Shown here: piece after piece, positions 1 through 64,000 of the stretch
How the letters are laid out: every line of letters begins with the position of its first letter
How positions within the stretch are numbered: the stretch's first letter is position 1
Assembly (NCBI GenBank): GCA_016207515.1
Contig: JACQPN010000007.1
Location: forward strand, 1 to 64,000
Length of the DNA stretch: 64,000 nucleotides
Origin: Euryarchaeota archaeon
Lineage (GTDB): Archaea > Thermoplasmatota > SW-10-69-26 > JACQPN01
Direction of reading: 5' to 3'
Made by a program: the position numbers and the translations under genes
The notes under the pieces: model-generated
The model's database searches: none
Told to the model about the DNA's origin: nothing
Seen by the model: only the letters and a program-made list of their open reading frames with translations

Positions 1-162
1 CGCCAACACGTTGGGATCATCGAACACGGGCTTCACCAGGACCACCGGTCGGGGGTCAGGGTCGACGGGTTTTAGCCCGTTTGCCCGGGTCGTTTTTGGA
101 GTTACAAAAGGGGCCGGTTTAGGAAGTTACAGCACACATCACGCTTCGACGAGAACGCCTTC

Positions 163-513
163 ATGAACAAGATGAAGGCCGTCATCATGCTGGGCTTCCT
201 CTTTCTCTTGATCGGCCTGGTCATGCAGGCCACGGCACTCTCTCTTGAGTTCAATCAATTCGCGCCCCTCCTCGATAAATACGCGGGCATCCCGAAGAAC
301 GAATTCGACAACGCGCCGCTAGGATCGGACATCTCCGACGCCAAGATCGAGATCGCCAAATTCCCCCCAAAGCTCTTCACGCTCAAACTCGTGGGGATAG
401 GAATGATCCTTGTGGGGATATTCCTGAACCTGTTCGTCATCACGCAGGGGCTGAGGGTCATGCCGCTGAGGCTCTCGGCCGCGATTCGAGACGCGACCGG
501 CCCGAAACCCTAG
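163..513 (+). CDS. Small two-helix membrane protein, unknown function
   Basis: The 116-residue product has two hydrophobic segments, at about residues 5-26 and 72-94. Between them is a polar loop of about 45 residues rich in Asp, Asn and Lys. No family or catalytic motif is recognised. The ATG sits in a double-Met start (MNKMK) with no strong ribosome binding site. The AT-richer stretch at 98-110 may hold the promoter. It stands alone, with a long stretch lacking convincing genes downstream, so context gives no function. It is called real because of the coherent helix-loop-helix layout and the positively charged tail. Confidence 0.6.
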   Translation: MNKMKAVIMLGFLFLLIGLVMQATALSLEFNQFAPLLDKYAGIPKNEFDNAPLGSDISDAKIEIAKFPPKLFTLKLVGIGMILVGIFLNLFVITQGLRVMPLRLSAAIRDATGPKP

Positions 514-1183
514 TGGAAATCCTCTACACCCGCTGGGTGGAAGGGTTGGGGCTTGGACCACGTTCCGCAATGAAATAAGGAGGTGATCCGGCAGGTCAGT
601 CAACACGAACGCCACCCCGGGATCTCATCGCCCACGGCTCTGCGTCGCAAACATGTCGAAGTGGTTCGGCAAAAAAACCCCCCTTGATCGGCTTCACCCC
701 GGGCACGGGGGCGCTCTGGCCGTGAGGTTGTGCGCCGTGGCTCGGGCTTGGTCCAGTTATCCGCAACCGCACGAGCTGCCCTCGGTATGTACTTCGTCGA
801 GGTGCTGAGCGAGCTTGGAGACCTCCGAAAAGGTCTCGCCGCAGCAGTGAAGGGTCGGGGCGCGTTCGCTTGCAAGGGTCGGGATTACACGGGCCCTGGG
901 GGCTTTTTCGCGTGTCATGAAGATAGGATTCGATTGTGACGAGACATTTCTTACGTAGAAAGGTGGGAAACGCCTTCCTACCGTTGAACCATCATTGCGA
1001 GGAGGCGTCCGGACGGTCGTGCCTGCAGCACTCGCCTATGACGATGCCCGGACGAAGGGGCCCGGGCCGTCGAATCGCCGGGCATAAGTATCCGGACGGC
1101 GGCACCCATGCGCCCGTAACATTGTACCGTTGAAGGGCATCTGTAAGGCAACGGCGCGCGCATATCGAAGTGGTGAAAACACC
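514..1183. other. About 670 bases without a convincing gene
   Basis: Short open frames occur here on both strands, but their products are Arg/Pro/Ser-rich, as expected from chance open frames in GC-rich DNA, and none has a domain or a good start. A 14-base stretch at 576-589 is the exact complement of the 16S rRNA 3' tail and is discussed as a finding. A TATA-like stretch lies near 1083-1091. No tRNA, rRNA or CRISPR repeat was recognised. Confidence 0.5.
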
Positions 1184-1402
1184 ATGGGAATACTGGAAAA
1201 CGTGTTAGGCAAGAAGGCGCAATCGTTCGACTGCGGATGCGGAGCGAGCTTCCAAACAAAGGAACAACTCTTGGCGCACGCGGGTAAGGCGCATCCGACC
1301 CCGGCGCCCACTAAGCCCGTCACCAACGACTGCGGCTGCGGCGCCAAGTTCGCGACAAAAGAGGAGCTTTTGGCGCACGCGAAGAAAACCCACCCGATGT
1401 AG
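1184..1402 (+). CDS. Small protein with two compact C2H2-like zinc fingers
   Basis: This 72-residue protein has a short N-terminal segment (MGILENVLGKK) and then two near-identical fingers of the form C-x-C-x12-H-x4-H, beginning CGCGASF and CGCGAKF. A Pro/Thr linker separates them. Each finger probably binds one zinc ion; DNA, RNA or protein binding are all possible. The ATG at 1184 is preferred over an upstream in-frame start because it is preceded by GTGGTGA and matches the start of a related gene at 3394-3594 (minus). The Cys pair is one residue closer than in the classical C-x2-C finger. Confidence 0.75.
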   Translation: MGILENVLGKKAQSFDCGCGASFQTKEQLLAHAGKAHPTPAPTKPVTNDCGCGAKFATKEELLAHAKKTHPM

Positions 1403-1428
1403 GTCGCGGGCCAAGGTCCTCGAGATCT

Positions 1429-1450
1429 GCCGGCGGGAGCCCCCGCCGGC
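1429..1450 (+). terminator. Perfect 9-bp hairpin, possible terminator
   Basis: GCCGGCGGG at 1429-1437 pairs perfectly with CCCGCCGGC at 1442-1450 around a 4-base loop. It lies 26 bases after the zinc-finger stop and before the flavoprotein gene. There is no immediate T-run, so it may act as an mRNA 3'-end structure rather than an intrinsic terminator. Confidence 0.4.
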
Positions 1451-1508
1451 GGCTCCACCTTTCCAACGCCTCCATATTTTCTGACCGTCCCGGCAATTCC
1501 GGTGGAAC

Positions 1509-2567
1509 ATGGCGAATTCACAAGAACCAGAGCAAGGGAACCGTGATGAGGTAATAGTTGACGTCGCTGTGGTGGGCGCCGGCCCTGCCGGCCTTCACGC
1601 CGCGTTGAAGGCGGGTCTGCTTTCTCGAAGCGTTCTCGTCGTGGACAAGGGTCGAAAGCACAGCAGGATCGCTTTCGCACCGCGTGTGGACAACATCCCA
1701 GGCTTCCCCCGAGGCGTGAGCGGTGCTCAACTGCTGCGGCTGCAGCGCGAGCACATCAAGGAGTACGAGAAGGAACAGGGCCGCGGTTTCGTGGAGTTCC
1801 TCGAACCGGCGGAGATCGTCCGCTTGGATCGTCCATCCATAGATGTCCCTTTCGAGCTAGTCGTCCGCGACGTCAAAACGGGAATGGAAATGACTCGACG
1901 GTCCCGCGTCGTAATACTCGCCACCGGTGTGGTGGACCGCCAGCCCTACGTGGGCGAGTGGAGCGAACGCGACATCCGCCCGATCCTTCCTTACGCCAAC
2001 AGGGGGATGGTGGACTATTGTCTCCTCTGCGACGGCCATCTCGTGGCCGGCAAGCGAGCGGCTGTCCTCGGCCTCGATTACAACGCCTTGGGCCTCGCCG
2101 TGAGCCTGCGCGACCAGTTCCACGCCATCCCAACGGTCGTCGGTTGCATCGCGTGCGCCCTGGGCGAGCGCCACGAGCCTTCGGCGGAGCATGAGGAGAT
2201 TCGCCAGACCGCCAACGAGATCGGCATACCCATCGTCATCAAGGGCATCCGGTCGCTCGCAGGTCTCTCCGAGGGCAACCTCGGCCTCACGTTCGAGGAC
2301 GGGTCCACCGCCGAATTCGACAAGGGGTTCATGAGCTTGGGCTGGTTCAAGATGAACACCGGGCTTGCGGTCGCGATGGGAGCGGCCACCGACGAGTCGG
2401 GATACGTAAAGACCACGCCGGACTGCGAAGCGCTCGGAGCCGACGGGAACGCGATCCCAGGGCTGTTCGCTATCGGCGACATACGCGCTGAAACGTGGAA
2501 CCAAATCCCGATCGCCCTTGGCGATGCCGAGACGGCCGTAATCCATGCGCATATACGAAGACTTTGA
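1509..2567 (+). CDS. Thioredoxin-reductase-like FAD/NAD(P) oxidoreductase
   Basis: This 352-residue flavoprotein starts with a dinucleotide-binding motif GAGPAG (residues 23-28) for FAD. It has the sequence YCLLCDGH with Cys171 and Cys174, in the position of the redox CATC site of thioredoxin reductases, followed directly by the second Rossmann strand. A C-terminal FAD-closing motif (FAIGD) is present near residue 320. Length and order match low-molecular-weight thioredoxin reductases, so it probably passes electrons from NAD(P)H to a small disulfide protein. The second dinucleotide motif reads GLDYNALG instead of the usual GxGxxA/G, so coenzyme use may be altered. The ATG is preceded by CCGGTGG. 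The disulfide partner is unknown; a thioredoxin-like protein lies at 6114-6434. Confidence 0.82.
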   Translation: MANSQEPEQGNRDEVIVDVAVVGAGPAGLHAALKAGLLSRSVLVVDKGRKHSRIAFAPRVDNIPGFPRGVSGAQLLRLQREHIKEYEKEQGRGFVEFLEPAEIVRLDRPSIDVPFELVVRDVKTGMEMTRRSRVVILATGVVDRQPYVGEWSERDIRPILPYANRGMVDYCLLCDGHLVAGKRAAVLGLDYNALGLAVSLRDQFHAIPTVVGCIACALGERHEPSAEHEEIRQTANEIGIPIVIKGIRSLAGLSEGNLGLTFEDGSTAEFDKGFMSLGWFKMNTGLAVAMGAATDESGYVKTTPDCEALGADGNAIPGLFAIGDIRAETWNQIPIALGDAETAVIHAHIRRL

Positions 2568-2699
2568 GTGACATCGGCGATGTTGCGCGCGGACATCGTG
2601 CCGTAAGATCCGCCCGGAAGGTCAAGTGTGCCCTTCGAGGGCGAAGGGGCTGTGCCCCGATCCCTTGCCACGAGGAAATCAGGGCGGATGCCGCTTGAG

Positions 2700-3215
2700 T
2701 CAGCGCGGCGGCGAATCTCCGCCGCGCTCGTTCAACCAACCGTTCACGAGGAACGCCGTTCCGGCCGCGAGCAGGGGGACGGTCGTGGTCCAATGGATCG
2801 TGTAACTCAAAGGCGTGGCATACTCGACGACCGTTTTGGCGACTAGGGCCAGCGCCCCGATGACGAGCCCGGACGCAATCACTGAAAGGATGACGGTGCG
2901 GGGCTCGAATCGGAGATACTCGTTTCTCGGAGGGACAGGGCACGCCTCGCCGACGACCTCCGTCGCCTTCGTGCTCCGTCGGGCCAAAGCAAACGCGCCA
3001 ACGGCAAGAACTAGGCCACCGACGACAAAGGTAACCGGCCCGATGCCAAAGACCAGACCGGGCAGAATGGCGGCGCCCACGAGCGAGATGAGCGCCAAGA
3101 CGCAGGAGAGGCACGCGGCCGCCCCGAAGAGCATCGCCGTCGGGCCGAAGGTCCGTAGGTTGTCGATGAGTGTCAATGATAAGGAGAGGTCGAGGAGGGC
3201 CTTGATGTTTTCCAC
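2700..3215 (-). CDS. Four-helix membrane protein, unknown
   Basis: The 171-residue product has four hydrophobic segments at about residues 26-50, 55-78, 108-131 and 142-160. The short central cytoplasmic or external loop contains RRSTKATE. Helices 1-2 are Gly/Ala/Leu-rich, and no transporter or enzyme motif is seen. The start is a GTG. It runs convergent with the flavoprotein gene, about 130 bases from its stop, so it is a separate unit. Function is unknown. Confidence 0.6.
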   Translation of the reverse strand: MENIKALLDLSLSLTLIDNLRTFGPTAMLFGAAACLSCVLALISLVGAAILPGLVFGIGPVTFVVGGLVLAVGAFALARRSTKATEVVGEACPVPPRNEYLRFEPRTVILSVIASGLVIGALALVAKTVVEYATPLSYTIHWTTTVPLLAAGTAFLVNGWLNERGGDSPPR

Positions 3216-3393
3216 GGGCAGTCAAACCGGGGTTGCGACCGTTGGACCTGGATCGGGCGCCGAATGGCCCGCGTGGCTCGGTCAGGCCTCCGGTCTATCC
3301 GGCTACGCGTGGGCTACGTCCGGCACCTGCGCGCCGGGGAACGCAGGAAACGCGGGAAACGATCGATCGTCGCGATTGCGTCGCCAGACGCAC

Positions 3394-3594
3394 TTATTTT
3401 CCGTGGACCCTTGCCATGTGCGCTAGATGTTCCGCTTTCGTGGAGAAAATCTGCCCGCAACAGGAGAAGGTCTCGGCCCTTCTCTCGCCGTGGACGGTCT
3501 CGCGATGCTCCACAAAATCCTCCTGCGTCTTGAAGTTCGTTCCACAGCAGGAAGCAATCGTCGTCTTTCCGGTCAGCGCGTCGATGAGTCCCAT
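3394..3594 (-). CDS. Small protein with two CC-type zinc fingers
   Basis: This 66-residue protein has two repeats of the form CC-x12-H-x4-H, beginning CCGTNF and CCGQIF. Its N-terminus MGLIDALTGK resembles MGILENVLGK of the 72-residue protein at 1184-1402. The two are paralogues that differ in the Cys spacing (adjacent here, C-x-C there), while the Cys-to-His and His-to-His spacing is identical. Metal binding is likely but with an unusual knuckle. A T-rich element (CCTTTTGTAAC) lies 12-22 bases before the start. Confidence 0.75.
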   Translation of the reverse strand: MGLIDALTGKTTIASCCGTNFKTQEDFVEHRETVHGERRAETFSCCGQIFSTKAEHLAHMARVHGK

Positions 3595-3679
3595 GTTGAT
3601 CCCGGGTTACAAAAGGTCGCGGGGCGCGAGAAGGGCTTCGTAAGAGGGTTCCAGTGATAGTGCCACCGTTCGATGCCGG

Positions 3680-4033
3680 CTACTCCGCCGCGCCCAGTCT
3701 CGCTTCCACGAGGCGTAGCTTTTCTGCAATCATGTTTTCTCTCCGTCCCAACGCGACACCCGCCGGATCTTCCGCCTTAAGGCAGGACGAGCAATGGTGG
3801 GCCTTGATCACTCGTCGTATCTCGCGAAGCGCCCGCTGGAGCCTTCGCCGCTCGTGCTCGAGGACCCGGCGCGCGGAATCGTCGGGCGGCGCCATGGGCC
3901 GCTCTGGGTCCTTACGGAAAAGGCGGCGCAACACGGACAGAGGCACAAACTTCAAGTCGGCGTAGAGGGAGAAAAACGTTTCGTCGAAGCGTCCACCCGA
4001 AGGTTGGACGCGGTCCCTATTGGAGCGTCCCAT
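3680..4033 (-). CDS. Hypothetical basic coiled-coil protein with a CxxC pair
   Basis: This 117-residue protein is rich in Arg, Glu and Leu. A likely coiled coil runs over about residues 52-115 and is interrupted by HHCSSCLKAED, which could bind a metal with its two His and two Cys. The N-terminal third is basic and polar. No known family is recognised. It starts at an ATG and lies between two other minus-strand genes with spacings of about 65-85 bases, so co-transcription with the membrane protein at 4099-4578 is possible. Confidence 0.5.
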   Translation of the reverse strand: MGRSNRDRVQPSGGRFDETFFSLYADLKFVPLSVLRRLFRKDPERPMAPPDDSARRVLEHERRRLQRALREIRRVIKAHHCSSCLKAEDPAGVALGRRENMIAEKLRLVEARLGAAE

Positions 4034-4098
4034 GTCAGAGACTCCCCGTGCCTGAGGCTGCCCTGGACCGGGATGCCGCCCGCTCTTCGCCCGCCGCC

Positions 4099-4578
4099 TT
4101 AAGCCTCACGCCGGGAAACGGTTGGAGACGGCGCCGTGACCGCAAGCCCGAGGCTACCGACCGACAAGAGCACCGCTGCATAGACTAGGTGGCCCCAGAG
4201 ACTCGGGACAGCCGGCCCCACATCCAGGATGGCTTCGGGCCTTCCCATGATGATCGGCATGGCGACGAGCACTCCGCCGACCCACCATAAGACGCCGTAC
4301 GCGAGCGCGAGAACCGGTTTCACGGACTCGCTCGGGCCCAGCGCCTGGAGTATTTCCCCAAACACCAGTCCGACGAATCCCGCGATCGCGAGGTGAAGCG
4401 CCCACCCTGCTTCCAAACCACCCTTGATGAGCGACCCTATCATCGTGATCATTGGCGGGCCTCCGTAGATGCCGAAGACTAAACCACCCATGACGCCGGC
4501 GACCGCGAACGTCACGTCTGTCCGGATCCTATCGTCCATGCCATCCATCAGACGATCGCTCATCCTTAGTTTGGCCAT
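4099..4578 (-). CDS. Four-helix membrane protein, unknown
   Basis: From the ATG at 4578 the product is 159 residues. It has a charged N-terminus with many Met and Asp, then hydrophobic segments at about 22-50, 58-80, 87-110 and 124-148. Helix 1 contains GGLVFGIYGGPP. An upstream in-frame TTG at 4620 would add a Lys/Ser-rich extension and is less likely. No family is recognised. The tail is Ser/Arg-rich and probably cytoplasmic. Confidence 0.6.
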   Translation of the reverse strand: MAKLRMSDRLMDGMDDRIRTDVTFAVAGVMGGLVFGIYGGPPMITMIGSLIKGGLEAGWALHLAIAGFVGLVFGEILQALGPSESVKPVLALAYGVLWWVGGVLVAMPIIMGRPEAILDVGPAVPSLWGHLVYAAVLLSVGSLGLAVTAPSPTVSRREA

Positions 4579-4835
4579 GGAACCGTTTGACTTTTCCTTC
4601 CATGAACGCCCGGATTCCAACGGCTGCTGTCGAACCTAATCGGCGATCGGCGTGCAAAACAGGGTGTCGTTCGTCGAACGTCGTTGTCCGCTGGCCGTGC
4701 CTTGAGCAGGGAGGCGATTGACGTGGGTTCTCCTTCCACCCATCGTCGCCTGGCCGTTCCATCCCTTCGATCGTGCGTTGAACCGTGGGTGAGAACCCGG
4801 TAATGGCACTCGCGTCATGCCTTGGGCGGGATATC

Positions 4836-5378
4836 ATGTTTGGAATCAAGCTTGCCGCATTGTCAGTGATAGCAGTGACCGCCATCGCGGGGTGCGTGTC
4901 GACGTCGACACCGGGAGGCGGCGCCGATCTGAAGGCCTCCCTTACGTCCCTCTACAAGGACACGCCCATCTCCACGACGAAGGACGTCTCCGCCCACAAC
5001 ACGCCGGCGCACACGTGGCTTCTCACGGACGACACGCACGCCGTTTTCATCCACTGGGACAACGACGACGTCTCAAAGGCCAAGAGCCCGCTCTTCATGG
5101 GGGAGGGTGTCAAAGCCAACTTCTGTTTCGGCGATGGTGGGATATCGCGCGCCCAGTACGACGACGGCTTCGTCCACTTCCATCTCACGTCGGCGGCGAA
5201 CTGGGACGCAGGACACAACAATGGCGGCAAGTACGACGCGGCGGCGAGCGGCTGGTGGCTCCGGCACATCGGGGCGCAGGACACCACGATGCAGATGATG
5301 GGAGAGACGATGACGATCAAGCAGGGTGAGGTGTTCCCACTCATGCCGGCGGACGATTCGAAGGTGCCCGACTGCTAG
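4836..5378 (+). CDS. Secreted lipoprotein, unknown function
   Basis: From the ATG at 4836 the product has 180 residues and a lipoprotein signal peptide ending AIAGC, so it should be anchored outside the membrane through a lipidated Cys. The mature part is rich in His, Asp and Trp, with clusters such as HNTPAHTW, WDNDD and HNNGGKYD, which could bind metal or fold as a small beta domain. An internal Cys and a Cys as the very last residue may pair. It ends 8 bases before the blue-copper lipoprotein gene, so the two are probably co-transcribed and may share an extracytoplasmic redox role. Confidence 0.7.
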   Translation: MFGIKLAALSVIAVTAIAGCVSTSTPGGGADLKASLTSLYKDTPISTTKDVSAHNTPAHTWLLTDDTHAVFIHWDNDDVSKAKSPLFMGEGVKANFCFGDGGISRAQYDDGFVHFHLTSAANWDAGHNNGGKYDAAASGWWLRHIGAQDTTMQMMGETMTIKQGEVFPLMPADDSKVPDC

Positions 5379-5386
5379 AAGCACGG

Positions 5387-5770
5387 ATGGCGGCGTGGAT
5401 CGTTGCGGCGGCCGTGCTCCCACTGGTGGCCGGTTGCCTGACGCCCGGTGGCGGCGGAAACGAAGGGGACGGTGCTTCGGAGCCGCTTCTCGTCCACGCG
5501 TCGCAAGCGGGCGATTCGAACGTCTTCGATCCGACCACACTGAAAGTCGCGGTCGGCGACAAGGTAACGTGGGACGTCACGGGCGCCGGTCACCATACTG
5601 TCACCTTCCACACTTCCGTCGCGCCGGGCGGACCCGTCCCCGATTCCGACGACGTCGGACTCGGAAGCACGTTCGACGTCACGTTCCCAGCGGCCGGAAG
5701 CTACGAGTATTACTGCCGCTACCATTCAAACGGCAAGACCGGCATGGTGGGGACTATCGTCGTAGAGTGA
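5387..5770 (+). CDS. Halocyanin/plastocyanin-like blue copper lipoprotein
   Basis: This 127-residue protein has a short lipoprotein signal (LVAGC, Cys17), a Gly-rich linker and a cupredoxin domain from about residue 33. The type-1 copper ligands are visible as His70 in GHHTVTF, then Cys110, His113 and Met120 in YYCRYHSNGKTGM near the C-terminus. It should act as a membrane-tethered electron carrier on the outer face of the cell. It follows the lipoprotein at 4836-5378 by 8 bases, suggesting an operon. The electron partners are not identifiable here. Confidence 0.88.
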   Translation: MAAWIVAAAVLPLVAGCLTPGGGGNEGDGASEPLLVHASQAGDSNVFDPTTLKVAVGDKVTWDVTGAGHHTVTFHTSVAPGGPVPDSDDVGLGSTFDVTFPAAGSYEYYCRYHSNGKTGMVGTIVVE

Positions 5771-5834
5771 TCGCCGCGCCGAAGGCCCGCCGGAAACGAC
5801 GAGCCGATCCCCGCGGGGGCCAGTAGGCGTCGCC

Positions 5835-6083
5835 ATGAACGAAGATAGCTATTTGCATGTCGGGGGCCGTGCGGTCCATGGAGAAGAAATGGTCGGGCAG
5901 GCGAAGCTTCGCGACGTGAACGTGTTCTTCTGCCAGATCTGCAAACTCGCGCATGGAGACGAGGCGACGGCGGCTTCGTGCGAGAAATACTGCGGCACGC
6001 ATCCGGCCTGCGCGGTCGAGATCGGGCGAAAGGCCGTTGGAGCGGTACCAGGACCGGATGAACGGTTCAAGGATTGGGCGTGA
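5835..6083 (+). CDS. Small Cys/His-rich protein, unknown
   Basis: The 82-residue product has a C-x2-C pair (FCQICKLAHG) followed by CEKYCGTHPAC, giving five Cys and nearby His that could form a zinc site. There is no signal peptide, so it should be cytoplasmic. The start is an ATG shortly after the blue-copper gene on the same strand. No family is recognised. Confidence 0.55.
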   Translation: MNEDSYLHVGGRAVHGEEMVGQAKLRDVNVFFCQICKLAHGDEATAASCEKYCGTHPACAVEIGRKAVGAVPGPDERFKDWA

Positions 6084-6113
6084 CGGGCGACTCAAGGACC
6101 TTGAAAACCTGGC

Positions 6114-6434
6114 TCAGCCGTTCTTTGGCAGCGCCTCGGAAACGACGCGCCTTACATCCTTCTCCGTCCAGGACGGGCCCTCAAGCGCTACCTTGCCATT
6201 CACCACGAGCACTGGGGGGGTTTTCCCGGCGATGCCAGATCTCGCCGCATCCTTCGCCGCGACATGCCTGAAGACCAGGTGCTCTCCCGGAAGCGGTCGG
6301 TTGAGCGCCATGCTTACGCCGGAGGCGGCTGCTTGGCGTGCGACGTCGCCAACAGGATCGCAAAGCGCGCAGGTCTTCCCAGCGGGGTCGCCGCACGCGG
6401 GCACGGTGATGAATTCGACGGAGACGTGGGACAT
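6114..6434 (-). CDS. Thioredoxin/glutaredoxin-fold small protein
   Basis: This 106-residue protein has the pattern of a minimal thioredoxin fold: an N-terminal strand (VEFITVPACG), a Cys pair CALC near residue 22, a helix, and a TPPVLVVNGKV segment that supplies the cis-Pro loop and the two closing strands. The C-terminal helix resembles those of archaeal mini-thioredoxins. The Cys pair lies further from the first strand than in classic CxxC thioredoxins, so the active Cys is uncertain. It could accept electrons from the flavoprotein at 1509-2567, but that link is inference. Confidence 0.6.
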   Translation of the reverse strand: MSHVSVEFITVPACGDPAGKTCALCDPVGDVARQAAASGVSMALNRPLPGEHLVFRHVAAKDAARSGIAGKTPPVLVVNGKVALEGPSWTEKDVRRVVSEALPKNG

Positions 6435-6542
6435 GTCCTGCGAAACGGCGTTTGGCGGCTTACGTCTTTCGCCCGCGCAACCGTAGCCGCCCGGATCTGG
6501 ACCTTTTGGACCGGCCGCCGATGACGGGCGGGTGCCGTGCGC

Positions 6543-8027
6543 CTACTCCGTAATCTGCGCCTTCTGCAGCTTGTCCGAGTAATCCACGAACACCGTCTTG
6601 ATCTCCGTGAACTCCTCGATCGCGGTCGTGCCGGCCTCGCGTCCGCCGTTTCCTGTGTTCTTCACACCGCCGAATGGCAAGTGTACTTCCGCGCCGATCG
6701 TGGGTGCATTGATGTACGTGATGCCGGTCTCCAAAGCCTCGATGGCCTTGAATGCCTTGTTCACGTCCTTGGTGTAGATTGAGGACGAGAGGCCGTATTC
6801 GACGTCGTTTGCGACCTTCACGGCCTCGTCGAAGTCCTTCACTTTGATGACCGACAGCACAGGCCCGAATATCTCCTCCTTGGTGACGCGCATCCCGTGC
6901 TTGGCCTCAAGGATCGTGGGCTCGATGAAGTAGCCCTTGTCGTAATCGCCGCCGGTGATCTTCTTTCCGCCGGTCACGAACTTCGCGCCCTCTTTCTTGG
7001 CGATGTCGATGTACTTGAGGACCGTCTTCTCTTGGTCGGCTCCCGAGACTGGTCCCACGTCGACTTTTGCATCTATGGGGTTTCCGATCCGAAGTTTCTT
7101 CGTCCTCGTGACGAGCCGCTCCATCACCTGGTCGTAGACGCCTTTCTCCACGATGAGCCGCGAGGTGGCCGTACAGCGTTGTCCCGCGGTGCCGAACGCC
7201 CCCCACAAGACGCCTTCGATGGCGAGGTCCACGTTCGCGTCGTTTAGGACTATCTGCGGGTTCTTGCCCCCGAGTTCGAGCTCCACCGATTTCAGGTACT
7301 TCGCGGCCCGCGTGTAGACATCACGCCCCGCGTCGCCGCCGCCGGTGAATGACACGGCCGCGACCTTGGGGTGCTCGACGATCGTGGTCCCGACGACCGA
7401 ACCGCTTCCAGTTACCATGTTGAGAACACCCGGCGGAAGGCCTGCTTCGTCAAGCACTTCGACGAGTGCCGCCGCGCACCATGGGGTCTTGCTCGCCGGC
7501 TTGAAAACGGCCGTGTTCCCGGCGACGAGCGCAGCGCCGATCTTCCAGGAGGGGATCGCGACGGGGAAGTTCCACGGCGTGATGAGCCCGACCGTGCCGA
7601 TCGGCCGGCGCACGGTCATGCAGAACTTGCTCCGAAGTTCCGACGTGGTGGTCTCGCCGAAGAGCCTCCTTCCCTCACCAGCGATGTATTCGAAGAAATC
7701 GATCGCTTCCTGGACGTCGCCACGCCCCTCCTTGATGGCCTTGCCCATCTCCTTTGTGACGAGTTGCCCCATCTCCTCCTTGCGCTTTCGCATGAGGCGC
7801 GCGGCCTCGAGAAGGATCTCGCCCCGCGCAGGGGCGGGCATCGACGCCCATTCCGGGAAGGCGGCTACGGCGGCCTTGATCGCCTTCTCCGTCTCCTCCT
7901 TTGTGGCCGACGGGAAGCGCGAGAGCACCTCGCCGGTGGCCGGGTTCACCGACTCGATGCGCTCCTTTGACGCTGAATCGATCCACTTGCCGCTTATGAA
8001 GAGGCCGTACTCCTTGGGCTTGACCAT
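6543..8027 (-). CDS. NAD(P)-dependent aldehyde dehydrogenase
   Basis: From the ATG at 8027 the protein has 494 residues, the usual length for the family. Seen are the PWNFPVAI motif, a cofactor-loop region (FTGGGDAG), the catalytic Glu in ELELGGKNP (about residue 251) and the catalytic Cys in GQRCTA (about residue 285). It oxidises an aldehyde to an acid with NAD or NADP. The sequence around the active site resembles alpha-ketoglutarate semialdehyde and succinate semialdehyde dehydrogenases, but the substrate cannot be fixed. A GTG at 8048 would add seven residues. A TATA-like ATTTCA lies near 8066. It is a single-gene unit. Confidence 0.88.
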   Translation of the reverse strand: MVKPKEYGLFISGKWIDSASKERIESVNPATGEVLSRFPSATKEETEKAIKAAVAAFPEWASMPAPARGEILLEAARLMRKRKEEMGQLVTKEMGKAIKEGRGDVQEAIDFFEYIAGEGRRLFGETTTSELRSKFCMTVRRPIGTVGLITPWNFPVAIPSWKIGAALVAGNTAVFKPASKTPWCAAALVEVLDEAGLPPGVLNMVTGSGSVVGTTIVEHPKVAAVSFTGGGDAGRDVYTRAAKYLKSVELELGGKNPQIVLNDANVDLAIEGVLWGAFGTAGQRCTATSRLIVEKGVYDQVMERLVTRTKKLRIGNPIDAKVDVGPVSGADQEKTVLKYIDIAKKEGAKFVTGGKKITGGDYDKGYFIEPTILEAKHGMRVTKEEIFGPVLSVIKVKDFDEAVKVANDVEYGLSSSIYTKDVNKAFKAIEALETGITYINAPTIGAEVHLPFGGVKNTGNGGREAGTTAIEEFTEIKTVFVDYSDKLQKAQITE

Positions 8028-8152
8028 CAGGATCACTGGTCCGGGCACGGGGGCAAGAGTTGAAATACCTTTCCGGGGCCTGTGAAGAGGGATCGCGCGT
8101 GGCGACGGCTCCTATCGGTCCGGCGCATTTGCGCGGATGGCGCGAATCCCGC

Positions 8153-8605
8153 TCAGAACGTTCTTCCTGACTCAAGAAAATCCTTGAGGTTCAGGAGCGC
8201 ATCGTCAAGTTCCCTGTTGTATTCGCGGACCGCCTGGTTCTCGGTGACGAGCCTGTCCATGACGCCTGGTAGCTCGAAATCAAGTCGCAGCCTGATGAGC
8301 GTTGCATCCTTCGTGGGCGAGAGATCGTAGCTTCCCGAGTATCTTTGGAAACCCCCGGAAGCTTGCACCCATCCGAGCCTCTTGTGCGGTTTCCATTCGG
8401 AGACCTCGAGGTCCCAGGATACAAGCGTCCCGCAGACCTCGCTCTCATTGTGGTAGCGGGCACCGAGACCGGTCTGGGTCGCGTCGATGGAGGCGCACTT
8501 CAAAGCTCCTGGCATCCATCGGGGCATGAAATCGAATCGGGCGAGGCAGTTCCAGGCCGTCTCGACGCCCACCTTCGCCTCGACGGATTTGTCGATCGTG
8601 ACCAT
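8153..8605 (-). CDS. SRPBCC/START-like ligand-binding protein
   Basis: From the ATG at 8605 the protein is 150 residues. It shows the SRPBCC pattern: an N-terminal strand (VTIDKSVEAKV), AWNCLARFDFMPRWMPG, a central antiparallel sheet and a long C-terminal helix (REYNRELDDALLNLKDFLE). Such proteins bind hydrophobic ligands or act as cyclases or aromatases; no substrate can be named. The start is supported by a TATA box 26 bases upstream, giving a leaderless message. An upstream in-frame start at 8659 would lie before that box. Confidence 0.75.
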   Translation of the reverse strand: MVTIDKSVEAKVGVETAWNCLARFDFMPRWMPGALKCASIDATQTGLGARYHNESEVCGTLVSWDLEVSEWKPHKRLGWVQASGGFQRYSGSYDLSPTKDATLIRLRLDFELPGVMDRLVTENQAVREYNRELDDALLNLKDFLESGRTF

Positions 8606-8627
8606 CGCCGGGCGATTCGGCAACTCG

Positions 8628-8635
8628 CTATTTAA
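8628..8635 (-). promoter_or_regulatory. TATA box of the SRPBCC gene
   Basis: On the minus strand the site reads TTAAATAG and is centred about 26 bases before the ATG at 8605. This is the spacing expected for an archaeal leaderless transcript. Confidence 0.6.
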
Positions 8636-8707
8636 CGATTTACCGGACGCAACCCACATCGCAAGCCAGCAGGTTCATAATCGCCACTGACCTAGGGCGG
8701 ACGGGCC

Positions 8708-8734
8708 ATGCACATCGCTTCGGTGCCGCGGTAA
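8708..8734 (+). promoter_or_regulatory. Leader mini-ORF mimicking the downstream GT4 start
   Basis: An ATG at 8708 opens an 8-codon frame, MHIASVPR, whose stop TAA overlaps the strong ribosome binding site AGGAGAGGTGA (8734-8744) of the glycosyltransferase starting at 8748. The first bases (CCATGCACATCG, 8706-8717) are repeated exactly at 8746-8757, where the real gene reads MHIVSVN. A TATA-like TTCATAATC lies near 8673-8681, so the mini-ORF could be the first frame on the message. Translation is not proven. Confidence 0.4.
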
Positions 8735-8747
8735 GGAGAGGTGACCC

Positions 8748-9896
8748 ATGCACATCGTCTCCGTGAATCCCTATTTCTTCCCATACCACGGCGGAATCGA
8801 GCGCCGGATGCACGGCATCGCCGCGCGGCTCGTCGACCGCGGGCACAAGGTGACCGTCATCACGTCCCAACTCGCGGGCACAAAACCGCGCGAGGAGATC
8901 GACGGGATCGACGTGATCCGGCTCCCCTCGAAGTTCTATTCGATATTCAACTACAACCCGCCGTACGTACGATCGAAGGGGTTGGAAAGGACGCTGGAAG
9001 AACTCCATCCGGACGTCATCGATTACCACTATCGGTGGTCACCCGGGTACACGCGCGCCGTCGCGAAGTTCATCCGACGCACTCCCGTGGTCTTCACTTA
9101 CCACAACACGTACGGCGAGGGAACCGGTCTTCTCCGCTATGTGTCCCTGCTCAACGATTACCTCTTCATGCGATTCCTCAAGCGAACGCAACGCGTCGTC
9201 GCCATCAGCCAATTCATCGCCGACGACATCGTTTCCCGCGGCGTCACGCCGGAACTCGTCCGCACGGTCTACATGGCGATCGGCAATCCCCTCGATCCGT
9301 CGTCCGATTCCGCTTGGGCGGCGGTGGGACATGGCGGCGAGTACGACCCGCGGCCAGGCCCCGACGGGCGTCCGTACGCGTGTTTCGTGGGGCGCCTCGT
9401 GACGACGAAGGGCCTGCGGTACCTCATCGAGGCCGCCGCGCTCGGCGATTTCGGCGTGGACGTGAAGGTGATCGGCAAGGGCCCCGAACTTGGAAGGTTG
9501 CGCTCGCAGGCGAAACGCGCCGGCGTCGAGCGCCGGGTCCAGATGCTCGGCTATGTGGAGGAGAAGGAGAAGGAGGCGTTGCTCAGCCACGCGGCCTTCC
9601 TCGTCCACCCCGCCGTCTATGAATCGTTCGGCCTCGCGATCGCGGAAGCGATGCACCATGGCCTTCCCGTGGTCGCAACGAACGTGGGCGGGATACCCGA
9701 GGTCGTCGGCGACGGCGGCGTGTTGGTGGAACCGCGTAACCCCAGGATGCTCCACAACGCGATCAGGACGCTCGCGGCGGATCCTGACATGGGCCGCAGC
9801 CTTTCAAAGCGCGCGAAGGCACACGTGGAGCGCTTCCGCTGGGACCACCTTGTCGACGGGATGGAGAAGGTCTTCGAGGAAGTATCACGACGATGA
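8748..9896 (+). CDS. GT4-family glycosyltransferase
   Basis: This 382-residue GT-B enzyme begins MHIVSVNPYFFPYHGGIERR, the Gly-rich acceptor-side loop of GT4 enzymes. It continues with FVGRLVTTKGL at the start of the donor domain and ends with HPAVYESFGLAIAEAMHHG, which carries the E-x7-E nucleotide-sugar motif. It is retaining and probably cytoplasmic at the membrane face, building a glycan or glycolipid. Donor and acceptor are not identifiable. The start has the strong binding site AGGAGAGGTGA. It overlaps a 49-codon membrane gene by ATGA. Confidence 0.88.
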   Translation: MHIVSVNPYFFPYHGGIERRMHGIAARLVDRGHKVTVITSQLAGTKPREEIDGIDVIRLPSKFYSIFNYNPPYVRSKGLERTLEELHPDVIDYHYRWSPGYTRAVAKFIRRTPVVFTYHNTYGEGTGLLRYVSLLNDYLFMRFLKRTQRVVAISQFIADDIVSRGVTPELVRTVYMAIGNPLDPSSDSAWAAVGHGGEYDPRPGPDGRPYACFVGRLVTTKGLRYLIEAAALGDFGVDVKVIGKGPELGRLRSQAKRAGVERRVQMLGYVEEKEKEALLSHAAFLVHPAVYESFGLAIAEAMHHGLPVVATNVGGIPEVVGDGGVLVEPRNPRMLHNAIRTLAADPDMGRSLSKRAKAHVERFRWDHLVDGMEKVFEEVSRR

Positions 9897-10042
9897 GCAG
9901 GCTCGAAGCGGCCGTGCGCTCGATAATGGAAGACCCCGAGAAGCGGGGAAAGGCGTTCAAGCTCGCCTGGGTCCTGTCGCTCATCTTCTTGGCCTTCGGC
10001 TACTTCGTGATCTTCTACCTCCTTACGACGGGCCGCGGGTAG
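9893..10042 (+). CDS. 49-residue single-helix membrane protein
   Basis: The ATG at 9893 overlaps the stop of the glycosyltransferase (ATGA), indicating translational coupling. The product has a charged amphipathic N-terminus (MSRLEAAVRSIMEDPEKRG) and one hydrophobic helix at about residues 24-44 ending TTGRG. No family is recognised. It lies 38 bases before the TatC-fusion gene and may be a small partner of either neighbour. It was read directly from the sequence. Confidence 0.65.
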   Translation: MSRLEAAVRSIMEDPEKRGKAFKLAWVLSLIFLAFGYFVIFYLLTTGRG

Positions 10043-10080
10043 GACAAAAAGGCTAATGGCGGCCCGCCCATGCCGGCGAC

Positions 10081-11517
10081 GTGAGAAACGGCGCGGTCGC
10101 GATCCTTTCGGTACTGCTGGTCCTAGGGCCTGCAACCGCATCTGCCGCCGGCTCCGACCACGCGACCATCGTCTACCAGGAGAGCGAGCGTGCGTTTCGC
10201 GTCACCGAATCGATCTCGTTCGTGTCGTGGGAGAATGCGACCGCCGCGAGCGGAAGTCTCCAGCTCGCGCTACCGGGCGGAGCGCTTGACGTCGTGGTCT
10301 CCGGCGCTCCACATCCGATCGACGCGTGGCATCGCTCTGAGGCCGCAACGATCGTGGTGTTCGTCGATGGGGGCACTTCAGGCCCTGTCGGTGAAGAGAC
10401 GATCACCTTGCGCTACCTCATGGGAAGCGAGAGTTGGGACTCGCCATCTCGCCCGGGAGCGGCGACGTCGAACTACACGTTCTTCCTTTTCAAGGGTTGG
10501 AACGTCACGGTGGATGGACACGCCGTCGACGCGGTCGGGGCGCGATTCGGTCGCGACGGCTTCACGTCGTCCGTCTCCACCAGCGAAGACGATGCGACGA
10601 CGATCGCCTTCTTGCCGCCGGCCGGGCGATCCCTCCTCTATTTCTACGCCGGCGCCCTCGTCGCCCTGATCGCGGTGATCGGACTCGCCGTCTCGGCCCT
10701 ACGCGCGAGACGCAGCGCACCGAGGCTTGAAGGGACCCCCCTCCAGCATCTTGGCGAGCTCTCGTCGAGGCTCCGGATCGTTTTCCTCGTGTTGATAGTC
10801 TCGACCTTCGCGTTCTTCAGTTTCGGCCTCAAGGAGGCAAGCGTCGGCGATGCCGCGTATTTCTACCCCGTCCCATCGTTCACCGAGAACGTGGCGACAC
10901 AGGTCTTCTCGGCGCTCGCCGGCGGACTCGTCCCCGCCGGGGTCAGCCTCATAGTCACAAGCCCGACGGACGCGGCCTTCGTTAACCTCGAGGTGGCGAT
11001 CTTCCTCGGAAGTCTCACGACGCTCCCGGTCCTCTCCTTCGAGACGGCGATGTTCATCGGCCCGGCGTTACGCCGTGAGGAGCGGCGGGCTGTGTTTAGC
11101 CTCGTCCTGCCGGCGATCGTCCTGTTCACCACTGGAGCGGCGTTCGCGTACTTCGTCCTCCTCCCGTCGATGCTATCGTTACTTTACGCGTATGCGGTCC
11201 CGATCGGAGCGCTGCAGTTGCTTCGCGTCGAGGACCTCGTCTCGTTCGCGGTCACGACGATGCTCATCTTCGGACTCGCGTTCGAATTGCCATTGATCAT
11301 GGCGGGCCTTTCCCGCTTCGGGATGATCGGCCATCGCACTTGGATCAAGTACTGGCGCCACGTGGTGGTCGGGATATTCGTGGCGGCCGCGATCGTGACC
11401 CCGGACCCGTCGGTCGTGAACCAAGTGCTCGTGGCCGTGCCGCTCATCGCACTCTATGGCCTCGGGATCGTGGCGGCTAGGGCCGTGTCGTCGAAAAAGG
11501 GCTCCTCGCAAAGGTGA
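10081..11517 (+). CDS. tatC: TatC fused to an N-terminal extracytoplasmic domain
   Basis: The 478-residue protein has four parts: a signal-like N-terminus (residues 1-23), a beta-rich ectodomain (about 25-182), a transmembrane helix (about 185-207) and a TatC domain from about residue 219 to the end. The TatC part begins LQHLGELSSRLR, matching the conserved HLxELRxR start. It continues with FxxE-type, LPSMLSLL, SFAVTTMLIFGLAFELP and VVTPD-like segments across six helices. TatC recognises twin-arginine signals and forms the Tat translocase with TatA, encoded convergently at 11753-12082. The topology is consistent: the ectodomain lies outside and TatC starts on the cytoplasmic side. Standard TatC proteins are about 250 residues, so the ectodomain is the oddity. 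The start is GTG. Confidence 0.85.
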   Translation: MRNGAVAILSVLLVLGPATASAAGSDHATIVYQESERAFRVTESISFVSWENATAASGSLQLALPGGALDVVVSGAPHPIDAWHRSEAATIVVFVDGGTSGPVGEETITLRYLMGSESWDSPSRPGAATSNYTFFLFKGWNVTVDGHAVDAVGARFGRDGFTSSVSTSEDDATTIAFLPPAGRSLLYFYAGALVALIAVIGLAVSALRARRSAPRLEGTPLQHLGELSSRLRIVFLVLIVSTFAFFSFGLKEASVGDAAYFYPVPSFTENVATQVFSALAGGLVPAGVSLIVTSPTDAAFVNLEVAIFLGSLTTLPVLSFETAMFIGPALRREERRAVFSLVLPAIVLFTTGAAFAYFVLLPSMLSLLYAYAVPIGALQLLRVEDLVSFAVTTMLIFGLAFELPLIMAGLSRFGMIGHRTWIKYWRHVVVGIFVAAAIVTPDPSVVNQVLVAVPLIALYGLGIVAARAVSSKKGSSQR

Positions 11518-11752
11518 AAGGTAGGAGGAAGCCCCGCACGGTTCTAAAGAGGTGTTGCGTTCTTTCGGTCTCCGCGAGAGGCTGCGCCTTTACGCTTCCT
11601 CTCCTGCCGGGCGCTCTCACGTCCGACACGGGGCTTCCCTCAAGTTCGGGCTTGCAGCGACCTGCTGCAGTATGTGACGAGTGGGTCTCACGCTATTTAC
11701 GGGGTCTCTTGTCACCGCCGTTGGTAACCGGCAGCGTGACGAAGGGACGATC

Positions 11753-12082
11753 TCAACCCATCTTCTCGCGTATCTCGGCTCGAAGTGCGTCGTCCGTCTT
11801 CCCCTGGATCCCTATGCCAAGTTCGACGGCCGCGCGTCGGAGTTCGTATCCCGCCGTTGTCGCGGCCTTCGCGTGCGCGTCCCGGTAGACGTCGTGGTCG
11901 GCCGCTCGCTGTGCCTCCGATTTGTACTTCTCCATCTCTGTCTTCACCTGCGCTTGGAGGCGGCCGACGGCGCGCGCGGCCTCGGGGATGCGTTCGACTC
12001 CGAAGAACGCGATGAAGACCACGATGACGAGAAGGAGTTCCATGCCTCCGACGCCGAAGAGGGCGAGGTATGGCGATATCAT
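11753..12082 (-). CDS. tatA: TatA/MttA-type Tat translocase subunit
   Basis: This 109-residue protein has one N-terminal helix (LLLVIVVFIAFFG), the hinge and amphipathic helix ERIPEAARAVGRLQAQ, and a charged cytoplasmic tail, the layout of the TatA/B family. It forms the protein-conducting part of the Tat pathway. Its ATG overlaps the mobB stop (ATGA), so it is the last gene of a moeA-mobB-tatA operon. Tat commonly exports molybdoenzymes, which fits this arrangement. TatA and TatB cannot be told apart from sequence alone. Confidence 0.83.
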   Translation of the reverse strand: MISPYLALFGVGGMELLLVIVVFIAFFGVERIPEAARAVGRLQAQVKTEMEKYKSEAQRAADHDVYRDAHAKAATTAGYELRRAAVELGIGIQGKTDDALRAEIREKMG

Positions 12083-12558
12083 CGCGGCACATTCTCCAAG
12101 ATGTACGCCACGACCTTTTCCGCACCGCCCGTGTGACGTAAGACGGTGTTCGGCTCTTCCCTCGTGTCGCCGACCATCACCTTGGGATAAGGTATCTCGC
12201 GGTGGCCTTCAATGAGGATCACGTTGGGTTGCGAGACCGCGGCGAGCTCCTTCACGAGGCGGGCGATCGGCATCGGTTCCCGGCTCATGATCGTCGTCTC
12301 CGTCGGCGCCGAAGCACCGACGGCGACGGCCCCGGCGGCGGCCATCCGCCACGTGTCTTTCCCGGGCGTGTCTATGGTGAAGTTCGGGTGCGTTATGTGC
12401 TTGATGGCCGCGACGCGGAAGCCTCTCATCGTGAGTTGCGCGACGACCGCCTCGACAAGAGTCGTCTTCCCGCTTCCCGACGGTCCGTAGAAGCCGAGGA
12501 TGAACGGTTCTTTTGGAACTGTCGAGCGCGCCTCGTGTCCCTCACCAGAGTTTGACAA
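12079..12558 (-). CDS. mobB: Molybdopterin-guanine dinucleotide synthesis protein MobB
   Basis: The protein has a P-loop GPSGSGKTT near its N-terminus and segments typical of MobB (AIKHITH, DTPGKDTWRMAAAGA, ILIEGHR). MobB is a GTP-binding adaptor thought to assist guanylyl transfer to molybdenum cofactor. The start chosen is TTG at 12558 because GGAGGAA lies 5 bases upstream; it gives 159 residues and a 17-base overlap with moeA. A longer start at 12609 would overlap moeA by 68 bases. tatA follows with an ATGA overlap. Confidence 0.82.
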   Translation of the reverse strand: MSNSGEGHEARSTVPKEPFILGFYGPSGSGKTTLVEAVVAQLTMRGFRVAAIKHITHPNFTIDTPGKDTWRMAAAGAVAVGASAPTETTIMSREPMPIARLVKELAAVSQPNVILIEGHREIPYPKVMVGDTREEPNTVLRHTGGAEKVVAYILENVPR

Positions 12559-13750
12559 TGACTTCCTCCCCCTCCTCCACGTAATCGACGTTCTCGGGGA
12601 TCTCGACATAACCGTCTGCTTCCGCCATCGATGTAAGGGCTCCGCTCTCCTTGTACGTCGTGTAGACCTTGCCGTCTCGTAGCCTCACGGTGAGGAAAAC
12701 GAGCCTGCCGAGCGAAGCGGAGATGCGTTCGCCCATCCTCGCTCTCACGGTCCTCTCGACGGGAGGCGGAAGGCCTTGCATGAGACGCAAGACGGGGACG
12801 ATGAAGATGTAACCGTTCGAGAGGCATGATACCGGATACCCAGGGAGGCCCACGACGAGAGTGCGCCCCACGGTGGCACAGAGGATCGGCTTACCGGGTT
12901 TGATCTGCACGCCATGGTAAAGGATTCTCCCGAGCCGCTGGACGGCGTCGACTAGAAGGTCCCTCTCGCCCACCGATGAGCCGCCCGAAAGAACGACTAA
13001 ATCCGCCTCCTTCGCCGCCCGTTTCAAGCTTGCGACAAGCGTCTCCAACTTGTCGGGGACTATGGGGTACTTCTTGACGAGTGCGTCGTGCGATTCGAAG
13101 AGCGACGAAAGCGTATAACTGTTGCTGTCGTAGATCTGGCCCGGGCGGAGTCTGTCGCCAAGGTCCGCGACCTCTGTCCCTGTGGGGATCACGGCCACCG
13201 TGACGCGCCGCAGCACGTCGACCTTCGCGATGCCTAGCGACGTGAGCACGCCGACCCTCGCCGGGGTCAATTCATCGCCGGCGGAAAGGACGACCGCGCC
13301 CTTCTTCACATCCAGACCCCGTTCCGAGATGTTCGCCCCCGGGGGGACTGCGCGCTCGACTCGCACCGTACGTCCCGAAGTGTGCGTGTCCTCCACCATC
13401 ACCACGGCGTCGGCGCCGGCAGCCACCATGGAGCCTGTGGCGACCTGCACGCACTCCCCCTTGTCGAGAGGGATCGCCTCGCTTGACCCGGCGTGAAGAG
13501 AGCCGATGCGGCGAAGCACCAGGGGCTTCGAGCGCGACGCCCCGAAAGTCTCGGAGGCCCTCACCGCAAAACCGTCCATCGCGGAGCGCGAGAACGGTGG
13601 CACGTCCATCGGGGCCTTTATGTCGTTGGCAAGGACGCGACCGACCGATTTCGTCGTCGATATCCTTTCGGATCCGTCGACGCGGCGAGCGTGGTCGAGC
13701 ATTATGCGACGCGCTTCGGCCACGGAGATGAGTGCTTTGAAGGGGCGCAT
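12542..13750 (-). CDS. moeA: Molybdopterin molybdenumtransferase MoeA
   Basis: From the ATG at 13750 the protein has 402 residues. Seen are the MoeA hallmarks PPFSRSAMDGFA (near residue 55), GSMVAAGADAVVMVE, GDELTPARVGVLTSLG, VIPTGTEV and the active-site region SGGSSVGERD, followed by the C-terminal beta-barrel domain. MoeA inserts molybdate into adenylylated molybdopterin. It heads an operon with mobB and tatA. The substrate molybdoenzyme is not in the window. Confidence 0.92.
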   Translation of the reverse strand: MRPFKALISVAEARRIMLDHARRVDGSERISTTKSVGRVLANDIKAPMDVPPFSRSAMDGFAVRASETFGASRSKPLVLRRIGSLHAGSSEAIPLDKGECVQVATGSMVAAGADAVVMVEDTHTSGRTVRVERAVPPGANISERGLDVKKGAVVLSAGDELTPARVGVLTSLGIAKVDVLRRVTVAVIPTGTEVADLGDRLRPGQIYDSNSYTLSSLFESHDALVKKYPIVPDKLETLVASLKRAAKEADLVVLSGGSSVGERDLLVDAVQRLGRILYHGVQIKPGKPILCATVGRTLVVGLPGYPVSCLSNGYIFIVPVLRLMQGLPPPVERTVRARMGERISASLGRLVFLTVRLRDGKVYTTYKESGALTSMAEADGYVEIPENVDYVEEGEEVIVKLW

Positions 13751-13874
13751 CTTGACGCCGCGGAGTTTGGCTTGGGACAACTTACCGGCCGTGGAACACT
13801 CTTTTGCCTAAAGGCTTCACCGAGGGCGCGACCACATCCCGCATCACGCGAGAGGCGCACGCTTGGCGTGGCGC

Positions 13875-14015
13875 CTACCCGCCGATCTTGTAAAGCCCCG
13901 TGCCGCAGACCGGGCAGATGCCCTTCGTTGCGGGCCTCCCGTTCTTCATCGTGACTTGCTGCGGGTTCTTGACTTCACGCTTTTCCTTGCATTTCACGCA
14001 GTACGCTTCGACCAA
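13875..14015 (-). CDS. Small DUF5679-type zinc ribbon protein
   Basis: This 46-residue protein reads VEAYCVKCKEKR, then a conserved KNPQQVTMKNGRPATKG core, then ICPVCGTGLYKIG. The two CxxC knuckles bind zinc, and the order matches the DUF5679 family, widespread in archaea with unknown function. The only start after the upstream in-frame stop is TTG at 14015, preceded by GGAAGTGG. It lies 124 bases upstream of moeA on the same strand. It is short but strongly conserved in pattern. Confidence 0.85.
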   Translation of the reverse strand: MVEAYCVKCKEKREVKNPQQVTMKNGRPATKGICPVCGTGLYKIGG

Positions 14016-14141
14016 GACGCCACTTCCGGGCCGGTGTGCGCGTCGCGCGCTACTTTAGTTTTCCTTTTGTCTCGACCATTCGATGATAAATATCAACCTT
14101 GACTAGAGAGGGTTTTTGAAGGGGGCCCCTGTAAGGGAGCC

Positions 14142-14852
14142 GTGACCCAGACCACGAAGGCGCTCTACCGAGAGTGCCCGGACTGCAAGGAGGAGACACT
14201 CCACGAGGTCCTCAAGGGCCGCGAGACAAAGCGGGCGACCTACGTGTTCGACGGTGTCGTGCGCTGCAAGGAGTGCGGAAAGACCGGCCACCTGACGATC
14301 CGCGAGGCCGGCGACGTGGAGATCCCCACCATCGTCAGCAAGGGCTCCGCCTCCGAACGGAAGCTCATCGGTCTTGCCGGCGACGAGGTGATAGCCATCG
14401 GCGACGAGTTCGTCATCGACGGCGAGACGATCAAGGTGACAGGCATCGAGGTCGGCGCCCGACGCGTCCGATCCGCGAAGGCCTCGACCGTCGATACGCT
14501 TTGGGCGAAGAACTTCGACACGTTGAACGTCCGCTTCGCCATCAACATGGGCCACAAGACGATCAGCAAGCTCGTCGAGGCGACACCCACCGAGACGTAC
14601 ACGGTGGGCGACGAGTTGACTTTCGGACGATTGCGCGTGCGCATCAAGTCCATCAAGACCGAGACGAACATGCTCTACAACGGGACGGCCGAAGCCCATG
14701 AGATAAAACGCATCTACGCGGGGCCCCTCGACCTCGGGCCCGGTGGCCGCGAGCGTCTTCCGGGCGCTACGCACAGGGAGCGAGGGCCGAAGAGCTCGAT
14801 CGAAAGAGCGAGGGACAAGATGGCGCGGAAGAAACGCGAAGGACGACGTTAG
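14142..14852 (+). CDS. HVO_0476-family zinc finger protein
   Basis: This 236-residue protein begins with a zinc ribbon (CPDCKEETLHEVLKGRET and CKECGKTGH) and continues with a beta-rich region (residues about 70-190) typical of the archaeal HVO_0476 family (COG1326). The C-terminus is Arg/Lys-rich and disordered (RARDKMARKKREGRR). The family's biochemical role is unknown, and the basic tail suggests nucleic-acid contact. The start is GTG with GGGAGC upstream. A TATA-like GATAAATATC lies at about 14084-14093. Confidence 0.82.
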   Translation: MTQTTKALYRECPDCKEETLHEVLKGRETKRATYVFDGVVRCKECGKTGHLTIREAGDVEIPTIVSKGSASERKLIGLAGDEVIAIGDEFVIDGETIKVTGIEVGARRVRSAKASTVDTLWAKNFDTLNVRFAINMGHKTISKLVEATPTETYTVGDELTFGRLRVRIKSIKTETNMLYNGTAEAHEIKRIYAGPLDLGPGGRERLPGATHRERGPKSSIERARDKMARKKREGRR

Positions 14853-15084
14853 GGCACGGCCCGCGCTCACACGGAACCGACGACGGTGGAGATGATCCCA
14901 CTGGCGATCAACGTCCAAATGACCATCGTATGCACGCCAGGGCCTTCGCCTATTTTATTTCTGTTCCTTGGATACGCCAACGCTGCGGGATGCGGACGCC
15001 ACCGGGGAGTGGCAGAGGGCCCGCGGGATTACCGCTCGGTCACGAAACGTTAACTAACGCACTGCCCTTCCAAACTAGGAAGAC

Positions 15085-15957
15085 ATGGTCCTCATCCTCG
15101 ACGGAAAAAAGGCCGCGGCCGAGATCCGCACCGAAGTCAAGACCGAGGTCGCGCGGCTTGGAGGATCCCATGGTCCACCGGGCCTCGTCGCGGTCATCGT
15201 CGGCGAAGACCCGGCGTCCCAGACCTACGTCAAGAACAAGGAGAAGGCCGCCACCGAGGTCGGCATGCGGCCCGAGGTCCTGCGCCTTCCTGCCTCTACA
15301 TCCCAGGCTGAACTTCTTCGCGAATTGAGGGGACTCAACGAGAGGAAGGACGTGCACGGCATCCTCGTCCAGCAACCGCTTCCCGCCCAGATCGACGAGG
15401 CCACCATCGTTCGTTCAGTGGACCCGATGAAGGACGTCGATTGCTTCCACCCGGAGAATGTCGGCCTCCTCTTCCAGGGGCACCCGCGTTTCGCTCCCGC
15501 GACACCTTCGGGCGTGGTCGAACTCCTTCGACGTAACAGGATCCCAATCTCTGGCCGCGAGGTCGTGATCGTGGGCCGGAGCAACATCGTTGGGCGGCCG
15601 CTCGCAGCGCTCCTTCTCCAAAAAGGCGAGACGGCGGACGCGACCGTGACGGTCTGCCACTCGAAGACGAAGGACCTGCCACTTGTGACGAGGCGGGCGG
15701 ATATCCTCGTGGCGGCCATCGGGAAGGCGCATTTCATCAAGAACGGGATGGTGGGAGAAGGCGCGGTGGTGGTCGATGTCGGCATCAACCGCGTCCCGGA
15801 CGACGCGGGCGGGTCCAAGATTGTGGGCGACGTGGATTTCGACGCGGTCTCCAAGGTCGCTGCGGCGATATCCCCTGTCCCCGGAGGCGTCGGTCCGATG
15901 ACGATCGCTATGCTTCTCAAGAACACGCTTCACGCGGCCAGGATGAGGTCGGGCTGA
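15085..15957 (+). CDS. folD: Methylenetetrahydrofolate dehydrogenase/cyclohydrolase FolD
   Basis: This 290-residue protein shows YVKNKEKAATEVGM with the catalytic Lys, VQQPLPAQ, the substrate loop PATPSGVVELL, the NADP-site motif VGRSNIVGRPLA and the C-terminal PVPGGVGPMTIAML. It interconverts methylene-, methenyl- and formyl-tetrahydrofolate. Its presence suggests a folate-type one-carbon pool in this archaeon rather than methanopterin only. About 90 bases separate it from the SDR gene downstream on the same strand. Confidence 0.95.
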   Translation: MVLILDGKKAAAEIRTEVKTEVARLGGSHGPPGLVAVIVGEDPASQTYVKNKEKAATEVGMRPEVLRLPASTSQAELLRELRGLNERKDVHGILVQQPLPAQIDEATIVRSVDPMKDVDCFHPENVGLLFQGHPRFAPATPSGVVELLRRNRIPISGREVVIVGRSNIVGRPLAALLLQKGETADATVTVCHSKTKDLPLVTRRADILVAAIGKAHFIKNGMVGEGAVVVDVGINRVPDDAGGSKIVGDVDFDAVSKVAAAISPVPGGVGPMTIAMLLKNTLHAARMRSG

Positions 15958-16050
15958 AGTGACTTCACGTCCCAATGTGGCCGGCGGTCGGCGACCAAGG
16001 GTAGGAGCCGGTGCCGCTGGAGTCGTGCCCGGATCGGGGGGTCGGCTGAC

Positions 16051-16815
16051 GTGGGCCTTCTAGCGGACAAGGCGGCGATAATCACCGGTGGCGTCAAGGG
16101 CGCGGGCCGCGCGATCGCGGAGACCTTCGCACGCGAAGGAGCGTACGTACTTATATCTACATCAAGGGATCTGCGGGACGCCGAGGCCGCGGCCCGCAAA
16201 ATCGAGAAGCTCCACGGTCGACGCGCGGTCGGCGTGAAGTGCGACGTCTCGGACGAGGGGGAAGTCGAAGCGATGGTCTCGCGGGCGGTCCAGGAATTCG
16301 GCGGCATCGACGTCCTCGTGAACAACGCCTCGTTCAGCGTGAAGGGCGGTTGGAAAGCAGGAATCGAGAACCTCGACGTGGCGGCGTGGAGGCGGGCGAT
16401 AGACGTGGACCTCACGGGGACGCTGCTTTGCACGCGTAGCGCAGCACCGCACCTCAAGAAGCGCCGGGGGAGTGTGGTCAATTTCGCATCGAGCGCCGCC
16501 ATCGGAGGCGACCCCGTCCTTCTCATGTACAGCGGTGCGAAGGTCGGCATGGTGGGCCTCACGCGCGCACTAGCGCGCGACATGGCGCCAGAGACGCGGG
16601 TGAACGCCATCGCCCCGGGCTCCATCGATTCCGGGTGGATCGAGGCCTGGGGCCTCACCGAAGCGGAGAAGAGGGAACTCATCGAGGAGATCCCGTTGAA
16701 ACGCATCGGCACGCCGGCCGACATCGCAGAAGCCGCGCTTTTTCTCGCAAGCGGCGAATCCTCCTACATCACGGGCTACGTGCTTCGAGTCGACGGAGGA
16801 ATGACGATCGGATGA
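16051..16815 (+). CDS. Short-chain dehydrogenase/reductase
   Basis: The 254-residue Rossmann protein has the cofactor motif TGGVKGAGRA (near residue 13), the NNAS motif, the catalytic Ser in FASSAA and YSGAK with catalytic Tyr and Lys. The C-terminus (ITGYVLRVDGGMTIG) is the classical SDR ending. It resembles 3-oxoacyl-ACP reductase and glucose 1-dehydrogenase-like members, but the substrate is unknown. The start is GTG. Its stop overlaps the queC start (ATGA), so the two are translationally coupled, although a functional link to queuosine chemistry is not expected. Confidence 0.87.
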   Translation: MGLLADKAAIITGGVKGAGRAIAETFAREGAYVLISTSRDLRDAEAAARKIEKLHGRRAVGVKCDVSDEGEVEAMVSRAVQEFGGIDVLVNNASFSVKGGWKAGIENLDVAAWRRAIDVDLTGTLLCTRSAAPHLKKRRGSVVNFASSAAIGGDPVLLMYSGAKVGMVGLTRALARDMAPETRVNAIAPGSIDSGWIEAWGLTEAEKRELIEEIPLKRIGTPADIAEAALFLASGESSYITGYVLRVDGGMTIG

Positions 16816-17525
16816 ACGCCATGGCTTCGACCCGTCCCGCTCGAAAAAAAGCCATCGTCCTTCTCTCCGGGGGACTTGATTCGGCGGTCGCTCTCTGGTG
16901 GGCGAAGGACCAAGGCTACGACCCCATCGCCCTTACCCTCTCGTACCATTCGAGGGCAAACCGCGAACGTGACGCGGCGCGCTCCGTCGCAAGACGCGCG
17001 GGCGGCTATCGCCATCTGGAGATCGATGTCGGGTTCCTCAGGGAAGCCGGCGATCTCGGGCCGACGGTTTCGGGAAAGCGCGACAAGACGCAGCACGGGG
17101 CGCAAGGTCAAGGCGGGGTCACGAACGGCGAGCCGACGTACATCCCGGCCCGCAACGTCATCTTCTACGGCATCGCCTCGTACTACGCCGAGGTGCTCGG
17201 CGCTCAGGCGATAATCGGCGGGCACACGAAAGGCGACGGCGCGCTCTTCCCGGACGCTGGAGCGAAGTTCTTCGACGCGCTGAACGTGGCCCTGTCGCTT
17301 GGCACCGAGGTGGGGAAGGAGGGGAAACTCGAGATCATGCAACCGCTGATTTCGCTCGACAAGGCCGGTGTAGTAAGACTCGGTGAAAGCCTCGGCGCTC
17401 CGATGGGCGCGACATGGAGCTGCCACGGAACGGGCGAACGCCCATGTGGAGAATGTCGCGGCTGTACGACGCGGGCAAGGGGTTTCCAAGAATCCGGACT
17501 TGTCGACCGCCCGCTCGAGCCGTAA
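16812..17525 (+). CDS. queC: 7-cyano-7-deazaguanine synthase QueC
   Basis: From the ATG at 16812 the protein has 237 residues. It shows the PP-loop SGGLDSAVAL, the YIPARNVIFYGIA motif, GGHTKGD and the C-terminal zinc site C-x7-C-x2-C-x2-C (CHGTGERPCGECRGC). QueC makes preQ0 from carboxy-deazaguanine with ATP and ammonia; in archaea preQ0 feeds archaeosine in tRNA. The other pathway genes are not in the window. The start overlaps the SDR stop by ATGA. Confidence 0.95.
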   Translation: MNAMASTRPARKKAIVLLSGGLDSAVALWWAKDQGYDPIALTLSYHSRANRERDAARSVARRAGGYRHLEIDVGFLREAGDLGPTVSGKRDKTQHGAQGQGGVTNGEPTYIPARNVIFYGIASYYAEVLGAQAIIGGHTKGDGALFPDAGAKFFDALNVALSLGTEVGKEGKLEIMQPLISLDKAGVVRLGESLGAPMGATWSCHGTGERPCGECRGCTTRARGFQESGLVDRPLEP

Positions 17526-17562
17526 GGCATTGTGGCGCGAAAGGGAACACGAGGTGAAGATG

Positions 17563-17597
17563 GGGTCCGGAGAACCGGTGGGGTTGTCCCCGGACCC
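17563..17597 (+). terminator. Stem-loop after queC
   Basis: GGGTCCGG at 17563-17570 pairs with CCGGACCC at 17590-17597 around a 19-base loop, followed 14 bases later by GTTTATCGTT. It lies between convergent genes and may end both transcripts. Confidence 0.35.
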
Positions 17598-17618
17598 AAG
17601 CGGTGGTTCTGTTTATCG

Positions 17619-18506
17619 TTACGGGAGGGCGATCCTTGACGTGACCGGATCAAGAAGGCCCTTGCTTCTCACTGACACGCCGACGTCCACGTCGATGCCG
17701 CCATCGTCAGCCGCATCGGTTTCGGCCTGGCCGCCGATCAGCGCCCGAATCGCGATCTCGACGGAATCAATCGCCTCGTCGATCTGGTCGGCCACGTGGT
17801 CGGCCGTGTGCGCCGCCTGTTCTGCCAGTACATCGTAGGCGTCGTGGGTCTCTTCGGCGGAATTCGAGATGGTGCCGGCCGCGAATTCGCTGGACCAATC
17901 CGCGGCCCCCGCAAAAGCACCGGAGAAGTGGCCGACGGCGCACGATATCTCGTCGCCGAGCTGTTCGACCGTCGAGGCCATGGCAACGCCGGCCTCGGCT
18001 GCCGCGTCCATGATGCCGCCACCCGCGTCAAGCGCGACCACGATTGCGGAACCCCCCGCGTCCATCATGACGCGCAGCGCGTCGAACCCGTGGTCGGTTT
18101 CGTTCTGTGGATCCTCGACCGCTTCGTCGACAGCGTGATACGTCTCCTCGACGTCGTCCGTGGTCTCGTTCGCCGCGTCCCGCATCGGAGGCCTGTACCC
18201 TTCCGTGTCGTTCGCATCGGTCTGATTGTGGGGCGGGGACGGCGCGGGTTCCTCGTAGCAGAGGCCTTCGATCCCCCATACGCGTCCGCCGGTGTCGCCG
18301 AGATAATGGTGGCCTGCGTCACATGCCCATCCATGGGCCCAATGATACGTGCCTGATAGGTCGTGCGAGGTATCGTTCGCGAACGCCATCGGATTGTCGC
18401 TGGCCTCGTCCACTTTCGCCAAGAGTTCGTTCGCGGGGTCATCCGCCGTCGCCAAGCCCGAGACGGCGAGGACCGCCGTCACCATCAACGCAAGCGCATT
18501 CGTCAT
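17619..18506 (-). CDS. Secreted acidic helical protein, unknown
   Basis: From the ATG at 18506 the protein has 295 residues: a signal peptide (about 1-22), an aromatic/His segment with WAHGWACDAGHHYLGDTGG, a Pro/Asn/Thr linker with NxT sites, and a long acidic region. That region is rich in Asp, Glu and Ala with many spaced His, likely helical (EETHDAYDVLAEQAAHTADHV). No family is recognised. It is transcribed away from the glm operon. Confidence 0.6.
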   Translation of the reverse strand: MTNALALMVTAVLAVSGLATADDPANELLAKVDEASDNPMAFANDTSHDLSGTYHWAHGWACDAGHHYLGDTGGRVWGIEGLCYEEPAPSPPHNQTDANDTEGYRPPMRDAANETTDDVEETYHAVDEAVEDPQNETDHGFDALRVMMDAGGSAIVVALDAGGGIMDAAAEAGVAMASTVEQLGDEISCAVGHFSGAFAGAADWSSEFAAGTISNSAEETHDAYDVLAEQAAHTADHVADQIDEAIDSVEIAIRALIGGQAETDAADDGGIDVDVGVSVRSKGLLDPVTSRIALP

Positions 18507-18636
18507 CTGTCTTGTCCTCCAGGACTGAATCAAAGGTGCGGCGCGGGGGGTATATCCTCATTGGATGGAGGATTTGAGCATCCGGCCAGGGGCGAAGGGT
18601 GGTCGAAGGGGACTACGCGAAAGGGCGAGTACCAAG

Positions 18637-18648
18637 CCTTAATAAACG
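18637..18648 (+). promoter_or_regulatory. TATA box of the glm operon
   Basis: CCTTAATAAACG is centred about 27 bases before the ATG at 18670. A weak GGAGCC lies between them. Confidence 0.6.
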
Positions 18649-18669
18649 TAACTATCCATTGGAGCCACG

Positions 18670-19836
18670 ATGAGGGCCATCATATTGGCGGCGGGCGAGG
18701 GGATGCGCCTTCGGCCTCTCACAAACTCCAAACCGAAGGTCATGATCCCGGTGGCGAACCGGCCTATACTCGAATACGTGGTCGAGGCCCTGGTCAAGAA
18801 CAAGGTGAAGGACATCACCATAGTCGCCGGCTACCGCCGCGAGGTCGTCCAATCCTACTTCGAGGACGGCCGCCGGTTCGACTGCAAGATCAAGTACGTC
18901 TTCCAAGACTCTCCCATCGGGACCGCCCACGCCCTGTCTCTTGCATTCGACGGGCCCGGTGAATCGCTGGTCCTCGGCGGCGACAACATCATCGACGGCG
19001 ACCTCGTCGGTGCAATCACCTCGGAGGGCGAGGGCCTTCGCCTCGCGATCGCCCACAGCGACAATCCGGCGAAGTACGGCGTCGTACAGCTCTCCGGCAA
19101 GTACGTGAAATCCTTGGAAGAGAAGCCGCGCGAAGCCAAGTCCGACCTCGTGAACGCGGGTGTCTACGTCATCCCGCAAGGCTTCAGGAACCTTTTGAAC
19201 GAGGCCGTGAAGAACGGCGTTCACCAGCTTCCGGACGTGATCCAGGCGGCGATCGACAACGGCGAGAAGGTGATGGGTGTCAAGACCGCGGCCGGGGCAT
19301 GGATGGACGCAGTCTACCCTTGGGACATCCTGAACATCAACGCCAAGATCCTCGCCCGCGAGGCGCCGGACGAGAAAAAGGGGTCGGTGATCAAGGGAAA
19401 GGCGGCGATCATCCGGCCGACGGCCGACGTGCGCGGGCCGACGATCGTCGGCGACGGTTCGATCATCGAAGCCAACACCGTCGTCTATCCGTCATCGGCC
19501 ATAGGGAAGAACGTCACCATCGGCCCCGCCTGCGTCATCGAGAACAGCGTCATCATGGACGACGCCGAGATCGGGCCGGGCTCGATAATCAAGAACAGCG
19601 TCATATCGTCTGGCGTGCGGACAGGCCCGCGCTTCACGGCCATCTCGGGACTCGCCGACTTCAAGGCGCAGGACGGCTTCTACACGCTTTCCGACTTCGG
19701 ATGCGTCGTCGGCGAGGACGTCGTGATCGGGGGGAACGTTTCGCTCGAACCCGGCGTCGTCGTGGGATCAAGGTCCACCATCAGGTCGAACGTGAACCTC
19801 AGCCGCTCGATCCCTGATTCTGCGAGGGTCGAATAG
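18670..19836 (+). CDS. Sugar-1-phosphate nucleotidyltransferase with LbH domain (GlmU-like)
   Basis: The 388-residue protein starts MRAIILAAGEGMRLRPLT, the nucleotide-binding loop of sugar-phosphate nucleotidyltransferases, and contains VLGGDNIIDGD with the metal-binding Asp. From about residue 245 it has a left-handed beta-helix with hexapeptide repeats (IGKNVTIGPACVIENSVIM). Archaeal proteins of this design activate sugar phosphates with UTP or dTTP and may N-acetylate amino sugars. It heads the operon with glmS, glmM and a second such gene. Which one makes UDP-GlcNAc is not decidable here. Confidence 0.87.
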   Translation: MRAIILAAGEGMRLRPLTNSKPKVMIPVANRPILEYVVEALVKNKVKDITIVAGYRREVVQSYFEDGRRFDCKIKYVFQDSPIGTAHALSLAFDGPGESLVLGGDNIIDGDLVGAITSEGEGLRLAIAHSDNPAKYGVVQLSGKYVKSLEEKPREAKSDLVNAGVYVIPQGFRNLLNEAVKNGVHQLPDVIQAAIDNGEKVMGVKTAAGAWMDAVYPWDILNINAKILAREAPDEKKGSVIKGKAAIIRPTADVRGPTIVGDGSIIEANTVVYPSSAIGKNVTIGPACVIENSVIMDDAEIGPGSIIKNSVISSGVRTGPRFTAISGLADFKAQDGFYTLSDFGCVVGEDVVIGGNVSLEPGVVVGSRSTIRSNVNLSRSIPDSARVE

Positions 19837-19837
19837 G

Positions 19838-21658
19838 ATGTGCGGCATAGTGGGTTACTGCGGCGAGAAGAACGCGCCCAAGCTGCTTCTTGAAGGCCTG
19901 CGTCGCCTCGAATACCGCGGCTACGACTCGGCAGGGATCGCCATACCGCTCAAGGGGGCCTTCGAGGTCGCCCGCGAAGTGGGCCTCGTGGAGAAGCTCG
20001 CTCCGACGATCCCCTCGACAGGAAAGTCGGGTATCGGCCACACGCGCTGGGCGACACATGGCGGAGTCACGAAGAGGAACGCCCACCCGCACCTCTCCTG
20101 CGACGGAAAGGTGGCTGTGGTGCACAACGGCATCCTGTCGAACTTCCTGACGCTCAAGGAGCAACTTATCGAGGAAGGCCACATGTTCGCGTCGGAGACG
20201 GACACCGAGGTCCTCGCGCACATGTTGGAGGCCGCTTACAAGGGAAGCATCGAGGACGCGTTCTTCGCCGTGTTGAAGAAGATCCAAGGGACGTTCGCGA
20301 TCGCCGTCATGCACGCCTCGGAGCCGGACAAGGTGATCGCGGCAAGATCGGGCCCACCGCTCGTCGTGGGGCTTGGCGATGGAGAGAACTTCCTCGCCTC
20401 CGACGTCACACCGCTTCTCGAGCACACGAAGAAGGTTTTCTTCCTCGACGACGGGCACGCGGTCGTGATAACGAAGCGGGCCGCGAAACTCTACGATTTC
20501 GCCCATAGGGAACTCAAGCCGAAGATCGTGGACGTCCCGTGGGACGCAAAAGACGCGGAGAAGGGCGGCTACGACCACTTCATGCTCAAAGAGATCTACG
20601 AGCAGCCCTCCGCGATCCACGACGTGCTCCTTGGCCGCGCGGACGCCACTCTCCAAGGACGGCTCGAGTTGGACGGAAACGTTACGGCGGAGGTCTTCTC
20701 CGAGATCGACCGCGTGATGATACTCGCGTGCGGCACGTCGTACCACGCGGGGCTCGTCGGCAAGCGCCTGTTCGAGGACCTCGCTGGGCTTCCGGTCGAC
20801 ATCGAGATCGCCTCCGAGTACCGCTACGCCGAGACGCGCCCGACCGGCCGCACGCTCGCGATCGCCATAACGCAAAGCGGCGAGACCGCCGACACGATAG
20901 CCGCCCTCCAGAAGGCAAAAAGGAACGATCACCCGACGCTGGCCATCACGAACGTGGTCGGGAGCACCATCACCCGGGTCGCCGACGCGACGTACCTGAT
21001 ACGGGCCGGACCCGAAGTGTCGGTGGCAGCCACGAAGAGCTTCACCAACCAGCTTGTCTCCCTCTACCTCGTGGCCGCGGCGGCGGGAGTCCGCCGCGGC
21101 AGCCTCGCGCCGGAGCGCGCGCGCACCCTCGTCAACGAACTCAAGAACCTGCCGCGGGTCGTCCAGCGAGTCATCGACAAGCGAAGCGAGATCGAGGCGC
21201 TGGCGAACAGCCTCGCCCAGGCAGACCACATCTTCTACATTGGTCGCGGGCCCGCGTATCCTGTCGCCCTCGAGGGCGCTCTCAAGATGAAGGAGATATC
21301 ATACATCCACGCGGAGGGACTATCGGCCGGAGAGTTGAAGCACGGGCCGTTGGCCTTGCTTACGCCAAAGACGCCCGTCGTCGCCCTCGTTCCGCCGGGA
21401 AAAAGCTACGAGGCCATGATGGGGAACATCGCCGAGGTGCGGGCCCGCAACGCCGTCGTCCTCGCGGTCACGCAAGAAGGGGAACGCGAAGTGGAGAAGG
21501 TCGCGTCGGACCAGGTACTCATACCGAAGACCGACGAGTTGCTGTTTCCCGTTCCCGCGGCCGTCCTCATGCAGCTTCTCGCCTACTTCGCGGCCCGAAA
21601 GCGCGGCTGCGAGATCGATCGGCCCAGGAACCTCGCAAAATCGGTGACGGTGGAGTGA
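19838..21658 (+). CDS. glmS: Glucosamine-fructose-6-phosphate aminotransferase GlmS
   Basis: This 606-residue enzyme has N-terminal Cys2 in MCGIVGY as the Ntn glutaminase nucleophile. It has GHTRWATHG, HNGILSN and SETDTE in the glutaminase half and two SIS domains (ACGTSYHAGLVG and ITQSGETADT in the first). It ends RPRNLAKSVTVE, the conserved C-terminus. It converts fructose 6-phosphate and glutamine into glucosamine 6-phosphate. The gene starts one base after the upstream stop, so it is clearly in the operon. Confidence 0.97.
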   Translation: MCGIVGYCGEKNAPKLLLEGLRRLEYRGYDSAGIAIPLKGAFEVAREVGLVEKLAPTIPSTGKSGIGHTRWATHGGVTKRNAHPHLSCDGKVAVVHNGILSNFLTLKEQLIEEGHMFASETDTEVLAHMLEAAYKGSIEDAFFAVLKKIQGTFAIAVMHASEPDKVIAARSGPPLVVGLGDGENFLASDVTPLLEHTKKVFFLDDGHAVVITKRAAKLYDFAHRELKPKIVDVPWDAKDAEKGGYDHFMLKEIYEQPSAIHDVLLGRADATLQGRLELDGNVTAEVFSEIDRVMILACGTSYHAGLVGKRLFEDLAGLPVDIEIASEYRYAETRPTGRTLAIAITQSGETADTIAALQKAKRNDHPTLAITNVVGSTITRVADATYLIRAGPEVSVAATKSFTNQLVSLYLVAAAAGVRRGSLAPERARTLVNELKNLPRVVQRVIDKRSEIEALANSLAQADHIFYIGRGPAYPVALEGALKMKEISYIHAEGLSAGELKHGPLALLTPKTPVVALVPPGKSYEAMMGNIAEVRARNAVVLAVTQEGEREVEKVASDQVLIPKTDELLFPVPAAVLMQLLAYFAARKRGCEIDRPRNLAKSVTVE

Positions 21659-21661
21659 CCG

Positions 21662-22969
21662 ATGGGCCTCTTTGGCTCCAGCGGGATCCGCGGGAAGGTC
21701 TTCGAACGTATCACGCCCGAGCTTTCGCTCAAGGTCGGCCTGGCCGTCGGGGCCGCGCATAAGCGCGTCGTCGTGGGACGCGACACCCGGACGTCGGGAC
21801 CGATGCTTGAAAACGCCCTCGTCTCCGGTCTACTTTCCGCGGGGGCGCAGGTCCGCACCTGCGGCGTCGTGACCACGCCTACGCTCGCGTACGCCGCGCG
21901 GGACTTCGACTGCGGCGTAGTCGTCACCGCGAGCCACAATCCCGGCGAGTACAACGGCATCAAGCTCTGGAATCCGGACGGCATGGCGTTCAGCGTGAAG
22001 CAACAGGAGGAGGTCGAGCGGCGCGTCGCTGGCGAACCTGCGCATGGCCCATGGCGGGACTCGCCTTCGCCGACGGATAATCCCGGCGCCGTCGAGCGGC
22101 ACATGAAGGCGCTTCTCCGCGACGCCCTTTCCGCCAACGGCACCAAGGTCGTCGTCGACTCGGGGAACGGCCCCGGGGCCACGATCACGCCCGAGATGCT
22201 TCGGCGAATGGGTGCCTCGGTCGTCACTTTGAACGCGCAACTCGACGGCACGTTCCCGGCGCGAGACCCCGAACCGACTCCAGAGAACCTCAAGGACCTT
22301 TCCCTGACCGTCACCGCCTCGGGGGCAGCCCTCGGCATCGCCCACGATGGCGACGCCGACCGCATGGTGGCGGTCGACGAGACCGGGACCGTCCTCGGCG
22401 GCGACTTGACCCTCGCGCTCTTCGCCCGGTCCTTGGGGGCCCGCACCATTGTCGTGCCTATCGACACGAGCATGGCCGTGGACAGCTTCCTCAAAGGCGT
22501 GAAGGTCATCAAGGGCCGGGTGGGGGACCAGTTCATCTCCGAGGACGTCAAGGCGCACGGTGCCAGCTTCGGCGGCGAACCGTCCGGCGCTTGGATATTC
22601 CCACGCGTGAGCCTCTGCCCCGACGGGCCCCACGCCGCAAAGCGCATGGTCGAGATCGTGACTAGGGAAGGCCCGCTTTCGAAAGTCGCGGCGGAGTTTC
22701 CGAGCCTGCCGATCAAACGGCACGCGGTGAAAGTGCCCGAAGGGGACAAGGCGAAGACAATGCGGCACGTCAAGGAACTTGCCTCAAGGCTTGGCCGGAC
22801 GAGCTCCATCGACGGGGTTCGTGTCGACCTCGAGGACGGGTGGCTCCTCATACGACCGAGCGGCACGGAACCGAAGATCAGGATAACCGCGGAAGCAAAG
22901 ACCGAGAAGCGGATGGAGGACATCTTCACGAAAGCGTCGGATATACTTGACAAGGCGGTGAAGGCGTGA
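21662..22969 (+). CDS. glmM: Phosphoglucosamine mutase (GlmM-like)
   Basis: This 435-residue alpha-D-phosphohexomutase has FGSSGIRG at the N-terminus, the phosphoserine loop TASHNPGEYNG, the metal loop DGDADR and the sugar-specificity and phosphate loops near GGEPSGAWIF and RPSGTEPKIR. It should move phosphate between C6 and C1 of glucosamine phosphate. Family members also act on glucose or mannose phosphates; the glmS neighbour favours glucosamine. It starts 3 bases after glmS. Confidence 0.93.
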   Translation: MGLFGSSGIRGKVFERITPELSLKVGLAVGAAHKRVVVGRDTRTSGPMLENALVSGLLSAGAQVRTCGVVTTPTLAYAARDFDCGVVVTASHNPGEYNGIKLWNPDGMAFSVKQQEEVERRVAGEPAHGPWRDSPSPTDNPGAVERHMKALLRDALSANGTKVVVDSGNGPGATITPEMLRRMGASVVTLNAQLDGTFPARDPEPTPENLKDLSLTVTASGAALGIAHDGDADRMVAVDETGTVLGGDLTLALFARSLGARTIVVPIDTSMAVDSFLKGVKVIKGRVGDQFISEDVKAHGASFGGEPSGAWIFPRVSLCPDGPHAAKRMVEIVTREGPLSKVAAEFPSLPIKRHAVKVPEGDKAKTMRHVKELASRLGRTSSIDGVRVDLEDGWLLIRPSGTEPKIRITAEAKTEKRMEDIFTKASDILDKAVKA

Positions 22970-24198
22970 GGAAAGAAAAACGCAAGACGCGACCGGCCTC
23001 CGCCAAAGGAAGCGAACTGCGCGCCGTGATCCTTGCCGCTGGAGAGGGGAAACGCATGCGTCCGCTCACGGCCAACATGTCGAAATGCATGCTGCCGGTC
23101 GCAGGAGTCCCCATCGTTGAGCGTCTTGTTCTATCGCTGAAAAGCGCCGGTATGAGAGGCGCGACGATCGTCGTCGGCTACAAGGAGGAGCGCATCCGCG
23201 AGCACTTCGGCGATGGGAGGAAGTGGGATGTCTCCATTGATTACGTGGTACAGAAGGAGCAACTTGGAACGGGCCACGCGCTCGCCCAGATTCCCGAGAC
23301 CGTGGGCCGTTTCATGGTCGCGAACGGCGACATTCTGGTAGACGCGGCGTCGGTCAAGGCGATCGCGTCGCACCCGGGATTCGCGGTCGCCGGCGTCACG
23401 GTGAAGGACCCGACGGAATACGGGACCTTTCGCCTCAGCGGCAAGACCATCCAGGAGATCGTCGAGAAGAGCACGACACCGCCGTCAAGCCACGCGAACG
23501 CGGGCCTCTACATGATCGACTCCACGGTACTCGAAGCCGCAAGAAGTCTCTCGAAGACTGAACGCGGCGAGTTCGAGATCGTGGACGCCGTGAACGCCGC
23601 CATCGCGAAAGGCGCCAGGTTCGAGATGGTGGACATGCGCGAATGGCGCGATGTGGGCCGTCCGTGGCACTTGCTCGAAGCAAACGAAGAGGCGATGCGC
23701 GAAGTCAAGACCCGACTCAATGGGACGGTCGAGAAGGGGGCGACCCTCAAGGGCGCCGTACAGGTGGGAAAGGGCGCTGTCGTGAGGGCCGGTGCTTACA
23801 TCGAAGGCCCCGTGATCATCGGAGCGAACTGCACTGTAGGACCGAACTGCTACATCCGACCAGGCACCGTCCTCATGGAAGGCGCGAAGGTCGGGAACGG
23901 TTGCGAAGTCAAGAACAGCATCATAATGGCGAACGCCCACGTGAACCACCTCTCGTACGTGGGGGACAGCATCATAGGCGAGCGTGTGAACCTCGGCGCG
24001 GGGACCAAGGTCGCCAACCTCCGGCACGATGGGAAGACGATCAAAGCGAAGTGGGATGGACAAAAGTTCGACACGGGAAGACGGAAGTTCGGAGTAGTTC
24101 TGGGCGATGACGTCCACACGGGGATCAACACGAGCTTGAACGTTGGCGTGATGCTGGCGGCGAAGGCGGCGACTAGACCCGGCGACGTGGTGCTCTAG
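22966..24198 (+). CDS. glmU: Bifunctional GlmU-like nucleotidyltransferase/acetyltransferase
   Basis: This 410-residue protein has a basic N-terminal extension and then AVILAAGEGKRMRPLT of the nucleotidyltransferase domain. A left-handed beta-helix (about residues 255-400) ends GDDVHTGINTSLNVG and TRPGDVVL, as in archaeal GlmU. It should acetylate glucosamine 1-phosphate and attach UMP. The GTG start overlaps the glmM stop. The last 32 codons are present again, diverged, at 24700-24821 beyond the hicBA genes. Confidence 0.9.
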   Translation: MRKEKRKTRPASAKGSELRAVILAAGEGKRMRPLTANMSKCMLPVAGVPIVERLVLSLKSAGMRGATIVVGYKEERIREHFGDGRKWDVSIDYVVQKEQLGTGHALAQIPETVGRFMVANGDILVDAASVKAIASHPGFAVAGVTVKDPTEYGTFRLSGKTIQEIVEKSTTPPSSHANAGLYMIDSTVLEAARSLSKTERGEFEIVDAVNAAIAKGARFEMVDMREWRDVGRPWHLLEANEEAMREVKTRLNGTVEKGATLKGAVQVGKGAVVRAGAYIEGPVIIGANCTVGPNCYIRPGTVLMEGAKVGNGCEVKNSIIMANAHVNHLSYVGDSIIGERVNLGAGTKVANLRHDGKTIKAKWDGQKFDTGRRKFGVVLGDDVHTGINTSLNVGVMLAAKAATRPGDVVL

Positions 24199-24238
24199 CG
24201 GCAACGTCAGCACCCAGACGCCGAAAGCGGGACAATTC

Positions 24239-24248
24239 TGATATACAC
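24239..24248 (+). promoter_or_regulatory. TATA box of hicBA
   Basis: TGATATACAC is centred about 30 bases before the hicB ATG at 24273, with AGGAAAG just before the start. Confidence 0.5.
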
Positions 24249-24272
24249 CCCCCGACTACTCTTAGGAAAGAA

Positions 24273-24821
24273 ATGCGATTATCCGCAGTCATCCGGAAGG
24301 AAGGTCGCCTCTTCGTGTCATGGTGCCCGGAACTGGACGTTGCCAGCCAGGGCAGGACGCGTAAGCAAGCCCTCAGCAATCTCGTTGAAGCCGTTCAGTT
24401 GTACCTGGAGGACGAGGACGCGAAAACGCCTCCGGGGAAAGCCTACCTCACGACGTTCGAGATCGAGGATGGCAAGACTTCCCGTCCTGCGAGCGCGTGG
24501 GGTTTTGGCCGCGCTGCGGCGCGCCGGGTTCGAGAGAGTCGGTCAACACTGCAGTCACGTCAGGCTCAAGGGGATCGTGCGTGGCGCGACGCGGGTTGTC
24601 GTCGTTCCGAACCATCCGGAGATCGCGCCTGGAACCCTCCTATCGATCATCCGTCAATCGGGCCTCACGCGAAAAGAGTTCGAGCGGTTGCTCCGATAGA
24701 CAGGCGCCCGATCCACGTCGTTCGCGGCGACGACCTCCACACGGGGATCAACACGAGCCTCAACGTGGGAGTGATGATGGCGGCTGGGGCATCGACGAGG
24801 CCGGGCGAAGTGGTCCTCTAG
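24273..24821 (+). CDS. hicB: HicB-family antitoxin, frame running on through hicA
   Basis: The first about 70 residues (RLFVSWCPELDVASQGRTRKQALSNLVEAVQLYLEDED) are a typical partial-RNase-H HicB antitoxin. HicB neutralises HicA and often represses the operon. No stop follows the conserved part. The frame stays open through the whole of hicA in another phase and ends in the glmU-like remnant, giving 182 residues in total. Related antitoxins end soon after the hicA start, so the functional protein may have lost its own stop. An open frame by chance in GC-rich DNA explains the length equally well. Confidence 0.75.
   Translation: MRLSAVIRKEGRLFVSWCPELDVASQGRTRKQALSNLVEAVQLYLEDEDAKTPPGKAYLTTFEIEDGKTSRPASAWGFGRAAARRVRESRSTLQSRQAQGDRAWRDAGCRRSEPSGDRAWNPPIDHPSIGPHAKRVRAVAPIDRRPIHVVRGDDLHTGINTSLNVGVMMAAGASTRPGEVVL
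24469..24699 (+). CDS. hicA: HicA-family mRNA interferase toxin
   Basis: This 76-residue protein matches HicA: LPVLRARGVLAALRRAGFERV, then CSHVRL holding the catalytic His (usually GSHVRL), then VVVPNHPEIAPGTLLSIIRQSGLTRKEFERLL. HicA cleaves mRNA on ribosomes. The ATG at 24469 lies inside the hicB frame, with GATCGAGG before it. The Gly-to-Cys change next to the catalytic His is unusual. hicB comes first, as is common in archaea. Confidence 0.85.
   Translation: MARLPVLRARGVLAALRRAGFERVGQHCSHVRLKGIVRGATRVVVVPNHPEIAPGTLLSIIRQSGLTRKEFERLLR
24700..24821 (+). pseudogene. Remnant of a second glmU 3' end
   Basis: Read in frame, this stretch ends GDDLHTGINTSLNVGVMMAA and RPGEVVL before a TAG, matching the last 32 codons of glmU at 24103-24198. 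Over about 96 bases some four in five are identical and most differences are silent, so it derives from a diverged homologue rather than a fresh copy. Similarity starts directly after the hicA stop. It has no start of its own. Confidence 0.8.
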
Positions 24822-25372
24822 GGGGCGTCCGCGGGCTTTTCCTTGCCCAGGTATTCAACGTGCGCGACCCATTCGTAACTAATGTCTCGGGCAAGGACGG
24901 TCTTGTAGCTTGCCGGGCCCCCGTACCTTCCTGGCGGCAGAATCCCCATTTCCTTTGTTTCGTTGCTGCCGAATTCCACTTTCTCGCCCATCGGACCCCA
25001 CGCCAACTCAAGGCGCAAGTCACCCGTGGCCGAGAATCGCGCCACTACCGTCGCCTTCAAGTAACTGTTCGTTTCCAACGTCGACCCGTCAAAATGCGTC
25101 ATTAACGCGCCTGCATCGGTCGCTAGTGCCGCCCCGCCGCTGCCCGTGAAGGATCGCGGCCTTAAGCCTGTGGCATTTTCCACGCCCGTAGTCGGAGCAT
25201 TTGCCACGGACGTCGATTGCTCGCCATCGGGTTTCAATGGGGAAGGGGTCGCCTCCCCATCCGAGCCCGCCGCCCCCATGTCGGTCGCACTGGGCGTTAG
25301 ACACCCGGCCAACGCTATAAACAAAACGAGGCCGTACGGGGCCAATCCAATTGATGCCCTACGGGTCGGCAT
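24818..25372 (-). CDS. Lipoprotein, unknown function
   Basis: The 184-residue product has a lipoprotein signal ending IALAGC, then a Ser/Thr/Pro/Gly-rich linker and a beta-rich C-terminal part (LKATVVARFSATGDLRLELAWG). It should be anchored outside the cell. No family is recognised. It converges on the glmU remnant, overlapping it by 4 bases, and its start overlaps the end of the secreted-protein gene upstream by 14 bases, so the two form an operon. Confidence 0.65.
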   Translation of the reverse strand: MPTRRASIGLAPYGLVLFIALAGCLTPSATDMGAAGSDGEATPSPLKPDGEQSTSVANAPTTGVENATGLRPRSFTGSGGAALATDAGALMTHFDGSTLETNSYLKATVVARFSATGDLRLELAWGPMGEKVEFGSNETKEMGILPPGRYGGPASYKTVLARDISYEWVAHVEYLGKEKPADAP

Positions 25373-25721
25373 TTTGTGGTTGTGTCTCCTCTAGATCAAC
25401 GAGGCAAACGGCCTCCGAATCTTGGTACGCGTGTTCCCATTGGTCCCCGTCCTTCGTCGCCTCATGGGTCTGGTAGTAATTGCAGTACACCTGGCCGTTG
25501 CTTCCGTCCAGCAGATACGAGCATTTTCGACTCTCTACGACGTATGCGCGGTTCCCGTCCGGCGACTGCCAACGGTACCACTCTTCGAATGCAGTGCAGG
25601 AGGCGCCGGTCGGATCGGCACGCGCACCAGAAATTAGGACCAAGCCAATCGTCGCGGTCATGATGACACTCGTAACCAACATTTGTTGTGCCTTCAAGTT
25701 TTTCCTTGCCCCTGCGACCAC
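25359..25721 (-). CDS. Small secreted Cys-containing protein, unknown
   Basis: This 120-residue protein has a basic n-region (RKNLKAQQ), a hydrophobic stretch and a likely cleavage after SGARA. The mature part has four Cys that could form two disulfides and is rich in Tyr, Trp, Glu and Gln. The start may be GTG at 25721 or ATG at 25682; the longer form gives the better signal peptide. The gene is co-directional with the lipoprotein it overlaps. No family is recognised. Confidence 0.55.
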   Translation of the reverse strand: MVAGARKNLKAQQMLVTSVIMTATIGLVLISGARADPTGASCTAFEEWYRWQSPDGNRAYVVESRKCSYLLDGSNGQVYCNYYQTHEATKDGDQWEHAYQDSEAVCLVDLEETQPQNADP

Positions 25722-25762
25722 AGATGGCCCGAAAGGCCACCAGGGGTTCGCGGACCTTCATA

Positions 25763-25773
25763 CCCCCCCCCCC
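25763..25773. repeat. Homopolymer tract of eleven C
   Basis: Eleven consecutive C bases lie in the space between the divergent secreted-protein genes at 25721 (minus) and 25999 (plus), a position where length changes could alter promoter spacing. Confidence 0.9.
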
Positions 25774-25998
25774 AGTGCTTAAACGTTATCGTTGAAAACC
25801 GACGATTCGCAGACTTTGGCGCCGTGGTCCCGCGTTAATGGCGGCAGGTCACGGGCCCCGACCAGGTCTGCTCTCGGGCACGCGCGCCGCCTTCACACCA
25901 TATTCCCTCGCGAACGTTTCGCGACTTGCGCCGGGTTCCTGCGGGCGACGCGAGAAAAAGCCTATTTACGTCTCGGGCCTCTTCTCTACCAGCGGTCC

Positions 25999-27504
25999 GT
26001 GGTCAGGGACGCTTGCGGAGGCGAAGTAGTCTTGAGGAGAGGGGCAGGAGGCAGTGTATGGGCCGTCGCTCTTACGACGCTGCTCGTTTTTGGACCCGGC
26101 GGCCTCGCGTTCGCGCAGCCCTTTCTTCCCACGATGACAGGTCCCTCCGGTACCGAGGATCCGGTGACGGTGCCCGCCGCCTCGTCGCCGAGCGATCTTC
26201 TCCCGGTCGATCTTCCCGGCGCGTGGGTGAACCTCCGGATCCCGCCGAGTCAGAACTACTCGGGCGTCTTCTGGCCGGACGTCGCGGTCGTTTCCGGGAC
26301 GGCGGTCGAGGCGGATACGAAGGTAGAGCCACACGTGGTCGCCGATCCGGGCCTCACTTTGGATCCCGGAATCACGACGACGCCCACGGTTGGCATCGAT
26401 CCCGAGGTGGCGGTCGACCCCGAAGTGGCTGTAGATCCGGGCGTCACGGCGGAGCCAGAATTCAGCATCAATCAGGAAAATCCCGCATCCTCCGCGCAGG
26501 TCGTGCACGTGATCTTCACCGGATTTCTCCCCGGGGCCGGCGGGGGCCACGTCGAGCATGCGACGTATGCGGGCGGAGCGTGGGATTCGGCGGTCGTCGC
26601 GGATTGTGCACGCACGTTCACGAAAGGGAGGACGCTCGCCGTCGACGCCGACGGGGACCCGCACTTCATCTACCACGGCTCGGGCGCCTACCCGTGCGTT
26701 GCGACCGTGATGGATTGGCACCACGCGTTCCTTGAAGATGGCGTGTGGCAGGACGAGCTCATCGTCTCCTGCAGCGCCTCCACGCACGCGGACCTCATGC
26801 TCGCTCCCGACGGCGCCCTCACAGTATATGGCCGCTGCGGCTCCTCGATGGTGATGGCGTGGCGGACGCCCGCTGGTTGGGTGGACCAGAGCGCGCCGCT
26901 CAAGGCCGAGACATCGGCGGTCGTTGACGGGACCGGGCGGATCCACACCGTGGGATCGCTAAGCTCTACCCGGTTCGTGTACGGCACTTGGCTCGATGGT
27001 TCTTGGGCCCGGGACAACGTGAGTGTCAGCGGGTGCTATTTCGACTTGAGCCTCGCCCTCGACATGAAGGGCTTCCCCCATGTGGCTTGCAACAATCGGG
27101 TGAACGGCCTTCGGCACGTGTACCGGAGCGCGACGGGCTGGTTGGCGGAGACGGCCGACCCCGAGGCGCAGGTGACTTACAACCGGTTGACGCTCGACCC
27201 CGGGATCGGTATCGACCGTCGAGGCGACGTCCACATCGTCCACGAGTACAACCGGGCGTTGGAGGTCCAGGGCATCCAGCCGCCCCAGGACATACGATTC
27301 ACCGACCGGTTCGCCGACGGCAGGTGGGTCGAACAATTCGCCTCGAACGGCCTCTGCCCTCAATGCCGCGACCCCCGCATGTCCCTGGACGCGCTCGGGG
27401 TGCCGCATATCGTCTACGAGAATGCCAGCGAGGGGCTGCTGTTCTATGCCAAGCGCCTCGCCGCGACGGGCGGTGAAGCGGCCTCGTCGGCCAACCAAGG
27501 TTGA
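25999..27504 (+). CDS. Secreted propeller-like protein with DP-x-V repeats
   Basis: From the GTG at 25999 the product is about 501 residues. It has a signal peptide with RR (ending GGLAFAQ), then a stretch at 26310-26460 of Asp-Pro repeats (GIDPEVAVDPEVAVDPGVT). The remaining about 340 residues hold recurring strands such as LAVDADGDPHFIYHG, LALDMKGFPHVACNN, IGIDRRGDVHIVHEY and MSLDALGVPHIVYEN, spaced about 70-90 residues. These look like blades of a beta-propeller. A TATA-like CCTATTTACG lies at 25961-25970. The frame is open to 25792, but that part is Arg-rich and unlikely to be coding. TTG at 26032 is another possible start. Confidence 0.7.
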   Translation: MVRDACGGEVVLRRGAGGSVWAVALTTLLVFGPGGLAFAQPFLPTMTGPSGTEDPVTVPAASSPSDLLPVDLPGAWVNLRIPPSQNYSGVFWPDVAVVSGTAVEADTKVEPHVVADPGLTLDPGITTTPTVGIDPEVAVDPEVAVDPGVTAEPEFSINQENPASSAQVVHVIFTGFLPGAGGGHVEHATYAGGAWDSAVVADCARTFTKGRTLAVDADGDPHFIYHGSGAYPCVATVMDWHHAFLEDGVWQDELIVSCSASTHADLMLAPDGALTVYGRCGSSMVMAWRTPAGWVDQSAPLKAETSAVVDGTGRIHTVGSLSSTRFVYGTWLDGSWARDNVSVSGCYFDLSLALDMKGFPHVACNNRVNGLRHVYRSATGWLAETADPEAQVTYNRLTLDPGIGIDRRGDVHIVHEYNRALEVQGIQPPQDIRFTDRFADGRWVEQFASNGLCPQCRDPRMSLDALGVPHIVYENASEGLLFYAKRLAATGGEAASSANQG

Positions 27505-27521
27505 CGGGCCGGGGTGTAGCA

Positions 27522-27534
27522 ATATATAAATAAA
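27522..27534 (+). promoter_or_regulatory. TATA box of the galU cluster
   Basis: ATATATAAATAAA, the most AT-rich run nearby, lies about 40 bases before the TTG start at 27570 and probably drives the whole block to 33509. Confidence 0.6.
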
Positions 27535-27569
27535 CCGGCCCGCTCTCTTCGCCGCAGACGGTGTGATTC

Positions 27570-27794
27570 TTGGAAAGTGACGCCCCCCGAAGCTATGGAA
27601 TCCTCTCGACCGGCGGCCTCCTCGTCGGAAGCGTCTTTGGAACGGTCGTCTCCATCGTGATCACGATGGTGCTGACGCGAGACGTTGAACGCCTTCTTGG
27701 CCTCACCGAGCTCCTCACCATCGTGCTTCCGGGCGCGTTGGTGGCCCTGGTGGTCGCGGCCTACTTGACCGCGCAAGCCAAGAAACAGGCGTGA
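27570..27794 (+). CDS. Small two-helix membrane protein, unknown
   Basis: The 74-residue product has hydrophobic segments at about residues 14-35 and 45-67, with a short charged loop (TRDVERLLG) and a Lys-rich C-terminus. The start is TTG. It ends 9 bases before galU and is the first gene after a strong TATA box, so it is co-transcribed with the sugar-nucleotide genes. It could be a small membrane partner of surface-glycan enzymes; no family is recognised. Confidence 0.6.
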   Translation: MESDAPRSYGILSTGGLLVGSVFGTVVSIVITMVLTRDVERLLGLTELLTIVLPGALVALVVAAYLTAQAKKQA

Positions 27795-27803
27795 GGCCGT
27801 CTC

Positions 27804-28670
27804 ATGAAGGCCGTCATCCCCGCGGCGGGCCACGGCACCCGGTTCCTTCCAGCGACGAAGAACTCCCCGAAGGAGATGCTTCCTCTTCTTGACAAACCCG
27901 CGATCCAGTACGTCGTCGAGGAGGCCGTCCAATCGGGGATCGACGACATCCTCATCATCACGGGCCGCGGCAAACGGGCGATCGAAGACCACTTCGACCG
28001 CGCCCTCGAACTCGAACTTCTCCTCAAGGAAAAAGGCGACCACGCGAACCTGAAGATGGTGCAGGACATCGCCGACATGGCGCAGATCCACTACATACGC
28101 CAGAAGGAGCAGAAAGGCCTCGGCCACGCGATCCTCCAGGCGAAAAAGCACATCGGGAACGAGCCGTTCGCGGTGCTTCTCGGCGACGACATCGTCTTCT
28201 CGAAGAAACCCTGCACGTTGCAACTCATCGACCAGTACATGGCGAAACGATCGCCGATAATCGCCGTCGAACGGATCCCGCGCGAGCGCTCCGTGGCCTA
28301 CGGCGTCGTCAAACCGGCGAAGGCCGTGTCGGACCACCTCTACCCGATAGAGGACCTCGTTGAGAAACCTAGACCCGAGGAGGCCCCGTCGGATCTTGGA
28401 ATACTCGGGCGCTACGTGCTCACACCCGAGATATTCGCAGCGATCGAGGAGACGAAGCCTGGGAAGAACGGAGAGATCCAATTGACGGACGCCTTGCGGC
28501 TCCTTCGGGCCAAGCAGCCGCTCTACGCCTACGAGTTCTACGGGAAGCGTTACGATCTTGGCAACAAGATGGATTGGCTGAAGACGAACGTCGAGGTGGC
28601 CCTTATGCAGGACGAGTACAGGGAAGAGTTGAGACGGTTCCTCGGGGAGATGGTGCGTAACGAAAAGTGA
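27804..28670 (+). CDS. galU: UTP-glucose-1-phosphate uridylyltransferase GalU
   Basis: The 288-residue enzyme begins [19 protein letters not shown], the GalU nucleotide loop, followed by [21 protein letters not shown]. It also has VLLGDDIV with the catalytic Asp and the conserved YGVVKP and GEIQLTDAL segments. It makes UDP-glucose, the parent of UDP-glucuronate and UDP-xylose, and so feeds the UXS-like enzyme encoded next. Confidence 0.95.
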
Positions 28671-28785
28671 AACACGGGCTTCGCACACGACGGGGAATGC
28701 CGCGGCACCGGCCGTTGGCGACGGCAAGACCGCGCTCGTCACGGGCGGGGCCGGTTTCCTAGGCTCGCACCTCGTCGATCTACTC

Positions 28786-29664
28786 GTGGCGAAAGGTTAT
28801 CGCGTCATGGTGCTCGACAACCTCATCACTGGGGACACGTCGAACCTGGACGCGGCCCGCAATACCGGGCGCGTCGAATACGTGCGCCACGACGTCTCGC
28901 AACCGTTCTTCACCGAGAGACCCATCGACTTCGTCTACCACATGGCAAGCCCCGCAAGCCCCAAGGATTACCTCGACTGGCCGATCCCCACTTTGAAAGT
29001 CGGTGCCCTCGGGACGCACAACATGCTGGGCTTGGCTTTGAAGCATAGGGCGCGCTTTCTCATCGCGTCGACGTCCGAGGTCTACGGCGACCCGAAAGTG
29101 CACCCACAGACGGAGGACTACTGGGGGAACGTGAACCCCATCGGACCGCGTGGCGTCTACGACGAGGCGAAGCGGTTCGCGGAAGCGATGACCATGGCCT
29201 ACCACACGGCCCACGGCCTTGACACGCGGATCGTCCGCATCTTCAACACGTACGGGCCGAGGATGCGCCTCGACGACGGTCGCGTGGTCCCGAACTTCAT
29301 GGGGCAGGCCCTGCGCGGTGAACCGCTCACAGTCTACGGCGACGGGTCGCAGACGCGCAGTTTCTGTTACGTGTCTGACCTCGTCGACGGGCTCCACCGG
29401 CTCATGACGAGCGACCACGTGCTCCCGGTCAATATCGGTAACCCCGAGGAGATGAGGATAATCGACTTCGCCGACCTGATCATCAAAGCGACGGGCTCGA
29501 AGTCGAAGATCGTCTTCAAGGACCTCCCTGTGGACGATCCAAAGGAAAGGCGGCCTGACATCACGAAGGCAAGGACGATCCTTGGCTGGGAGCCCCGCGT
29601 CCCACTTTCGGAAGGAATCAAGGTCACGATGGAATATTTCCGAGGGAGGATTGCGAAGAAATGA
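28786..29664 (+). CDS. UDP-glucuronate decarboxylase-like SDR, start unclear
   Basis: The reading frame matches UDP-xylose synthase: [48 protein letters not shown] (catalytic Tyr and Lys) and [19 protein letters not shown]. It should turn UDP-glucuronate into UDP-xylose or a related sugar. GTG at 28786 is the first usual start in frame, but the essential cofactor motif [10 protein letters not shown] is encoded upstream, from about 28738. No ATG, GTG, TTG or CTG precedes it after the in-frame stop at 28630. A one-base loss near 28697-28720 would join it to the GTG at 28667 or the ATG at 28697. Confidence 0.87.
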
Positions 29665-30698
29665 AGGTCATCGTGACAGGGGGGGCCGGTTTCGTGGGGT
29701 CGCACGCAAGCGAGTGGTTCGCAAGGGCCGGCCATCACGTCGTGGCACTCGACAACCTGAGCCGCGGCCAACTTCTTCACCAGAAGGGCGACTTCAGCCA
29801 CAACTGGAACCACCTGAAGAACGTGCAAGGGGTTGAACTACGCTCTTGCGACATCACCGATTGGAAATCTCTCTCCGAGGCGACGCGCGACGCCGACGTG
29901 ATCATCCACACGGCGGCACAGACGGCCGTGACGGCGTCGCTTACCGACCCGCGCCGCGACTTCGAAGTGAATGCCTTCGGGTCGTTCAACGTCATGGAAG
30001 CGGCGCGCGAGAACGACGCGGGTGTAGTCTACTGTTCGACCAACAAGGTCTACGGCGACAATGTGAACAAGGTGGGTGTCGTCGATCAGGGCAAGCGTTA
30101 CGCTTTCGAGCCCGCGTTCAAGCACGGGATCCCCGAGACTTTCAACACCGACCATTGCGAACACACCCCCTACGGCACCTCGAAACTCACGGGCGACCTC
30201 TACGCCCAGGACTACGCCCACACGTACGGCCTCAAGACCGGGGTCTTCAGGATGTCCTGCATCTACGGCACGCGCCAACTCGGCGTGGAAGACCAAGGAT
30301 GGGTCGCGTGGTTCACGATCGCGACGCTTTCGGGAAGGCCCATCACGATCTTCGGGGACGGCAAGCAGGTGCGAGACACCCTCTTCGTCGAGGACCTTGT
30401 AGCCGCCTGGGACGCGTTTCTCAAGAGCAACAAGCGGCACGGCGTGTACAACACCGGTGGCGGCGCCGCGCACACCACGTCGCTTCTCGAGCTTCTGGAC
30501 GTTCTTGAGGAGAAGACCGGGAAACGCAGCAAGCTCTCCTACGCCGATTGGCGCCCGAGCGACCAGAAAGTCTACGTCTCCGACACTAGGAAGTTGAAGG
30601 ACGAACTCGGCTGGAGCCCTAAGGTGGCGCTCCCGCAGGGCCTCGACCGTATGCTCGCTTGGTTCGAAACGAACAAGAAACTGATTGGTGCGGTGTGA
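29661..30698 (+). CDS. CDP-paratose 2-epimerase-like SDR
   Basis: This 345-residue extended SDR has [11 protein letters not shown] at the N-terminus, CSTNKVYGD and TPYGTSKL with the catalytic Tyr and Lys. The segment [22 protein letters not shown] is typical of CDP-paratose/tyvelose epimerases. It likely epimerises a nucleotide sugar at C2. The real substrate in this archaeon is unknown, because no CDP-dideoxyhexose genes are nearby. ATGA overlaps the upstream stop. Confidence 0.85.
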
Positions 30699-31414
30699 AG
30701 AAGAAGACCAGACCGGTGAGACGCCCGCTCAAGACGCACGCCGAGGCGACGGCTTCTCCCAGCGCTTCGTCGATGGGCAAGAACGTTAGGATCGGGAAGG
30801 GCACCGTCATCGAGGCCATGGCCGAGGTCGGCGTCCACCCGACAGGTGGGACGACTCGCACCACCATCGGCAAGGACGGCCTCATCCGGTCCCAGACGAT
30901 AATCTACAAGGGGACCCGCATCGGCGACGGGTTCAAGACCGGTCACGGGGCCGTCATCCGCGAAGACAACCGCATCGGCGACGACGTCTCGATCGGCACC
31001 CACTCCATCATCGAGCGCGACACGGTCATAGAGGACGGCGCGCGCGTCCACTCCAACTGCTTCGTCCCCGAGTACGTTCTCATCAGGAGAAGAGCGTGGA
31101 TCGGCCCATGCGTCGTCATGACGAACCACCTGCACCCTGGTTGTCCGCAGTTCAAACTACAAGGGAAGAAGGACCGCGACTACTGCCTGCGGGGCCCGGA
31201 GATCGGCGAGGACGCCTACGTCGGGGCGGCCGCCGTGCTCATGCCGGGGATAAAGGTCGGGAAAAGGGCGCTCATAGGTGCCGGCGCGGTCGTCACCAAG
31301 GACGTGCCCGACGATTCCGTGGTCGCAGGTAACCCCGCCAAAGTCGTCCGCCGCGTCGACGAACTCGTCTGTCCGCCCGGGCACTATGAGAGGTTGTACC
31401 AGTGGAAAAGCTGA
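30695..31414 (+). CDS. Hexapeptide acetyltransferase (WlbB/WbpD type)
   Basis: From the GTG at 30695, which overlaps the previous stop (GTGA), the protein has 239 residues. A Lys/Arg-rich start precedes left-handed beta-helix repeats (IGKDGLIRSQTIIYKGTRIG, IGDDVSIGTHSII). It then has a loop with TNHLHPGCP and closing coils (IKVGKRALIGAGAVVTKDVP). It resembles the N-acetyltransferases that act on UDP-3-amino sugars. The aminotransferase and dehydrogenase that follow fit that pathway. Confidence 0.85.
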   Translation: MKKKTRPVRRPLKTHAEATASPSASSMGKNVRIGKGTVIEAMAEVGVHPTGGTTRTTIGKDGLIRSQTIIYKGTRIGDGFKTGHGAVIREDNRIGDDVSIGTHSIIERDTVIEDGARVHSNCFVPEYVLIRRRAWIGPCVVMTNHLHPGCPQFKLQGKKDRDYCLRGPEIGEDAYVGAAAVLMPGIKVGKRALIGAGAVVTKDVPDDSVVAGNPAKVVRRVDELVCPPGHYERLYQWKS

Positions 31415-32508
31415 AGATCAAACTGGCCGAGATGTTCGTCGACGACGAGACGCGCCAAGCGGCGCTTCGCGTAATCGAGAGCGGCCGCTACATCAAGGGC
31501 CCCGAGGGCGAGGCGTTCGAGAAGGAGTTCGCGGCAAAGATCGGCACGAAGCACGGGATCGCGGTCTCGTCCGGAACGGCGGCGCTCCACATCGCATACC
31601 TTGCCGCGGGGATAGGCCCCGGCGATGAGGTGATAGTCCCATCCCACTCCTTCATCGCGACCGCAGCACCCCTCATCCACATCGGGGCGGTCCCCGTGTT
31701 CGCGGACATCGATCCGGTGACTTTCACGATTCTCCCGCGGGAGTTCTCCCGCCTGAAGTCGCCTAGGACGAAGGCCGTCGTCCCTGTGCACATCTACGGG
31801 CAAAGCGCCGACATGTCGCCGATAGTCGAGGCCGCGCGGGGCCATGGGATCAGGGTCATAGAAGACGCGGCCCAGGCGCACCTTGCCGAATACGGGGGAA
31901 AACGGATCGGCACACTTGGAGACGTCGCGATCTTCAGTTTCTTCCCATCGAAGAACATGACGGTGGCCGGCGACGGCGGGATGTTGACGACGGACGACGA
32001 CAGGATCGCCGCCACGTTGCGCATGCTCCGAGACGCGGGCCGTGCTCCAGGGCAGAAGTACGAGCACGAGATCCCCGGGTTCAATTACCGGTTGTCGGAG
32101 ATCCAGAGTGCAATCGGCCGCGTTCAGCTCAAGCACCTCGAAGCGTGGACCGCGAAGCGCCGCGAGAACGCCGCATACCTTCAAGACGCCCTTGCCGGGA
32201 CGAAGGGCGTCACCTTGCCCACGGAGCGCACCGGCTCGAAGCACGTGTGGCACCAGTTCGTTATCCGCTACCACGAGCGCGACCGCTTGTGGAAGCACCT
32301 CGAAGCGAGCGGCATCGAGGCCGGCGTCCATTACCCGATCCCCATCCACTTGCAACCCGCCTTCAAGACCCTGCCGCGGGCGAAACTTGCCGAGACGGAG
32401 AGGGCCGCCGCAGAGATACTATCCATTCCCGTCCATCAGAAACTCACGCGCGCCGATCTTGACTACATCGCGGGGGCCGTGCGCGACTTTGCCGGGGGAG
32501 CGAAGTGA
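31402..32508 (+). CDS. DegT/DnrJ/EryC1-family sugar aminotransferase
   Basis: This 368-residue PLP enzyme has VSSGTAALHIAYLAAG, VVPVHIYGQSADM, EDAAQAHLAEYGGKRIG and FSFFPSKNMTVAGDGGM, where the Lys binds PLP. It transfers an amino group from glutamate to a keto-sugar nucleotide. The GTG start overlaps the acetyltransferase by 13 bases. With its two neighbours it probably makes a 3-amino (later acetamido) uronic acid, as in the Wlb/Wbp pathway. Confidence 0.92.
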   Translation: MEKLKIKLAEMFVDDETRQAALRVIESGRYIKGPEGEAFEKEFAAKIGTKHGIAVSSGTAALHIAYLAAGIGPGDEVIVPSHSFIATAAPLIHIGAVPVFADIDPVTFTILPREFSRLKSPRTKAVVPVHIYGQSADMSPIVEAARGHGIRVIEDAAQAHLAEYGGKRIGTLGDVAIFSFFPSKNMTVAGDGGMLTTDDDRIAATLRMLRDAGRAPGQKYEHEIPGFNYRLSEIQSAIGRVQLKHLEAWTAKRRENAAYLQDALAGTKGVTLPTERTGSKHVWHQFVIRYHERDRLWKHLEASGIEAGVHYPIPIHLQPAFKTLPRAKLAETERAAAEILSIPVHQKLTRADLDYIAGAVRDFAGGAK

Positions 32509-33509
32509 GACTAGGGCTACTTGGCACCGGATACTGGGGAAAGAACCACGCCCGCGTGCTGAAGCAGCTACGTGAAGCTGGTCGGGTGTCGCAGCTCACC
32601 ATCTGCGACGTCGACGAATCACGGGCCCGCCAGTACGCCAAGGAATCCGGCGCCGACTTCGTGACCGACCCGAAGCGACTCATCGGAAAAGTGGACGCCG
32701 TCGACATCTGTACGCCCACCCCCAGCCATTACCCGCTCGCCGCGGAATTCCTCGCCAACGGGACAGACGTCTTCGTGGAGAAACCCCTGACGCTCACGAG
32801 CGACGAGGGACAGCGACTGATCGCCCTCGCCAAGGAGAAAACGCGCATACTCCAGGTCGGCCACATCTTCCGCTACCACGCCGGAGTCCAAGCCATAAGG
32901 CGTCTCATCGAGACTCGCGAGCTCGGCGACGTCCGGTACATGGTGAGTAACCGTTTGAGTTTCCGGGCTCCGCGACCGGACATGGGGGTCCTACACGCGC
33001 TTGGAGTGCACGAGGTGGACTTGTTCCCATTCCTACTCGGCGTCGATTATCCGGAGACCATCTACGCTTCGCTGGGATCGTACCATTCGAAGGGGATCGA
33101 GGAGGTCGCACAACTCATCCTCGAATTCCCCGACGACGTGCGCGGTTTCAGCCTGGAAAGCTGGCTCTCACCGCTTGCCGGAAAGGACCGGAAACTCGTG
33201 GTCGTCGGAAGTCGAATGAGCGCGGAGGTCGACTATCTCAAACCGCAGGAGATGGTCATCAGCGAGTCGCACATCGAAGTCCACGGCGACGGGCCGGAGG
33301 CCCGGTTCGAGGTCGTGAACGAAGGAGGACACACGGTGCCGATACAGTACCGCGAACCGTTGGAAGTGGAACTCGAAGCGTTCCTGGACTCGGTGAAGAC
33401 GAGAAAGAGGCCACTGGCGGATGGCGAATGTGGGTTACGCGCCGTCAGGATGATAGAAGCGGCGTTCGAGGCGGCGAGGGAGAAGAGGGCCGTGAACGTG
33501 AGGCCGTGA
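32505..33509 (+). CDS. Gfo/Idh/MocA-family sugar-nucleotide dehydrogenase
   Basis: This 334-residue protein begins RLGLLGTGYWGKNHARVLKQ (NAD site) and contains ICTPTPSHYPLAAEFLANG and FVEKPLTL with the catalytic Lys. Its C-terminal half has the beta-sheet domain of the family. In the WlbA/WbpB role it would oxidise C3 of UDP-N-acetylglucosaminuronate to provide the keto group for the aminotransferase. The GTG overlaps the upstream stop. The required UDP-GlcNAc 6-dehydrogenase is not in the window. Confidence 0.9.
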   Translation: MRLGLLGTGYWGKNHARVLKQLREAGRVSQLTICDVDESRARQYAKESGADFVTDPKRLIGKVDAVDICTPTPSHYPLAAEFLANGTDVFVEKPLTLTSDEGQRLIALAKEKTRILQVGHIFRYHAGVQAIRRLIETRELGDVRYMVSNRLSFRAPRPDMGVLHALGVHEVDLFPFLLGVDYPETIYASLGSYHSKGIEEVAQLILEFPDDVRGFSLESWLSPLAGKDRKLVVVGSRMSAEVDYLKPQEMVISESHIEVHGDGPEARFEVVNEGGHTVPIQYREPLEVELEAFLDSVKTRKRPLADGECGLRAVRMIEAAFEAAREKRAVNVRP

Positions 33510-33527
33510 TCTCCGTAACCAACCGCC

Positions 33528-34640
33528 TCAGAGCAGGCCGCGTTCACGCAGCTCCGCGTTCGCCTCGTCGAATTTGTCCTTAGCCTCCGCCGCTTCACCC
33601 CAGGCCACCAGTTCCCGCATGCCGTCGTCAAACGGCGTCTGCGCTTCGAAACCGAGGAGGCTTTTTGCGAGGGCTACGTCCGCAACGCAATGCCTCACAT
33701 CGCCCGCGCGGTAATTGTTCTCGAAGTGCGGGGTCACCTTTGACCCATAAAGTTTGATGAGAGTCTCCGAAACACCCCTGATGGTCTGCGGGTTTCCCGT
33801 CCCGACGTTTATCGCATGATAGTCAGCGCCGCCCTTCGTGCCGGCCAAGATGTTGGCCCGCACGATGTCGCTTACATGGATGAAATCCCGCGTCTGCAAG
33901 CCGTCCTCGTAGACCACGGGCCGGTGGTTGTTCTTGATTCGTGACGAAAATATGGCGCACACGCCGGTGTACGGATTGCCCAGGCTCTGGCGTGAGCCAT
34001 AGACGTTGAAATAGCGCAACGCCACTGTGGGGATCCCGTACGTCCGGCCCGCGATTAGGCAATACTCTTCCTGATCTTTCTTGGATTGCGCGTAGATCGA
34101 CGTGCAGTCGAGGCGCTTGGTCTCAGGCGTGCCAATTGGGCTCAGTCGGTTTCCGCACGAAGGGCAGGGATGTTCCCATTCATGCCCCCTCATCGCGGAT
34201 TCTGCCCGCAGGAGCGGCTGGGCTTTCGCGCCGCAGCCTGGGCACCGGTAAAGGCCCTCCCCGTAAATGCTCATCGAACTTGCCACGACCAGCTTCTTCA
34301 ACCCGTGGTTCTTGTTCACGAGAACGTCCAGGAGGCGAGCCGTCGCCATCGTGTTGACGTCCACGTACCTCTCGATTTGGTACATTGACTGGCCAACACC
34401 CACCATCGAAGCCTGATGATACAGAACTTCGATATCCTCTAGCGCTTGCTCAATGGTCTTCCGGTCACGGACATCGCCCCAGACATATTGGGCCCGGGCG
34501 TTGAGATAATCCGGTTTCTTGGAATGGACTTGGGGCTCGAGGTTATCGAGGACTCGGACTTGGTTGCCCGCCGAGACGAGAGAGTCCACCAAGTGGCTGC
34601 CGATGAAACCGGCGCCGCCGGTGACGAGGATCTTCTTCAT
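33528..34640 (-). CDS. Nucleotide-sugar epimerase (SDR) with zinc-ribbon insertion
   Basis: From the ATG at 34640 the product has 370 residues. It begins [20 protein letters not shown] and contains VASSMSIYGEG, SIYAQSKKDQE (catalytic Tyr and Lys) and ALRYFNVYG. Between the Ser and Tyr motifs lies an insertion of about 45 residues with CPGCG and CPSCG, a likely zinc ribbon; this feature occurs in dTDP-L-rhamnose 4-epimerase-like enzymes. The longer frame to 35129 lies upstream of a good TATA box and is not coding. It converges on the Gfo/Idh gene, 18 bases apart. Confidence 0.85.
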   Translation of the reverse strand: MKKILVTGGAGFIGSHLVDSLVSAGNQVRVLDNLEPQVHSKKPDYLNARAQYVWGDVRDRKTIEQALEDIEVLYHQASMVGVGQSMYQIERYVDVNTMATARLLDVLVNKNHGLKKLVVASSMSIYGEGLYRCPGCGAKAQPLLRAESAMRGHEWEHPCPSCGNRLSPIGTPETKRLDCTSIYAQSKKDQEEYCLIAGRTYGIPTVALRYFNVYGSRQSLGNPYTGVCAIFSSRIKNNHRPVVYEDGLQTRDFIHVSDIVRANILAGTKGGADYHAINVGTGNPQTIRGVSETLIKLYGSKVTPHFENNYRAGDVRHCVADVALAKSLLGFEAQTPFDDGMRELVAWGEAAEAKDKFDEANAELRERGLL

Positions 34641-34667
34641 TTGGACCGCGCAACAATCAGCGTCTGG

Positions 34668-34676
34668 TAAATAAAG
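34668..34676 (-). promoter_or_regulatory. TATA box of the epimerase gene
   Basis: The minus strand reads CTTTATTTA, centred about 32 bases before the ATG at 34640. Confidence 0.55.
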
Positions 34677-35028
34677 GGAATGCCAAATAATCCCGGCCCG
34701 CTCAATAGGAATCGATCGGCGACGTGACCATTGTGAGCTCGATGGCGTTGGTGCCGTACATACTTCGCTGGCGACGGCGGTGGCCCCGCACTTGTTGGTC
34801 GCCTCCACGGCTTTCGGCGGACACGCCACGCGATGCGCGCCCCGTCCAAGTAATGGGAGGTCGGAGTAGTAGAGGGTATTCGCCATCGGGGCCCACCGTC
34901 GTACTGGGAAAACCGGTGTTGGGAATAGACTCTCACGAAAACGCGGTGGCCTGACGCCAGGGAACCCCGGCCAATACAAGGAAGGGTTTATCCCCATGTA
35001 GATTGTCGATGAGTCGAGGGAGTGAAAG
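34677..35028. other. Divergent intergenic region, about 350 bases
   Basis: No convincing gene lies between the epimerase and the first LamG gene. AAATAAT at 34685-34691 may be a second minus-strand promoter element. GTTTATCC at 34986-34993 is a possible TATA box for the gene starting at 35029, which also has GAGGGAGTG just before its ATG. Confidence 0.5.
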
Positions 35029-35841
35029 ATGAGGTCCGTCACGTTTGCCGTCATGATTGCCGCGTTAATGCTAGTTCCAATAGCGCCTGCCGCGCCCACG
35101 ACTGATTCCACATACTTCGCCCGCTTCACCGGCGGCGAGGTAGCCGTCTGGCAGTTCGACGTCGATGATTGGCACCCCGAATTCGGTCAGACCTGGGATT
35201 CGACCAGCAACATCAACGATCTCACCATTAGCAATGCGCCCTACGCGCCGTTCGGAGGTCGTTTCGGTGGCGCCTTCAATTTCAACGGCGTGAATTCATT
35301 CCTTTCGCGGCCGAATCCACCGTCACTAAACGGCCTGAACCAGGTGACAGTAATGGCTTGGGTGGAGCCGACCTTCACCAAGACAGCCGGCGGAGCCGGG
35401 TCTGGCATCGGAATCAGCGGTATCGTGAACAACGTCGCTGCCATTGGGACAACCGGCGGCTACGCATTGAGGATCGGTGACAACACCAGCGGCGTTCCCG
35501 AGTTCCTCGTCTACAGCAGCGCCCCCCTTGAGTACCGGCTTGTTGGCAAGACGCCTCTATCGGCCGGCGTCGCTTATCACATCGCAGGGACCTTCGACGG
35601 CAGCACAATGAGGCTCTACGTCAATGGTATGCTCGACGGGAGCCGATCAGGCACCCTGTCTTCGACGTCCGCTTCGTTCGAAATCGGCCGGGACCTCTAT
35701 AGTAACAATAGGGTATTCCCCGGCGTCATCGACGAGGTTCGCGTCTACAACCGGGCGCTTTTGGCGGGCGAAATCGTGAGCCTGATGAACTGCCCATACG
35801 ACAACAGCGTGGTCAGCGTCATTTCGACGCCGTCGTGTTGA
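35029..35841 (+). CDS. Secreted LamG/concanavalin-like protein, paralogue 1
   Basis: This 270-residue protein has a signal peptide cleaved around AAPTT and then one LamG-like jelly-roll domain: GGAFNFNGVNSFLS, VTVMAWVEP, GISGIVNNVAA, YHIAGTFDGSTMRLYVNGML and VIDEVRVYNRALLAGEI. Such domains bind carbohydrate or mediate adhesion. The C-terminal tail has LMNCPYD and a Cys as the last residue. It is the tandem paralogue of the lipoprotein at 35892-36701. The start is supported by GAGGGAGTG. Confidence 0.8.
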   Translation: MRSVTFAVMIAALMLVPIAPAAPTTDSTYFARFTGGEVAVWQFDVDDWHPEFGQTWDSTSNINDLTISNAPYAPFGGRFGGAFNFNGVNSFLSRPNPPSLNGLNQVTVMAWVEPTFTKTAGGAGSGIGISGIVNNVAAIGTTGGYALRIGDNTSGVPEFLVYSSAPLEYRLVGKTPLSAGVAYHIAGTFDGSTMRLYVNGMLDGSRSGTLSSTSASFEIGRDLYSNNRVFPGVIDEVRVYNRALLAGEIVSLMNCPYDNSVVSVISTPSC

Positions 35842-35891
35842 CGGCTGGACCAATACATAAGGCTCATGCAATGGCGGATTGAATCCCCACC

Positions 35892-36701
35892 ATGGGAAAG
35901 TTTCACCCGTGGTTCGCGTTGCTGGCCGTCTCCGTGTTGCTGGCCGGCTGCCTCGAAGGACGAAACCAAGAGACATCACCTCAAGTCCGGTTGATCGGTT
36001 CAGAAGTCGTAATTTGGAGTTTTGACCGCACGTCGACGGACGCAACCGGCCTTGGCGATGCCTCGGGAAAGGGCATCAATCTGACGAACCACGGCGCCAA
36101 CATGCTGCCCGACGGAGGCAGGTTCCGAGGCGGGGCCTCGCTTTCTGGCAAAGAGACGTGGCTCGAGGCCGAATCACACGATTTCCAGACCCTGTCGACC
36201 ATCACCGCAATGGCGTGGATACTGCCCCGCACGATCAAACCGGTCGGCGGCGAACAAAGCGGCGTCGGAATCAGCGGAATCATCAATAACGTGGCGGCCA
36301 AGGATACGAAGGGCGGTTTCGCCCTTCGCATAGGGGACGCGAACCAAGGCGCCATCGAATGGCTAATATACGACGACGCGCCCCGCGAATACCGCCTCGT
36401 CGCCAATCTCACGATTACCGGTGGAGCCATGTCGCATGTTGCCGGAACGTTCGATGGGACGACCTCAAGCCTCTACGTGAATGGTCTACTCGTGGGGGCG
36501 CGCCAGGCCGCTTTGACGCCGTCCACATCGCGCTTAGAGCTTGGTCGCGACAATTACAATCCGTCACGTAACCTCGACGGGATTCTGGACGAAGTCCGAA
36601 TCTTCGATCGCGCTTTAGGGCAACGGGACATCATTACGCTCATGAACTGCCCCTACGAACGCGGAATCGCAGACCCAAACACGGGATTAGCGGCCTGCTG
36701 A
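35892..36701 (+). CDS. LamG-domain lipoprotein, paralogue 2
   Basis: This 269-residue protein has a lipoprotein signal ending LLAGC and then one LamG-like domain: ITAMAWILP, GISGIINNVAA, FALRIGD, SHVAGTFDGTTSSLYVNGLL and ILDEVRIFDRALGQRDI. The same LMNCPY tail and a terminal Cys occur in the gene upstream. One is membrane-anchored and the other appears free, so they may act as a pair at the surface. A TATA-like ATACATAA lies at 35853-35860, so it has its own promoter. Confidence 0.8.
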   Translation: MGKFHPWFALLAVSVLLAGCLEGRNQETSPQVRLIGSEVVIWSFDRTSTDATGLGDASGKGINLTNHGANMLPDGGRFRGGASLSGKETWLEAESHDFQTLSTITAMAWILPRTIKPVGGEQSGVGISGIINNVAAKDTKGGFALRIGDANQGAIEWLIYDDAPREYRLVANLTITGGAMSHVAGTFDGTTSSLYVNGLLVGARQAALTPSTSRLELGRDNYNPSRNLDGILDEVRIFDRALGQRDIITLMNCPYERGIADPNTGLAAC

Positions 36702-36850
36702 CGTCCTGCCGCCGGACGGCCTTCCTAGGCCCACGCGCCGGGGCACAAGGCGACTTGTGACACCCGCCGGTGACAAGCATCGGCGTGGCATATGATGGTA
36801 GGCGTGGACGTTACGTCGATTCCTGATCCACCTAGAAGTCCATGAAAAGT

Positions 36851-36858
36851 CTTATCTT
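36851..36858 (+). promoter_or_regulatory. Possible TATA box of the giant protease gene
   Basis: CTTATCTT lies about 54 bases before the GTG at 36909. The gene also has GGAGG at 36900-36904, spaced 4 bases from the start. Confidence 0.35.
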
Positions 36859-36908
36859 GTCATAGGCAGTGGTGTCAAGAGTCGGGTACCCAAGGGATAG
36901 GAGGCGAC

Positions 36909-39900
36909 GTGACGCGACAGGGCCACAGGAGGAATTCGAGATCAGGCAGGGCCCTGTATTCCGTCGCGCTGGCAATCCTCTTGCTGACGCCCGTCGGCTT
37001 CTTCCCTTCGGGTGTTGCAGACGCTTCAACCGAGCCAGCTCCGGGAAGCGACAATTCTCACAATACTTCGGAGGAGAACGGCGCCGGAACGACTCCTAAG
37101 ACCGATTCACCTGAGTCGCCGGCCCGAGCAGAGCCCGATTCCTCCACCTCCAGCAACGCCAATACGGCGGCGGCGCCGCGCAATGGCACCGAGTCCCTAT
37201 CGGAATATGAGAACCGAACGCTGAGCGCCGAAATCGAAGTGGGTCACCGACAGGACCTGGACGGCAATTCCATCGAAGACGTCCTCGACCTCGTGATTGC
37301 GCGGTCTGGCTCGGAGGACGACCTCAAGATCATCATCGCCTTCGCCGACCAAGGTTCGGCGGCGTCGGCTCAGGGAGGCCTATTCGCCATGGGCGCCAGC
37401 GGGGTCCGTGTTTACCACCTCGCGCCGGCGGTTTCGGCAAGCATGCCCGCGTCCACGGTCCGGTTCGTGACCACGATGCCGGGTGTCGTGCTCGTGTACC
37501 ACGACGCCCTGGTCCGGGCCACGCTTGACTCCTCGGGACCGGTGATCCGGGCGCCAGAGGCGCGTTCCACGTACGGCGTCAACGGTGCGGGCGTCGGAAT
37601 CGCGATTGTTGATACAGGAATCGACCCGTCCCACAAGAGCTTGGATGATCAAGATGACAATCCGCAGACGACGGACCCCAAAATAGTGGGTTGGTATGAT
37701 GTCATCAACGGTCGAAACACCCCGTACGATGACCACTACCACGGAACCCACGTGGCGGCGACCGCCGCTGGGACGGCGGCTGGAACGCCCTACGTGGGAA
37801 TCGCGCCGGGTGCGAATCTCATAGGCGTCAAGGTACTTTCCGGATCGGGGTCCGGCTCCGAGAGCGGCGTCATCGATGGAATGGAGTGGTGCGTTGACAA
37901 CAAGGATGCCTATGGCATCGACGTCATGTCGATGAGCCTCGGCGCCAATGTCAACGGCGACGGGAATTCACCACTGGAACAGGCGGCTACCAACGCCATG
38001 AACGCGGGAGTAGTGACAGTGGTCGCAGCCGGCAACAGCGGCCCGGGATCTAACACAGTCGGAGTCCCGGGCAGCGCGAGGGACATCTTGACGGTAGGCG
38101 CCGTGGATGACGGGAAGACTGTGGCGTATTTCTCGAGTCGTGGTCCGACGCGGGACGGGCGCTTAAAGCCGGAAGTCTCGGCAGTGGGCGTCGACGTCAT
38201 CGCCGCGTCCGCAAACACCGGTACCGGATATCGGTCGTTGAGCGGGACGAGCATGGCGACGCCCCACGTTTCCGGGTTGGTCGCTTTGGTGCTTGAAAGA
38301 GCCGCGGGCAGCGCGGACCCAAGCGAAATTCGGGACATTCTCATGTCAACGGCCGTTGACGGCGGGGCGTCGGGACCCGACAATTCGTATGGTTATGGTG
38401 TTGTAGACTCCGTGGAAGCTGTCGGTGCGGCGATACCGCCTGCGCACGATCTCGCCGTTCGCGAGATGACCTTGCCGTCCTCGGTCGCGCCGGGCGAACA
38501 GGTTAACGCCTCCATAGTCGTTCGCAACAATGGCTTGAACGCCGAATCCGACGTAAGCGTAAGGCTCGTCGTCGATGGAGTGCTGGTGGACGATGGCATA
38601 CTCTCGACCCTGGCTTCTGGTGCCTCTGAGACCGTCATCCTCTCTTGGCAATCGCCACCGACGAGCGGGACACACAACATGACTGGTGAGGTCGCTCCAG
38701 TCCCGGGCGAGTCGAACTTGGGAAACAACGCTCTCAGCAGGTCGCTCTTTGTCGGAATCCGGCTTCCCACGGCGCGGGCCCACACGAGTGCAGCGTGGAA
38801 CGGCCAGTACGCCTATGTCTTCGGTGGCAACGATGGAAATTATCTTGACCAAATCGTTCGGGTCGACGTCGTCACGATGAAGGCGACGACCATGGCGGCG
38901 AAACTGCCAGCAGGGCGCGAAGGAACGAGCGCCGTGTGGACGGGAACATTCGCGTACATTTTTGGCGGCGAGAGCGGTCCATACTCCCGCTCTAGCGGAA
39001 TCGTGCGTTATGATCCCGGTACCGATACCGCAAGCCTCATGCCGACGCCGCTCCCGTCGGGGAGAACGCTGACTTCCGCCGTGTGGACCGGACAGTACGT
39101 GTACATATTCGGAGGATGCACCGTGACCGTATGTCCAACCGATGAGATTCTCCGTTACGATCCAGCGACCGACGCCATTTCCGTTCTGGCGCCAAGGCTT
39201 CCCTCCGCGAGGATGGGCACCAGCGCCGTGTGGGCGGGCGGGGATGCATATGTCTTCGGAGGAGAGACCGGCCAGGCGCACTTACGACAAGTTGTAAGGT
39301 TCTCCCCTTCCACCGGCGTTGTTTCTATCATGGCCGCGAGCCTTCCGATCGGCGGGGTCGAGACGTCGGCGACATGGAGCGGGAGTCGCGCCTACGTGTT
39401 CGGCGGCCTGTATGGCACGACTTTTGGAAATCAGGTTGTCCAGTATGATCCAGTTACTGATCTTGCTACGGTTGTAAGCGAGGATATGACGCCGGCCAGA
39501 TGCTGCACGAGCGCTGCGCTCACGACCAAAGGGGCGCTCGTCTTCGGGGGATTGAATGGCGTCTACCTCTCAGACATTTTCCAGTATCCGATAGGCCTAC
39601 AGGCACCAACGAATTTCACGGCGACCCCTGGGCCGGGTCTTGGCGAGATCACCCTGGCATGGCAGCCACCGGTGGAGCTCGGCGCGTCGCCAGTCACCGG
39701 GTACAATGTATACCGCGGGTCATCGCCCGGCTCCGGGATGCTCCACGCGACCCTTGGCAATGTACTCGGTTTTTCGGACGCGGGCCTTCCGGACACAGCC
39801 ACGTATTACTACAATGTAACGGCCATCAACTCCCAGCTCGAAGGACCGTCTTCCCCCGAAGTCTCGGCCAACACGTACCATCCAGATGCCCCGGATTCCC

Positions 39901-42900
39901 CCCAAAATGTGGAGGCTGAACCGGGCGCCGATCTCGGAAAGGTGGTTGTGACTTGGACCCCGCCGCAAGCCGCCGGGAAACCGCCCACGAACGGTTACCG
40001 CGTGTACCGCGGGACAACTGAATCGAACCTCGTGTATGTCGCACAAACGGGAACCGTGAGCAAATACGACGACTCAGGGTTGGCGAACGATACCAGTTAC
40101 TTCTACGGTGTATCGGCCATCAATCTCGTTGGAGAAGGGGATGCCTCGGCCCCAGTCTCCGTCCAGACCTTTGCGGTCGTGCCCCCCGGCTCGCCCCAAA
40201 GTCTGGCTGCGACCGCCGGCTCCGGTCCCGGCAACATCACGCTCTCATGGGTGGCGCCGTCCCCGAACGCGGGCCCGCCTCCCACCGGCTATCGAGTATA
40301 TGGGGGTAACGCGTCCGGGACGGAGGCGTTCCTGGCCCAGGTTGGACCGAACTCAATATTCGTCGAATCCGGCTTGGGAAATGGCCGGACCCGGTTCTAT
40401 AAGGTTGGCGCTTCAAACTCTGTCGGGGAGGGACCGGTATCCACCGAAACGAGCGCGACAACTTTTACGGTTCCCAGCGTCCCTCGCAACTTTACCGCGT
40501 CCACGAGCACGAAGGCGGGCGAAATTGTGCTTCGGTGGGAACCGTCGGCAGATTCCGGTGGAACACAAGTCACGGGTTATCGCCTATACCGCGGAGACGT
40601 ACCCGGGCAAGAGATTTTTTTGGTACAGGTGGGTAATGCGCTTGTCTACTACGATGGCGGACTCGGCGCGGGAGTGACCAAGTATTACCGCGTGTCGGCC
40701 GTCAACGTCGTGGGCGATGGCCCCATGGCGCCGACGGCAAGCGGAAGCACACTATCGACTCCGGGACCGCCTCAAAACCTCATTGCCGTAAAGGGCCCGG
40801 CCGTCGGGGACATGACTCTTACATGGCAACCGCCAGCCGCCGGCGGAGATTCCGGCATTACGAACTATCGGATCTACCGGGGGGACTCGGCGGAGTCGGC
40901 CTCCTTCCTAGCCCAGGTGGGAAACGTCGGAACATATCGCGACTCGACCGGACCCGGCGGGTTAACATTCTACCGCTTATCCGCCGTGAACCCGGCGGGC
41001 GAGGGCGAACTTGGGTCTCCCACAAGCGTTGTCGCAGACGCTGTACTGAAGACCGCGCGCGCGCATATGAGTGGCGTTTCGACGGGTCAACACGTGTACA
41101 TTTTCGGCGGCCAAGATGGCTCTTACTTGAACCAGATCCTGAAATACGACCCGACGACGGACAAAGTCACAGTCATGGCTGCAACGCTTCTTTCTGGGCG
41201 AGAAGGCACGAGCGCAGTCTGGACGGGAACCTTCGCGTTTGTTTTCGGAGGCGAGAGTGGGCCATTCGCCCGCTCGGACCGCATTGTGAGATATGATCCA
41301 TGGACGGACACGACGACCTTCATGAGTGCAAGGCTTCCCACGGGACGCACGCTCACCAGCGCGGTCTGGACTGGCCAATACGTGTACATTTTCGGGGGAT
41401 GCACGACAAGCGTGTGCCCGGCGACCGACATCCTGAGATACGATCCAGCGGCAGACGCCGTGACCGTTATGTCGCCTCGTCTGCCCTCGGCACGGATGGG
41501 TACGAGCGCCATTTGGGACGGACAGAGCGCCTACGTCTTCGCTGGAGAAACGGGCCAAGCCCACTTGAAGCAGATTGTCAGATACACGCCGTCCACGGGC
41601 TCTGTATCTGTAATGGCAGCTACGCTTCCCATTGGGGGCGTCGAGACGTCCGCCGTTTGGAACGGGGCCAGTGCATACATCTTTGGAGGCCTCTTTGGCA
41701 CGACCTTCACGAGTCAGGTCGTTCAATTTTCGCCCGCCGCGGACTCGGCCATCGTCCGGGATGAAGGGATTGGTCCACCGCGCTGCTGTGCCGGAGCCGT
41801 GCTAGTGGGCGAAACGGCAATTACGTTTGGGGGCCTGTCAACGGCTTCAACTTACCTGAAACATATTACAGAATACGAAATCACGCTCACGCCGCCACGC
41901 CAGCTCACTGCGATGCCTGGATCCGACCTGGGCAGCACCGTCCTTTCTTGGCAGGCACCGGTCGACGATGGTGGAACTCCGATAACCGGTTACCGTGTTT
42001 ACCGTGGATCGGCAAGCGGCCAGGAAACATTCATCGAAGAGTTGCCGGTCGTGTTCTCGTACGCGGACGGCGGTCTGGAGAACGGGACGACCTACTACTA
42101 TGTCATCCGCGCGGTCAATGCGTTGCGGGAGAGCAGCCCCTCGAACGAAGTCAACACTACGACCTACGCGGCGGTCCCTCCCCCGGCGCCCCACGGGCTC
42201 GTCGCCTCGGCAGGAATTGGTCCAGGCGCGATCACACTTCGGTGGAACCAATCGACACCGGCCGGGACCCAGCCTCCGCGCAGCTATCGCATATATGCTG
42301 GAACCGCAAGCGGCAGCGAAGACTTCTTGACGGAGATCGAAGGTGCCCAAAATTTCACGCACACCGGCCTTGGTAATGGCGTTAAGAGGTTCTATCGGGT
42401 GAGCGCCGTGAACGCGATCGGAGAGGGGGGCCTTTCCGCCGAGGCAAATGGAACCACATTCATCCCACCGTCGAAACCAGTCAATCTCGTGGCACAATTC
42501 GGCCCCGGCCCCGGCGAAATCACGCTAGACTGGCAGACCCCGTCCTCAAACGGAGGCCTTCCCGTGACGGGTTATACCGTGTACCGTGGAAACTCCAGCG
42601 CAAACAAAACCCTACTGGCCAAGGTCCCGACCGTGACGACATTCAAGGATTCCGGAAGATCGGTCCGGGACACCTATTTCTACAGTGTGACGGCGGCCAA
42701 CTCTGCTGGCGAGGGCTTGAACTCCAGCGACGCTTCTGCACGGGCCCTGGGTGCGGGAAACGTCAAGACGGCCTCGAATCCTGACGGAAGCGTGACCGTA
42801 TTCGATGATCGGGACTCGGATGATACCGTGGATCCGGGCGAGGAGATTGCTCGTACTCCGAGCGTAACCCCTTTCGAATCAGCTTACGCCGAGTCGTTTG

Positions 42901-43409
42901 ACGACGGCGTCGCTGACGGTTGGACGAAGAGCGGAGGCACAACGAACCTGTGGAGAGTTCAGGCGGACTGCTCGCTCACGACCGGAGAATTCGCGCTGAC
43001 GTTCAACGCCCCGTCGCCTTCGTGCGACTACGACGTGGGACACGCATCAGGGTCCGTGGGTAGCCCTATGGTGGACCTCACGGGAGCAGAGCGCGCCATC
43101 CTTACTTTCAGACACTTTTGGCAGACTGAACGTCCGACGGACGCCGGTCGGAGCGACCCGCTACGCGCCATTGACGGTTGGGACAGGATGTCAGTCGAGG
43201 CGAGCAGCGACGGCGGTGCTACGTGGACCGAGCTAAAGCGGTGGGATTCCCGAGACCCGAAACCTGGCGGGTGGACATCGGAGTCGATAGACATCGCAGG
43301 TTTCATATCTGACCAAGTATCGGTACGGTTCACCTTCGATAGCGTCGATTCAGCCTGGAATACGTATCTCGGCTGGAGCGTCGACGATGTGGCCATAATC
43401 AGGGGTTAG
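36909..43409 (+). CDS. Giant secreted subtilase with kelch and FN3 domains
   Basis: The 2166-residue protein starts with a signal peptide (ending about residue 38), a Ser/Thr/Pro/Glu-rich spacer and a propeptide-like region. The S8 protease domain has Asp235 (IVDTGID), His281 (HGTHVAA), the oxyanion Asn376 (AAGNSGPG) and Ser448 (SGTSMATPHVSG). Next comes a CARDB-like domain (about 515-615) and a kelch propeller (about 619-895) with repeated YVFGG and RYDP motifs. Five FN3 domains (897-1375), a second kelch propeller (1379-1655) and three more FN3 domains follow. The C-terminal jelly-roll is like those of secreted peptidases. No membrane anchor is seen. The GTG start has GGAGG 4 bases upstream. 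It probably works outside the cell on proteins or glycoproteins; the target is unknown. Confidence 0.9.
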   Translation: MTRQGHRRNSRSGRALYSVALAILLLTPVGFFPSGVADASTEPAPGSDNSHNTSEENGAGTTPKTDSPESPARAEPDSSTSSNANTAAAPRNGTESLSEYENRTLSAEIEVGHRQDLDGNSIEDVLDLVIARSGSEDDLKIIIAFADQGSAASAQGGLFAMGASGVRVYHLAPAVSASMPASTVRFVTTMPGVVLVYHDALVRATLDSSGPVIRAPEARSTYGVNGAGVGIAIVDTGIDPSHKSLDDQDDNPQTTDPKIVGWYDVINGRNTPYDDHYHGTHVAATAAGTAAGTPYVGIAPGANLIGVKVLSGSGSGSESGVIDGMEWCVDNKDAYGIDVMSMSLGANVNGDGNSPLEQAATNAMNAGVVTVVAAGNSGPGSNTVGVPGSARDILTVGAVDDGKTVAYFSSRGPTRDGRLKPEVSAVGVDVIAASANTGTGYRSLSGTSMATPHVSGLVALVLERAAGSADPSEIRDILMSTAVDGGASGPDNSYGYGVVDSVEAVGAAIPPAHDLAVREMTLPSSVAPGEQVNASIVVRNNGLNAESDVSVRLVVDGVLVDDGILSTLASGASETVILSWQSPPTSGTHNMTGEVAPVPGESNLGNNALSRSLFVGIRLPTARAHTSAAWNGQYAYVFGGNDGNYLDQIVRVDVVTMKATTMAAKLPAGREGTSAVWTGTFAYIFGGESGPYSRSSGIVRYDPGTDTASLMPTPLPSGRTLTSAVWTGQYVYIFGGCTVTVCPTDEILRYDPATDAISVLAPRLPSARMGTSAVWAGGDAYVFGGETGQAHLRQVVRFSPSTGVVSIMAASLPIGGVETSATWSGSRAYVFGGLYGTTFGNQVVQYDPVTDLATVVSEDMTPARCCTSAALTTKGALVFGGLNGVYLSDIFQYPIGLQAPTNFTATPGPGLGEITLAWQPPVELGASPVTGYNVYRGSSPGSGMLHATLGNVLGFSDAGLPDTATYYYNVTAINSQLEGPSSPEVSANTYHPDAPDSPQNVEAEPGADLGKVVVTWTPPQAAGKPPTNGYRVYRGTTESNLVYVAQTGTVSKYDDSGLANDTSYFYGVSAINLVGEGDASAPVSVQTFAVVPPGSPQSLAATAGSGPGNITLSWVAPSPNAGPPPTGYRVYGGNASGTEAFLAQVGPNSIFVESGLGNGRTRFYKVGASNSVGEGPVSTETSATTFTVPSVPRNFTASTSTKAGEIVLRWEPSADSGGTQVTGYRLYRGDVPGQEIFLVQVGNALVYYDGGLGAGVTKYYRVSAVNVVGDGPMAPTASGSTLSTPGPPQNLIAVKGPAVGDMTLTWQPPAAGGDSGITNYRIYRGDSAESASFLAQVGNVGTYRDSTGPGGLTFYRLSAVNPAGEGELGSPTSVVADAVLKTARAHMSGVSTGQHVYIFGGQDGSYLNQILKYDPTTDKVTVMAATLLSGREGTSAVWTGTFAFVFGGESGPFARSDRIVRYDPWTDTTTFMSARLPTGRTLTSAVWTGQYVYIFGGCTTSVCPATDILRYDPAADAVTVMSPRLPSARMGTSAIWDGQSAYVFAGETGQAHLKQIVRYTPSTGSVSVMAATLPIGGVETSAVWNGASAYIFGGLFGTTFTSQVVQFSPAADSAIVRDEGIGPPRCCAGAVLVGETAITFGGLSTASTYLKHITEYEITLTPPRQLTAMPGSDLGSTVLSWQAPVDDGGTPITGYRVYRGSASGQETFIEELPVVFSYADGGLENGTTYYYVIRAVNALRESSPSNEVNTTTYAAVPPPAPHGLVASAGIGPGAITLRWNQSTPAGTQPPRSYRIYAGTASGSEDFLTEIEGAQNFTHTGLGNGVKRFYRVSAVNAIGEGGLSAEANGTTFIPPSKPVNLVAQFGPGPGEITLDWQTPSSNGGLPVTGYTVYRGNSSANKTLLAKVPTVTTFKDSGRSVRDTYFYSVTAANSAGEGLNSSDASARALGAGNVKTASNPDGSVTVFDDRDSDDTVDPGEEIARTPSVTPFESAYAESFDDGVADGWTKSGGTTNLWRVQADCSLTTGEFALTFNAPSPSCDYDVGHASGSVGSPMVDLTGAERAILTFRHFWQTERPTDAGRSDPLRAIDGWDRMSVEASSDGGATWTELKRWDSRDPKPGGWTSESIDIAGFISDQVSVRFTFDSVDSAWNTYLGWSVDDVAIIRG
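38763..39596 (+). repeat. Kelch propeller, copy 1 of an internal duplication
   Basis: The segment encodes about five to six kelch blades (SGREGTSAVWTGTFAYIFGG type). It matches 41041-41877 almost blade for blade at the protein level, while the DNA differs at many silent positions. Confidence 0.85.
41041..41877 (+). repeat. Kelch propeller, copy 2 of an internal duplication
   Basis: This segment repeats the blades of 38763-39596, including the shared sequences GRTLTSAVWTGQYVYIFGGC, ETGQAHL and LPIGGVETSA. It is preceded by five FN3 domains and followed by three. Confidence 0.85.
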
Positions 43410-43636
43410 GCGTCTCTTTGGGCGAATCCTTGGCATCAACCTCCTTCCTTGCTCCCTCTACCTGCGTTTCCCGTGGTATGTCTACGCTTGCAGAAACGTG
43501 ATCGTATCACGCTTGCCCCTCCAAGGCAGACTCTTCGTGGACGCATCCTCACTTCGTGCGACAATGACAAAGCGTTCACGCCCATTTCAGGCGCCCGGCG
43601 TGGGGTGCGAAAGACCTTTTCAAAATGGACCGCCGT

Positions 43637-44566
43637 CTACTTTCGGGAGATACCCATTAGCTTGACCATGTCCTGCCACCGATGCTCGAAAGTATGATTC
43701 TCTAGCACTGTCTCCCGCCCGGCCCGTGCAATCTCTCTCGCCTCCTCTGGATGGTCGAGATAGTGGCGGACCAGGGTAATGAGTTCGGCGTCCGTTTCGT
43801 AGGTCACGAGATGCTTCTTGTTCGTGAAAAGGTCGAGCAAACCGTCCACGACATCGGTGACCATCAAGGCTCCTGCAGACATTCCCTCAAAGACCCGTTG
43901 GTTCAGCACTCCCATGAGGCTGCGGTTGAATACGATTTGCGATCGACTGTACAACCTGGCCACGTCTTCGTAGAAAATACCCTGCAGAATCGTGGTTTTG
44001 AAGTTTCCCTCCAAGATCCGTGAAAGGCGAATCCGCTCATTGTACAATCCCGCCGCCATGTTCCCCACTGATGCGACCTCAAGGTCGCGCTCGCCCTGAA
44101 ACATCCGGTGATACCATGGATCGAACGCCAGTGGCACCCAAGCCGATTTGTTGGCGCATTCGGCGAAGAGGCCTTGGTATTTCTTGTGAGCGTAGAACAC
44201 CCAATCGTAGTCCCTGGCGTGAGTCTGGTGGTACTCGGGAAAGAGGTGCGTATCAAGGTGCCAATTGGCCGTCGGAATCCCAAGGTCGGGCACGCCGCGA
44301 AGGAAATGCTTCGGGTGGTCATTGACGGACAGAAAGAGGTCGAAATCCGCTGGCTTACAATAATTTTCCTTGAGAACCTTGCGCACGGTCTTCCGAAGCC
44401 CGAGCGGGTCTCGAAGCTCGCGGATAGAGAGTTGGCGGAGATCAAGGTGAAGCACGACATTTTCCCGGTTCATTGCGCGAAGCATGTACTGCGTGATGCT
44501 GTTGTAGCCGCCCGGACATGCAAAGATCACGCGCACTTGCGCTGGAAAACTGGCCTGCCATATCAA
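43637..44566 (-). CDS. CgeB-like glycosyltransferase
   Basis: This 309-residue protein has the features of CgeB-type GT-B enzymes: an N-terminal half with FLSVNDHPKHFLRG and PTANWHLDTH, and a donor half with ASVGNMAAGLYNERI. It ends with a C-terminal motif NQRVFEGMSAGALMVTD in place of the classic E-x7-E. It should add a sugar to a glycan; donor and acceptor are unknown. It is the last gene of a minus-strand run starting at 51460. The region downstream (43410-43636) has no gene. Confidence 0.78.
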   Translation of the reverse strand: MIWQASFPAQVRVIFACPGGYNSITQYMLRAMNRENVVLHLDLRQLSIRELRDPLGLRKTVRKVLKENYCKPADFDLFLSVNDHPKHFLRGVPDLGIPTANWHLDTHLFPEYHQTHARDYDWVFYAHKKYQGLFAECANKSAWVPLAFDPWYHRMFQGERDLEVASVGNMAAGLYNERIRLSRILEGNFKTTILQGIFYEDVARLYSRSQIVFNRSLMGVLNQRVFEGMSAGALMVTDVVDGLLDLFTNKKHLVTYETDAELITLVRHYLDHPEEAREIARAGRETVLENHTFEHRWQDMVKLMGISRK

Positions 44567-44583
44567 CCTGCCCTTACGGCGGC

Positions 44584-46467
44584 CTACGGGAAGAGCCGTT
44601 CAAGCCCGAACTCCGGCCTTCTCACGTCTCCATCCAGGTAGAGGCCTTTCCATATCTCGAACGCCGTCATGTTCCACAAGTGGGTGTAGTCCCGTTCCCG
44701 TTTCGGCGAGGAAGCGGCCCGAAGCGTCTTCTCCACGAAAGTGTCCTTGAAATATCCGCTGCGGCTTAGTCGGGCGGGCGTGAGCACTTTCCGGGCCAGG
44801 TCCTTGAGTTCGCCTTTGAACCAGTGGTGGCTCGACATGCCGAAGACGCGCTTCGTCCGGTTCTCGACGATCTCCTTTGGAAGGAGGCGTCGCATCGCCA
44901 TCCGGAGCACGTGTTTCTGGCTTCTCATCTTCACGGCCTGGGGTATCCTGAAGGAGAACTCGACCATGCGTCTATTGCAAAACGGTACGCGCCCTTCGAG
45001 CCCGCATGCCGCGGTCTCCCGGTCGACGATCTGCAACAGGTCCTCGGCCATGTAGCCGCGCATCTGGACGATCGTGTGCTGGTCGAAAAAGTCGAGGCCC
45101 TTAAGGTCGTTGAAGTATGAGCGGTATTCCTCCTCCGGCGGCGCTTGGCCTCCGAGCGCCGGCGTAAGCATCATCGCGCCTTCGCGCCGCGTGAGAGCCC
45201 CTGTCGGGGCGAACGCCATGTAGTATTTGGCGTCGTCCTCGCCGTACGCGGAAAGGGCCTTCGCACCGCGCTCCAGCTTGTCGACGCCGAGGGCCGGGAG
45301 CGCGGTCGCGATTTTCCTTATCGGGCGCGGTATCATGCGAGGGAGATGCTTGTCCTTGTATGCGCGGATCGAGCGGTCGTATCCGCCAAAGAGCTCGTCG
45401 CCGCCAAGACCGGAGTGGACGACCTTCACGTGCTTTCTTGCAAGCTTCGAAAGTAGCAGGGTCGGCTCTATGTTGCGGCGCGGCTCTTCGAGGTGCCAGA
45501 TGGCCTCCGGCATGTGCTTTAACGCGTCGGAGCCGACGAAGAGCTCATGGTGTTCGCAACCGAAGTGCTCGGAGACGCGGGCGGCCTCCTTCGTCTCGTC
45601 GGTGGCTTCGCCGAATCCGACCGTGTACGTGTGGAAGCGTTCGTCGGAGAGGCTTCGCATCGTCGCCAGTAACGAAGTGGAATCCACGCCGCCGGAAAGG
45701 TAGACGCCTTGGGCCACCTCGCCTTGGAGTTCGGACTTGACTGTCTCACGGAAAATGGTCGCGAGGGCCATCGCATAGTACTCGTCGTCTTTCGAGTCCA
45801 TCGGCGAGACGTCCGGCCGCCAATATTGGATGACTTTGGCGACCCCGTTCTCGAAAACGAGATAATGGGCGGGAAGGAGCTTCTTGATGCCCAAGAGCAT
45901 CGTGCGCTCGCCCGGGATGAACGATTGGTTCAGGAAATCGAAGAGGGCCTGCTCGTCGATTTCCCGCGCGATGCCGGGGTATTGGAGGATGGCCTTGAGT
46001 TCGGAGCCGAAGAAGATGCGGTCCCCTTGGACGCTGTAGTGCAGGGGTTTGACGCCCATCTGGTCGCGGCCCAGGACGAGCCGGCGCTTGTTGACGTCCC
46101 ATAGGGCGAACGCGAATATCCCGTTCAAGCGTTTGACGAAGTCCGGGCCCAAGAGTTCGTATCCGTGGACGATCGTCTCCGTGTCCGACCTCGTCTTGAA
46201 GCGGTGGCCGAGCTTCGAGATCTCTTCGCGTAGTTCCTGGTAGTTGTAGATCTCGCCGTTGTAAGTGACCCAGACGGAGCCGTCTTCATTGGAGATTGGC
46301 ATATGGCCGCCGGCCACGTCGACGATGGAAAGGCGGCGGTTGGCAAGGCCAACTTGGGAATCCGTGTAGAAGCCCTCGTCGTCCGGCCCGCGGTGCCGTA
46401 TCGAGTCGGCCATGCGCTTGAGTAGACCTTTGTCGTCGAAGCCGGCGAAACCGCAGATGCCGCACAT
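44584..46467 (-). CDS. asnB: Glutamine-hydrolysing asparagine synthetase (AsnB type)
   Basis: This 627-residue enzyme has Cys2 of the Ntn glutaminase (MCGICGFAG), RGPDDEGFY and a PP-loop YLSGGVDSTSLLA in the synthetase half. It transfers ammonia from glutamine to an acyl-adenylate, classically aspartate. In glycan clusters such enzymes may instead amidate a uronic acid sugar, but that is inference. Its ATG lies 14 bases after the GT4 stop. A TATA box at 46494-46501 gives it a promoter of its own. Confidence 0.92.
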   Translation of the reverse strand: MCGICGFAGFDDKGLLKRMADSIRHRGPDDEGFYTDSQVGLANRRLSIVDVAGGHMPISNEDGSVWVTYNGEIYNYQELREEISKLGHRFKTRSDTETIVHGYELLGPDFVKRLNGIFAFALWDVNKRRLVLGRDQMGVKPLHYSVQGDRIFFGSELKAILQYPGIAREIDEQALFDFLNQSFIPGERTMLLGIKKLLPAHYLVFENGVAKVIQYWRPDVSPMDSKDDEYYAMALATIFRETVKSELQGEVAQGVYLSGGVDSTSLLATMRSLSDERFHTYTVGFGEATDETKEAARVSEHFGCEHHELFVGSDALKHMPEAIWHLEEPRRNIEPTLLLSKLARKHVKVVHSGLGGDELFGGYDRSIRAYKDKHLPRMIPRPIRKIATALPALGVDKLERGAKALSAYGEDDAKYYMAFAPTGALTRREGAMMLTPALGGQAPPEEEYRSYFNDLKGLDFFDQHTIVQMRGYMAEDLLQIVDRETAACGLEGRVPFCNRRMVEFSFRIPQAVKMRSQKHVLRMAMRRLLPKEIVENRTKRVFGMSSHHWFKGELKDLARKVLTPARLSRSGYFKDTFVEKTLRAASSPKRERDYTHLWNMTAFEIWKGLYLDGDVRRPEFGLERLFP

Positions 46468-46481
46468 TTACGGCTTCTCTA

Positions 46482-47567
46482 CTATCGCTTCTCTATTAAA
46501 TCTTGATATGCGGCGACGTGCTCCCTTGCGGCCTTCTCCCAGGAGAAGGTGGAAGCGCGTTCGAGGCCGCGGCGGGAAAGCTCCTTCGAACGGCCGGCAT
46601 CCGAGAGCACTTCGACTATCGCCCTTGCGTATGCCGCTTCGTCCATCGCGGGGACAAGCACGCCCGCGTCCCCGACGACTTCGGGCATGGTGCATGCGTC
46701 CGACGCGATCACCGGGAGGCCGCATGCCATCGCTTCGAGCGGGGGAAGGCCGAAACCCTCGTAGAGCGTCGGGAAGACGAAGACGTCGGCGGCGTGGTAC
46801 CATTCCGCAACCGCGGTGTTCGTCCCGAAGTGGCCGGCAAACGTGACCTTGGAGCCGAGGCCGAGATCCGCGACCGCCTTCTCGTTCTGGCGCCTCCACA
46901 AGTCCCTCTCCGCGTGACCTACCTTCACGAGACGCGCGTTTTTTTCCGCATCGACGACTTGGCGCATGGCCCGTAGAAGCGTCGGAAGGTTCTTTCGCGG
47001 TTGGTCGGACCCGACGAAAAGGACTATCCGTTCCTCAGGACCGATGCCGAGCTTGGTCCTGATCGTTACGCGCTCGGCTTCCGAGACGGGTCCGAACCCG
47101 GGGGGCACGCCGTAGTGGATTGTCCGGATCCGCTCAAGCGGGATCTTCGTGAATCGGGCGATCTCGGCCCGCTGGAAATCGGAGATGGTGATGACGAGGT
47201 CCGCTTTTTTCAAACCGCGGACGAAAAGCCTGGAGTCTATCATCACGGGCAATTCGTGCGGATAGTACTCCGGGTAGAACGGCAACGTGAGGTCGTGCAC
47301 GGTGACGACGCTGTTCTTGAAACGGGTGAAATTAAGGAGGGAGGCGAGGTCCTGCGTCTCGAACTGCCAGATGTCGCCCTCGTTTCGCCGCTTGGCCAGT
47401 CGGCGGAGGTCCATGTACTTCGCGATGATGGCGCGCGAATGTTCGATCCGGTGATTGACGACATTGGCTATCTCCGGCAACTGCTCGTGGAACATGCGTG
47501 CGTAGCGAGACACGACACCGCCGGGCCCTTCGTAGTAGGCGAAGTTCACGGCGAGACCGCTAGACAC
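46482..47567 (-). CDS. GT4-family glycosyltransferase
   Basis: This 361-residue GT-B enzyme starts with NFAYYEGPGGVVSRYAR, the acceptor-side Gly loop. It contains LFVGSDQPRKNLPTLLRAM at the donor-domain start and ends with PTLYEGFGLPPLEAMACG, the E-x7-E motif. It is retaining and probably elongates a lipid-linked glycan. It overlaps the upstream GT2 gene by 8 bases. Its 3' end contains the asnB promoter. Confidence 0.88.
   Translation of the reverse strand: MSSGLAVNFAYYEGPGGVVSRYARMFHEQLPEIANVVNHRIEHSRAIIAKYMDLRRLAKRRNEGDIWQFETQDLASLLNFTRFKNSVVTVHDLTLPFYPEYYPHELPVMIDSRLFVRGLKKADLVITISDFQRAEIARFTKIPLERIRTIHYGVPPGFGPVSEAERVTIRTKLGIGPEERIVLFVGSDQPRKNLPTLLRAMRQVVDAEKNARLVKVGHAERDLWRRQNEKAVADLGLGSKVTFAGHFGTNTAVAEWYHAADVFVFPTLYEGFGLPPLEAMACGLPVIASDACTMPEVVGDAGVLVPAMDEAAYARAIVEVLSDAGRSKELSRRGLERASTFSWEKAAREHVAAYQDLIEKR
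46494..46501 (-). promoter_or_regulatory. TATA box of asnB inside the GT4 3' end
   Basis: The minus strand reads ATTTAATA, centred about 30 bases before the asnB ATG at 46467. Confidence 0.5.
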
Positions 47568-48426
47568 GGGGATACCTCCGGGCCCTTTCGACGATCGAAT
47601 CCACGACCTCGAAGTGCTCCCGGCCGCAGAGGCGGAAGAACTCGTCGAGGCTTCCCATGTGGGGGAGTAGGTAATCGTACGGCGTCGTGATGTTCTGGTG
47701 CGCGAGCGGGAAGTCGTAACGTTTCTTGAAGGGGAGCGTCGCTAGGGCCGCGAGGAAGGGCACGGTCGCAAGCGCCCTGCGAAAACCCGGCCGTTTTCCG
47801 CGAAGTATGTATTTGTACGTACGCCAAACGGAGAGCGCCCGGAGCCTCAAGACATCGGTGGAATACTCGTACGTCTCGAGGAACACTTTGACCGGGTCCT
47901 TTCGCCTGCTCTCGTGCTGGCGGTGCTCCATGTACATCACCGGCAGGTAGATGAGCGGCGCGACGGCCGCCAGGCGGGCGTTCATGAGCGCGTCCTCGTG
48001 GCTCACGGTCTCTGGGAAATAACCCGCCTTCTCGATCAGGTCTCGCTTCGTGATGAGAAGTGTCGCAAGAAGCGTGTAGGGGCCGACCTCACGCTCCTTC
48101 GCATGGTAGGCGTCGAGCACTTTGCCGATCACCGGGCGGAATATCTCGTCCGTGTCCACGTGATGTATCTGGTATTCGCCTCGGGCGGCCCTCGCGGCGA
48201 GCGTCCTGCCGATCCCGCGACCCCGGCGTGAATCTTTGATGAGCCGGAACCCTGGCGTCTTCGCTGCGTACTCTTCGAGAATCTCCCGGCTCCCATCGAC
48301 AGACGCCTGGTCCACGATGACGAATTCGACGTCTCGCCCGGCGAACTGGGGAATGACGCTGTCTAGGCATTCTCGTAGCGTCGCGACGCTGTTCAGGTTC
48401 GTGATGCAGACGCTGTAACGCGTCAC
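47560..48426 (-). CDS. GT2-family glycosyltransferase
   Basis: From the GTG at 48426 the product has 288 residues. It begins SVCITNLNSVATLRECLDSV and contains FVIVDQASVDGS and HHVDTDEIF, the metal-binding DxD-type motif of GT-A enzymes. Helices near the C-terminus may lie on the membrane. The GTG overlaps the stop of the upstream GT4 (GTGA) and has GGGGAAGGGG before it. Donor and acceptor are unknown. Confidence 0.85.
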   Translation of the reverse strand: MTRYSVCITNLNSVATLRECLDSVIPQFAGRDVEFVIVDQASVDGSREILEEYAAKTPGFRLIKDSRRGRGIGRTLAARAARGEYQIHHVDTDEIFRPVIGKVLDAYHAKEREVGPYTLLATLLITKRDLIEKAGYFPETVSHEDALMNARLAAVAPLIYLPVMYMEHRQHESRRKDPVKVFLETYEYSTDVLRLRALSVWRTYKYILRGKRPGFRRALATVPFLAALATLPFKKRYDFPLAHQNITTPYDYLLPHMGSLDEFFRLCGREHFEVVDSIVERARRYPRV

Positions 48427-49649
48427 GACGACCCCTTCCCCGGAGCCGCACCGACTTTCGTGCTTGCAGACCAAAATGGGTGGCTCGCCAAGATGCGCTC
48501 CCTCATCCGCTCCCAGCAGTAGGTCTTCGCGAAAGCCATCCTGGCGGCCTTTCCCATGGAATCGAGCCGGTCGCGATCAGCCATGGAAGCGACGATTGCG
48601 TCTCGGAGCGCCGTTTCATCGTCTGGCTTCACCGGTATCCCGAACCCGGCGTCCTGGGCTATCCGCGTCATGTCGGGAAAGTCAGAATGGATCGTAGGGA
48701 CACCCGCGGCCATGTAGTCGAAGAGCTTGTTCGGAGCCCGGAACCGGTAGTTCGGCCCGAGGTCAGGGACGACGATGAGGCCGAGGTCGAAAAGCGTCAC
48801 GTAGTCGAAAAGCTCCTCCGTAGGCACGGGCGGCAGCGTTTCGACGCGCCCACCGACGCCCGCTTCGGCGGCCACATTCTTCAGCCGCTCCGCCTCCTTC
48901 GTCGGGCCGCCCACGATGACGAGGCGCGCTTCCGGAGGGAGGCTGGAAAGGAGGCGGATCGTGGTTTCGAGTCCGCGCTCGCCGTTCAACCCGCCGGCAA
49001 AACCTATGATGAAATCGTCATCCTTGATCCCAAGGTGGTCGGAGAGTGCTTTGACGCGCGTGGGGTCCGCGCGGACCTCGTCGATGGCTTTCGAATTGTA
49101 GGTGACGGTGACCTTGGCGCCGTCGCGTCTCAGCCTGTCCGCGATCCCTTCGGATACCGTGTAAGTGTGGGCCACACGGGGAAGAAGCCGCGTCTCAAGC
49201 GCCGCGAAGCCCTTTGCTACCAGCGGCTTCTCCTCCGCCACCATCGCCGGAAAGTCCTCATGGGAGTCGTAGAACAGGGGTACTTGCAGCTTCTTGGCGG
49301 CCCGCGTCGACGCCCAAAGGAGTTCGAGGTCGTGGCAGACGATCCCATCCGGCGCCTCCTCAAGAAGAGCCGTTTCCACGTTGTCTCGCAGTTTCATGAA
49401 TGAGAGACCGCGCACGAGAACGCCGCCGGCGAGCTTGTGCCGCAAGCGCCGGATGGAGAGGCCATCCCTGGTCTCGTGGGCCGGGAGGTCCCTTTCGAAA
49501 TCGATCCACGACACGACGGAGACGTCGACGCCGTGGTCTTGCAGCAATCTAGCCTGCCGGATCGCGCGTAGGTACGGCACAGGCAGGTGTTCCTGGACGA
49601 ACATGTCCGTGGGGATCGCGAACGCCGCCTTCAAGCCCGTGATCTCCAC
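48423..49649 (-). CDS. GT4-family glycosyltransferase
   Basis: This 408-residue GT-B enzyme has AIPTDMFVQEHLPVPYLRAI at the start and ICHDLELLWASTRAAK-like text in the acceptor domain. IIGFAGGLNGERGLE starts the donor domain, and RFRAPNKLFDYMAAGVPTIH holds the nucleotide-sugar contact, with a conserved N-K-L-F-x-Y in place of E-x7-E. Such patterns occur in GT4-like enzymes of surface glycan clusters. It overlaps the GT2 gene by 4 bases. Confidence 0.83.
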   Translation of the reverse strand: MEITGLKAAFAIPTDMFVQEHLPVPYLRAIRQARLLQDHGVDVSVVSWIDFERDLPAHETRDGLSIRRLRHKLAGGVLVRGLSFMKLRDNVETALLEEAPDGIVCHDLELLWASTRAAKKLQVPLFYDSHEDFPAMVAEEKPLVAKGFAALETRLLPRVAHTYTVSEGIADRLRRDGAKVTVTYNSKAIDEVRADPTRVKALSDHLGIKDDDFIIGFAGGLNGERGLETTIRLLSSLPPEARLVIVGGPTKEAERLKNVAAEAGVGGRVETLPPVPTEELFDYVTLFDLGLIVVPDLGPNYRFRAPNKLFDYMAAGVPTIHSDFPDMTRIAQDAGFGIPVKPDDETALRDAIVASMADRDRLDSMGKAARMAFAKTYCWERMRERILASHPFWSASTKVGAAPGKGSS

Positions 49650-49674
49650 CCGGTTCCGGCGCCGCTTGCCGGCA

Positions 49675-50265
49675 TCATGGCGGCCTCGTGGCCTCGGCCT
49701 TCACGTTCGTGTACCTGCGGAGCTTCGCACCGGCGAGCACGTCGTTGATCCTCAATGCAAGATCCTCCTGCCCCAAGATGCCAAAGCCCGGGAGTCCGGC
49801 TCCGCAAAAGCCCCTGACCGCGTCCACGCGGAAGCCTGCTCCTTCGAGGACGGCGCGAACGGATCTCAAAGTGTGCGGCCGTAGATGCGTGTGGTCGTCC
49901 CAGAACCGCTTGTAATCGGGCGTCGGCGTCTCTATCCGGAGCCTTCCGCCAGGGCGAAGGACGCGCAGGAACTCCCGAGCGCCCGCGACCGGGTCCGCCA
50001 GGTGCTCCAGGACGTCGCGGGCGAGGACACCATCGAAGCGCGAATCACGGAAAGGCAGGCGCGTTGCCTCGCCCAAGACGTCCGCCTTGCCAAACGGCGA
50101 GATGTCGAGGCCGACGACTTCCGCCTTTCCGAAGGCCCCCTTCAGGAGGTTGTTCCCGCATCCGACGTCTAGAACGCGCGACGTGCCCTGGAAGAGACGC
50201 TTGTACTCCGAGAGGAGCGACGTGTGGACGAGGCTGCGGTCATGGAAATAACCCGTGGAGGCCAA
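49675..50265 (-). CDS. Class I SAM-dependent methyltransferase
   Basis: This 196-residue protein has motif I VLDVGCGNNLLKG, followed by VVGLDISPFG, RLPFRDSRFDGVLARDVLEHL and VLRPGGRLRIETP, the standard order of a Methyltransf_11-type enzyme. It probably methylates a sugar of the glycan, since it lies between gmhB and GT4 genes. The position of methylation is unknown. Confidence 0.87.
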   Translation of the reverse strand: MASTGYFHDRSLVHTSLLSEYKRLFQGTSRVLDVGCGNNLLKGAFGKAEVVGLDISPFGKADVLGEATRLPFRDSRFDGVLARDVLEHLADPVAGAREFLRVLRPGGRLRIETPTPDYKRFWDDHTHLRPHTLRSVRAVLEGAGFRVDAVRGFCGAGLPGFGILGQEDLALRINDVLAGAKLRRYTNVKAEATRPP

Positions 50266-50293
50266 GGCGGTCGGCGTGAAAAACGCCTTTTCG

Positions 50294-50872
50294 CTATTGA
50301 CCTTTCCGTTTGACGTCCTCGACTATCCACCGTGCCGCTTCCTTCAAGTCCTTGGCGACGAAATCCGGCGGCCGCGTGAGGCGGGGGCTTTCGACCTCAT
50401 CGGCGTGTTTTTCGATGGGGACCATGACCGTTCGGGCCCCGACGACGGTCCCAAGCTCGACGTCGAACCACCGGTCCCCGATGACGTAGCAACGTCGGGG
50501 GTCGATGCCGTGGTCGTCTGCCGCCTTCTCGATCATGCCGGGTTGTGGCTTTCTGCATTTACACATGTCTTCGGGACCGTGCGGGCAGTAGTATACGGCA
50601 AGAAGCGATGCTCCAGCGGCTGCGAGCATGCGTTCCATCTTCGCGTTGATCCGGTGAAGGTCGCTTTCGGTGAAATACCCGCGGGCGACGCCGGACTGGT
50701 TCGTGATGACGACCAATTCCAACCCCGCTGCCTTGAGCACTGCAAGCGCCTCGGCCGCCCCTTCGATGAGCTCGAAATCCTCTGGCCGCGCGCAATATGG
50801 GCCGTCCTTCGCGATCGTGTTGTCACGGTCGACGAAGACGACGCGGCGGCCGGCGACGCTTTTTCCGTTCAT
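50294..50872 (-). CDS. gmhB: HAD-type heptose/histidinol bisphosphatase (GmhB-like)
   Basis: This 192-residue protein has the HAD motif VFVDRDNTIA, ITNQSGVARGYF, a zinc-loop sequence YYCPHGPEDMCKCRKPQPGM and CYVIGDRWFDVELG. The order matches D-glycero-D-manno-heptose 1,7-bisphosphate 7-phosphatase. It starts next to gmhA, so together they support synthesis of an activated heptose. Histidinol phosphatases are related, but the gmhA pairing decides the call. The heptose kinase and guanylyltransferase are not in the window. Confidence 0.87.
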   Translation of the reverse strand: MNGKSVAGRRVVFVDRDNTIAKDGPYCARPEDFELIEGAAEALAVLKAAGLELVVITNQSGVARGYFTESDLHRINAKMERMLAAAGASLLAVYYCPHGPEDMCKCRKPQPGMIEKAADDHGIDPRRCYVIGDRWFDVELGTVVGARTVMVPIEKHADEVESPRLTRPPDFVAKDLKEAARWIVEDVKRKGQ

Positions 50873-51460
50873 TCAGCGCGTTTTCCCTTTTCCGAAGAGT
50901 TCCCGTTCCGCGATCGCGCAGATGATGTGTCCGACCGTGATGTGCGCCTCTTGGATCCGCGGCGTGTTCTCGGACGGGACGCGGATCGATATGTCGCAGA
51001 TCGATGGGAGTTTGCCGCCCTTGCCGCACATCCCCACGGTGGTCGCCCCGAGCTCCTTCCCCTTCTCGATGGCGCGCAGGATGTTCGGCGAGTTCCCGCT
51101 CGTGCTGATGCCGATGACGACGTCGCCCGGGCCGACGAGGCCTTCGAGCTGGCGTGAGAAGATCTCGTCGTAACTGAAGTCGTTGCCGATGGCCGTCAAA
51201 GCGCTCGTGTTGACGGTCAGGGCGATGCCGGGAAGGCCCGGTCTGTCGCGGATGTTGAATTTCCCGGATAGCTCTGCGGCGATGTGCTGTGCGTCCGCGG
51301 CGCTGCCGCCGTTGCCGAAGATGACCATTTTCTTCCCGCCTCGAAGCGCGTTGGTAAGCGCGGAGGCGGCCTTCGCGATGTCCCCGACGTGTTCTTTCAA
51401 CAGTTCCTTGGCCCGGATGCTTTCGTCGATATCCGAGAGTATCTCTTTCTCGTGGGGCAT
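50873..51460 (-). CDS. gmhA: Sedoheptulose-7-phosphate isomerase GmhA-like (SIS)
   Basis: This 195-residue SIS-domain protein has VIFGNGGSAADAQHIAAELSG, IALTVNTSALTAIGND and GISTSGNSPNILRAI, typical of GmhA. It makes D-glycero-D-manno-heptose 7-phosphate, the first step to ADP- or GDP-heptose. It directly precedes gmhB (adjacent, no gap) and has a TATA box 31 bases upstream, so it starts the minus-strand glycan operon. Confidence 0.88.
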   Translation of the reverse strand: MPHEKEILSDIDESIRAKELLKEHVGDIAKAASALTNALRGGKKMVIFGNGGSAADAQHIAAELSGKFNIRDRPGLPGIALTVNTSALTAIGNDFSYDEIFSRQLEGLVGPGDVVIGISTSGNSPNILRAIEKGKELGATTVGMCGKGGKLPSICDISIRVPSENTPRIQEAHITVGHIICAIAERELFGKGKTR

Positions 51461-51486
51461 ACTGGTCGAGTGTCAGAGAACGAGGC

Positions 51487-51495
51487 GTTTATTTC
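51487..51495 (-). promoter_or_regulatory. TATA box of the gmhA operon
   Basis: The minus strand reads GAAATAAAC, centred about 31 bases before the gmhA ATG. Confidence 0.55.
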
Positions 51496-51634
51496 AACTT
51501 TTGCGGGCGGGACGACGCAAGAGGGGAGCCTGAACGGTGGGAGGGACCGCTCGTCCTTCGGTGGCCGCCGAGGGCGTCGCCCGGAGCACGGCGACGCCTG
51601 CGTTTCCCGCGGTCGGCCCGTCACAGACGGGTAT

Positions 51635-52756
51635 TCAACGCCGGGCGGCCGCGTCCTTGAGCGCCCTTTCGAGACGATCCGTCAACGGCTCCCACTTGAA
51701 TTCCAACGCCCGACGTCGGGCCGCGTCTCCCATCCGGCGGCGTTCGGACTCGTCCGCGAGGAGTCTGTCGAGGATTATTGCGAGCTTGCGGACGTCGCCG
51801 AATGGATGGAGAAGCCCCGTGCGCCCTTCCTCGACGAGATACGGAACGCCACCTACATGGGAGGCCACCACCGGTTTCCCTTGCGCCCAGGCCTCAAGGA
51901 ATACGACACCAAGGGCCTCGAACTGGCTTGGAAGGGCGAGAAGATCACAACCCGCAAGGGCGGCGCGCTTCTCCTGCTCGGCGACCGGCCCCGTGACGAC
52001 CATGCGCGCCGTGAGGGAAAGGGACGAAGCGCGCTGCTTCAATGCCTCCAACGCGCCACCGTCCGGCCCCATGAAGACCAAGGAGACGTCCGGATGGCGC
52101 GCGGCCACTTGTGAGAAGGCGAGTAGGAGATGATCGGGTGCTTTCTCCGGGTGCAGACGAGCGAGGAAAAGGACGAAGCGCCCGAGCCCGTGCTTTTTCT
52201 TGAATGCCGCGGCGTCCCCGGCTTCGAACGCTTGATCGTCGAGGCCGCTCGGTATCTCTTCGAAAGGCGTCCTCACATGCCTCGAATCGAGCCACGCCTT
52301 CTCATCGCCCGTCATTCCGATGATCTTCCTGGCACGTTGAAGCGTCTGGGTCCCGTAGAGCCGATCGTACGCCCGTCTCAGGGTCTGGCGGGCGACGCCT
52401 GTGGTAGTCAGGGTGAGCCCGTGCGGCGTGATCACGTACGGGACGCGCGTGCGGCGCGCCAAGAGGTCCCCGGAAAGGTGAGGGTAGCCCTGGAGGTCGA
52501 GAAGGTCGCCGTCGACCTTTTTCGGTGCGTAATCGATGAGGAAATAACCGAGCCGCCAACGGGGCTTGTGCCGGACGATCTGGATCCCCCGTAATTTGTC
52601 GGTCGCCGGGAGGCGCTCGCCCTTCGGCGTCACGGCGGCCGTGTGGACGGTGATCTCATGGCCGCGCTCGACGAGGCGCGAGCCCATTTCGCGGATCCGC
52701 GTCTCGACGCCACCGGTCACGGGATGGAAATAGGAGACGAGTGTGTGTATCTTCAT
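51635..52756 (-). CDS. GT4-family glycosyltransferase
   Basis: From the ATG at 52756 (ATGA overlap with the gene upstream) the product has 373 residues. It begins MKIHTLVSYFHPVTGGVETR, contains RFVLFLARLHPEKAPDHLL and ends with PSQFEALGVVFLEAWAQG, the E-x7-E site. It acts in glycan elongation. It is the third of three genes (GT2, GT4, GT4) transcribed from 54982. Confidence 0.87.
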   Translation of the reverse strand: MKIHTLVSYFHPVTGGVETRIREMGSRLVERGHEITVHTAAVTPKGERLPATDKLRGIQIVRHKPRWRLGYFLIDYAPKKVDGDLLDLQGYPHLSGDLLARRTRVPYVITPHGLTLTTTGVARQTLRRAYDRLYGTQTLQRARKIIGMTGDEKAWLDSRHVRTPFEEIPSGLDDQAFEAGDAAAFKKKHGLGRFVLFLARLHPEKAPDHLLLAFSQVAARHPDVSLVFMGPDGGALEALKQRASSLSLTARMVVTGPVAEQEKRAALAGCDLLALPSQFEALGVVFLEAWAQGKPVVASHVGGVPYLVEEGRTGLLHPFGDVRKLAIILDRLLADESERRRMGDAARRRALEFKWEPLTDRLERALKDAAARR

Positions 52757-53901
52757 TCCATGACCTTCTCGTACTCTTCGATCGAATTCCAGGCGATCTC
52801 TTTCCATTCGAAGTGCTTCGCGCGTTCCAAGCCTTTCTGTATCCGCGGAAGCGCCGCCTCGACATCTACGAAGTGGCGCTCCATGGCGCGTGCAAGAGAC
52901 GATGGGTCACCGTCCACGAGGACGGCGCAGTCGTCGACCACGTGCCGTATGCCGCCTACCTCGACTGTGATTATTGGAAGGCCTGACGCCATGGCCTCGA
53001 CCAACACTATCCCGAACGATTCGTAGCGTGGAGCATGCACCATCAGGTCCGCGCTCCGGTAGGCGGCTAGGAGATCGTTTTGCGAGAGGCCGCCTGTGAA
53101 GTTGACGCGCTCGCGAACTTTGAGATCCATCGCGAGGCGCTCGAGGGTCCGCCGAAATCCACCGTCCGGGCCCGCGATGACGAGCCTCGCGCCGGCTGGA
53201 AGATCTGCCTCCGCAAAGGCGCGGATGACCCTGTCCTGCCCTTTCACTTCTTGGAGACGGCCTGCGCTCAGGATCATGGGGCCTTCGATGCCAAGACTCT
53301 CCTTGAACCTCTTCCCCGTGTCCTTTCGATCGAAATCTTCAAGGTCGACCCCATTGGGGATTACTGCGGTGCGGCGGGCCCCGAGGCGGCGCCAGCCATC
53401 GGCCGTTTCCTGGGTCACGCCGACGCCCAATGCTATCCGTGACGCGGTCTCCCGCCCGCGCGACATGTCGTAGAGGCTTTTCAGCGGTCCGAATAACCCG
53501 CGGCCCCGGACGAAACCATGGGAAGTGGCGACGACCTTCACGCCGGAGCGGTCGCCCCAGCGCGCGAGGAGGTCCGTGTGTGCGTAACCATAGCCGTGCG
53601 CGTGGACGACCTCGGGCTCGAACTCCTTGACGGCGGCGATGAGGCCTTTCATTATGGAGCCGTACCCCCAAATGGGAAGCCCGGTCCCGCGCGTCTCAAG
53701 CCTCTTCACTTCGAGGCCTTCCACCGTCTCGTCGCCAGGAAGGGTCGAGTCCTCCTTTCTTGGGACCTCCGTCACGAGCTTCGTGGTGACGACGGCGACG
53801 TCGTGGCCCAAGCGCGCCTGATGCAACGAGAGGTTGTAGACATGCGTTTCGCCCCCTCCCGTGGCGGGAGGATAGCGTATCGCGACGTGGACGATCCTCA
53901 C
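52753..53901 (-). CDS. GT4-family glycosyltransferase
   Basis: This 382-residue enzyme begins MRIVHVAIRYPPATGGGETH, contains GPMILSAGRLQEVKGQDRVI at the donor-domain start and APRYESFGIVLVEAMASG as the E-x7-E site. The start is GTG. The 20 bases around it are copied exactly 59 bases upstream, where they overlap the stop of the GT2 gene. Its substrate is unknown. Confidence 0.87.
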   Translation of the reverse strand: MRIVHVAIRYPPATGGGETHVYNLSLHQARLGHDVAVVTTKLVTEVPRKEDSTLPGDETVEGLEVKRLETRGTGLPIWGYGSIMKGLIAAVKEFEPEVVHAHGYGYAHTDLLARWGDRSGVKVVATSHGFVRGRGLFGPLKSLYDMSRGRETASRIALGVGVTQETADGWRRLGARRTAVIPNGVDLEDFDRKDTGKRFKESLGIEGPMILSAGRLQEVKGQDRVIRAFAEADLPAGARLVIAGPDGGFRRTLERLAMDLKVRERVNFTGGLSQNDLLAAYRSADLMVHAPRYESFGIVLVEAMASGLPIITVEVGGIRHVVDDCAVLVDGDPSSLARAMERHFVDVEAALPRIQKGLERAKHFEWKEIAWNSIEEYEKVME

Positions 53902-53963
53902 GGCTCGCCCACCCCGTCCTCGCCCGCAAAGCGGGCTCCGGCCACGTGGACGATCCTCACGGC
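53885..53963. repeat. 20-base direct repeat around a GT4 start
   Basis: ACGTGGACGATCCTCACGGC occurs at 53885-53904 and again at 53944-53963, a period of 59. On the minus strand each copy gives a GTG reading MRIVHV. The upstream copy opens a 20-codon frame (MRIVHVAGARFAGEDGVGEP) whose TGA overlaps the real GTG start. Confidence 0.85.
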
Positions 53964-54982
53964 GGCCTCATCCCCAAGACACCCGCTGGAAAATTGATGG
54001 CCCACGCGAGTTGCCACGCGAGGTAGAAGACCGGGATCGTGAGCATCAGGACGATGTTCCGCTTCACTATCGCGCACTTTGCCGCGTAGGCAAGGAGGAA
54101 AGCGACGACCAAGACGATGACGCCCGCGAGCGCAAGTGCCGCCGCATCCGACACGTAGGCACCAGCCAGGAGGACGAGGAACGTGATGGCCGCCACCGCC
54201 GGCAACCACTGCTTCACGCCGGCCATCTTCGGTTGCTTCCGATTGGCGACCGCCTGCCAATACGCATACCGGGCCTGCTGGAGGTAGAATGCCGGGAGGC
54301 TGTCGCGGTGGTGGTGAAGGACCACGGCAGCCGGGTTGTAGGCGGCCTTGTGACCGGCGTTGAGAAGCCTCCGGTTGAGCTCCGGGTCCTCCGTCACGAC
54401 AAGCTCCTCGTCGAAGAGTCCCACGGCGAGAAGCGCCTCCCGGCGGAACATGCTGTTCCTGGTGACGTTCGTGTAGATGTTCTCTCCGCTCACGAACTTC
54501 TTCCTGTACCGGTTGGGCCGCAAGAGATGCACTTCGTCCAATGTGGGACCGTGGACCGGTAGACAGGACACCGTCCGCACCGTGAGGCCACGGGTAGCGG
54601 TGTTGTTCGGGCCGCCGACGGCCGCTATCCCTTCGCCCCACGTGAAGCCGCGTAAGAGTTCTCGGACCCAATCGCGCGACACTTCCATGTCGGCGTCCGT
54701 TATCGCCACGAAAGTGCCTTTCGCGTTGCGGATGCCCTCGTTTCGCCCGACCCCGATGGTGCCGATCTTCTGGAGCGTCCTAATCTCCGGCGCCTGCGTC
54801 CTCTTCGCGTATTCTTGGAGCGTTTCCCACGTCCCGTCCGTGCTGAACGCGTCCACGACGATTATCTCGTAAAGGTCGCGCGGGTAGTCCATGGCAAGAA
54901 GCGAATCCATGCAGCGGCGTATCGTCGCGCCGGCGTTCTTCACCGTGATGACCACGGAGACAAAGGGTTCGATCCCCGCCAC
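53957..54982 (-). CDS. Membrane GT2-family glycosyltransferase
   Basis: This 341-residue protein has VSVVITVKNAGATIRRCMDS, EIIVVDAFSTDGT, FVAITDADMEVS (metal-binding DAD) and a VTEDPELNRRL acceptor-base motif. Three to four hydrophobic segments fill the C-terminal about 100 residues. It probably transfers a sugar from a nucleotide to a membrane acceptor. The start is GTG, with a TATA-like GAGTTAAGGG about 26 bases upstream. Confidence 0.87.
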   Translation of the reverse strand: MAGIEPFVSVVITVKNAGATIRRCMDSLLAMDYPRDLYEIIVVDAFSTDGTWETLQEYAKRTQAPEIRTLQKIGTIGVGRNEGIRNAKGTFVAITDADMEVSRDWVRELLRGFTWGEGIAAVGGPNNTATRGLTVRTVSCLPVHGPTLDEVHLLRPNRYRKKFVSGENIYTNVTRNSMFRREALLAVGLFDEELVVTEDPELNRRLLNAGHKAAYNPAAVVLHHHRDSLPAFYLQQARYAYWQAVANRKQPKMAGVKQWLPAVAAITFLVLLAGAYVSDAAALALAGVIVLVVAFLLAYAAKCAIVKRNIVLMLTIPVFYLAWQLAWAINFPAGVLGMRPP

Positions 54983-55193
54983 GGCGCCTAAGCCCCGGCG
55001 ATACCCTTAACTCTTGCTGAACGGGAAGGAACTCACTCCTACCGGGACCGGGGCCGATCCAAGGGCGCTTCGAGGATAGACGGGACCGACAGGCGGTGAG
55101 ACCCACCCCGACGAGAGACCCTCGCTGGCGTCGGGTACGCGCGTCCAGACCGGACTTGCGACATCGACCCATGCGGGACTCGGAACGGAAACC

Positions 55194-55202
55194 CTTATAC
55201 AA
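55194..55202 (+). promoter_or_regulatory. TATA-like box before the flippase gene
   Basis: CTTATACAA would place transcription start near 55224, upstream of a conserved first helix that lacks a usual start codon. Confidence 0.4.
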
Positions 55203-55325
55203 CGCAGGAAGGTCGGCGACCAGCGGCACGCCAGCGGACCAAGGACGTCGAGACACCTGATCGCACGGAAAACAAGCCTGATAGTCCTCAATAACCTCAT
55301 CGGCGCCGTCACCGGCTACGTCGCG

Positions 55326-56861
55326 TTGAAACTCGTCGCCCTCTACATGGGTCGGGACGTGTTAGGCGAGTGGGGCTACGCCATGGGGATCGTCGGCCTC
55401 TTCGTCATAATCTCCGAGCTCGGTTTCTCGCAAGCGCACGTGAAGAAGATCTCCGAGGGCCGAGACCCCGCCGTGTGCCTCGGGACGTATCTTGCCGTCA
55501 AGGTCGGCCTCACGCTCCTTATGCTCCTCCTCACCGGAGCCTACCTCTTCGTGCAGGTCGTGGTCCTCGACAAGCCTTTCGTCTCGACGACCACAGGTAC
55601 CGTCGTGATAGTCCTGCTTTACTACACGTTCACGAGCCTTCGGGCGATAGGCGGAGTGACGTTCGATGCAAAACGAGAGACCGCGAAGTCGCAACTCGTC
55701 GTCGTCGCCGAGCACTTCGTCCGCCTCCCGCTCACCGCTGTCGTGACGCTCGCCTTCGCCGCTTCCGCCTTCGGGACTGGCCCGCTTGCCTCCTACTACG
55801 AAGCGAATTCGCCCGAGTTGTTCCGGACCATCGCCGCCAACGGCGCCGAGTTCCTGGCCTTGACATACACGGGCGCTGCGCTCGCTTCCTTGCTCGTCGC
55901 TGCTTTGCTTCTCCGCGGAGAGCGGATCGCCCGCCCGGACACGGGGCTTCTGCGCGAGTACAGCCGCTTTGCGTGGCCCATATTCCTCGGCGGGATACTC
56001 GCAACGCTCTCCGGAAACGTCGACAAGGTGGCGCTCGGCTTCTTCTGGTCGGAGACCGAGGTCGGTAATTACACGGGCGTCCAGCGCATCTCCTCGCTCA
56101 TCAACATGGTGCCGACCGCGGTGGGGATACTCCTCTTCCCGACCCTCTCGGACTTGCACTCCAGGAACGAACTTGACGGAGTATCGAAGGTGACGGGACA
56201 GGCGCTTCGGTACATCTCGATGCTTCTTTTCCCAGTGTGCGTGTTCACCATCGCGTTCGCGGTGCCCGTCATCCACGTGCTCCTATCGGACGAATTCCTC
56301 GCGGCCGCGCCGACCCTCGCTCTTCTCACGCTCTACGTGCTCATATTCTCCCTCTCCTACCCGTACGAGAACCTGCTCTTCGGCGCGAACAAGCCGCATC
56401 TTGCCGTCATGGCTGGAGCAACGATATTCACGACGAACATCGTCCTCAACCTCCTCTTCATCCCCTCGAGCCTCTTCGGGTACCCGTTGCCCGGGCTCAA
56501 GGACGTAGGCGCGGCCCTTGCGACCGTCGTGTCGATGGCCGTCGGGTTCCTGGTGCTTCGAAGGGCGGCCACCACGGTCACGCGCTTTCCATCGGAGCGG
56601 TTCATGTTCAGCCACCTCTCGGCAAGCGTCATCATGGTGATCCCGCTCTTCTACTTCGCCCAATTCGTAGGCGGCGACGCGCGCTTCTTCACACTCATAC
56701 TACTTGCCCTCGTCGGCGGCGTCATTTACGTCGTCACGTTGCGGCTTCTCGGCGCGTTGACCGACGAGGACATCGCCTTCTTCAAGGCCCTCATGAGCCC
56801 GGGCGCCGCCGCCGACTACATGCGCGACGAATTGACCTCGAAACGCAAGGGACCGGATTGA
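55326..56861 (+). CDS. Polysaccharide/oligosaccharide flippase (Wzx-like)
   Basis: The product has 12 or more hydrophobic helices and the family layout of Wzx/MATE-type exporters, with GRDVLGEWGYAMGIVGLFV, NVDKVALGFFWSETEVGNYTG and the usual mid-protein SYPYENLLFGANKPHLAVMAG. It should flip a lipid-linked glycan across the membrane. TTG at 55326 is the first standard start, giving 511 residues. The expected first helix (SLIVLNNLIGAVTGYVALKL) is encoded upstream in frame, so the real start may be CTG at 55257 (534 residues). Confidence 0.87.
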   Translation: MKLVALYMGRDVLGEWGYAMGIVGLFVIISELGFSQAHVKKISEGRDPAVCLGTYLAVKVGLTLLMLLLTGAYLFVQVVVLDKPFVSTTTGTVVIVLLYYTFTSLRAIGGVTFDAKRETAKSQLVVVAEHFVRLPLTAVVTLAFAASAFGTGPLASYYEANSPELFRTIAANGAEFLALTYTGAALASLLVAALLLRGERIARPDTGLLREYSRFAWPIFLGGILATLSGNVDKVALGFFWSETEVGNYTGVQRISSLINMVPTAVGILLFPTLSDLHSRNELDGVSKVTGQALRYISMLLFPVCVFTIAFAVPVIHVLLSDEFLAAAPTLALLTLYVLIFSLSYPYENLLFGANKPHLAVMAGATIFTTNIVLNLLFIPSSLFGYPLPGLKDVGAALATVVSMAVGFLVLRRAATTVTRFPSERFMFSHLSASVIMVIPLFYFAQFVGGDARFFTLILLALVGGVIYVVTLRLLGALTDEDIAFFKALMSPGAAADYMRDELTSKRKGPD

Positions 56862-56904
56862 ACCCGCGGTTGACCGCCCCGCCTCTCCTTTATGAGACAG
56901 CGGA

Positions 56905-56913
56905 GTTTATATC
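56905..56913 (+). promoter_or_regulatory. TATA box of the two-gene GT2 operon
   Basis: GTTTATATC is centred about 32 bases before the TTG start at 56941. Confidence 0.55.
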
Positions 56914-56940
56914 GGCGATGCCGTTTAAGGCGCGATATTC

Positions 56941-57747
56941 TTGGCGGCGGACCTGATCAGCATAGTGATTACGGTCCGCAACGAAGAGCACCACATCGCC
57001 GACCTTCTCGACAGTCTCGTCGTACAGGAACCGCCCGTCGAGATAATCGTCGTCGACTCGGAAAGCGACGACAGGACCCGGGTCTTGACGCGCGAATACT
57101 GCGACAAGTATGACTTTGTGCAACTTCACCGGCGGGGCGGCACGCGCGGGAAGTCCCGGAACTTCGGTGTCGCCCAAGCGAAAGGCAAGTACGTCGCCTT
57201 CATCGACGGCGACTGCATCGCCAACCCCTTCTGGATAAAAGAGCTACGCGAAGAGCTTCAGAAAGCAGACGTCGTCGCTGGAAAGACGATCCAGATAGGT
57301 TACCGTCCCTTCGAGTCGCTCCACCGTGTGGAGCTCTACAAGCGCGGCTACGACGTGACTTTCCCGAGTTGTAACCTCGCTTACCGGCGCGACCTCTTCG
57401 AGAAGCTCGAGGGTTTCGACGACTGGTTCCGGACAGCCGAGGACATCGACCTCAATATCCGCGCGGTGGACGCCGGCGCCAAGGTGATCTTCAACGAGCG
57501 GGCCATCGTCTACCACAGAGCACGGGACACCATCCCGGGCTTTCTCAAGCAAGCCCTCTGGAACGGCTTTGGCCGCAAGCAACTCACGTTGAAGCACGGA
57601 CGCCTCTGGTCGCAGTACTCCTTCAAGAAGATGCTCACGAGCCAACTCACGTTCTGGGGTATTACGAGGCTTTTCGTCGCCGTGGGCGGCTACCTTCTCT
57701 GCGCGTTCACCGAAAAACTGCCTCCAACGGGGTCGGCGCCTAAATGA
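56941..57747 (+). CDS. GT2-family glycosyltransferase
   Basis: This 268-residue protein begins ISIVITVRNEEHHIADLLDS and has EIIVVDSESDDRT, VAFIDGDCIAN (DxD site) and RTAEDIDLNIR as the acceptor-base region. A hydrophobic stretch near residues 238-255 may sit at the membrane. The start is TTG, matching the TATA spacing. Its stop overlaps the next gene (ATGA). Confidence 0.87.
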   Translation: MAADLISIVITVRNEEHHIADLLDSLVVQEPPVEIIVVDSESDDRTRVLTREYCDKYDFVQLHRRGGTRGKSRNFGVAQAKGKYVAFIDGDCIANPFWIKELREELQKADVVAGKTIQIGYRPFESLHRVELYKRGYDVTFPSCNLAYRRDLFEKLEGFDDWFRTAEDIDLNIRAVDAGAKVIFNERAIVYHRARDTIPGFLKQALWNGFGRKQLTLKHGRLWSQYSFKKMLTSQLTFWGITRLFVAVGGYLLCAFTEKLPPTGSAPK

Positions 57748-58442
57748 AGCTCCTTTCCGTCGTCATCCCGGCCTTGAACGAGGAGGAGGGCATCGGCGAA
57801 GTCCTCGACGAGATCCCCCGAAAAGAACTCGAGGGGCTTGGTTATGAGACGGAGGTCATCGTCGTCGATGGGGAATCGCGGGACAGGACGCGCGATATCG
57901 CCAAATCGAAGGCCGCACGCGTGATCGTGGAACCACGCCGAGGGTACGGCAGGGCCTACCTCACCGGGTTCGAGTTCGCCAAGGGCGACGTGATCGCAAC
58001 GGGCGACGCGGACCGCACGTACCCGTTCAACGACCTCCCGAGACTCGTGAAGTTGCTCGACGACGAGGGACTGGACTTCATCACGACGAACCGGCTCGCA
58101 CACCTCGAAAAGGGCGCCATGAGTACCCGCAACAAGTTCGGAAACTGGATGCTTTCGGCCTGTACGCGCGTCCTTTTCCTATGCAACATCCGCGACAGCC
58201 AAAGCGGCATGTGGGTCTTCAGGAGGGGCATCCTGGGCTCCATCACATTGACGGCGGAAGGGATGCCTCTCTCCGAGGAGATAAAGATCGAGGCGTTCAA
58301 GAACCCCAAACTCAAGGCGAAGGAGGTCCCCATCCATTACCGAGTGAGAGCGGGACAGGTGAAGCTCAACAGCCTCAAGGACGGCTACGCGAACATGCTG
58401 TTTCTCGTGAAGAAGAGGTTGGGGTTGTTGAGGACGGATTAG
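57744..58442 (+). CDS. Dolichyl-phosphate sugar transferase-like GT2 (Dpm1/AglD type)
   Basis: This 232-residue protein has LLSVVIPALNEEEGIGEVL, EVIVVDGESRDRT, GYGRAYLTGFEFAKGDVIATGDADRTYP and SGMWVFRRG, as in DPM1-type enzymes. They load a sugar onto dolichyl phosphate on the cytoplasmic face. It therefore supplies a lipid-linked sugar donor for use outside, next to the flippase. The sugar is unknown. Confidence 0.87.
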   Translation: MKLLSVVIPALNEEEGIGEVLDEIPRKELEGLGYETEVIVVDGESRDRTRDIAKSKAARVIVEPRRGYGRAYLTGFEFAKGDVIATGDADRTYPFNDLPRLVKLLDDEGLDFITTNRLAHLEKGAMSTRNKFGNWMLSACTRVLFLCNIRDSQSGMWVFRRGILGSITLTAEGMPLSEEIKIEAFKNPKLKAKEVPIHYRVRAGQVKLNSLKDGYANMLFLVKKRLGLLRTD

Positions 58443-58537
58443 GAAGCGAAAGCAATCCAGACGGGCGGCCAGCCGCGCCGAAATGTGAAACCGACCCTCG
58501 GAATGTTATTATCTGCGCCCATCCATCCTATTGTCCG

Positions 58538-59032
58538 ATGCGCCGGCTCGTCGGCCTCGCCGTGGCTGCATGCGTCCTGATCGCGCTGGGAGGATGCATA
58601 GAGCCCGAACGAGGACACGCGATCGTTGAGGACCGTTCGATAGACGACGCGACCGCGCAAAAGGTGAGGCACGTCGCCATTGAACACTTGGCGACCAAAC
58701 CGAACTTGACCTATTACAGGGATATGACATGGGACGAGTTTTTCGACCAGAGTGACGCCGCGCGCCAACACGGGACCATCGACGAGTTATGGCTCCGGGC
58801 GCATAACTCCACCATAAAAAGGAACGGGACTGGCGAGTATCTCGCCACCTGGGTCGGGGTCCCCGGTTGCGAAGAGGATGCAAGCAGGCCTTGGACGAAC
58901 GACGAAGGGCCGAACTATTTCGACGCCAACGGCCAACAATGCTACCTTCTCAATTTGTTGGAGGTCCACATCCTGGTAGATGACCTGTCGCCGCTGTGGG
59001 TTCATGCGACCGACGTGGGCGGCGTCGCCTAG
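58538..59032 (+). CDS. Lipoprotein, unknown
   Basis: The 164-residue product has a lipoprotein signal ending ALGGC, then a helical segment (DDATAQKVRHVAIEHLA) and a C-terminal beta-rich half ending LLNLLEVHILVDDLSPLWVHA. Two further Cys (GCEED, QQCYL) could pair. A TATA-like GTTATTATC lies at 58505-58513, about 29 bases before the ATG. No family is recognised. It converges on the TFE gene. Confidence 0.7.
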   Translation: MRRLVGLAVAACVLIALGGCIEPERGHAIVEDRSIDDATAQKVRHVAIEHLATKPNLTYYRDMTWDEFFDQSDAARQHGTIDELWLRAHNSTIKRNGTGEYLATWVGVPGCEEDASRPWTNDEGPNYFDANGQQCYLLNLLEVHILVDDLSPLWVHATDVGGVA

Positions 59033-59047
59033 TAGCATGTAGGGGCC

Positions 59048-59545
59048 TTACTCCCCCCTCATCTCCTCGATCTGGTGCTTGAGCTCCTTCACCTGCCCCT
59101 TGTTCTCCTCGTAATCGAGCGGTCCGTTGCATTTGGGGCAGTGGAAGACGTTTTCCGTGGCTTCTTCGAATGATAGCCTGCTCTGGTCGCGAGGACATAT
59201 GAAGAACCTGTGTGATTGCTCGAATTCGAGCTTTGTTTCGAGATTCTTGACCGCGCTCTCCTTCCGCTTCTCCATCGCGTGCTTGGCGTTCTCCAAGGAC
59301 AGTTTCCAATGGAAGGTCTGCCAGCCGGTCTCCTTGTCCTTCTTCTGATAGTATTCGGCGACGCGTGCCTCGTAGAGGTGATAGAGGGCCTTTCTCACGT
59401 GGCTCGGTTTCTCGCCGAGCTTCTCGGCAATCTCCGTGTCGGTCGCGTCCTTCATCTCGCCGAGGATCTTCGCCATTGAGAGGCCTTCCTCGCCACAACT
59501 ATCAACGACGTACTTCCGTAGCTCGGCGTCCTTCAACGTGACCAT
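59048..59545 (-). CDS. tfe: Transcription factor TFE (TFIIE-alpha homologue)
   Basis: From the ATG at 59545 the protein has 165 residues: an N-terminal winged helix (about 1-85, with GLSMAKILGEMKDATDTEIAEKL), a helical linker and a zinc-ribbon-like end (FICPRDQSRLSFEEATENVFHCPKCNG). TFE helps RNA polymerase melt promoters. The first knuckle has Asp in place of the usual second Cys. A TATA box about 30 bases upstream supports a leaderless start. The longer frame to 59677 is not coding. Confidence 0.92.
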   Translation of the reverse strand: MVTLKDAELRKYVVDSCGEEGLSMAKILGEMKDATDTEIAEKLGEKPSHVRKALYHLYEARVAEYYQKKDKETGWQTFHWKLSLENAKHAMEKRKESAVKNLETKLEFEQSHRFFICPRDQSRLSFEEATENVFHCPKCNGPLDYEENKGQVKELKHQIEEMRGE

Positions 59546-59570
59546 CGGCCCCCCTGAAACGACATACGGT

Positions 59571-59580
59571 GCTATTAAGC
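59571..59580 (-). promoter_or_regulatory. TATA box of the TFE gene
   Basis: The minus strand reads GCTTAATAGC, centred about 30 bases before the ATG at 59545. Confidence 0.6.
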
Positions 59581-59645
59581 CTCCCGAACGAAGACAGAAT
59601 CGTTGCCCGGGTTTCCGGCCGCTTCCCCGCTGTCCTTCCCCGCGG

Positions 59646-60212
59646 TCACTCCCGGCGCGGCGACCCGGCGCCCACATCGCGGCGCGCCGCCCCCTTCGCT
59701 CGCGTCCTTGTCGTCACCACTCTCTTCCCCCGGCCCGTAGGCAGTATTTTCATCTCGCCGCCGCCGTGCCCTTCAAGCCCCGCGTCGCCCAAGAGCCGGT
59801 GGAGGAAGAGTGCCAAGGCTGCGACCTCCGAATGGGGCTGGTTGCCAACACTAGCGTTGTAATGAGCAAGGTCGTAGACGTCGCCGGGCACCTTCTCTGC
59901 GCCGACCACTATCAAGACGTCCTTTTCGGTGCCAACGGCCTTCGCCACTGTCCCATAGGGTTCGCCGTACATGGTAAGATGCACGACTTTCCCGGGGAAG
60001 TCGCGGATGATCTTCTTGTAGCTCGCCGCGAACTCGAGTTCGAACGAGCCGCCGAAGCGTTTGACGACGCCAGCGACGGATTCACGGATCTTCTCGTCGC
60101 GGGTCGTGAGGATTATCTTGTCCGCCCCGAAAGCGCGGGCCACGAGGCAGACGTGCGTCGTGACACGCTTGTCGCGGTCGGGCCTGTGGCCGAGTCTAAG
60201 GACAGTTATCAT
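59646..60212 (-). CDS. trm56: tRNA (cytidine(56)-2'-O)-methyltransferase Trm56
   Basis: From the ATG at 60212 the protein has 188 residues. It starts ITVLRLGHRPDRDKRVTTHV, the signature of archaeal aTrm56, and ends with SPOUT knot elements (VLIVVGAEKVPGDVYDLAHYNASVGNQPHSEVAALALFLHR). It 2'-O-methylates C56 in the T-loop of tRNA. A short Arg-rich tail follows. Its 3' end lies about 100 bases upstream of the TFE start on the same strand, so the TFE promoter sits between them. Confidence 0.95.
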   Translation of the reverse strand: MITVLRLGHRPDRDKRVTTHVCLVARAFGADKIILTTRDEKIRESVAGVVKRFGGSFELEFAASYKKIIRDFPGKVVHLTMYGEPYGTVAKAVGTEKDVLIVVGAEKVPGDVYDLAHYNASVGNQPHSEVAALALFLHRLLGDAGLEGHGGGEMKILPTGRGKRVVTTRTRAKGAARRDVGAGSPRRE

Positions 60213-60320
60213 CGTGGGCACCCCGCGGGGGCGGACCACGTGTCGATGGGAAAAAGGGCTCCTGAATTGCCCATCTGCAACGCCTCCGGCTTCATGGGGT
60301 CGGCGCCTCGCCGCCGCGTG

Positions 60321-60992
60321 TCACTGGGCGGGCACCTGCACCGCCACGTCGATCATCTCCCCGTCCTTGAGGTCGAGCTTCTCGCGTAGCTTCACGGGGG
60401 CCACGACCTCGATGGTGTTCGCGTGGTGGCTGCGGACCGGCATTATCACGGCGCAATCGACGGCGCTTATGCTAGCGCGGTAGACCTTCACCGCGCCGAA
60501 GGTGCGGCCCTCGGCCGTGAATTCCCCGATGAGAAGGCTTTCGCTTTCCCCCAGCTCAGCAAGCTTCTCGTTCTCCGGGAAATCCACCGTGAGGTTCAAC
60601 GTTCCCGGGAACGGCGTGAACCCGACGAGCCGCTCGAAAGCGTCGATGTAGCCTTTGCGCGACATGTAGTACTGGCCCTCGCCAAGGCCCGTCGTCACGC
60701 GGCCTTTGAACATGAGCGCCCCTTCGCCCGAGAAAAGCCCCTTGTATTCGCTGAATTCCCGGCGAAGCACCTGGACGCCCTGGCGCGAGATGCGGAGCAA
60801 TTGTTTGCGCGTCCCCATGCGCCGGCTGATGAGGCCGTCCTTCAAGAGCTTGAGGATCTTCCGGGACGCCGTCTGCTGGCTCGTGTTGCAGATGCCTGCA
60901 AGCTCGCCCGACGAGATGCTCACGAAGCCTCGCATGCCGCCGAGGCGGGCAAGTTGCTTCAGGAGTTCGCGCTCTTCCGGAGACGTCGTCAT
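60321..60992 (-). CDS. ribK: CTP-dependent riboflavin kinase with winged helix (RbkR)
   Basis: The N-terminal about 90 residues form a winged helix (ELAGICNTSQQTASRKILKLLKDGLI), and residues about 95-220 are the DUF120 kinase (KGRVTTGLGEGQYYMSRKGY, FPGTLNLTVD, DKMDL-like end). Together these match RbkR, which phosphorylates riboflavin to FMN with CTP and represses flavin genes. The start is ATG and a small winged-helix gene lies just upstream on the same strand, so the two are likely co-transcribed. Confidence 0.95.
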   Translation of the reverse strand: MTTSPEERELLKQLARLGGMRGFVSISSGELAGICNTSQQTASRKILKLLKDGLISRRMGTRKQLLRISRQGVQVLRREFSEYKGLFSGEGALMFKGRVTTGLGEGQYYMSRKGYIDAFERLVGFTPFPGTLNLTVDFPENEKLAELGESESLLIGEFTAEGRTFGAVKVYRASISAVDCAVIMPVRSHHANTIEVVAPVKLREKLDLKDGEMIDVAVQVPAQ

Positions 60993-60996
60993 CGGA

Positions 60997-61257
60997 TTAC
61001 CGGAGGAGCCCCTTGTGCTTCATGTCCGCGGAGATCTTGAGGCCCTCGGGTGTCAGCGAAAGCCGTCCACCCTTGTCGGCGACGAGGCCAGCGCCGATGA
61101 GGTCGTCCGCCGCCGCCTTCGCCGCGGGGCCCACCATGTGGTGCTTCTTGGTGATGTGTCCAAGATCGGTCTCCCCGCTTCCCAGTTCCATGAACAGGGC
61201 GACCCTGTTCTTGTTCGCTAGTACGAAGCTTTCGTTCATGTTGCCACGTCTCGCCAT
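60997..61257 (-). CDS. Small winged-helix DNA-binding protein
   Basis: This 86-residue protein has a helix-turn-helix with wing: NRVALFMELGSGETDLGHITKKHHMVGPAAKAAADDLIGAGLVADKG, then LSLTPEGLKI. It should bind DNA as a small regulator. It ends 4 bases before rbkR and probably shares its promoter. A TATA-like GGTTTATTG lies at about 61272-61280. The start may be ATG at 61257 or at 61239. Confidence 0.7.
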   Translation of the reverse strand: MARRGNMNESFVLANKNRVALFMELGSGETDLGHITKKHHMVGPAAKAAADDLIGAGLVADKGGRLSLTPEGLKISADMKHKGLLR

Positions 61258-61347
61258 ATTGGCGGTCGGTCAATAAACCTTTAGTCGGGGCAACACTTGG
61301 CGTGAGCGTGCCCGGATAGCCGTGTGTCAAGGCGATCCAGGAGGAGC

Positions 61348-61355
61348 CTATTTGA
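61348..61355 (+). promoter_or_regulatory. TATA box of the NOG1 gene
   Basis: CTATTTGA is centred about 26 bases before the GTG at 61378, which supports that start. Confidence 0.5.
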
Positions 61356-61377
61356 GCGAGGCCGGGGTACCCGGGAC

Positions 61378-62370
61378 GTGGAGTTCCGGAAGATCCCGAC
61401 GGTCCTCACGGCGCAAGAGGTGATGGACAAGGCCTACGGCAGGGCGGCGAAGAACGTGAGTTCCGAACCGGACGCCATCATGCGCCGCCGCAACACCGAA
61501 CTTTCGAGACTTCGCGCCGCCCAGAACATCATCGATGCGACGCTCGCGCGCTACGTCGATGCGTTCCCGTCGCTCCAGGGCCTTCCGCCGTTCTACCATT
61601 CCCTCATCGACGTGACCGTCTCGATCGACAAGCTCAAACTGTCGCTTGGTTCCCTCGATTGGGCGCGCGAGCAGATAGGAAGCATATGCGACCAGAGCGC
61701 GACGCGGATCCGGAAGCTCCAAGGCGACGCGCTAGAGCGTGAAAGGATGCGCGCCTACGGGCGGACGAGTTCGATCCTCCGACGCATCGACAAGCACCTG
61801 ACCTTCCTCAACGAGGCGCGCGAGGTCATGCGCCACTTCCCGGACATCGACCCCGAATCCGCGACCATCGTCATCGCGGGTTATCCGAACGTGGGCAAGA
61901 GTTCGCTACTTCGGTACGTCTCGAACGCGAAGCCGGAGATCGCGCCGTACCCGTTCACGACGAAGGGTATCGAGATCGGCCACTTCGTCGCGCGCAGGAT
62001 CCGGTTCCAGGCCATAGACACGCCGGGGCTACTCGACCGCCCGCTCGACAAACGGAACAAGATCGAGTTGCAGGCGATCCTCGCCCTCGAACACTTGGCC
62101 GACGCGATCATCTTCATCCTGGACCCGTCGGAGCATTGCGGTTACACGATCGAAGCGCAGGAGAACCTTCTTGGCGAAGTGAAAAAGAGCTTCCCCGACA
62201 TCCCCATAGTGGAGGTCGAGAACAAGAGCGATCTTCTGAAGCGGGACACGAAAAGGTGGACGATCTCGACGACTAGCGGCGAAGGGGTCGAGGAGCTACT
62301 GGCGGTCGCGGTCCGAAGCGCCTCGGAGAACCTGGAGCTGCCATCAATCCGAAAGGTCAAGGCAGCCTGA
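61378..62370 (+). CDS. NOG1-type ribosome-biogenesis GTPase
   Basis: From the GTG at 61378 the product has 330 residues. It starts EFRKIPTVLTAQEVMDKAYGRA, an N-terminal helical domain typical of NOG1, and has GTPase motifs GYPNVGKSS (G1), the TTKG switch (G2), DTPG (G3) and NKSD (G4). It acts in large-subunit ribosome assembly. It matches the short archaeal form, without the long eukaryotic tail. An earlier in-frame GTG at 61324 lies upstream of the TATA box. Confidence 0.9.
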   Translation: MEFRKIPTVLTAQEVMDKAYGRAAKNVSSEPDAIMRRRNTELSRLRAAQNIIDATLARYVDAFPSLQGLPPFYHSLIDVTVSIDKLKLSLGSLDWAREQIGSICDQSATRIRKLQGDALERERMRAYGRTSSILRRIDKHLTFLNEAREVMRHFPDIDPESATIVIAGYPNVGKSSLLRYVSNAKPEIAPYPFTTKGIEIGHFVARRIRFQAIDTPGLLDRPLDKRNKIELQAILALEHLADAIIFILDPSEHCGYTIEAQENLLGEVKKSFPDIPIVEVENKSDLLKRDTKRWTISTTSGEGVEELLAVAVRSASENLELPSIRKVKAA

Positions 62371-62503
62371 TTGGGCGGGAAACGAGCCTGGAAGGCCTTT
62401 TAGAAAGCGCCCCATAGGGGGCGGTAAATGCCTGGACGCCGGGTAACCCGGGTGCTCTACCATGCCGCCGGCGCCCTTGTTCTTGACGCTTGCCTCGCCA
62501 CCG

Positions 62504-62827
62504 CTATTTCGGGGGTCCGAGACCGAGGGCGCGGGCGCGGATCTCGGGGACGCGGAATTCGAACGAGCTCGCCACCGCGCGATAATAATAGACTTCCTTG
62601 CTACCGTGTTTGTCGACGCCGCCGACCTCGACAAGGCCTGCGGTCTTGAGTTTCTGCAAGTGGTGGTAGGCGAGCTGTTGCGAGATGTTCAATTCCTTGG
62701 CGAGTGTCCGCGAGGTCATCTGGCCGCCCACCAGAAGCTCAAGGATCGCCCTCCTCGTCCCGTCGGTGACGAGGTTGATCTTCTGGATGTCCGAAATAAC
62801 GAGTTTCAAATCAGCGTTTTCGGGCAT
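62504..62827 (-). CDS. ArsR-like winged-helix transcription regulator
   Basis: This 107-residue protein has a winged helix (TDGTRRAILELLVGGQMTSRTLAKELNISQQLAYHHLQKLKTAGLVEVGG) followed by a wing and the dimer helix. It resembles ArsR/HTH_20 regulators. No metal-binding Cys pair is seen, so it may respond to something other than metals. It is divergent from nothing nearby; larE lies upstream on the same strand. Confidence 0.8.
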   Translation of the reverse strand: MPENADLKLVISDIQKINLVTDGTRRAILELLVGGQMTSRTLAKELNISQQLAYHHLQKLKTAGLVEVGGVDKHGSKEVYYYRAVASSFEFRVPEIRARALGLGPPK

Positions 62828-62869
62828 GGCCCCTCCTTTCCAACCGCTAGTGGCAAGTCCTGACGTTTA

Positions 62870-63745
62870 TTAACTCTTTCTATGTGGCAATACAGGAGGC
62901 GCGGGCGCCACGCCTTCATTGAGGCTTCCCGAGCGGTACCCGCGTCCGTCCACCACAACAGATGAAAAACCGAGACTTTCCAACGCTACGCGGACCGTTT
63001 CATACGATGCCATGAGGCGCGGGACATCCTCGGGCGTGACTTCGACGCGCGCGACATCGCCTAGTAGCCGGACGCGGACCTGCGCGAACCCCAAAGCGCG
63101 CACGGCGGTCTCCGCTCGTTCGACGAGAGTCAGCTTCTCGACGGTGATCAAGTCCCCGTACGGTATCCGCGACGAAAGGCACGCCATCGACGGTTTGTTG
63201 GCGACAGAAAGGCCGAGGGCCGCCGCGATGTCGCGTACGCCTTGTTTGTCAATCGTCTGCTCCACCAATGGCATCCACACGCCCGCCGCGCGGAGAGCCG
63301 CGATGCCGGGTCGCCATTCGCCAAGGTCGGACACGTTGACGCCTGCGGCGATCGTGTCGAAACCACGCTCGTCGGCCTCGCGCCTTAGGACCACCGACAT
63401 CTCCTCGCGGCAGATGAAGCATCTGTTCACCGGGTTGAGCGCGTAATCGGGGCGCCTAAGCTCGGAGAAACGGACCACGAGGTGGGGAACACCCATCTCG
63501 CTCGCCGTCTTCACGGCGCCTTCGAGTTCGGAGCGGGCGAACGTCTCGGAGTCAAGTATCGCGGCCAGCGAACCGCTGCCAAGCTCGTCGAAGGCGATCT
63601 TTGCGAGTATCGCGGAATCCACGCCGCCCGAAAAGGCCACGAGGACGCGGCGTCTCGACCGGAACGCCTCGCGAAGCGCTTCGATACGCTGCGAGACGCT
63701 GGCCGAAGCGGGACGCGTCATCACCGACTGGGGCTCCAAAGCCAT
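62870..63745 (-). CDS. larE: ATP-dependent sacrificial sulfur transferase LarE-like
   Basis: This 291-residue PP-loop enzyme has VLVAFSGGVDSAILAK, NRCFICREEM and NKPSMACLSSRIPYGD. The last holds the Cys that gives its sulfur to a nicotinate-derived cofactor in LarE. LarB and LarC are not in the window, so it may serve another sulfur transfer. A TATA box at 63769-63778 supports the ATG as a leaderless start. Confidence 0.88.
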   Translation of the reverse strand: MALEPQSVMTRPASASVSQRIEALREAFRSRRRVLVAFSGGVDSAILAKIAFDELGSGSLAAILDSETFARSELEGAVKTASEMGVPHLVVRFSELRRPDYALNPVNRCFICREEMSVVLRREADERGFDTIAAGVNVSDLGEWRPGIAALRAAGVWMPLVEQTIDKQGVRDIAAALGLSVANKPSMACLSSRIPYGDLITVEKLTLVERAETAVRALGFAQVRVRLLGDVARVEVTPEDVPRLMASYETVRVALESLGFSSVVVDGRGYRSGSLNEGVAPAPPVLPHRKS

Positions 63746-63768
63746 TTCGCTTCGGGAAGAGGCGCCAT

Positions 63769-63778
63769 CTATAAAATA
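63769..63778 (-). promoter_or_regulatory. TATA box of the larE-like gene
   Basis: The minus strand reads TATTTTATAG, centred about 28 bases before the ATG at 63745. Confidence 0.6.
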
Positions 63779-63850
63779 CGAGGGGATGGAAGGCTTCGAC
63801 GGGACCCGTTCGCAAGAAGCTTCTTATCCGTCGTCGGGGCTGGCCGGTCT

Positions 63851-64000
63851 GTGCGCGTAGCCACGCAAGCCATGCTCCTCGTCTTGATCCTCGTCGGAGG
63901 CTGTCTTGGGGCGGACGGGCCGTCCGGAAGGGACAAGAGCGGTGCCTCGGACGCCGACATTGCCTCGCGGGAGAACGTGACCCGGACGGAGGCGACGCCC
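63851..64000 (+). CDS. Lipoprotein, N-terminal part only
   Basis: A GTG at 63851 opens a frame reading MRVATQAMLLVLILVGGCLG, a lipoprotein signal with a lipobox VGGC, followed by a Gly/Asp/Ser-rich linker. The frame runs off the end of the window, so only 50 codons are seen. CTTCTTATCC near 63817 may be its promoter. Confidence 0.6.
   Translation, partial: MRVATQAMLLVLILVGGCLGADGPSGRDKSGASDADIASRENVTRTEATP

Follow-up and report, generated by a model that had tools for sequence, protein, structure and literature searches.

A hicBA toxin-antitoxin pair between two diverged copies of the glmU 3' end in an archaeal genome: a candidate insertion scar

Toxin-antitoxin (TA) pairs spread widely, and the entry of a bare pair into a chromosome, with no transposase or integrase of its own, is rarely visible. 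The locus described here, in which a hicBA pair lies between two copies of the end of a glmU-type gene (Table 1), raises the questions of where the second gene end came from and how the pair came to separate the two. The window (the whole 64,000-nucleotide stretch that was analysed) is part of contig C7 in a genome of 2.67 Mb that comprises 25 contigs, is 98.4% complete and behaves as a metagenome assembly.

Table 1 Features of the glmU-hicBA locus, in window coordinates.
Feature	Coordinates	Strand	Evidence
glmU-type gene, intact (sugar-1-phosphate nucleotidylyltransferase plus hexapeptide domain)	22966..24198	+	Pfam NTP_transferase 1e-37, Hexapep 2.5e-16
Copy 1, 3' end of the intact glmU	24094..24201	+	self-comparison, alignment
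Spacer opening the inserted unit; TATA-like stretch ~24239-24248, AGGAAAG ahead of hicB	24202..24272	+	by eye
hicB antitoxin open reading frame, 182 aa frame; conserved part ~24273-24497	24273..24821	+	
hicA toxin, 76 aa	24469..24699	+	PF07927 E 2.3e-13, above cut-off
Copy 2, displaced glmU 3' end lacking its own start; glmU and hicB frames both open	24717..24824	+	
Convergent lipoprotein-like gene, stop overlapping the copy-2 stop (CTAG)	24818..25372	-	no Pfam match

Self-comparison of the whole 64-kb window returned the glmU-end repeat with an E value of ~3e-20, which rules out chance. No other short gene-end repeat came up in the window; the remaining direct repeats are long, of low identity and confined to 35-42 kb. 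The two copies align over 108 nt without gaps, at 81% identity and a spacing of 623 bp, and the repeated stretch consists of the last 105 coding bases of glmU plus 3 nt. The first-pass annotation had placed the match at the last 32 codons (24103-24198 and 24726-24821), with some four bases in five in common; its coordinates were right, the match running ~9 nt further upstream. The two copies keep to the glmU frame and each closes with a stop (GDDVHTGINTSLNVGVMLAAKAATRPGDVVL and GDDLHTGINTSLNVGVMMAAGASTRPGEVVL), with 26 of 31 residues identical, and copy 2 still contains no stop, frameshift or gap after ~19% divergence. The differences over the 105 nt fall 5/2/13 at codon positions 1/2/3. Fifteen codons differ, 10 of them silently and 5 with replacement of the amino acid, so that the earlier description of most changes as silent applies to codons, but some of the changes in copy 2 do alter the protein.

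The edges of the repeat lie close to two stop codons. Its second copy starts 18 nt (perhaps 3 nt) past the hicA stop, as weak similarity may start at ~24702, right behind that stop, and its other edge is the glmU stop plus 3 nt. Since the boundaries hug the glmU and hicA stops, the interval amounts to the TA unit alone. The longest identical run between the copies (23 nt) is a motif conserved across the family and therefore marks no crossover point by itself.

The host gene is the final member of a glmS-glmM-glmU run, and the glmS- and glmM-type genes that precede it support its name. Its orthologues in genomes of the same order, the closest genomes in our comparison, are 49-51% identical. Clusters of this type often include GlmU-like paralogues: the window contains another at 18670, and one relative (G012) carries two GlmU-like genes in tandem.

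Only the spacer, hicB and hicA lie between the copies, forming a minimal unit of ~0.5 kb in which the spacer has, as inferred by eye, a putative promoter role. The HicA protein retains the conserved His of the GSH motif, which reads CSH in the window, and its nearest relatives are those of G004 (64% identity, same order) and G213 (60%). In named records the nearest hicA relatives come almost throughout from archaeal assemblies, and on this ground the window is taken to be archaeal. The HicB-type frame matches DUF7387 (E 1e-5 to 5e-5) just under the curated Pfam cut-off, as do the HicB partners in G004 and G213. Differences from G004 by codon position (22/14/43 for hicA and 22/18/38 for hicB) indicate selected genes rather than random sequence. 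Going by family membership, we take hicBA to be an ordinary TA pair favouring its own retention, with HicA a predicted RNA-cleaving toxin and HicB its antitoxin. The hicB gene has no stop of its own: where its closest relative, in G004, stops after 75 codons, the window reads TGG (24498-24500), and the frame passes through hicA to end at the glmU stop of copy 2 at 24821 (182 codons). The predicted product of this extended frame would be a 182-residue HicB; the in-frame match of hicB with copy 2 has by itself a chance of one in three.

Where the second gene end came from was addressed through its kinship and its pattern of change. In a neighbour-joining tree of glmU tails with codon bootstrap, copies 1 and 2 are sisters (0.88); they are 82% identical to each other and 70-75% identical to the tails of three same-order genomes, and both finish in VVL and a stop, unlike the tails of the other genomes. 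Because the copies group together before any other genome, the second end appears to have its source in a close relative rather than in some distant glmU. Aligned to relatives' glmU genes, as the first-pass annotation had proposed, the copies pair together yet are 18% apart, and neither is nearer the same-order genomes. The distances of the two copies to those genomes are about equal and their third-position G+C is the same, so these two measures, tried as ways of choosing the native copy, favoured neither.

We compared the codon-position pattern with simulations of an in-place duplication in which copy 1 was constrained and copy 2 neutral, conditioned on ~20 differences. With equal rates, seven or fewer changes at positions 1 and 2 had P 0.016-0.026, rising to P 0.10 in the mildest variant, in which copy 1 evolved twice as fast; when copy 2 was also constrained, the same outcome had P 0.21-0.83. 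This short test (35 codons) is only moderately decisive. Since the pattern is improbable under neutral decay, each end was most likely still in use by a gene while the two drew apart. Copy 2 was probably a working end for most of its separate history. Purifying selection probably shaped most of the divergence, which would have taken place in sister lineages ahead of the displacement of one end. The earlier claim that copy 2 was once the functional end of a different glmU allele accordingly receives moderate support from the 5/2/13 pattern (P ~0.02, or 0.10 in the mildest variant), so that its interpretation as a whole is partly supported; the alternatives that it named, a 3'-end-regenerating integration and gene conversion after duplication, keep some probability. 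The codon pattern and the tree support, also moderately, an origin of the second end in another, close lineage; a former second gene of the same genome would be a less simple source.

The explanation that we consider best, at roughly even chances, is that an insertion at the glmU 3' end left this scar, hicBA having come joined to the glmU end of a relative. A unit of ~0.5 kb (promoter region, hicB and hicA) would have arrived fused to the last 32-40 glmU codons of a close lineage, most simply on a circular molecule, and a single site-specific or homologous crossover within the gene end common to both would have integrated it. Upstream of hicBA this would leave glmU complete and with a functional end, and downstream of it the other end, displaced and headless. 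With no empty-site relative among the genomes compared, we infer the donor, direction and mechanism of this event, including the circular form, the crossover and any recombinase.

An arrangement of this kind is known from Escherichia coli K-12, where the e14 prophage is a 3'-end-replacing insertion in icd (PMC6379469). As at glmU, the element is inserted in the 3' end of a protein-coding gene; that gene still has its complete end, in which most differences are silent, and a headless copy of the end follows downstream (PMC6379469). In our control comparison, 12 differences over 165 bp separated the displaced end, icdC, from the working icd end (1/0/11 at codon positions 1/2/3), and two residues changed, both conservatively. 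The glmU locus shares these traits: a full-length end on one side, a headless copy in the same orientation on the other, and copy differences carried mostly by silent sites. It differs from e14, which is 15 kb long, has its own integrase and excisionase and lies between copies that are 93% identical, whereas the window unit has 0.5 kb, hicBA only and copies 81% identical. The glmU locus has the form of the e14/icd scar and would be older or from a more distant donor, around a unit about thirty times smaller. In Thaumarchaeota, 14 of 68 mapped elements occupy the 3' ends of protein genes (PMC6563490). These elements resemble the glmU unit in their archaeal host and in their target; they differ in being viruses, plasmids, casposons and other large elements, with attachment sites that are generally short (PMC6563490). 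Among published mechanisms, end replacement of the e14/icd type gives the best fit to the divergence pattern, with long target duplication as its main rival.

Several results weigh against the insertion scar. No integrase was matched between the copies or anywhere in the window. The G+C of hicBA (0.616) matches that of the window (0.621), so that composition gives no mark of foreign DNA. A donor sought in viral contigs, plasmids and genome contigs via glmU, hicA and local DNA yielded nothing useful, and the genomes compared, the closest being of the same order, included no relative with an empty site. The genome has five tyrosine-recombinase matches, all outside the window; as candidate agents they were set aside, no gene-end duplication being recognised around any of them.

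If the second end did not come from elsewhere, the insertion of hicBA may have duplicated the ~100 bp glmU end in place, with all divergence following afterwards. There is precedent for such long target duplication in restriction-modification (RM) systems, which are also addiction modules and are reported (Nobusato 2000 and Furuta 2010, as cited in PMC3874152 and PMC3031569) to insert with long, variable target duplications of ~100 bp. These RM units resemble the glmU locus as naked addiction modules between ~100 bp direct repeats of host sequence; they differ in that their duplications are read as made at insertion, whereas the glmU copies appear to have diverged before they met, and in being bacterial RM systems as opposed to an archaeal type II TA pair. 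A second point in favour of duplication is the hicBA locus of G213 (L061), which lies between 155-nt noncoding copies (7146-7300 and 7768-7922) that are 98% identical and occur nowhere else in that genome. This repeat begins at the hicA stop and folds well (z -3.2); its spacing of 622, against 623 in the window, mostly reflects equal hicBA sizes. Extensive structure is likewise predicted for the ~400 nt that precede the left copy.

Bracketing of hicA is also more frequent than that of control positions, a third point for in-place duplication. Among 62 distinct archaeal loci, which are partly non-independent (L113 and L114, for example), 8 including the window had direct repeats of at least 35 nt around hicA, versus 1 of 671 control positions taken from the same loci (Fisher P 1.4e-8; P 1.6e-6 without the window and G213). 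The G004 pair is unbracketed. Only in the window is the repeat a clear protein gene end. In Methanothrix (L074 1962-3334; L076 2634-3329; L088), two dissimilar hicBA operons stand one behind the other, and immediately after each comes the same structured, GC-rich repeat of ~100 nt. This repeat has no obvious attC core and also follows other hicA genes; the arrangement appears cassette-like or integron-like. At L113 and L114, which belong to two archaeal genomes from the class surveyed around that of Methanothrix, hicBA lies within multi-copy repeats of ~150 nt. No Rfam family matched the G213 repeat or several other loci.

Set against in-place duplication at glmU are the codon pattern of copy 2, improbable under neutral decay, and its uninterrupted frame; the Methanothrix and L113/L114 repeats, being multi-copy and noncoding, are not host targets. 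We consider duplication in place unlikely, if still a serious rival. Given the enrichment and the mixed kinds of repeat, the survey supports hicBA as a mobile unit and not a single mechanism. One mechanism common to the window, G213, Methanothrix, Methanoregula and the others was rejected, the Methanothrix and L113/L114 repeats being of a cassette or dispersed kind. More doubtful than duplication at glmU is a broader proposal: that archaeal hicBA pairs move as naked ~0.5 kb units that lack their own recombinase and enter by recombining with, or duplicating, ~100-170 bp of the host's sequence, which may include gene ends, and that the glmU locus, G213 and the enrichment of bracketed loci are footprints of that one process.

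The constraint on both ends would also be accounted for by a former tandem glmU-type gene of which hicBA replaced all but the last 32-40 codons, and the frequency of GlmU-like paralogues, including the one at 18670 and the tandem pair in G012, lends this idea some plausibility. It encounters two difficulties, in that a close copy in tandem occurs in none of the relatives compared (paralogues are ~35% identical) and that more than 90% of the gene would have to be lost with breakpoints framing hicBA exactly. We regard it as improbable.

Still less credible is an assembly chimera, in which the contig would join two strain variants of the glmU end. Such a join could be suspected in a genome that behaves as a metagenome assembly; against it, a similar arrangement was independently assembled in G213, and the combination of 81% identity with a longest identical run of 23 nt makes the repeat a poor spot for an assembler misjoin.

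Least probable of all, and very much so, is that hicBA is an integron-type cassette and the repeats its recombination sites: TA genes do account for 10.5% of the archaeal integron cassette proteins that have a functional annotation (PMC9668308), and the successive, dissimilar Methanothrix operons each end in a like structured repeat, but the glmU repeat is protein-coding and has no surrounding array, and its fold, no better than chance (z +0.9), together with the absence by eye of an attC or GTTRRRY core, led us to reject an attC reading. The archaeal hicBA cassettes of integrons (PMC9668308) and of the Methanothrix arrays resemble the glmU locus as compact hicBA units between direct repeats; they differ in having noncoding repeats that are found again after a number of different hicBA operons, while the glmU repeat is protein-coding.

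The surroundings of glmU were compared across relatives. Genes downstream of glmU show no synteny within the order or the class. Behind copy 2 lie two small secreted or lipoprotein-like genes on the minus strand, the convergent gene of Table 1 and a second at 25359-25721, without Pfam matches or clear relatives in the class. The convergent gene was a neighbour of glmU in no genome of the class and, having no syntenic relative, was rejected as an anchor of the native side. Another hicBA lies directly downstream of glmU in G001 (L056 7350-7786), convergent and with overlapping stops; a ParE-type toxin with a putative antitoxin occupies this position in G059, and a HEPN protein does so in G015 (TA-type loci L013 and L018). 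No second glmU tail was seen in these three genomes. The TA-type genes behind their glmU may hint at a tolerant, possibly recurrent insertion spot.

If the insertion scar is read correctly, gene-end replacement is a known kind of event, and its passenger here is unusually small. A single scar from a single assembled genome carries modest weight by itself. Taken with the enrichment of bracketed hicBA, a scar in an intact host gene provides concrete loci at which the entry of bare TA pairs into chromosomes can be studied.
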